From positions 1 to 23,398 of the IMG/VR virus record IMGVR_UViG_3300024985_000011: a stretch of DNA of 23,398 nucleotides, one strand, 5' to 3'. The stretch comes from a virus. The position numbers and the translations under genes are program-made. Shown here one piece after another: positions 1-23,398 of this stretch (position 1 is the first letter of the stretch; every line of letters starts with the position of its first letter). The notes under the pieces were generated by a model. That model made no database searches, was not told the DNA's origin, and saw only the letters and a program-made list of their open reading frames with translations.

Positions 1-308
1 GCATCTGAAAGCTCTTTAATTACCCTTGAATTAGCTTCTATAAGTTCCTCTACGCTCTTAAAGTTTTCATTTGATGTCTTTATATGAATTAAATCTTTTA
101 ATGCGTTTTGCAAGCTAGTGTAATAACGAAATGCTACCCATGAAATTTGACCTGCTTCTTTGCTTTTTTCACTAATAAAATCAGTAACTACATTGTTTAA
201 AAATTCAAAAGCCTTATCATCGCAAGCATCAGATAAAAATACAGCAGCCATAACTTCACCATCAACTAAATCTAAGCAAGCCCAATCATCTATATATTTG
301 TGAATCAT
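1..308 (-). CDS. Hypothetical protein, cut by the left edge
   Basis: An open frame runs leftward from an ATG at 306-308 to the window edge without a stop, giving 102 residues of an incomplete protein. It begins MIHKYIDDWACLDLVDGEVM and continues as a mostly helical, mildly acidic soluble sequence. I see no signal peptide, membrane segment or known motif. It lies downstream of the exonuclease gene on the same strand, so it may be a late member of the leftward early operon. The ribosome-binding site is weak (GGGTTA just before the ATG). I do not recognise the family. The uninterrupted frame over 300 bases in AT-rich DNA and its place in the operon are the support. Confidence 0.65.
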   Translation of the reverse strand, partial: MIHKYIDDWACLDLVDGEVMAAVFLSDACDDKAFEFLNNVVTDFISEKSKEAGQISWVAFRYYTSLQNALKDLIHIKTSNENFKSVEELIEANSRVIKELSD

Positions 309-330
309 TTTTAACCCATTTATCTATCAA

Positions 331-401
331 GTGTGGTTACTAATAAATTTATCTACCCCATGTAAATAAAACCGCATTTACCAGACGTTTAATAACCACA
401 C
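331..401. repeat. Inverted repeat GTGTGGTTA / TAACCACAC
   Basis: GTGTGGTTA at 331-339 is the perfect reverse complement of TAACCACAC at 393-401. Allowing one mismatch, the arms extend to about 13 bases. The 53-base spacer is too long for a terminator and no T run follows. The right arm falls inside the possible small gene at 378-503. It could be a protein-binding pair or chance. Confidence 0.4.
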
Positions 402-503
402 TTCATAAGGCTGCTTACGCCAGCCAATCGCCCTAACTGTACTTTTACGTCTAACTTTCTTAGGGTTCCCAGACGTTTTGCTAATAGATGCGTCAAGTTC
501 CAA
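378..503 (-). CDS. Possible small basic protein with TTG start
   Basis: On the minus strand a TTG at 501-503 opens a 41-residue frame ending in TAA at 378-380. It starts MELDASISKTSGNPKKVRRK and ends in an aromatic-rich stretch (PYEVWLLNVW). AGGG lies about six bases before the TTG and could serve as the ribosome-binding site. A stop codon two codons upstream rules out a longer version. The mix of a basic patch and an aromatic tail looks protein-like. It sits between the exonuclease gene and the next leftward gene, where the operon would otherwise have a 330-base hole. Function is unknown. The positions 504-640 between it and the exonuclease stop hold nothing else I can support. Confidence 0.35.
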   Translation of the reverse strand: MELDASISKTSGNPKKVRRKSTVRAIGWRKQPYEVWLLNVW

Positions 504-640
504 CGTTTACCCTATCTTGCAAAATTGCGTTTCTTCCAACGCCTCCCATTACGCATAACCTATTGGAGCTGACACACGAAAGGTCGGTTATCATAATTGC
601 CGGTGTTATATGCGCCACCTCCGGCTGGGCTAGTAATTCA

Positions 641-2287
641 TTATGCTGCTTGTTTATTTTCGCTGAATGTTTGAACTAACCAGCGATGTGCAACTGATTT
701 ATCAACCTTATATGTACTTGCAACCAGATCAATAATTGAAGCAGCAGCAGGGCATTTATTGATTGATTCAACGTTATCGGTTCTAGTAGCCTGCTCTTTA
801 ACTTCAAATACACGCTTAAAGTCAGTTTCGTTGATTGTATTGTTTACGATTTCATTACCTTCTTGGAATGAAGCATCAACAACTACACCATTTGCTATAA
901 TTTCCTTTGATAACTTTCTTGCCTCTTCGGCCTTACGTTCTGCCTCAACCTTAGCAATGGCTTCTGCTTCTGCTTTGGCCTTAATTGCTGCCTCTTTCTC
1001 TGCCTCAGCCTGCTTATGGTCTGCAATGCGTGATTTAACTAGCATTTGCATATCATCCATGGGCTTATAAATAACACTCTGAATATCAGAGAATAGGAAT
1101 TGATAGCCATTTGCATTTTCTTTAAGCCATGCCTGCTTAGTGCGAATATCACGCGCTGTAGCATCAAGCTCGATTTTAGAATCTGCAAGCAGTTGATTAA
1201 CTGCCTTCTGCATGCCATCAAGAGTTTTTTTACCTTTAATGGCACTAGCAAAGTCTGCTGGATTTGTATTTAATGCAACAGGTCTAATCTCTGCTGATAA
1301 TGCAGTGAAGTATTCACCAAGTTCATATTGCGCAGCTTTGATAATCTGCAGTTTGCGATTTTCTTTTTCTGTTTTTACCTTACCGGAAAGAACTAATCGC
1401 GTATCTCTTAACTGTGCGCTGATAAAATCAAGCGTGCGCATAAGTTCGTCAATACTTGCTGTCTGAGCAATTGCTGATTTCTTTGTTTGCTCGATATTTT
1501 CTTCTGCATCCTTGCAGAAATTTACATTAGCTTCTGCGTTTGCAAAATCTTCATCTGTAACAAGATTAGTATTAATGTTTGAAATAAACGCTGTAGCAGC
1601 CTCTTTAAACTCAGGCAGGTTAGATAGGGTTACTTCACCTTTGATTTGTATCGCCAGGCTAGGCAATGCAATGATAGCCTGGGCTTTTACTGGTTCAGCT
1701 TTTACAGTAGGTACAAATGTTTCCAAATCTCTATGGAATTGCGCCCAAACATCTTTTACATGCTGCATACGCTCTGGTGTTGTTGTGTACCAAAAATGCT
1801 TTTCTTCGATAAGATTATCGCTACCATCCCAAGTAGTTGCGCTAAATAAACACTTTTCAGCGCCAGAGATTAGCAGCTGCTGATCCATCTGCAATTTATA
1901 CATTTCTGGTAAATCATCAGATGTTTCGCATGCACGGATAGAATCATTAAGCGTTTTATGCTCCCATGCAATATCATCCATCATCGTTAAGCCATCAAAT
2001 GATGCGCTTAATGTTCCATCTGTACCAATTACCGGATATAGGTCTTTTCCGATAATAGCTTCTGCCAGTGGACGTGCCAGCGCTTCAAATTTATGGCCTT
2101 TATCAAAACGGATCTGCGTTGATGTATCAATATCTTTTGTTAATCCGGTTTTGTATTCAGTCATTAACTGGTCGCGTGATTTGTATGCACTCTCGCCATC
2201 TGCAGCTGGTAAATCACTCGCATTATCATAATTATCTCGGTGTGCGTGCCACTCTGCAGAACCCTGTACTAAGTTATGTGTTTGCAT
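641..2287 (-). CDS. YqaJ/lambda-exonuclease family protein with long helical C-terminal extension
   Basis: This 548-residue protein pairs with RecT upstream to form a phage recombination system. The exonuclease would resect double-strand ends and RecT would anneal the exposed strand. The N-terminal 200 residues carry the family layout: an entry motif (GSAEWHAHR, residues 9-17), E68 in GHKFE, D98 in SFDG, E109 and K111 in WEHK (the D-ExK nuclease core), and QMDQQLLISGAEK at 133-145. Lambda Exo itself is about 226 residues, so this protein is more than twice as long. The extra 350 residues are largely helical, with an Ala/Glu/Lys-rich coiled coil around 425-470 and a small C-terminal helical domain (ASIIDLVASTYKVDKSVAHR). 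The start is well placed: two bases after the RecT stop with AAGGA upstream. The nuclease call is firm. The role of the extension is unknown. Confidence 0.88.
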   Translation of the reverse strand: MQTHNLVQGSAEWHAHRDNYDNASDLPAADGESAYKSRDQLMTEYKTGLTKDIDTSTQIRFDKGHKFEALARPLAEAIIGKDLYPVIGTDGTLSASFDGLTMMDDIAWEHKTLNDSIRACETSDDLPEMYKLQMDQQLLISGAEKCLFSATTWDGSDNLIEEKHFWYTTTPERMQHVKDVWAQFHRDLETFVPTVKAEPVKAQAIIALPSLAIQIKGEVTLSNLPEFKEAATAFISNINTNLVTDEDFANAEANVNFCKDAEENIEQTKKSAIAQTASIDELMRTLDFISAQLRDTRLVLSGKVKTEKENRKLQIIKAAQYELGEYFTALSAEIRPVALNTNPADFASAIKGKKTLDGMQKAVNQLLADSKIELDATARDIRTKQAWLKENANGYQFLFSDIQSVIYKPMDDMQMLVKSRIADHKQAEAEKEAAIKAKAEAEAIAKVEAERKAEEARKLSKEIIANGVVVDASFQEGNEIVNNTINETDFKRVFEVKEQATRTDNVESINKCPAAASIIDLVASTYKVDKSVAHRWLVQTFSENKQAA

Positions 2288-2289
2288 GA

Positions 2290-3219
2290 TTATTTTCCTT
2301 CATCAGCCCATGATGCAATTTCAAATTGCTGATCATCGGTTAATGTTTCTTTAAGTTGGATTGTTTTAATAAGGTCATTTACAGATTTTTTACCGCTAAT
2401 AATTGCCTGTTTCCAATCAGCCTTATTCTTTTTAAAACTTTCTTCACTGCATTCAGGCTTAATCTCTTCAACTTCTGCTGCGTTATTGCCGAATTGATCA
2501 CCGGTATCTATTACAATCCCATTTTCAATGGTTGCACCTCTTCCGGCCTCTGATGCATTACTGATTGAAATTGCATTTGATAACTCAACTGAGCAAGGCA
2601 TATATTTAAGAACCTGTAATAAAGGTACTTTTCTGCAATACATTTCCCAATCACGAAAACTGTAGTGATTCTTGCCAACTTTGTTATATTTATCACGATG
2701 CTTTCTGATTTTTGCTACTGTCCAAAGCTCAATAATTGGCATTGATGAATCTTTAACCCAGCCAATTGCGAATGCATGCGTAATATCTTCTGCTGCTTCC
2801 AGCTCTGTTTCGTTATGAATGATTAAATCCCTGCGTGCGCCATCAGTAAATGTATATTGCTGATCTCTGAAAATAACGCCGGTGAATACTGTTCCGCGTC
2901 CACTACGTGAAACTAAATCAACTAAACCCTTCCAGCCTGGCACAAACGTGCAAGTCTTTCCATAAGGGATTAAATACCCAGCGCCATTAACGCCAGGCTC
3001 TAAACCTAACTGTCCAGCTGTCATAATTGATGCGGCAATGCTACGCTGATCACACTCTTGCAGCTTTGGTGTAGTGCTGAATGCTGTAAGTGCCAAGCGT
3101 GCCATACGGTCTGCTGTAAGGTGTTTTGGCAAGGCCAATGCTAACTGTGGCTTAACCTTATCCATAAAACTGCTAAAAGCAGCTACAGTGTTCGCCTGTC
3201 TTTCTACTGGTGCGTTCAT
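2290..3219 (-). CDS. recT: RecT-family single-strand annealing protein
   Basis: This 309-residue protein matches the RecT family in length and layout. RecT-type proteins coat single-stranded DNA exposed by a partner exonuclease and promote annealing or strand invasion. Visible family features are the N-terminal helical region with ALPKHLTADRMARLAL (residues 29-44), the glycine-rich core AGQLGLEPGVNGAGYLIPYG, and the signature MYCRKVPLLQVLKYMPCSVE before SNAI. The C-terminal 80 residues are acidic and variable, as is usual. AAGG lies eight bases before the ATG. The exonuclease gene follows after two bases, so the pair is probably translationally coupled. Transcription would come from the operator-controlled PL promoter near 4052-4080. 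Confidence 0.95.
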   Translation of the reverse strand: MNAPVERQANTVAAFSSFMDKVKPQLALALPKHLTADRMARLALTAFSTTPKLQECDQRSIAASIMTAGQLGLEPGVNGAGYLIPYGKTCTFVPGWKGLVDLVSRSGRGTVFTGVIFRDQQYTFTDGARRDLIIHNETELEAAEDITHAFAIGWVKDSSMPIIELWTVAKIRKHRDKYNKVGKNHYSFRDWEMYCRKVPLLQVLKYMPCSVELSNAISISNASEAGRGATIENGIVIDTGDQFGNNAAEVEEIKPECSEESFKKNKADWKQAIISGKKSVNDLIKTIQLKETLTDDQQFEIASWADEGK

Positions 3220-3232
3220 AATTAAAACCTTT

Positions 3233-3412
3233 CTAATAAAATATTTTTCTGAAAACTAATTTAAAAGCTAATCGCTTGTTAAATCCCTTATTGCGGTAAC
3301 TCTTAAACTCTTCTTTTAAATCCATTGCTAACCCAGCCAATGAAAGAAAAACCAAGCCAGTAATAACGCCACAAATTAAATCTATTGCAGCCTCTAAATG
3401 TTCAATATTCAA
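3233..3412 (-). CDS. Small single-pass membrane protein with TTG start
   Basis: A 59-residue frame opens with TTG at 3410-3412, preceded by a strong AGGTGG ribosome-binding site with a six-base gap. It ends in TAG at 3233-3235, just ahead of the recT start. The sequence begins MNIEHLEAAIDLICGVITGL, continues with a hydrophobic stretch (about residues 9-29) and ends with a basic tail (FKSYRNKGFNKRLAFKLVFR). This gives one membrane helix followed by a positively charged tail. It overlaps the end of the preceding gene by 11 bases, as operon genes here commonly do. Without the TTG start an internal ATG would leave only about 30 residues and lose the helix. Function is unknown. Confidence 0.55.
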   Translation of the reverse strand: MNIEHLEAAIDLICGVITGLVFLSLAGLAMDLKEEFKSYRNKGFNKRLAFKLVFRKIFY

Positions 3413-3602
3413 TTCTTGCCACCTGTTTATCTAACCGTTGCTTATCAACGATTTTGCAATGCTTCCATGATGTAGAAGCGTCCTGATGAATCTCACACCA
3501 CAATTCACCGGTTAAAGTTTCTTTAAACTTTATGTTTTGGTCGTTTAAATCAACAATCCAGTAACCGCTAAAAATTAATGCTGCAATAAGTGCTGCTTTC
3601 AT
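3402..3602 (-). CDS. Small hypothetical protein with N-terminal hydrophobic segment
   Basis: This 66-residue protein starts MKAALIAALIFSGYWIVDLN, which reads as an uncleaved signal anchor or short signal peptide, followed by a hydrophilic domain with two cysteines (LWCEIH and WKHCKIV) that could form a disulfide outside the cytoplasm. Its ATG overlaps the stop of the upstream gene in an ATGA at 3599-3602, so the two are probably translationally coupled. It belongs to the early left operon ahead of recT, a place where phages often carry small host-takeover proteins. I do not recognise a family. Confidence 0.65.
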   Translation of the reverse strand: MKAALIAALIFSGYWIVDLNDQNIKFKETLTGELWCEIHQDASTSWKHCKIVDKQRLDKQVARIEY

Positions 3603-3781
3603 TTTGCAATTCCTTCCGGCTTAAATGTTCTAAAGTAATTAGCGTTAAACTTTGATTTATCTTTAGCTTCTGCATAGCCTTGCTGGTAGGCATCAAATTG
3701 CGTTAATGGCTTTTCAGTATCGATAAACACTACTGTTTTACGGCCATCTGCATCAATGATGTAATCTTCAAGCAAGGCCAT
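3599..3781 (-). CDS. Small hypothetical protein
   Basis: I place the start at the ATG at 3779-3781 (MALLEDYIIDADGRKTVVFI), two bases after the upstream stop, giving 60 residues. An in-frame ATG at 3808 would extend it by nine residues into the upstream gene and has less context. The sequence is soluble and acidic, with a predicted strand-rich first half and a KFNANYFRTFKPEG tail. No family is recognised. Close packing with genes on both sides supports it as a real member of the leftward early operon. Confidence 0.6.
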   Translation of the reverse strand: MALLEDYIIDADGRKTVVFIDTEKPLTQFDAYQQGYAEAKDKSKFNANYFRTFKPEGIAK

Positions 3782-3783
3782 TT

Positions 3784-3954
3784 TTATGCTGCTTCTGGGC
3801 TTACACACATTTGCATGCGGCGTGATTCCATATCAATCACTTCTGCTTTAACTGGATCAGGGCGATGTACTACACGCAATCCCATTGATTTAGCTTCATC
3901 AATAAGCGTCTGTACTGTGCGTACATCTTGCTGCTCTTCAATTTTCATGTTCAT
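3784..3954 (-). CDS. Small hypothetical protein, first gene of the left operon
   Basis: The frame is open from 4086, but the ATG there lies upstream of the predicted PL transcription start (about 4045), so the usable start is the ATG at 3952-3954 with AAGG eight bases ahead. That gives 56 residues beginning MNMKIEEQQDVRTVQTLIDE, probably a short soluble helix followed by a small domain (LRVVHRPDP). The ribosome-binding site lies directly after the leader hairpin's T run, so the hairpin would decide whether this gene and everything after it is transcribed. No family is recognised. Confidence 0.6.
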   Translation of the reverse strand: MNMKIEEQQDVRTVQTLIDEAKSMGLRVVHRPDPVKAEVIDMESRRMQMCVSPEAA

Positions 3955-3966
3955 TTTCTCAACCTT

Positions 3967-4005
3967 AAAAAAGTGCGCTGGTACTTGCCTAAACTTTCCC
4001 AGCGC
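3967..4005 (-). terminator. Intrinsic-terminator-like hairpin in the PL leader
   Basis: On the minus strand GCGCTGG (4005-3999) and CCAGCGC (3981-3975) form a perfect 7-bp stem around a 17-base loop. Two bases later comes a run of six T (3972-3967). It lies between PL and the first gene of the operon, so it would stop most transcripts unless antitermination or alternative folding intervenes. The loop is long for a classic terminator, which lowers my confidence in its strength. Confidence 0.55.
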
Positions 4006-4051
4006 TAAAGTAGGGAGGCGTATCGCGTGCAAATCATCGCGGTACAATTGA

Positions 4052-4080
4052 ACTTTAGCAAAGCTAAGTGAATAATGCAA
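4052..4080 (-). promoter_or_regulatory. PL promoter of the left early operon
   Basis: On the minus strand TTGCAT (4080-4075) and TAAAGT (4057-4052) are separated by exactly 17 bases. One operator overlaps the -10 and another lies just upstream of the -35. The arrangement is the same as at PR (TTGCAT-N17-TAAATT with the same operator placement), which is the main support. Transcription would start near 4045. Confidence 0.75.
4056..4066. promoter_or_regulatory. Left operator copy 1
   Basis: TAGCAAAGCTA is a perfect dyad of the form TAGC-N3-GCTA. It overlaps the PL -10, so a bound repressor would block polymerase. Its centre (4061) is exactly 25 bp from the second left operator. Confidence 0.8.
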
Positions 4081-4091
4081 TAGCATTGCTA
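4081..4091. promoter_or_regulatory. Left operator copy 2
   Basis: TAGCATTGCTA has the same TAGC-N3-GCTA dyad, centred at 4086, directly upstream of the PL -35. The 25-bp centre-to-centre distance equals that in the right operator. No third copy is present one step further on either side. Confidence 0.8.
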
Positions 4092-4110
4092 AATATTTTT
4101 TATATAGACG

Positions 4111-4136
4111 AAAAAAAACCGCAATTAAGCGGCTTT
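4111..4136 (-). terminator. Terminator of the repressor operon
   Basis: On the minus strand CCGC-TTAATT-GCGG forms a short hairpin (4132-4119) extended by A/T pairs, followed by eight T (4118-4111). It lies about 30 bases after the stop of the membrane protein gene and just before PL, so it would insulate the lysogeny operon from the early operon. Confidence 0.8.
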
Positions 4137-4166
4137 AGTACGAAAATAAATTATCTAAATATCAAA

Positions 4167-4790
4167 TTATTTTTGCGAGTGGTATATAAGGCCACCAACA
4201 ATAAGTGCTATTAATATTTCTAGCATCAATAATGGCGCATCTATCACTGGTGTTAATACATAAACATTGCCTAGCGTTTCATGAATCATCTTAGGCGATT
4301 TAAATAGGAATCCATAGGCGCTGGATATAACACGATCATTCGCCATGTAGTTATAAGGTGGAAATAAAACCATTGCAACAATTACTGCAGCAGTAGCGCG
4401 TAAGGTTTTAATAGTTGGCGGTGTAGGTGGATTGCTTGAATAACCTGGATCAAGCTGCTCTATTAATGAATCTGAATAAACTAACTCATTCCAGTTTTCA
4501 GAATCAACTAGCCTAAACTTAGTTCCTTCTGGCAGGGCTTTATTCTTAATCAGATTAATAATCTTTGAATCTCTGATTTTAATCTGCCGGCCTAATCCAT
4601 CGACATAAATCCAGATCGGTTCATTTCTTAATTTACTGATAACAAAGTCTGCTATCCAAAAAATCAACCATCCCCAGACAATGCTGCCAAATACAATCAT
4701 GGCCGCCATACCGGTGTTTTTAATAACCGGCGTTCCTAAGATAGTTAATACTCCAAATACTATAGAAACATGCCAGCCATTTATTTTCAT
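4167..4790 (-). CDS. Membrane protein co-transcribed with the repressor, GYF_2-like middle
   Basis: This 207-residue protein has two N-terminal hydrophobic segments (about residues 7-22 and 28-52), a soluble middle, and two more segments (about 131-147 and 181-202). The middle, from WIYVDGLGRQ to NWNELV, follows the spacing of a GYF_2-type domain (W-Y-x-D-G-x-G-x-Q start, LI-x-NKALPEGT, then a late W). That resemblance is by eye and degenerate. Its ATG overlaps the repressor stop in ATGA (4787-4790), so it would be made in the lysogen. By analogy with genes placed after phage repressors, such as lambda rex, a role in exclusion of other phages or another lysogen trait is a fair inference, but the sequence does not show it. 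A terminator follows. Confidence 0.7.
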   Translation of the reverse strand: MKINGWHVSIVFGVLTILGTPVIKNTGMAAMIVFGSIVWGWLIFWIADFVISKLRNEPIWIYVDGLGRQIKIRDSKIINLIKNKALPEGTKFRLVDSENWNELVYSDSLIEQLDPGYSSNPPTPPTIKTLRATAAVIVAMVLFPPYNYMANDRVISSAYGFLFKSPKMIHETLGNVYVLTPVIDAPLLMLEILIALIVGGLIYHSQK

Positions 4791-5497
4791 ACTCGGCTCT
4801 TTATCTTTCTAGCCGGTACTGGATAGGCTACATAGTACATCCATGCTACCTGGTCATTGGTAAGTGTATGAATAACTGAATCATTGTAGCTTGATAATAC
4901 AATGCCACCACGCCTAGATACGAGGCGCTTTAACATCACTTCACCGGTTTTAAGTTTAACCAGTACATCGTCCTCAATTTCAGGCTCTGTATTTGGCTCA
5001 ACCAATGCATAGCCTTTGTGGTGATATTTAGGAATCATTGAATTACCATCAACCATGGTAATGAATGCCCCCTTATCTACCGAATATACTTCTCCATAGT
5101 CATCGCTGGAATTTTGTAAACTTCCATCCCCTAAAAATATTAATTCTGGTAATCCGCCCATCGTTCCCCCTAGAACCGGTGGATAAGAAATTTTACTTGT
5201 GTCCACTAAATAGCTATTTGGTGGCAATTCCTTTTCCGTTAAATTTTTTGCTTTTTTTATTTCCAAATCTAATCTTGGACTAATTTCTGCAAGCGTGCAA
5301 CCTAAGCCCCTAGCATATGCAACTGCTGCATCCAGGCTTATTGGCCTATTTCCGCTTATATGCTGGCTGATCATAGATGCGCCACCACGAACTTTGTGAT
5401 CTCTCGCAAATTTTGCCTTGTTAATCCCAGAGAACCTTCTCCCAAGATTTTCTGCCTCTTCCCTACTATCCCAAATGTGCATGGATTTACTTTCCAT
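4787..5497 (-). CDS. CI-like phage repressor, HTH plus S24 peptidase-fold domain
   Basis: This 236-residue protein is the likely lysogeny repressor. Residues 25-70 form a helix-turn-helix (KAKFARDHKV... SMISQHISGNRPIS). Residues 100-225 carry the LexA/CI C-terminal fold with S153 in DGNSM and K190 in MLKRL, the usual catalytic serine and lysine. The linker region around 104-117 (YPPVLGGTMGGLPE) has no Ala-Gly or Cys-Gly pair, so self-cleavage after DNA damage is not obvious. It is divergently placed to the Cro-like gene across three operators. There is no Shine-Dalgarno before the ATG at 5497, and a -10-like TAAACA at 5509-5504 would place transcription at that ATG, suggesting a leaderless message. 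An alternative start at 5482 has GGAAAG upstream and would remove five residues. Confidence 0.9.
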   Translation of the reverse strand: MESKSMHIWDSREEAENLGRRFSGINKAKFARDHKVRGGASMISQHISGNRPISLDAAVAYARGLGCTLAEISPRLDLEIKKAKNLTEKELPPNSYLVDTSKISYPPVLGGTMGGLPELIFLGDGSLQNSSDDYGEVYSVDKGAFITMVDGNSMIPKYHHKGYALVEPNTEPEIEDDVLVKLKTGEVMLKRLVSRRGGIVLSSYNDSVIHTLTNDQVAWMYYVAYPVPARKIKSRV

Positions 5498-5503
5498 TTT
5501 AGC

Positions 5504-5509
5504 TGTTTA
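5504..5509 (-). promoter_or_regulatory. Candidate PRM -10 for the repressor gene
   Basis: TAAACA on the minus strand ends seven bases before the repressor ATG, overlapping the operator nearest the repressor gene. No good -35 is present 17 bases upstream (AATATA), so activation by repressor bound at the middle operator, as in lambda PRM, would be needed. This is weak evidence alone. Confidence 0.35.
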
Positions 5510-5518
5510 GCAATGCTA
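5508..5518. promoter_or_regulatory. Right operator copy nearest the repressor gene
   Basis: TAGCAATGCTA is a perfect TAGC-N3-GCTA dyad centred at 5513. It overlaps the candidate -10 of the repressor promoter, as expected of a site used by Cro or by the repressor for self-limitation. Confidence 0.85.
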
Positions 5519-5532
5519 TCCAAAAATATATT

Positions 5533-5543
5533 TAGCATGGCTA
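5533..5543. promoter_or_regulatory. Right operator middle copy
   Basis: TAGCATGGCTA is a perfect TAGC-N3-GCTA dyad centred at 5538, exactly 25 bp from each neighbour. It lies directly upstream of the PR -35. Confidence 0.85.
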
Positions 5544-5572
5544 TTGCATAAAATCGTTAGCTTTGCTAAATT
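5544..5572 (+). promoter_or_regulatory. PR promoter of the right operon
   Basis: TTGCAT (5544-5549) and TAAATT (5567-5572) are 17 bases apart. The third operator spans the spacer and the -10. The predicted start of transcription, about 5579, falls at the ATG of the Cro-like gene. PL has the same geometry. Confidence 0.78.
5558..5568. promoter_or_regulatory. Right operator copy nearest cro
   Basis: TAGCTTTGCTA is a perfect TAGC-N3-GCTA dyad centred at 5563 and overlaps the PR -10. Occupation would block rightward transcription. Confidence 0.85.
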
Positions 5573-5579
5573 ATCACTT

Positions 5580-5816
5580 ATGACATTGAATGAATATTTC
5601 GAATTAGACAAAAACAGCCGGTTAAGCAAGTCTGACCTTGCTGAAAAAATTGGCGTAACTAGCGCAATGATTAGCCAATGGCTTTCTGGTGATCGTCCAA
5701 TTTCACCAAAAAAATGCAATTTGATTTTTTTGGCGACAAAAGGGCAGGTTACTAGAGAAGGTATGCGCCCATTCGACCACAAAGAAATTTGGCCTCGTTT
5801 AAGAAAATCAGCATAA
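5580..5816 (+). CDS. Cro-like repressor, YdaS-type
   Basis: This 78-residue protein (MTLNEYFELDKNSRLSKSDL...) is a single helix-turn-helix domain. AEKIGVTSAMISQWLSGDRP is the helix-turn-helix, and the closing VTREGMRPFDHKEIWPRL is typical of YdaS/Cro-like phage regulators. It lies divergent to the repressor and would bind the same operators to turn down repressor and early transcription. The frame is open back to a TTG at 5544, but that codon lies in the PR -35, so the ATG at 5580 is the start. No Shine-Dalgarno precedes it, and the predicted transcription start is at or one base before the ATG, so a leaderless message is likely. Confidence 0.88.
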   Translation: MTLNEYFELDKNSRLSKSDLAEKIGVTSAMISQWLSGDRPISPKKCNLIFLATKGQVTREGMRPFDHKEIWPRLRKSA

Positions 5817-5829
5817 GGGGTTATTGATA

Positions 5830-6105
5830 ATGACTGATAACGTTTTATTTGCTCGTGGTGATGAACATGATCAGCGCGTACAGGTTCTGCTGAATGCAGA
5901 CGAGTACATATTTGCTCGTGATCATTCAAAAGAGCTTGGATTATCTTCTTCGGCTTATATCCGTAAATTGATAAATGATGATCGCAGGTCTTTAGCACAG
6001 AAACAATTATCCGCTTCAAGCGCTGGATTTAATACACCAGAACATACACAAGATTTACACACAATCATCAAAGCTTTGGCTAGTTTAGTTAAGGCAGAGC
6101 TATGA
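5830..6105 (+). CDS. Small ribbon-helix-helix-like protein
   Basis: This 91-residue protein carries RVQVLLNADEYIFARDHSKE followed by LGLSSSAYIRKLI, the strand-helix-helix pattern of CopG/Arc-like DNA-binding domains (about residues 14-50). The rest is a polar tail. AAGGGG at 5815-5820 is the ribosome-binding site. An in-frame TTG six bases before the ATG lies too close to it. It follows the Cro-like gene in the PR operon and may be a second early regulator. This is an inference from the fold pattern only. Confidence 0.65.
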   Translation: MTDNVLFARGDEHDQRVQVLLNADEYIFARDHSKELGLSSSAYIRKLINDDRRSLAQKQLSASSAGFNTPEHTQDLHTIIKALASLVKAEL

Positions 6106-6335
6106 AAAATTCCCAAACAACAAGATTGCTTAAACACTTGCAGGCCGGTGGCTCAGTTACTAGCCTGCAGGCTTATACCGTCCATGGTGTAACGCAGCTT
6201 GCAACTCGCATTACTGAAATTGAAGAGCAGGGGCATGTAATTAATCGTACCTGGATAAAAGTAGTTAACCGATTCGGTGAAGTATGCCGAGTTAAAGAGT
6301 ATTCACTAGCTGTTGAATTAAAGGCGGCAGCTTAA
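6102..6335 (+). CDS. Small winged-helix-like protein
   Basis: This 77-residue protein (MKNSQTTRLLKHLQAGGSVT...) reads as a winged helix-turn-helix: TTRLLKHLQAGGSVTSLQA forms the first helices, GVTQLATRITEIEEQGHVIN the recognition region, and the Val/Trp/Arg-rich end (TWIKVVNRFGEVCRVKEYSL) the wing. Such small proteins are common ahead of phage replication genes. It overlaps the previous gene by an ATGA, showing translational coupling. Its target is unknown. Confidence 0.7.
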   Translation: MKNSQTTRLLKHLQAGGSVTSLQAYTVHGVTQLATRITEIEEQGHVINRTWIKVVNRFGEVCRVKEYSLAVELKAAA

Positions 6336-6336
6336 T

Positions 6337-7290
6337 ATGAGCAATCCTCAAATAGAAAACGGATATACGAGAATAGCAAATGAATTGCTTGAGGCAATCA
6401 TCAGACATCCGTTTTCTAGGCGTGAGTATGCTGTTTTAATGTGCATCATTAGATGTACTTATGGCTTTAATAAAAAAGAAGATGCAATCTCTGGATGGCA
6501 AATATCAGAAATGACAGGGATTGATCGTTCTCACATATCAAAAACAATCAATGAATTAACAAAAAATAATGTAATTTTAAAATCAGACCATGGCCGTTTC
6601 AGCCACGGTCAAAACGTACCATTTTTATCAATAAATAAACATTACAAGACTTGGATAACCGTTGCTGAAACGGCTACACCTACCGTTGCTGAAAAAGCCA
6701 CCGTTGCCAAAACAGCACCGTTGCCAAAACAGCCTCACACCGTTGCCGAATTGGCTACACCTACCGTTGCTGAATTGGCTAATCAACCGTTGCCAAAACA
6801 GCCCACACATAAAGACATACCAAAAGACAATACAAAAGACATACCTAAAGACAGTATGCAGCAGCCTGCAGCTGCCGCCAAAAATGAAGATAAAGATTCC
6901 CCTTTGCAAGTAGCTTGTAAATTAACTTGGAAAGCATATTCAGACTCATTTGAAATTCGTTACCAGGTTAAACCAAATCGCAATACAAAAATATCCAGCC
7001 AAATAAAACTTTTTGTGCAGAGCATAGGATTTGAAGATTCTCCTCTTGTTGCAAGTTTCTATGTTCGCCATAACGGTAGTTTTTATGTGAATGGAATGCA
7101 TACCGTAGGGGTGATGCTCAAGGATTGTGAAAAATTACGCAATGAGTGGGCAACTGGAAAGGTTGTAGAAATTCAACAGTTTAAATCATCCGGACAGCAG
7201 CGCATTGAAAACACAAACAAAGCAGTAGCTGAGTTTTTGGGTGAAGGAAATCAATCAAACGTTATCGAAGGTGAGTATCAGCATGCATGA
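6337..7290 (+). CDS. Phage replication initiator, lambda O-like N-terminal domain
   Basis: The first 105 residues match the Phage_rep_O domain: YTRIANELLEAIIRHPFSRR, then EYAVLMCIIRCTYGFNKKED and a winged helix with MTGIDRSHISKTINELTKNN. This domain binds origin iterons in lambda. A low-complexity linker (about residues 107-180) is encoded by the repeated DNA described separately, followed by a C-terminal domain from about 188 to 275 (CKLTWKAYSDSF to VMLKDCEKLRNEW) that would contact the helicase loader or helicase. The stop overlaps the start of the next gene by eight bases. The initiator call is strong. The placing of the origin inside its own gene, as in lambda, is inference from the repeats. 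Confidence 0.88.
   Translation: MSNPQIENGYTRIANELLEAIIRHPFSRREYAVLMCIIRCTYGFNKKEDAISGWQISEMTGIDRSHISKTINELTKNNVILKSDHGRFSHGQNVPFLSINKHYKTWITVAETATPTVAEKATVAKTAPLPKQPHTVAELATPTVAELANQPLPKQPTHKDIPKDNTKDIPKDSMQQPAAAAKNEDKDSPLQVACKLTWKAYSDSFEIRYQVKPNRNTKISSQIKLFVQSIGFEDSPLVASFYVRHNGSFYVNGMHTVGVMLKDCEKLRNEWATGKVVEIQQFKSSGQQRIENTNKAVAEFLGEGNQSNVIEGEYQHA
6593..6603 (-). repeat. Inverted partial iteron copy
   Basis: GCCGTTTCAGC at 6593-6603 is the exact reverse complement of GCTGAAACGGC at 6664-6674, which is part of the first iteron. It lies 55 bases upstream of the cluster and may be an outlying initiator site or the other half of a stem. Confidence 0.5.
6658..6803 (+). other. Iteron cluster, candidate replication origin
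   Basis: Seven copies of an 18-base unit start at 6658, 6682, 6700, 6717, 6739, 6763 and 6786. Examples are ACCGTTGCTGAAACGGCT and ACCGTTGCCAAAACAGCC; ACCGTTGC is invariant. Five copies are read in one codon frame (TVAE/TVAK) and two, at 6717 and 6786, in another (PLPKQ), so the DNA is kept similar while the protein is not. The first copy holds the inverted repeat CCGTT/AACGG. In lambda, four iterons inside gene O form the origin, and the layout here is closely parallel. Two pairs share the spacer ACACCT, so recent duplication has contributed. Confidence 0.72.
6811..6858 (+). repeat. Four tandem AT-rich 12-mers beside the iterons
   Basis: Units AAAGACATACCA, AAAGACAATACA, AAAGACATACCT and AAAGACAGTATG follow head to tail directly after the iterons and encode KDIPKDNTKDIPKDSM. 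The top strand is purine-rich and low in GC. Its place next to the iterons corresponds to the melting region of the lambda origin. Confidence 0.65.
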
Positions 7291-7966
7291 TTCAGACAAA
7301 AAAGAATTTGCATCAATCGTTAGTGCAACATTGAAAACATACCGAATTGAACCGGATGCAGATGTATTGCGCTTATGGTGGGGCGTGCTTTCACGTTTCA
7401 GTATTGAGCAGGTGCGAAATGGTTTTAACCGTTTTGTTGGAAGCAAAGAGGCTAAATATTCAATCGTTCCTGCGCACATAGTTGAAGCTATCGAAGCCAA
7501 TGAGCCAGATGGACGTATAGGTGCAGAAGAAGCTTGGGCAATGTACCCACATGATGAAGCATCTAGCGCAGTAATTACCAATGAAATGGCAGAAGCCATG
7601 CAGATAGCACAACTGTTACTTAATGACGGTGACAGAATCGGCGCACGTATGGCGTTCAAAGAGGCTTACCTAAGAATTGTTTCACAAAACAAAGCAAGTG
7701 GACTTACCCCTAAATGGTTTGCTTCTCTAGGACATAGTAAAGAAGGCCGCGAGATAGCACTAAAGGACGCAGTTAAAAATGGAAGATTAACCCAAGATCA
7801 CGCGACCTCATTACTGCCTTCACCTATTCCAAATTCAGTAGTAAATGCAATTCAAGAGGTTAAGTTTTTAACCGCAAACGATACGCAGTTTACTGATGAA
7901 GATAAAGAAAAAGCGCGTAGGAAAATGGCAGGAATAAAAGCCATGTTACAAGGCGGTGCAGCATGA
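7283..7966 (+). CDS. Probable helicase loader (lambda P-like role)
   Basis: I start this gene at the ATG at 7283, which has AAGGTGAG seven bases upstream. The frame is open 42 bases further back inside the initiator gene but without context. The product is 227 residues, close to the 233 of lambda P. The N-terminal third (FASIVSATLKTYRIEPDADV, LRLWWGVLSRFSIEQVRNGF) matches the pattern of replication proteins found after O-like genes in many phages. These bring the host DnaB helicase to the origin. The remainder is helical, with LTPKWFASLG and KEKARRKMAGIKAML at the end. The role is inferred from position, size and the N-terminal pattern, not from a catalytic motif. Confidence 0.65.
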   Translation: MHDSDKKEFASIVSATLKTYRIEPDADVLRLWWGVLSRFSIEQVRNGFNRFVGSKEAKYSIVPAHIVEAIEANEPDGRIGAEEAWAMYPHDEASSAVITNEMAEAMQIAQLLLNDGDRIGARMAFKEAYLRIVSQNKASGLTPKWFASLGHSKEGREIALKDAVKNGRLTQDHATSLLPSPIPNSVVNAIQEVKFLTANDTQFTDEDKEKARRKMAGIKAMLQGGAA

Positions 7967-8211
7967 ACGATCAAGAAATTATCAATCGCGCTAAAGAAAT
8001 CATGGCCGATAACAAATCAATTAACCGCCATAACCTGGCAAAGCAGCTTGGAATATCACGCGGAAAGCTTGACCTGATGGGTAAGAAATCAATGCTGGTG
8101 TTGCCGGTTAAGTTGAGCAAAAGCCTGGCTGCTTCAATTGGTCGGCGTAAAAGTGGAACGATGAATAACTTTTACATCAATAAAAAAGCTCCGTGGCAGT
8201 TAGGTGCATGA
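7963..8211 (+). CDS. Small HTH-like protein
   Basis: This 82-residue basic protein (MNDQEIINRAKEIMADNKSI...) contains HNLAKQLGISRGKLDLMGKK, a helix-turn-helix-like stretch, and a lysine/arginine-rich second half. Its ATG overlaps the previous stop (ATGA, 7963-7966). It probably binds DNA, but target and family are unknown. Confidence 0.6.
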   Translation: MNDQEIINRAKEIMADNKSINRHNLAKQLGISRGKLDLMGKKSMLVLPVKLSKSLAASIGRRKSGTMNNFYINKKAPWQLGA

Positions 8212-8393
8212 AGTGGGAACCTAAAAACCAATACTACGCAGTAAATGGTAATTGGTCGATGACGATAAACGGTAAAAAAGAACTAGGTAATTTGAAGTTT
8301 GCATTATTTGAAGGCAATGAATTTCGCGGTGTGCGAGATACGCAAAAAGAAGCAGTCGAGCTTCACAGACAATTAACGGAAGGTAAATCATGA
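8208..8393 (+). CDS. Small hypothetical protein
   Basis: This 61-residue protein begins MKWEPKNQYYAVNGNWSMTI and looks strand-rich, with Trp and Tyr in the first half and a polar helix (DTQKEAVELHRQLTEG) at the end. The start is the ATG in the ATGA overlap at 8208-8211. A GTG at 8193 in the same frame is less well placed. The pattern resembles short phage proteins that read WxxxNGxxYxAxNGxxxI, but I cannot name a family. Confidence 0.65.
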   Translation: MKWEPKNQYYAVNGNWSMTINGKKELGNLKFALFEGNEFRGVRDTQKEAVELHRQLTEGKS

Positions 8394-8710
8394 GCGATAA
8401 AGAAATAGAACAAGCAATCCAAGACAAAGGTTTAAATGCACCACGTTTAACACCGGATCATATTGAAAGTGTGATTGTTAATGAACTGTACTGGCAGCCA
8501 GAAGGCACAACATTAACCGTATGCGCTTTAGAGCTTAAAAATGGTGCGCAAGTAGTTGGTGAAAGCGCATGCGTAAGTGCTGCTAACTTTGATGCAGAGA
8601 TTGGTAAAGTTATCGCGCGTGAGAATGCAAAGAATAAGATTTGGGCTCTTGAAGGCTATTTGCTAAAGCAGAATTTAGCTGAATCTGAATCTATCTCTAT
8701 CCTGGAATAA
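8390..8710 (+). CDS. Gp49-like phage protein
   Basis: This 106-residue protein matches the Gp49-like family of lambdoid and Mu-like phages. It has the opening IEQAIQDKGLNAPRLTPDHI, the core LTVCALELKNGAQVVGESAC, and the ending FDAEIGKVIARENAKNKIW before LEGYLL. Family members are common in early regions and have no settled biochemical role. Its ATG overlaps the previous stop (ATGA). Confidence 0.85.
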   Translation: MSDKEIEQAIQDKGLNAPRLTPDHIESVIVNELYWQPEGTTLTVCALELKNGAQVVGESACVSAANFDAEIGKVIARENAKNKIWALEGYLLKQNLAESESISILE

Positions 8711-8712
8711 CC

Positions 8713-8922
8713 ATGTCAGATTTACATTCAGACCCATTAGATTTAGGCGCAGATCTGGCGCAGCGTGAGCGTGATGCTGGTGTTGATGCAGTACGCGCTA
8801 GTATTAAGCCTATTGAGCCATCTCATGTTTGCTTGCAGTGTGAGAAGCCTACTAATGAAGGTGCTAGGTGGTGTGGTAAAGATTGCCGAGATGATTGGCA
8901 AAAATGGAATCCAGAAGCATGA
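8713..8922 (+). CDS. Small zinc-finger-like protein
   Basis: This 69-residue protein has an acidic helical N-terminal half (DLGADLAQRERDAGVDAVRA) and a C-terminal C-x2-C...C-x3-C cluster (HVCLQCEKPTNEGARWCGKD then C) that could bind one zinc ion. The overall form recalls short DksA/TraR-like phage proteins, in which an N-terminal helix precedes such a finger, but it lacks the full signature. Function is unknown. Confidence 0.7.
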   Translation: MSDLHSDPLDLGADLAQRERDAGVDAVRASIKPIEPSHVCLQCEKPTNEGARWCGKDCRDDWQKWNPEA

Positions 8923-9366
8923 GTTTAAATACACAAGTTATGTTTTCTAGTGAAACTGATATGTGGTCAACACCACAATCATTTTTCGACAAGCTTAATG
9001 CTGTATTCAGGTTTGAAACTGATGTGTGCGCAACTAAAGAAAATGCAAAGTGTAATCAATTTTACACACAAGAAATAAATGGACTGGCGCAAACGTGGGG
9101 GGGGGGTATGTTGGATGAATCCTCCTTATGGTAGAGAAATATCCCCTTGGATTGAAAAGGCATATAGAAGCGCAAAAGAGAATGGTGCGACTGTAGTTTG
9201 CTTACTTCCTGCAAGAGTTGATACGCGCTGGTGGCATGACTACTGCGCTAAAGGCGAAGTGCATTTTATAAAAGGCCGGTTGAAGTTTGGGAATGCAAAA
9301 GATGCCGCGCCTTTTCCAAGTGCTGTAGTTGTATTTAGACCGCAAATACAGGATGCATTTTTATGA
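8919..9366 (+). pseudogene. Dam-type DNA adenine methyltransferase interrupted at a G10 tract
   Basis: Two adjacent frames together encode a phage N6-adenine methyltransferase. The first, from the ATG at 8919, gives the N-terminal half (MWSTPQSFFDKLNAVFRFET, ENAKCNQFYTQEINGLAQTW) and then reads out of frame to a stop at 9132-9134. The second frame continues with VCWMNPPYGREISPWIEKAY, containing the catalytic NPPY, and runs to 9366 through TVVCLLPARVDTRWWHDY and GRLKFGNAKDAAPFPSAVVV. The break is at ten G in a row (9097-9106). Nine G would join the frames as TWGG-VCWMNPPYG and give a normal 148-residue enzyme. It may be phase-variable, a recent mutation or an assembly error. Otherwise every visible motif is intact. 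It overlaps both neighbours by ATGA. Confidence 0.82.
9097..9106 (+). repeat. Homopolymer run of ten G
   Basis: G10 lies inside the methyltransferase gene at the exact point where the frame changes. It is the only such run in an AT-rich window. Such tracts gain and lose bases easily during replication. Confidence 0.95.
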
Positions 9367-9857
9367 CTTCAATGACCTTAGTAAAGCTTCCAGATGGTTC
9401 ACTCCGTGGAATGAGTGAATCAGATCAGGTTGCTTACAAAAACTTTAAAACGCGCTTGAGCAAGCTTGAAGAAGGTGAGTTGTGCTCTATCGAAGCTAAG
9501 TTGCCACGCAATAGCAGATTCCACAGGAAATTCTTTGCAATGTTAAATCTTGGTTTCGATGCCTGGGAGCCACAGCGTAAGCATAAAAGCTACAAAGGCC
9601 GTGAAGTACAAAAGAACTTCGAGATATTTAGAAGCGATGTGTTAATTGCGGCAGGGTTCTATGAGCAGACATTTGGTCTGGATGGCCGGTTAAGACTTGA
9701 TGCTAAGTCAATCAGCTTTGCAAAAATGGAAGAGCCGGAATTTAACGAAGTTTATAACCGTTGCCTTGATGTATTGCTGCAGGACGTATTAAGCACTTAC
9801 ACAGGGCGTGAAGAAGTCAATCATGTAGTTGAAAAAATGTTGAGATTTGCATCATGA
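9363..9857 (+). CDS. DUF1367-like phage protein
   Basis: This 164-residue protein has the DUF1367-type core: RNSRFHRKFFAMLNLGFDAW, then a Lys/Arg-rich stretch, EIFRSDVLIAAGFYEQTFGL and a C-terminal helical part. These proteins occur between early replication genes and NinG-type genes in many lambdoid-like phages and probably act in DNA metabolism or recombination, but no activity is established to my knowledge. The ATG overlaps the previous stop (ATGA). A second ATG at codon 4 is possible. Confidence 0.75.
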   Translation: MTSMTLVKLPDGSLRGMSESDQVAYKNFKTRLSKLEEGELCSIEAKLPRNSRFHRKFFAMLNLGFDAWEPQRKHKSYKGREVQKNFEIFRSDVLIAAGFYEQTFGLDGRLRLDAKSISFAKMEEPEFNEVYNRCLDVLLQDVLSTYTGREEVNHVVEKMLRFAS

Positions 9858-10342
9858 GTAAAAAACGCACAAAAAAATACAACCCTAATAAGGCTTCAAT
9901 AAATAGCTTTTCTGTATTCAACGTTATATCCAATGTAAAGCCATTGGATAAAGAGCAAAAAAGCGAGCTTGGAGTTGGTTACTACACTGCATTTATATCA
10001 GTTAAAGAAGGCCGCGGAACGCCTGACAATCTTGGAACAATAGCCGGAGCAATCAATATTTCAATAGTGTTAGCAGAAAGCGGAGTAGGGAGTGAGTATT
10101 TAGATTTATTGGTAGAAGCAAAAGACGCAATTTTTAGAACAATTAATCGCGCAAATAATACTGGAAAAATTGGATTTGATGGGCTTGCAATTGGAAAAAT
10201 TAGCGAGGCGCTAGATATTCACGATATGCATGTAGAGATAGTTTCAAAAACTGAAATGGTTTCAGCTATCAACGAAGTTCGCAGACGGATCAATGCCGGG
10301 CATTACGAAGGTTCCGGTAATGAAATGAAAGCTGCAGCTTGA
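9854..10342 (+). CDS. Hypothetical protein
   Basis: This 162-residue protein has a basic first 15 residues (MSKKRTKKYNPNKAS), then a helical body with TIAGAINISIVLAESGVGSE, FRTINRANNTGKIGFDGLAI and AINEVRRRINAGHY. It is soluble and without clear motif. Similar-looking proteins with a basic head and a helical body sit beside NinG in other phages, but I cannot name the family. It overlaps both neighbours at its ends (ATGA upstream, TTGA downstream). Confidence 0.7.
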   Translation: MSKKRTKKYNPNKASINSFSVFNVISNVKPLDKEQKSELGVGYYTAFISVKEGRGTPDNLGTIAGAINISIVLAESGVGSEYLDLLVEAKDAIFRTINRANNTGKIGFDGLAIGKISEALDIHDMHVEIVSKTEMVSAINEVRRRINAGHYEGSGNEMKAAA

Positions 10343-10932
10343 TAGCTAACACTAAAACATACAAGCCAAAACCATGCAAAGCATGCAGGGAAATGTTTAC
10401 GCCGATTAAACCTATGCAATCTGTTTGTGATTGGAAATGCGCCGCCGTACATGCTGAAAATTTGAGAATTAAACGTGAGGCCAGTGAAGCAAAGCGCGTG
10501 CGTAAAGAAACTAAGCAGAAAATTGAAGCGGCCAAGCCATTAAGCTGGTGGTTAAAAACTGTAGAGCGCTACTGTAACCGGTATGTGAAGTTAAGGGATA
10601 TTGATCAGCCATGTATCAGCTGCGGAACATTGAAGCCAACCATTAAATATGATGCTGGCCATTACCGGACAGTGAAGGCCGCGCCGCATCTTAGATTTAA
10701 CTTAGACAATATCCACAAGCAGTGCAGCAATAACTGCAATGTGCATCTAAGCGGAAATACTTTTAATTACCGCCCCAGACTGATTAAGCGTATCGGCATT
10801 GAACGGTTTGAAGCCATAGAAAACAACAATGAAATACACCGCTACACCATTGATGAATGCAAAGAGTTGATAGCGAAATTTAAAACAATGATCAAAGAAC
10901 TAGAAAAACAACAAGAAAAGGCTGCAGCATGA
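10339..10932 (+). CDS. ninG: NinG/Rap-like recombination protein
   Basis: This 197-residue protein carries NinG features: an N-terminal zinc cluster (CKACREMF...CDWKC, residues 13-34), a basic coiled helix (LRIKREASEAKRVRKETKQK), a second C-x2-C (CISCG) followed by DAGHYRT and NIHKQCSNNCN, and a C-terminal helix. In lambda Rap is a junction-cleaving nuclease that aids recombination by the Red system. Here it would serve the RecT/exonuclease pair. The start is a TTG overlapping the previous stop (TTGA, 10339-10342). The next in-frame ATG would remove the zinc cluster, so TTG is preferred. Confidence 0.88.
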   Translation: MIANTKTYKPKPCKACREMFTPIKPMQSVCDWKCAAVHAENLRIKREASEAKRVRKETKQKIEAAKPLSWWLKTVERYCNRYVKLRDIDQPCISCGTLKPTIKYDAGHYRTVKAAPHLRFNLDNIHKQCSNNCNVHLSGNTFNYRPRLIKRIGIERFEAIENNNEIHRYTIDECKELIAKFKTMIKELEKQQEKAAA

Positions 10933-11426
10933 TGAATGCTTTATCAGGTAGAGAAGAGAACTTTGCACGCATCTTGGCATTTTGCACTACGCATAAGGAT
11001 GCCCAGGATATTGCCAAAGAAATAAACACCACCGATATGACTTCACGCAAGTACATGAAGGTATTAATTGAATCTGGTTATGTTTCCTACATTGAAAAAT
11101 CTCACAAAGCCAAATCAATGCGCAAGATCATTTCCAAGGTTACTGAATTGCCGCAGATAGAACTTAGGCGCTTATGCAGACAGTACCGTGAAAGGTTCAT
11201 GAAAGAATCTGTTAAAGCCAATGCAATTAAGAAGGAAGCAGCAGCTGCGGAAGCAAAGGCCATAGAAGAGGAAAAGAAAAAGGTTATTGGCACCATAGAT
11301 AAAAAGACCGGCGCGCGTGTGATTAGCTCGTCTGAATATCACTGGACGCGGCCAAGCAGAAAATCAGGGAAGGTTCACGCCAGTGGCGCAAGCCTAAGTA
11401 TGGTAATCGCAACAGCTAATTTCTAA
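10929..11426 (+). CDS. Winged-helix-like protein with basic coiled tail
   Basis: This 165-residue protein has an N-terminal winged-helix pattern: FARILAFCTTHKDAQDIAKE, then TTDMTSRKYMKVLIESGYVS. A basic linker and a long Ala/Lys/Glu helix follow (about residues 85-120), and the end carries SSEYHWTRPSRKSGKV. It stands after NinG, where lambdoid phages place the late regulator, but nothing in the sequence identifies it as an antiterminator. A second ATG lies one codon in. Role unknown, probably DNA-binding. Confidence 0.65.
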   Translation: MMNALSGREENFARILAFCTTHKDAQDIAKEINTTDMTSRKYMKVLIESGYVSYIEKSHKAKSMRKIISKVTELPQIELRRLCRQYRERFMKESVKANAIKKEAAAAEAKAIEEEKKKVIGTIDKKTGARVISSSEYHWTRPSRKSGKVHASGASLSMVIATANF

Positions 11427-11435
11427 GGGGAATCT

Positions 11436-11606
11436 ATGAAAACAGCAGTAAACCCGATAACCAATGACCGAATAAGGGCGCAAGGTTATTCAAAGCAGGG
11501 CGAACAGACTTTCGACAATATCTTTGGTAAGCGCGATTACCGGAATAGGCCAATCGTTGAAGATAAGCCGGAAGAAAACAATAAACAAGAAAAAAAAGAG
11601 GCTTAA
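11436..11606 (+). CDS. Small charged hypothetical protein
   Basis: A 56-residue frame starts at an ATG with AAGGGG six bases upstream and ends at TAA 11604-11606. It begins MKTAVNPITNDRIRAQGYSK and closes with a highly charged tail (EDKPEENNKQEKKEA). It looks intrinsically disordered. No family is recognised. The ribosome-binding site and tight fit between neighbours support it. Confidence 0.6.
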   Translation: MKTAVNPITNDRIRAQGYSKQGEQTFDNIFGKRDYRNRPIVEDKPEENNKQEKKEA

Positions 11607-11609
11607 ACA

Positions 11610-11849
11610 ATGTCATTAGATCGTGTTCATGCCTACATCAAGCGTAACCATACTCAAATCACTTTTGTATGCGTGCGTAATGGAAATGCCAAGTGCATAG
11701 CAGTAGAGCGCTCAGTTAAAAACTCTGAGAAGGTAAACAGGATATTGCGAGGCTTATATCCGGATATTAAACCGGTAGGGTTCTACACCGTTGATGTGAA
11801 TGAAATGGATTTAGCACAAGACCTACGCTATTGCGGCGTAATTACATAG
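11610..11849 (+). CDS. Small hypothetical protein
   Basis: This 79-residue protein (MSLDRVHAYIKRNHTQITFV...) reads as a compact alpha/beta domain: an N-terminal helix, strands VCVRNGNAKCIAVER, a helix KVNRILRGLYP and a strand GFYTVDV. It starts three bases after the previous stop. No known motif, probably soluble. Confidence 0.6.
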   Translation: MSLDRVHAYIKRNHTQITFVCVRNGNAKCIAVERSVKNSEKVNRILRGLYPDIKPVGFYTVDVNEMDLAQDLRYCGVIT

Positions 11850-11859
11850 GAGAAAAACA

Positions 11860-12063
11860 ATGAAAAGAAACCTTTTAATATCAGCAGTGATGGCTATAGC
11901 CGCTTCGGTGAACCCAGTTAAGCTGGTGCATTCAATCTCAAACATTCCATCTAGGAGCATTCCGAAAGATGCATTGCCAAGTAATAACAGCCTGCCGGTG
12001 ATTAACCGTGATTTCACGCGCGCCAGTGGTTCAAACCGTAAACAGCGGAGAGCGCGTAAATGA
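11860..12063 (+). CDS. Small basic protein with hydrophobic start
   Basis: This 67-residue protein begins MKRNLLISAVMAIAASVNPV, which resembles a signal peptide (basic head, short hydrophobic core, small residues at AAS). It ends in a basic SGSNRKQRRARK, a type of ending shared by many unrelated small phage proteins. TAGGAG precedes the ATG by seven bases. Function unknown. Confidence 0.55.
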   Translation: MKRNLLISAVMAIAASVNPVKLVHSISNIPSRSIPKDALPSNNSLPVINRDFTRASGSNRKQRRARK

Positions 12064-12281
12064 ATGACTTGCAGCTGATTATGGGCGCAATTCTATATAT
12101 AGCTGGCTGCGGTTCCATGCTTGGTTATCAGATAGAGAAAGCGCCAATGCATTACTTACCGGTATCTGATTTTTTGAGCATATTGGTGTTTAGGATAATC
12201 ATAGCTATTTCATGGCCTATTACAGCGCCGATTATGTTTATTAAAAGCTGGGATGAATTGAGCGAAGAGGACAATGGCTGA
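12060..12281 (+). CDS. Small two-pass membrane protein
   Basis: This 73-residue protein has two hydrophobic segments (about residues 5-22, LQLIMGAILYIAGCGSML, and 38-61, DFLSILVFRIIIAISWPITA) and an acidic end (WDELSEEDNG). Its start overlaps the previous gene by ATGA and its end overlaps the terminase small subunit start. The form would suit a holin, but it lies before terminase with no endolysin nearby, so I do not call it one. Confidence 0.6.
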   Translation: MNDLQLIMGAILYIAGCGSMLGYQIEKAPMHYLPVSDFLSILVFRIIIAISWPITAPIMFIKSWDELSEEDNG

Positions 12282-12942
12282 TTTAACACCAAAGCAAGAA
12301 AAGTTCTGCATTGAATACCTTAAATCAGGTAATGCTAGTGCTGCTTATCGCCATGCGTTTAGTACGGAAAAAATGAAGCCGGAAACTGTTAATAGAAATG
12401 CAAAGGCATTGATTGATGACAACAAGATTGCAACAAGACTAGATGAACTTAGAAAGCCAGTAATTGAAAAGACACAATTAACACTTGAGCGCGTCATTGT
12501 AGAGAACATGAATGTAGCATTCTTCGATATACGCACAATACTCGATGACGATGGCGCAGTTAAGCCTGTGAGTGAATGGCCTGCAGCTGCTGGCGCTGCT
12601 ATTTCCAGTATGGAAGTATTAGATCAATACAAAGGTTCTGGCAAAGACCGCGTATTTGTAGGTTATATCAAGAAAATTAAACTGGTTGATAAAGGCAGCG
12701 CGCTAGACCGTTTAATGAAACATCTTGGCGGTTACGAGCAGGACAATAAGCAGAAAGGCGATGCATTACGTGATTTCTACAATAGTATTGCCGGCGGTTC
12801 ATTGCCGGTTATCAGTGAAACTAAGACCAATGTTATCGAGCATGAAGTGGTTGCTGATGTAGTCAATGATGTACCGGTAAATGCAATCCAGCTATATAAG
12901 CCTAAGAAATCATCCAAGAAATTAGTATTGGAGCGCGATTAA
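12274..12942 (+). CDS. Terminase small subunit
   Basis: The 222-residue product begins MADLTPKQEKFCIEYLKSGN and continues SAAYRHAF, the hallmark of the Terminase_2-type small subunit. ETVNRNAKALIDDNKIATRL completes the helix-turn-helix that recognises the packaging site. The C-terminal half, with its helical and beta segments, would form the ring and contact the large subunit. It is followed at once by that subunit (stop and start overlap in TAATG). The gene may itself contain the packaging start site, as in P22-type phages, but I see no clear repeat that would mark it. Confidence 0.92.
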   Translation: MADLTPKQEKFCIEYLKSGNASAAYRHAFSTEKMKPETVNRNAKALIDDNKIATRLDELRKPVIEKTQLTLERVIVENMNVAFFDIRTILDDDGAVKPVSEWPAAAGAAISSMEVLDQYKGSGKDRVFVGYIKKIKLVDKGSALDRLMKHLGGYEQDNKQKGDALRDFYNSIAGGSLPVISETKTNVIEHEVVADVVNDVPVNAIQLYKPKKSSKKLVLERD

Positions 12943-14525
12943 TGGGCGCTGCTGATATACAGGTCGATGAAAAGGTAATGACTTCTGAGCTTATTGCAAA
13001 GCTCAGTGATCCAGTATGGCGATTAACTTCTGGCAATCTGTATAAAATCATCATCAAAGATGAAACAGATCCTACTGCTGAGGGTTTAGTGCTGCCGTTT
13101 ATGCCGAATAGAGCGCAGCGCAGATTCATTTCAAGACTTCACCATCGGAATATCATTCTAAAAGCGCGCCAGCTTGGATTTACTACACTGGTATCTATCC
13201 TATGGCTAGACTTTGCTTTGTTTAATTCCAATGTACGCTGCGGCATTATTGCCCAGGATGATGGAACGGCACAGATTATTTTCAGGGATAAGGTAAAGTT
13301 TGCTTACGATAATCTTCCGGAACTATTGAAGCAGATGATGCCATTGAAGTTCGATAATGCGCACGAATTGGTATTTGCACACAATAACAGTTCAATCCGC
13401 GTGGCTACATCAATGCGTGGCGGCACAATTCACCGGCTGCATATCTCAGAGTTTGGCAAGATATGCGCCAAGTTCCCAGCAAAAGCCGATGAAGTCATCA
13501 CCGGCTCTATTCCTGCGGTACCTGTAACCGGCATATTGATTATTGAAAGTACGGCCGAAGGTCAGCAAGGCGCATTCTATGAAATGACGCAGACTGCTAT
13601 CAAAGCGGATCAGATGAATAAAGAGCTGACACCGAAGGATTACCGGTTCCACTTCTTTGCATGGTTTCAGGATGATCAGTACCGCATGCCAGCTGGATTG
13701 GTTACTATCAGCGATAAAGACCATGCCTATTTTGACAAGATTGAACAGGATATGCGCACAACACTGGATATTGAACAGCGCTCTTGGTATATCGCAACAC
13801 GCAATGAGTTTGAAAGTGCCGGTAAAGCTGAAAAGATGCAGCAGGAATATCCATCTACACCGGAAGAAAGCTTTACACAGTCAATGGAAGGTACTTATTT
13901 CGGTACGCAAATGACTGCTATGCGCAAGCAAGGCCGCATCTGCCATATTCCTGTACTTGAAATACCGGTAAATACATTCTGGGATATTGGTAATTCAGAC
14001 GGTACCGCAATATGGCTGCATCAGCAGGTAGGATTAGAACACCGCTTTATTGGGTATTACGAAGCCCATGGTGAACACCTTACGCATTACTGGAAGTATT
14101 TGCAGGACTTAGGCTATCTATGGAATAAGCATTTCCTGCCACATGATGCATCACATTCAAGGTTAAGCTCAGACCAGAATAAATCGATTGAAGAGCAGTT
14201 AGTAGATCTTGGCATGAAGAACATCGAGATTGTACCGAGAATATCAGACCTAAGCGCAGGCATTCAGATAGTTAGGAAACACTTTCCATCAGCTTATATC
14301 GATCAGGATAGATGCGCCCAGGGTATTAAACGTTTGGATGGCTATAAGCGTAAATGGAACACAACGCATTCCAGATTCATCAATGAACCTGAAAAGAACG
14401 ATGGCAATAGTGAAGGTGCAGACGGTTTCAGGCAATGGGCGCAGGCTTTAGAGTTGAACATGATTACCAACAGCAATAGCACATCATCAATGGGTAGAAG
14501 AGAAGCGCCTGATTGGCGCGGATAA
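12942..14525 (+). CDS. Terminase large subunit
   Basis: This 527-residue ATPase and nuclease drives DNA into the procapsid through the portal. The ATPase half shows a Walker A-like KARQLGFTT (residues 74-82), Walker B in RLHISE (165-170), and the coupling motif ESTAEG (202-207). The nuclease half begins about residue 345, with acidic residues in WDIGNSDGT (D348) and PHDA (D402) as likely metal ligands. Length fits the family. It starts one base inside the small subunit's stop. Whether packaging is headful or cos cannot be decided from this alone. The P22-type portal and scaffold favour headful. Confidence 0.94.
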   Translation: MGAADIQVDEKVMTSELIAKLSDPVWRLTSGNLYKIIIKDETDPTAEGLVLPFMPNRAQRRFISRLHHRNIILKARQLGFTTLVSILWLDFALFNSNVRCGIIAQDDGTAQIIFRDKVKFAYDNLPELLKQMMPLKFDNAHELVFAHNNSSIRVATSMRGGTIHRLHISEFGKICAKFPAKADEVITGSIPAVPVTGILIIESTAEGQQGAFYEMTQTAIKADQMNKELTPKDYRFHFFAWFQDDQYRMPAGLVTISDKDHAYFDKIEQDMRTTLDIEQRSWYIATRNEFESAGKAEKMQQEYPSTPEESFTQSMEGTYFGTQMTAMRKQGRICHIPVLEIPVNTFWDIGNSDGTAIWLHQQVGLEHRFIGYYEAHGEHLTHYWKYLQDLGYLWNKHFLPHDASHSRLSSDQNKSIEEQLVDLGMKNIEIVPRISDLSAGIQIVRKHFPSAYIDQDRCAQGIKRLDGYKRKWNTTHSRFINEPEKNDGNSEGADGFRQWAQALELNMITNSNSTSSMGRREAPDWRG

Positions 14526-14548
14526 TTACAATCAAACAGGAGAAATGA

Positions 14549-14917
14549 ATGTCCGTAGATATTAAAGCAATACCTCACATAGATGGAAACATTGAAATTG
14601 ATGTGAAGTTGACCGATGAAGAAACAAAGCAGGCTGAGTATATCAGTCGTGAAATCATGAAAACCAAAGATAAGGTTACGCAAGATGCCCTGGTTGCATT
14701 AGGTTGGACACCGCCAAATGGTGAAGCGCCTATCATTGCCGATGTTAATCTGCTGGTAGATGCCATTATCGGTAAAGGTTTCAGAAGTGAGAAACATCAC
14801 AAAAATATGATCGTGTATGGCTGGGCAACTAATCGCGGCTGGAATCGTGAAGTATTGCAAGGTATGAAGCCGGCTAAATTGCTTGGGATTTATACGGAAG
14901 GTAGCCTGATAGCATGA
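14549..14917 (+). CDS. Hypothetical protein
   Basis: This 122-residue acidic protein starts at an ATG with AGGAG upstream. It has an N-terminal strand and helix (EIDVKLTDEETKQAEYISRE) and a C-terminal part rich in Trp, Arg and Gly (NMIVYGWATNRGWNREVLQG). No family is recognised. It lies between terminase and portal in a three-gene group joined by ATGA overlaps. Confidence 0.65.
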   Translation: MSVDIKAIPHIDGNIEIDVKLTDEETKQAEYISREIMKTKDKVTQDALVALGWTPPNGEAPIIADVNLLVDAIIGKGFRSEKHHKNMIVYGWATNRGWNREVLQGMKPAKLLGIYTEGSLIA

Positions 14918-15117
14918 TCAATGGCGTAGATATGGCTACCAATATTCATAAGCTTAACTATATCAAGCGTGAGCAGATGTTTAATGCTGTCATCGAGCTT
15001 GAGATTCAGGAGAATAAGCGCACGCCTAGAATCATTGCTGAGTATGCCAGCATCATCTGCGATAAGAGAAATCCATATAACAGGGAATTTCTAAGTAAGT
15101 TTGGAATTAGTGCATGA
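14914..15117 (+). CDS. Small hypothetical protein
   Basis: This 67-residue protein (MINGVDMATNIHKLNYIKRE...) is largely helical and basic. It overlaps both neighbours by ATGA. A second ATG at codon 7 is possible. No motif recognised. Confidence 0.55.
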   Translation: MINGVDMATNIHKLNYIKREQMFNAVIELEIQENKRTPRIIAEYASIICDKRNPYNREFLSKFGISA

Positions 15118-15320
15118 ATATAGTTTATGACGTGATTACCAATACTTACTATCTTAAATGCGTAGATGGCACACAGATGGAATTTAAATCAATTGATGAA
15201 CTTAAATTAATCATTAAGAACCTGGCTAGGCATATTCCGTTATATTCATTTTTTTGTATATTTGAATGGATAAAACATACAACAGAGCAAGCGATGTATA
15301 TCAATCTTAGACATTTTTAG
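15114..15320 (+). CDS. Small hypothetical protein at the end of the terminase group
   Basis: This 68-residue protein opens with a strand-rich part (MNIVYDVITNTYYLKCVDGT) and ends in an aromatic, hydrophobic stretch (IPLYSFFCIFEWI) that might touch a membrane. The ATGA overlap supports translation. The last codons fall within the TTAGACATT repeats that precede the terminator. Confidence 0.5.
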   Translation: MNIVYDVITNTYYLKCVDGTQMEFKSIDELKLIIKNLARHIPLYSFFCIFEWIKHTTEQAMYINLRHF

Positions 15321-15336
15321 ACATTAGTTAGACATT
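15307..15336 (+). repeat. Three copies of TTAGACATT at one-turn spacing
   Basis: TTAGACATT occurs at 15307-15315, 15317-15325 and 15328-15336, steps of 10 and 11 bases, directly before the terminator hairpin. Spacing near one DNA turn suggests a same-face protein site. It could also be slippage. Confidence 0.6.
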
Positions 15337-15337
15337 C

Positions 15338-15362
15338 AGCCCACTTAACCGTGGGCTTTTTT
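15338..15362 (+). terminator. Intrinsic terminator between the terminase group and the portal gene
   Basis: AGCCCAC (15338-15344) pairs with GTGGGCT (15351-15357) around the loop TTAACC, and six T follow. This is a strong rightward terminator separating the early/terminase block from the virion block. The next 100 bases to the portal ATG should hold a late promoter, but I see no convincing one. Confidence 0.9.
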
Positions 15363-15464
15363 ACGTCCATGCATTTTAGTTTCTGATTTTTTGCATAATA
15401 AAACCTAGTTGTGCAAACTGGCTGCTCATATACCGCGGTGATCGCAGGCATGGAGTTTATATAG

Positions 15465-17615
15465 ATGTTTTCAGCTGTTGACACGTCAGAACACAATGAA
15501 TCGGAAGAGCTTGCAGATAAGGGATTGTCTGTAGGTTCTTTCGTTGGTTTCTTCGATGAAATCATACAGCAGCCGGCATGGCGCGCTAAAGCTGATAAAG
15601 AAATGGATTACTACGATGGTAATCAGCTCAATTCAGAAGTGTTACGCCGCCAACAAGAAGTAGGTATGCCACCGGCTATTGAGCCATTAATCGGTTCAAC
15701 CATTGATTCAGTTCTTGGTATGGAAGCTAAAACACGTACCGATTGGCGCGTGATTCCCGATTCAGATAATACCAATGATGATCTTGCTGAAGCCTTAAAC
15801 TACAAACTATCTACTGCAGAACGACAATCCGGCGCGGATCGTGGTGTATCAGAAGCTTATGCCAGCATGATTAAAGTTGGTATTGGCTGGGTAGAAGTAG
15901 CACGCAACACAGACCCTTTCAAATTCCCTTACCGATGTGAAGCTATCCACCGTAATGAAATATGGTGGGATTTTGCAAGCAAAAAACCAGATATGAGCGA
16001 TGCGCGGTATTTAATTCGCCGCCGCTGGACTGATACCAAGATTGCACAGCTGATGTTCCCTGAAAAAGCGGAGCTAATCAAACAAGCCGGTTCAGGCTGG
16101 TCTAGCTTTGATGTAGGTTCAGTTGGTTTTGATGGCGGTACATCTACCGGCCTAGCAATGGCGCATGGTGAAGAGCGTGGCTGGTCTATTGAAGAACAGG
16201 AATGGCGCGATGTTGCAGGTAAACGAGTTTGCTTATTCGAGGTTTGGTATCGTGAATGGGAGCGCGTCCTGGTAATGAAAACACCAGATGGCCGCGTTAT
16301 TGAATACGATGAAGAGAATGAGCGCCATCTTGTAGCTGCTGCCAGCGGTTATGCCGTGGTTGAATCTGCCATTGTTTCACGTATGCGACTAGCCTGGTTC
16401 ATGGGCGGCCATCGTCTATGGGATGGTGATACACCATACAAACACAATAATTTCCCTTATGTACCGTTCTGGGGTAAGCGCGAGGATAGAACCGGCGTAC
16501 CTTATGGCCTGATTCGCGGAATGATGTACCTGCAAGATGAAGTCAATGCACGTATCTCTAAGATGCAATGGGGCTTGAGTTCAGTTCGTACTACTAGAAC
16601 CAAAGGCGTAGTGGCCGGTACCGATGAACAATTCAGGCAAGAGATTGCACGCCCTGATGCGGATATTATCCTGAATCAACAGGAAATGGCCAAAGCTGGC
16701 GCGACATTCAAGGTTGAGCGCGATTTTGAGTTAAACAATCAGCAGGCCGCGCGCTTGGCTGATGCGCGTGAAGGCATTAAGCGTACTGGTGGTATCTATA
16801 ACGCATTCCAAGGGATGGACAGTAATGCTACTTCTGGCGTGGCAATCTCAGGCCTTGTTGAACAATCTACACAAACACTAGCCGACATTAACGATAACGC
16901 AAGATTCGCGCGCGGAATGGTTGGCGACTTGCTTATCTCCCTCATTATTGAAGACATGCTAGGCACTGAGCAAGAGATTGTAGTGCCAGGTAATGTGATT
17001 AAAGAAGATAAGACCATCAAGATTAATGAACCGGCTTTCGATCCTGAAACCGGTATTCGTTATCTTAACAATGACCTTGAACGCGCAAAGCTCAAGGTTG
17101 TATTAAACGATGTACCAACAACACCTACATTCAGAGCGCAGCAATTAAGCGCACTCAGCGAAGCATTCAAGTCTATGCCGGCTGATTACCAGAAGATTGC
17201 ATTGCCGCATCTGCTGCAATTGATGGATATACCAGATAAGAAAGAAATTCTGGACGCTATCAAGAAGGCCGGAGAGAACCCAACACCAGAGCAGATCCAG
17301 CAAATGATTGATGATGCAGTTAAGAAGGCATTAATTGAAGCGAAGCTGGACATTGCTAATAAAGAGCTTGGCCTCAAAGACTTTGCAAACAAATCCAAGG
17401 CCTACAACGACAAGATTCGCGCAGAAGCTGCATGGCTTGATGCTGAAACTAAAGCATTGGCGCAGAAGAATGGCAGCGATGGAGATGGTAAAGATGCAGA
17501 AAATCCCAAAGAGGACAAAGCTGAAAAGCAAGGTGAGCAGGAATTTCCAGAAGGTACACGTAAAGACACCGCCGAAGATAAAGCAGAAGGTGAAACTTCG
17601 GAAGATAAGGATTAA
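15465..17615 (+). CDS. P22-type portal protein
   Basis: This 716-residue protein is close in length to the P22 portal (725). Residues 30-130 show the family start: EIIQQPAWRAKADKEMDYYD, PPAIEPLIGSTIDSVLGMEA and KTRTDWRVIP. The core follows with IGWVEVARNTDPFKFPYRCE, EIWWDFASKKPDMSDARYLI and the fragment FPYVPFWGKREDRTGVPYGL. Twelve copies form the ring through which DNA enters. The last 60 residues are a charged low-complexity tail (Glu, Lys, Asp, Gly). GGAG lies nine bases before the ATG. It is the first gene after the terminator. Confidence 0.92.
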   Translation: MFSAVDTSEHNESEELADKGLSVGSFVGFFDEIIQQPAWRAKADKEMDYYDGNQLNSEVLRRQQEVGMPPAIEPLIGSTIDSVLGMEAKTRTDWRVIPDSDNTNDDLAEALNYKLSTAERQSGADRGVSEAYASMIKVGIGWVEVARNTDPFKFPYRCEAIHRNEIWWDFASKKPDMSDARYLIRRRWTDTKIAQLMFPEKAELIKQAGSGWSSFDVGSVGFDGGTSTGLAMAHGEERGWSIEEQEWRDVAGKRVCLFEVWYREWERVLVMKTPDGRVIEYDEENERHLVAAASGYAVVESAIVSRMRLAWFMGGHRLWDGDTPYKHNNFPYVPFWGKREDRTGVPYGLIRGMMYLQDEVNARISKMQWGLSSVRTTRTKGVVAGTDEQFRQEIARPDADIILNQQEMAKAGATFKVERDFELNNQQAARLADAREGIKRTGGIYNAFQGMDSNATSGVAISGLVEQSTQTLADINDNARFARGMVGDLLISLIIEDMLGTEQEIVVPGNVIKEDKTIKINEPAFDPETGIRYLNNDLERAKLKVVLNDVPTTPTFRAQQLSALSEAFKSMPADYQKIALPHLLQLMDIPDKKEILDAIKKAGENPTPEQIQQMIDDAVKKALIEAKLDIANKELGLKDFANKSKAYNDKIRAEAAWLDAETKALAQKNGSDGDGKDAENPKEDKAEKQGEQEFPEGTRKDTAEDKAEGETSEDKD

Positions 17616-17626
17616 AGGAGAACATT

Positions 17627-18235
17627 ATGAGTTTATTGGATAAGCAAGTATCAGAAGGTAAGGGCGTTTTAAAACGTTTTAAAGATAATGGCGATGGTAC
17701 GCATTCGGAAGTAGTTTCTGTTGGTGGTGCATCGCAGTCTAGCGTTACCAAAACGCGCCCATCTAACACTACCGCTTATGCTGCTGGTGATGTAATCGGT
17801 GCAGCTGATGCAGTTACGCCTGCAAATGCCGGTTCTGCTATCTGGGAATTTACAGATATTGGCAGTGCCGGATCAAACCTGCTACTGACAGAAGCCAAGT
17901 TCCTGATTCATGTTTCATCTATTCCTGCTGGCATGAGTTCATTCAGGCTGCATTTATACAATGCTGCACCGACAGCGATCTTAGACCATGCACAATGGGA
18001 TTTAGTAGCTGGTGATCGTGCTTCTTACCTGGGCTATATTGATATTGAGCAGATTGTTGACGTTGGTTCTACACTTTACGTGCAAACCGACAAGAGCTTG
18101 AATGCCACGATGCCTAAACAGGTGAAATTAGCCGATGGCGTAACTTCATTGTTTGGACTTCTGGTTACGAATAGCGCTTATACGCCTACATCTGGCGCAG
18201 TTAAACGTCTATCACTATCAGCGATGCAGGTATAA
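17627..18235 (+). CDS. Possible virion protein
   Basis: This 202-residue protein has AAAGGAG as its ribosome-binding site. The first 30 residues include KRFKDNGDGTHSEVVSVG, a DGTxxEVV pattern common at the start of small phage structural proteins. A beta-rich body follows (SNLLLTEAKFLIHVSSIPAG, SFRLHLYNAAPTAILDHAQW, GDRASYLGYIDIEQIVDVGS). The beta-rich composition and place between portal and fibre genes suggest a head-surface or fibre-linked protein. I do not recognise the family. Confidence 0.65.
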   Translation: MSLLDKQVSEGKGVLKRFKDNGDGTHSEVVSVGGASQSSVTKTRPSNTTAYAAGDVIGAADAVTPANAGSAIWEFTDIGSAGSNLLLTEAKFLIHVSSIPAGMSSFRLHLYNAAPTAILDHAQWDLVAGDRASYLGYIDIEQIVDVGSTLYVQTDKSLNATMPKQVKLADGVTSLFGLLVTNSAYTPTSGAVKRLSLSAMQV

Positions 18236-18237
18236 GT

Positions 18238-20775
18238 ATGATTCCGGCAGCTGCAGCTTTCTTCCTGCGTAAACGTTCTATATTTAGTAGGGCGAAGTTT
18301 CGCACTGACTTTACCAAGGGCGTATTAGACCCACGCATCAACTTCTCACGCACCTCAAACGCCACAATCACCAACAGTGCAGGCCAGATTGCTTATGCGC
18401 CTCATAACTTGCTGTCAGCATCAGAGCAGTTTGATAATGCTGCGTGGGTGGGAGCTGGGACAAAGCCTACAATTACGGCAAATAGTATAATTGCCCCCAA
18501 TGGCACTATTACTGCGGATACTTTGTTCTTCTCAGTTAGCGGTACTGGGAATAGAATACAGCAAGGTGTATCAGGACTTCTTGTACAAGGCTCAACTATA
18601 TCTATCCACATGAAAGGTAATGTGGGTGGGGAAGTCATTAGATTATGGACAGGATGGGATTATAAAGATTGTACTTTAACAACTGAATGGGTTAGATATA
18701 GTTGGACTTCTCCTCGTGTTGGGTCAGAGACTTTAACTTTTATGTTAGCCGCATTATCAGGAACTCCAACTATATATGTTTGGGGTGCTCAAGCAGAAAT
18801 CGGTACAACAGCAACCACCTACAACAGCACAACTGTTAAGAACCTGCTAGGCTATTCAGAGCTATTTGATAACGCAGCATGGACTAAATCCAACAGCTTT
18901 GTGCAGACTAACCTGCTGACTTACAGTGAAGCTTTTGATAATGCAGTATGGAATACAGTTGGCTCAATTGCTGCAAATACTACTATTTCCCCAAATGGTT
19001 ATCAAACAGCAGATACGCTAACAGCTAACACTGTATATCAAACAGTAACTTGTACTGCAAGTACAACATACACATTTAGTTTTTACGCTAAACTAGGAAC
19101 AATGTTAGCAAATAAATATCTGTTTGCTATTCGTAATGATACTGCTGGAACATTTATAGCGCAGGATATTTCTCCAAGCATTACATTAACATCAACTGAT
19201 TGGCAACGAGTAACTTATACATTTACTACCCCAATTGGCTGTACAACAGTTCGCCCTTATGTTTATCGTGACTCGGCAGTTGGTGCAAATGGAACTGTCT
19301 ACATCTGGGGCGCACAACTCGTACAAGGGTCTGATGCTGGCGATTACCGAAGGACTGATGCCGCAGCATTGCCTGTTTATTACGCTAATCACAATGGCGT
19401 GGTTTGCGCTGAACAGATACACGCATCAGCAGTCAACGGTACATTCTTAGAAAGCTACACACCAGCTGGCGGCTCTCAAACATTTAGCATCTGGATGCGT
19501 AGAGTTACTGGCACTGGTAACGTTGATTTGACGATGGACAGTGGTGCAACTTACACCACGCAAACTATCAGCTCAACATGGGCAAGATACAGCGTGACAT
19601 CTTCACCAACGGCAGGCGCTAAAACTGCTGGGGTCAGGATTGTAACCAGTGGTGATGTGATTCAGGCTTTCGGTGCAATGGTAAGCGATTCAGCTTCATT
19701 AGACGCTTACTCACTAAACATTGCCGCCGCACCTTCTGCTGCTGCCTACTATGGCCCACGCTTTGATTATGACCCTGTAACGCTACAACCTAAAGGGTTA
19801 CTCATTGAAGAGCAACGCACAAATCTGTTGTTAAATAGTGTATTTGCAAATGGCGGCGGAGCTGCCCCTACATCATGGTCGCAGGTAATAGCAACAGGAA
19901 CATCTGCTCCAGTGACATCAACAAAAAGCAGTATTGGTGTTGCTTATTCACAATCCGCAACAGCTCAAAGACCATTCTTTGGACAAAGCGTAACTCTTGC
20001 CGCTACAACTGTTTACACATTATCAATGATAGTTGAATCAGCATCAGGGCTTACCGTTGGGCAAATAATCGCCATAAACGGAATTGCTGCTTCATCATAT
20101 AGGTTAAACGGCGCAACAGTTTTATCATCTACAACTGTGGCAGTAGGTAAATTAGAAGCAACATTTACAACAACGGCAGGCGGCGCAACTGAAATGCGTA
20201 TGGGTATTGGCGTTTCAGGAAATGCAACAGGTACGCTTATATTTTCATGTCCACAAGTTGAAGCCGGTGCTTTCGCAACTAGCTTTATCCCAACAGCAGG
20301 CAGTCAGGTAACACGCACGGCTGATGTGGCTACGATTGTTGGTAGTAATTTCTATAGCTGGTATAACCAGAATGATGGAACTTTGTATTCTCGCTTTGAT
20401 ACGCCTGCAATCGGCAATAGAAACGTAGTTGCCGTTGATGATGGTACAGCAAATAACCATATCAAGATTAGAACAGAAGGAACAGACCCTTATGTTCGTG
20501 AAATGTATGTGACTACTGAAATGGTTGCTTTAGACTTAGGCACAGTGGCAGCAGGTACGGTTTACAAAGCATCAGCAGGCTACAAGATTAATGATGTTGC
20601 AGCCGTTATAAATTCTGGCACGGTAGGCACTGACACAACCGTAACAATACCTATTCTTAACACATTGCGTATCGGTACAGACCAAGCAGGCGCATACCTG
20701 AATGGCCATGTGTATCAGGTGAGTGCTTACAACACACGCCTACCTAACTCAACACTGCAAGCCATTACAGCATAG
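18238..20775 (+). CDS. Large modular fibre/adhesin-like virion protein
   Basis: This 845-residue beta-rich, Thr/Ser/Ala-rich protein has several related carbohydrate-binding-like modules. Module starts share an NLL-x2-SExFDNAxW pattern: residues 57-70, 202-215 (a short copy) and 225-238. Full modules end in Y(V/I)WGAQ (180-185 and 355-360). A later NLLLNS (after RFDYDPVTLQPKGLLIEEQR) starts another module ending FSCPQVEAG. The last 150 residues resemble a LamG-type sandwich ending in VYQVSAYNTRLPN. The DPRINFSRTSNATITNSAGQ start and RFDYDP are typical of phage fibre proteins. It lies between portal and scaffold, away from the usual tail genes, so a head fibre is possible. Its receptor role is inferred. 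Confidence 0.78.
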   Translation: MIPAAAAFFLRKRSIFSRAKFRTDFTKGVLDPRINFSRTSNATITNSAGQIAYAPHNLLSASEQFDNAAWVGAGTKPTITANSIIAPNGTITADTLFFSVSGTGNRIQQGVSGLLVQGSTISIHMKGNVGGEVIRLWTGWDYKDCTLTTEWVRYSWTSPRVGSETLTFMLAALSGTPTIYVWGAQAEIGTTATTYNSTTVKNLLGYSELFDNAAWTKSNSFVQTNLLTYSEAFDNAVWNTVGSIAANTTISPNGYQTADTLTANTVYQTVTCTASTTYTFSFYAKLGTMLANKYLFAIRNDTAGTFIAQDISPSITLTSTDWQRVTYTFTTPIGCTTVRPYVYRDSAVGANGTVYIWGAQLVQGSDAGDYRRTDAAALPVYYANHNGVVCAEQIHASAVNGTFLESYTPAGGSQTFSIWMRRVTGTGNVDLTMDSGATYTTQTISSTWARYSVTSSPTAGAKTAGVRIVTSGDVIQAFGAMVSDSASLDAYSLNIAAAPSAAAYYGPRFDYDPVTLQPKGLLIEEQRTNLLLNSVFANGGGAAPTSWSQVIATGTSAPVTSTKSSIGVAYSQSATAQRPFFGQSVTLAATTVYTLSMIVESASGLTVGQIIAINGIAASSYRLNGATVLSSTTVAVGKLEATFTTTAGGATEMRMGIGVSGNATGTLIFSCPQVEAGAFATSFIPTAGSQVTRTADVATIVGSNFYSWYNQNDGTLYSRFDTPAIGNRNVVAVDDGTANNHIKIRTEGTDPYVREMYVTTEMVALDLGTVAAGTVYKASAGYKINDVAAVINSGTVGTDTTVTIPILNTLRIGTDQAGAYLNGHVYQVSAYNTRLPNSTLQAITA

Positions 20776-20782
20776 GAACATC

Positions 20783-20989
20783 ATGGACTATTTCTTAAAA
20801 TTCACAGATGAAGCCGAAGCTACAAAAGTATTAGAAGGCTTGGAAGGTTACAGCATTGATGTAATCGGCACTGTTTACAAGAACAATGTAGCAGTACAAG
20901 GCTGGCACGTTAATTTGCGCGGTGCTGAAACTGACGCATTCCTACCTTATGAAACATTCCCAAAATCACCAGATAGGATATTCGCATGA
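20783..20989 (+). CDS. Small hypothetical protein after the fibre gene
   Basis: The 68-residue product begins at the ATG at 20783, preceded by AGGA with a five-base gap. The frame is open back into the fibre gene. Sequence: MDYFLKFTDEAEATKVLEGL, then a strand-rich part with DVIGTVYKNNVAVQGWHVNL. Short proteins of this shape often follow phage tail or fibre genes, where some assist fibre assembly. That is inference only. Confidence 0.65.
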   Translation: MDYFLKFTDEAEATKVLEGLEGYSIDVIGTVYKNNVAVQGWHVNLRGAETDAFLPYETFPKSPDRIFA

Positions 20990-21267
20990 GTGAGCAGACT
21001 ATTGTAATCGTGCTGACTGTCACCTTAGGCTTATTACAGTTTGGCGACTGGTACACAACGCGCACTGTACTCGCTAAGGGTGGCATAGAAGCTAACAGAC
21101 TGGCACGTAAGGTAATGAACGTATTAACCGTTGATGGCTATCTGGCACTGAAAGCAATTATCACTACTATATTTGGATATTACGCAGGCTTTGCGGCATT
21201 GCCTGTACTTGTCACATTGGTGGTTTTATATGTGTTCGTGGTAGTGCATAACATCAGACAGTTATAA
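20986..21267 (+). CDS. Small membrane protein, DUF5658-like
   Basis: This 93-residue protein has three hydrophobic segments (about residues 4-20, 48-67 and 70-88). Between the first two are DWYTTRTVL, GGIEANRLARKVM and LALKAIITT. A D-x2-TT, ExN and K in this order is the pattern of DUF5658-type membrane proteins. It starts in an ATGA overlap with the previous gene. A holin role cannot be excluded but no lysis gene is nearby. Confidence 0.7.
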   Translation: MSEQTIVIVLTVTLGLLQFGDWYTTRTVLAKGGIEANRLARKVMNVLTVDGYLALKAIITTIFGYYAGFAALPVLVTLVVLYVFVVVHNIRQL

Positions 21268-21286
21268 AAATTATTAGGAGATCATT

Positions 21287-22012
21287 ATGTATTTAGTTAA
21301 AGCGAAAGTAGCTGCCAGAATCACGGATATTAGCGGCAGTATTGTGAACCTTGGCGTAGGTGAAAGTGCTTTAGTGCCAGATAAGGATTACAAGATTTAT
21401 GAAAACAATCCAGCAGCTTGGACTATTGTAGCCGGTGCTAGTGCCATTGAAACCGTATTAGCTGCTGTAAACAATGCTGATGCACCAGGCTCCGGCACAT
21501 TATCAACATTAACTGGTCTTTCAGTATCTGATAAAGGTACTGGATCAGTTCATACAACTACATTAACACTTACTGATGTTGCACTTGCTGTAACTGATGT
21601 TAATGCGTATGCAAGCCAACAACTTTATACCTTCCCAGCCGGACGTATTTTATTGCTAGGTGCAATTGGTTATCTTCAATTTGGTGTAACCAGCGATAGA
21701 ACAACTACAATCAATAACAGCGCATCACTTACATGGGGCTTAGGAAACTCTGCTGCATCTAATAAAGTGCTTTCTGCTGGAATGGTTGACCAATTACCAA
21801 AGGCTACTCGATTACTTGATGGCGTAGCAGATGCTTATGCAGCAGTTTCAAACAATGCACTGGCAGCATCTGCACAGTTTGATGGTACAAGTACCAATAT
21901 TAAATCTTATTTGAATGTAGGATTTGAAACAGACACGGATATTGATGCTGATGGCGCACTTAAAGTATCAGGTACTATTAAATTAGTATGGATCAATATC
22001 GGAGATTATTAG
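21287..22012 (+). CDS. Possible virion protein
   Basis: The 241-residue product starts with MYLVKAKVAARITDISGSIV after a good AGGAG. It has a short barrel-like N-terminal domain (to about residue 60) and a beta-rich body with SVHTTTLTLTDVALAVTDVN, LYTFPAGRILLLGAIGYLQF and TDIDADGALKVSGTIKLVWI. The absence of cysteine, high Thr/Ala/Gly and the place immediately before scaffold and coat suggest a virion component such as a head decoration or fibre protein. I cannot name the family with confidence. Confidence 0.65.
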   Translation: MYLVKAKVAARITDISGSIVNLGVGESALVPDKDYKIYENNPAAWTIVAGASAIETVLAAVNNADAPGSGTLSTLTGLSVSDKGTGSVHTTTLTLTDVALAVTDVNAYASQQLYTFPAGRILLLGAIGYLQFGVTSDRTTTINNSASLTWGLGNSAASNKVLSAGMVDQLPKATRLLDGVADAYAAVSNNALAASAQFDGTSTNIKSYLNVGFETDTDIDADGALKVSGTIKLVWINIGDY

Positions 22013-22064
22013 TTTCCGTTTATTTGCATTGGTATTTTTGTTATGACAATGTAATAACTACACA

Positions 22065-22275
22065 GCAACGTTGTGAAACGTAGCTAATAGGCTAATAACC
22101 TATCCCCTAGCAGGAGGCAGAAATTTGCCAATGTTGGACGGTGAAAAACCTCGCAACGCTCTACGGCGATAAGTAGATGGTGAAAGCCATGCGAGGCAAT
22201 AACCAAGATTTTTTAACAAGCAATCTCTAAACGCGCTGCGGCGATAAGCAGATGGACAAGGAACGTTGAGAAACA
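22065..22275 (+). ncRNA. Structured RNA candidate with repeated hairpins
   Basis: The 291 bases between 22013 and 22303 have no gene. They contain many local stems: ACGTT/AACGT near 22068-22081, ATAGG/CCTAT at 22087-22103, GGCA/TGCC near 22116-22129. A 26-base unit occurs twice (22155-22180 and 22230-22255, 23 of 26 identical). In each, a stem closes the loop GGCGATAA: CTAC/GTAG in the first copy, CTGC/GCAG in the second, so an A-U pair is replaced by G-C. The first copy lies in a three-way junction closed by CCTCGC/GCGAGG (22149-22154, 22191-22196) with a third arm ATGG-TGAAAG-CCAT. The second is closed by TCTC..AACG (22224-22233) with CGTTGAGA (22264-22271). I do not recognise a family. It could be a trans-acting RNA, a cis element for scaffold and coat expression, or an intron remnant. 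Confidence 0.55.
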
Positions 22276-22303
22276 GTGCCGAACCCCATTAACGGAGAAT
22301 TGA

Positions 22304-23314
22304 ATGAGTGGTGCAGAAGTGGTAATGAATGCCGATTATTTTATGGCAAATCCAGATAAGTTTGATGCTTTGACTGATGCGCAGCAAGTAGAGTTGTTAC
22401 AAAATGGCTCAATTACTGCTGCAGGCGATACAGATAGTAGTGCTTCGCCGGACACTACAGCAGATGTGAATGCAGATAATAATGCTGGTGATGGTAATAA
22501 AGATGTTGCAGTAGATGGTAATGCAGTAGATACAAGCGCAGCAGATCCGACAGGTATTTTAAGTAAAGATGGACAGCACGTTATTCCATTTTCACGGTTG
22601 GCAGAAGCGCAAGATGAAGCTGCACGATTAAGAGCATTAACAGCACAGCAAGAGCAAGTGATTGCAGACCTGAAAGCAGCAAAAGAAGCTGATGCAGGTA
22701 CCGGTGATACCAAAGCTCAAAATGATGTGCTGGAAGAGTTAAGAGCAGAGTTCCCAGAACTCGCAGAGAAATTAGCACCGGTAATCAGTTCGCTGGTTGA
22801 TAAAGGTGTAAATGCAGCTGTATCAAAACTCAGTGCCGAGATTCAACCATTAAAAGACACTGCGCAGGAAACTGCAGTGGACAAACATTTTAATACCATA
22901 CGAACCGCGCATAGTGATTTTGATGCCTTAATGCAAGGTGATGCAGTTGAAAAGTGGATTGAAAAACAACCTGCTTTCGTGCAAGACCGATACAAAGAGG
23001 TACTAGATCGCGGTACTGCCAAAGATGTAGTCGAATTGTTAGGTGCCTATAAAGCAGCTAATAATATTACTGCTGATGTGCCAGGTAACAAACAACCTAG
23101 CAGCGAAGATATTAAGACCGCTGCTAAGAATGCAGTTGAAAAGGCGAAGGGTGCAAAAGTTGCCCCAATGAGTTTATCAGATGTGCCGGCTGGCCAAATG
23201 CCTGCCTCAGATGAACTTACGGCAATGGATGAGCTTAGCCCAACTGCATTGATGGCTAAATTTGAAGGCAAAACGCCAGAACAGATTAACGCCATCATCA
23301 GTAAGATTATTTAA
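22304..23314 (+). CDS. Scaffold protein
   Basis: This 336-residue acidic, Ala/Asp-rich and largely helical protein lacks cysteine. It has a disordered acidic part (residues 38-80), DGQHVIPFSRLAEAQDEAAR before a coiled coil (to about 130), and a C-terminal part with LSPTALMAKFEGKTPEQINA. The KDGQHVIPFSRL element is seen in phage scaffold proteins, and length (P22: 303) and position between portal and coat agree. It would bind coat protein to guide procapsid assembly and then leave. GGAG lies six bases before the ATG, directly after the structured non-coding stretch. Confidence 0.85.
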   Translation: MSGAEVVMNADYFMANPDKFDALTDAQQVELLQNGSITAAGDTDSSASPDTTADVNADNNAGDGNKDVAVDGNAVDTSAADPTGILSKDGQHVIPFSRLAEAQDEAARLRALTAQQEQVIADLKAAKEADAGTGDTKAQNDVLEELRAEFPELAEKLAPVISSLVDKGVNAAVSKLSAEIQPLKDTAQETAVDKHFNTIRTAHSDFDALMQGDAVEKWIEKQPAFVQDRYKEVLDRGTAKDVVELLGAYKAANNITADVPGNKQPSSEDIKTAAKNAVEKAKGAKVAPMSLSDVPAGQMPASDELTAMDELSPTALMAKFEGKTPEQINAIISKII

Positions 23315-23327
23315 TTTTTTGTTAATT

Positions 23328-23348
23328 GCCCCATCGTGATGATGCGGC
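23328..23348 (+). other. Hairpin between scaffold and coat genes
   Basis: GCC-c-CATC (23328-23335) pairs with GATG-c-GGC (23341-23348), loop GTGAT, one C-C mismatch. No T run follows, so it is not an intrinsic terminator. It may protect or process the coat message. Confidence 0.35.
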
Positions 23349-23371
23349 TAATCCCTTAGAAGGAGATTGTT

Positions 23372-23398
23372 ATGCCTACACAAATCGCATACGGTTCA
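23372..23398 (+). CDS. Start of the probable major coat protein, cut by the right edge
   Basis: Only nine codons are present (MPTQIAYGS). AAGGAGA lies six bases before the ATG, one of the strongest ribosome-binding sites in the window, as expected of the most abundant virion protein. The call rests on position right after scaffold in a P22-like gene order, not on sequence. Confidence 0.55.

Follow-up and report, generated by a model that had tools for sequence, protein, structure and literature searches.

The stretch at positions 22013-22303 of the window (the whole stretch of DNA that was analysed, a virus record of 23,398 bases) appears to belong to an F116-like podovirus and to form the 5' leader of its late scaffold and coat genes, with hairpins that would act in cis as translational operators. 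Judging from sequence comparison, we give this reading a probability of roughly 60%. The leader contains conserved RNA structure, as seen from covariation, on the plus strand and at a fixed position, with complementarity to Shine-Dalgarno (SD) sequences.

Genomic context and repeats of the leader

The late genes in the window resemble those of the Pseudomonas phage F116, and comprise the terminase, portal (phrog_156), probable scaffold (phrog_479) and coat genes, the last of which only begins inside the window. The PHROG family phrog_479 has no assigned function. Its product is probably a scaffold, in view of the location between portal and coat, and of a mostly helical, partly disordered, low-confidence structure model (pLDDT 64, pTM 0.29), which is too poor for a fold search. 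The coat gene that follows belongs to Phage_capsid_3 in F116 and in the close relative L057.

The leader exactly fills the gap between a stop codon at 22012 and the ATG at 22304. It had been described as gene-free, which agrees with the ends of the flanking open reading frames (ORFs), with the absence of any ORF of at least 60 amino acids with a start codon within it, and with a longest plus strand stop-to-stop frame wholly inside it of about 31 codons. The predicted fold is more stable than those of shuffled sequences (z = -2.81). The protein encoded upstream (21287-22012) matches phrog_11997, of unassigned function. For residues encoded by 21287-22009 there is a single distant phage match, to the spring-water record MW202733 (40% identity over 54% of the length), and no close relative in viral contigs.

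The features below refer to three covariance models, namely R1 for element I, R2 for the upstream domain of leaders of one class of relatives (class G, see below), and R3 for the form of element II found at coat starts. R2 and R3 were both trained without the window.

22013..22303, plus strand: structured leader, flanked by the upstream ORF and the probable scaffold gene
22065..22117, plus strand: element II copy 1, with a GNRA (GUGA) hairpin with an A bulge (22065-22084), an inserted hairpin (22087-22103) and UCCCC...AGGAGG (22103-22117); R2 and R3 matches
22116..22129, plus strand: accessory hairpin GGCA/UGCC, kept in L057 with one pair changed on both sides
22145..22196, plus strand: element I copy 1, model span 22145-22186, hairpin TCTAC-GGCGATAA-GTAGA at 22160-22177; R1 match, two pairs changed on both sides in L057
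22149..22196, plus strand: three-way junction around element I copy 1, closing helix 22149-22154/22191-22196, GAAA arm 22177-22190; predicted fold
22220..22261, plus strand: element I copy 2, hairpin CTGC-GGCGATAA-GCAG at 22236-22251; R1 match, two pairs changed on both sides in L057
22255..22299, plus strand: probable degenerate element II at the scaffold start, a GAGA-capped hairpin followed by CCCCAUUAACGGAG; weak R3 and R2 matches
22304..23314, plus strand: probable scaffold gene, phrog_479, 336 amino acids
23322..23367, plus strand: element II before the coat gene, GCC-C-CAUC-GUGAU-GAUG-C-GGC followed by AAUCCCUUAGAAGGAGAUU; R3 and R2 matches, predicted fold

The preliminary description had reported a repeated 26-base unit. 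The repeat is real and longer than claimed, with 34 nucleotides (22147-22180 and 22222-22255) that are 82% identical. The 28 of 34 matching positions were not reached when the region was shuffled 2000 times with its dinucleotides kept, the best shuffle having 24. The A motif does recur, at 22064 and 22259 (16 nucleotides, 88% identical). As described, the two units share the identical loop on stems that differ (CTAC/GTAG and CTGC/GCAG), and a 6-bp helix, CCTCGC/GCGAGG (22149-22196), encloses the first hairpin and the GAAA-capped arm. The second hairpin is absent from the minimum-energy fold. The proposed order A-B-C-B-C-A can be read as element II, (B), element I, (B), element I, element II; what had been missed is that A is a separate element, which is also present before the coat gene.

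Relatives were sought through the scaffold protein, because DNA searches were unproductive. BLASTN of the leader against phages returned zero matches, and the exact pattern CTNCGGCGATAAGNAGATG occurred in viral contigs at 6 lone sites without leader context, which we judge to be chance; what is conserved in the element is its structure, more than its sequence. Searches with the protein yielded 9 viral loci, 40 phage records including F116, and then 35 bacterial-genome loci and 80 viral loci with alignment, in total about 115 loci in phages and prophages. The carriers belong to a large, poorly annotated phage and prophage group of Pseudomonas, Acinetobacter, Psychrobacter and Comamonadaceae. 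No Rfam 15 family matched the window and 17 homologous loci at the gathering threshold. Homologues thus exist and their stems covary, which is the check that the earlier description had itself named, and there is strong support for its proposal that an undescribed structured RNA precedes the scaffold gene.

Element I is a covarying hairpin before the scaffold gene

In most of the roughly 115 loci, element I lies directly before the scaffold gene as a stem of 4-6 bp with an 8-base loop, NNCGAYAW. The stems differ among relatives (GCCAC/GTGGC, GCTAC/GTAGC, GTCAC/GTGAC, GCCC/GGGT, GGCAC/GTGCC, GCGAC/GTCGT, TGCCAG/CTGGCA, GCAAC/GTTGC and TGCGGC/GCCGCA). As the choice of sites by their stem is circular, sites were also picked by the loop motif CGA(C/G/T)A alone. 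At sites chosen in this way, a stem of at least 4 pairs was present in 85 of 97 loci, whereas at other places in these loci only 93 of 2321 occurrences of the motif had one. The covariation score of 69 such sequences was 0.378, against 0.161 +/- 0.020 for shuffles and at most 0.124 for slid partners. In the curated set of 52 distinct sequences, 96.5% of the cells are paired and the score is 0.435 (0.145 shuffled); all 5 pairs change on both sides, in 26 cells, counts that are not independent events among related sequences, a relatedness that the slid-partner control retains. The single compensatory change noticed at first is thus one of many. G-U pairs outnumber A-C mismatches 18 to 1, which favours a plus strand RNA over a DNA inverted repeat.

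R1 has two significant matches in the window, at 22220-22261 (29.5 bits, for a sequence that was in the training set) and at 22145-22186 (20.1 bits, E 5.9e-4, for a sequence outside it). Among 23 whole phage genomes, 20 were matched, with one clear site each, before the scaffold gene. In about 1,200 bacterial genomes, every match of at least 39 bits precedes a scaffold gene, including one (L132) at a locus that is new with respect to the set fetched earlier. Matches near E 1e-3 in the bacterial genomes are chance-like, and none of them precedes a scaffold gene. In lineages missed by R1, inspection by eye revealed 9-base loops (CF418P1, L046, L056, L058) and, in a Pectobacterium group, several variant hairpins. 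One phage (L146) has a second R1 match at 7439-7473 (18 bits), about 7.4 kb downstream of the first and before an ATG with upstream GGGAA, which could be a second target or chance.

Beneath the stem, a lower helix pairs the purines of the scaffold SD in most relatives, for example as CCC/GGG, CCUU/AAGG, CUCCU/AGGAG, GUCCC/GGGAC or CUGUUUUUUU/AAAAGGACAG. Where stem and lower helix join, there is usually no unpaired 3' base, and a 5' bulge of 5-7 bases that often ends in GCG. The pairing score is 3.78 within phages, and 3.37 +/- 0.11 when partners are swapped between them, with none of 500 swaps as good. In the window, the helix under the second hairpin is weak (UCUA/UGGA), and the true scaffold SD, GGAG at 22294-22297, is found about 45 nucleotides further on, inside the weakly scoring, probably degenerate third copy of element II. 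The predicted pairing of the SD is weak for the scaffold gene of the window itself, and is seen across relatives for scaffold, and for coat including the window.

The hairpins could instead be signals for mRNA stability or processing, such as a stem that protects the mRNA or a site for RNase III or RNase E, and not translational switches. The position in the leader, the compact hairpins and the promoter-like element that half of the relatives have upstream would suit such a role. However, it predicts neither the invariant loop bases CGA-A, nor the pairing of the SD, nor the distance from element I to the start codon, which clusters at 19-24 nucleotides. We therefore regard this explanation as unlikely, though the best of the alternatives.

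In this poorly annotated group, the hairpins indicate where scaffold genes truly start, and they also mark the late transcription unit. In F116, the annotated scaffold start is upstream of hairpin I (L019 3653-3692, or 28782-28821 of the F116 record). Translation probably begins 39 bases after the annotated start, with the ATG of MKKDE.

Element II is shared by scaffold leaders and coat starts

Element II, a GNRA-type hairpin beside UCCC...GGAG, was derived from relatives with longer leaders, which we named class G, the subgroup to which the window belongs. R2 matches the window at 22065-22084 (18.0 bits, E 9e-5) and, unexpectedly, before the coat gene at 23324-23389 (18.3 bits, E 6.8e-5). It also matches the coat starts of L057, L099, L037, L077 and L027. 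The best match of R3 in the window is at 23322-23367 (28.8 bits, E 8.8e-7), followed by 22059-22093 (17.2 bits, E 0.0015). The copy at the scaffold start (22255-22299) is third best for R3 (8.0 bits, E 0.48) and also weak for R2 (8.7 bits, E 0.19). In class G relatives, R3 matches at the coat start and, in most of them, in the scaffold leader as well. Each of the two models thus located element II at the place on which it had not been trained, coat starts for R2 and scaffold leaders for R3. R3 matches of 27-30 bits in 398 bacterial genomes were treated as chance, and hence a score of this size carries meaning only where little sequence is searched, as in the window.

The coat leaders of about 20 phages share GGCANCGCC-GGGAU-GGCGN...GUCCCNNUGAAGGAG. 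All 7 pairs of the hairpin in its leader form are changed on both sides, and two pairs vary in the coat form, one of them in four pair types. The predicted fold at the coat start of the window (z = -2.83) pairs AGGAG at 23361-23365, the SD of the coat gene, which starts with the ATG at 23372. F116-type phages have element I only, and a gap of 12 nucleotides between scaffold and coat, so that element II is an addition of one class. In a prophage of a Methylococcaceae metagenome-assembled genome (L051), about 4 CGATAAG sites precede the scaffold gene and GTCGTGATGAC hairpins precede the next gene, the coat gene, as if both elements had been multiplied.

A protein of the CsrA family, from host or phage, would be an alternative ligand, and the leader would then be a classical CsrA-regulated one. 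In F116 and some relatives, the same cluster of genes includes one for a CsrA-like protein, about 4.4 kb downstream, and in BcepIL02 a CsrA-like gene is found right before the head gene. CsrA/RsmA-bound leaders are also similar in having SD-proximal hairpins, sometimes several. Yet the loop of element I lacks GGA, and GGGA is present in only part of the loops of element II, where GUGA is as frequent. Moreover, a late CsrA-like protein in the F116 position was seen in only 4 of 20 carriers examined, F116 included. On balance, CsrA appears an improbable ligand. CsrA-like genes have been reported in Bcep22-like phages and F116 (PMC9144972, PMC7366521), and in phage JC1 (PMC9144972). The BcepIL02 protein (64 amino acids; L161 10000-10292) is encoded just before the major head gene, with a 98-nucleotide gap in which R1 has no match.

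Variation of the leader outside the core

The nearest relative, L057, has a scaffold protein that is 59% identical, and carries both copies of element I. Its leader agrees with that of the window at about 72% of positions, as read from the alignment, and 8 of 52 consensus pairs have both bases changed with the pairing preserved. At the degenerate element II of the scaffold start, UUGAGAAAC to UCGAGAGAC is kept. In L057, the three-way junction has another closing helix and the alignment is out of register at this point, which makes the junction the less certain part of the structure. On inspection, L057 has also lost the hairpin nearest the 5' end of the predicted leader fold (GCAUUG/CAAUGU). 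More generally, lineages differ in the domain 5' of element I, and the conserved part is only about 45 nucleotides long in most relatives.

A structured leader with SD pairing, and with a three-way junction in the window, might bring to mind a small-molecule riboswitch that controls the late operon. We consider this very improbable, because what is conserved is a single small hairpin, present in one to several copies and solely before capsid genes, in a leader that otherwise varies by lineage. Similarly remote is an independent trans-acting RNA or an intron remnant, which the length and complexity of the leader in the window could have suggested: the element always abuts the scaffold start, its conserved part is short, and Rfam searches of the window at E up to 10 gave only weak snoRNA and U4 chance matches (E above 2) and zero introns or sRNAs. 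Least probable is a signal that acts in the DNA, as an operator or packaging site, or a coding extension at the N terminus that had gone unrecognised, despite the location in the packaging-head cluster and the annotated F116 start, as the arms change together with G-U tolerated on one strand only, and as the hairpin occurs in all three phases relative to the start, with an in-frame stop close upstream in 34 of 60 loci and no conserved reading frame for a hidden peptide. Among the roles listed at the outset, a trans-acting RNA, a packaging RNA and an intron remnant have found no support, and a leader controlling scaffold and coat is the only one that fits, with a hairpin tied to the scaffold SD in dozens of phages and a second element at the coat SD.

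Proposed function and comparison with known systems

Translational control is suggested by conserved elements that are tied to the SD sequences of two capsid genes and to nothing else that was found. A protein would recognise the conserved loops and hold the mRNA with the ribosome site hidden, and synthesis of scaffold and coat would be lowered as a result. Element I would contribute its 8-base loop on a short stem, with the helix beneath predicted to mask the scaffold SD in most relatives. Element II would contribute the GNRA-type hairpin, beside a UCCC/GGAG hairpin predicted to pair with the coat SD, and in class G phages it recurs in the scaffold leader. That the ligand may be a protein is loosely suggested by loop bases that are invariant where no pairing constrains them. 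That it may be an assembly protein is suggested, again loosely, by the presence of the elements before scaffold and coat only. The simplest candidate would be the scaffold or coat protein itself, when assembly lags. Points against the operator reading are that no RNA-binding protein other than the structural proteins is common to all carriers, that the helix under the second hairpin of the window is weak and remote from the scaffold SD, that the minimum-energy fold lacks this hairpin, and that the 5' domain varies by lineage.

More tentatively, the two operator families at the scaffold and coat starts could form a capsid-assembly feedback switch, in which a structural protein represses its own operon when unassembled, so that the scaffold-to-coat ratio follows assembly. 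This goes beyond the operator reading and is distinctly less probable. If the hairpins are operators, F116 and other culturable phages offer a target of about 45 bases on which to test directly how double-stranded DNA phages keep scaffold and coat in balance. A described RNA operator for tailed-phage capsid genes was not found in Rfam or in searchable open papers, nor a paper on the element I and II hairpins among the open-licence literature.

The coat operators of RNA phages of the MS2 and Qbeta type are hairpins at a start site with a conserved loop, through which a structural protein shuts off translation. The hairpins described here are similar in loop conservation and location; binding of a structural protein is a feature of MS2 and Qbeta, and a candidate feature here. 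In contrast, the present phage is a double-stranded DNA tailed phage, with another loop, other genes and two types of element. Ribosomal-protein leaders and iron-responsive elements combine a short upper stem, a conserved loop and a 5' bulge, and repress by blocking ribosome access. The architecture is shared, and a block of ribosome access is what we propose; however, no Rfam model of such families matches.

In phage P22, unassembled scaffold reportedly lowers its own synthesis. The likeness concerns the controlled gene, scaffold beside coat, and the idea of autoregulation by unassembled protein. The P22 gaps differ, with about 13 nucleotides between portal and scaffold and 0 between scaffold and coat, which leaves no room for such a leader. 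A cis element shared with P22 gene 8 was not found, and no shared sequence family is shown. The report on P22 scaffolding-protein autoregulation (Wyckoff and Casjens 1985 J Virol 53:192) appears by title in the references of PMC5744158.

A further sequence element, CCC-N2-5-TA(A/G)GG, is present upstream of element I (L017, L019, L022, L030, L033 and others), in 30 of 60 non-redundant scaffold leaders compared with 0.010 per 200 nucleotides elsewhere. In 23 leaders, a -10-like GACACT or TACATT lies downstream of it, at a distance of 22, 24 or 25 bases. The promoter-like site reads CCCCNTAGGG, and the CCC-N2-5-TA(A/G)GG element is a candidate late promoter or operator of F116-like phages.
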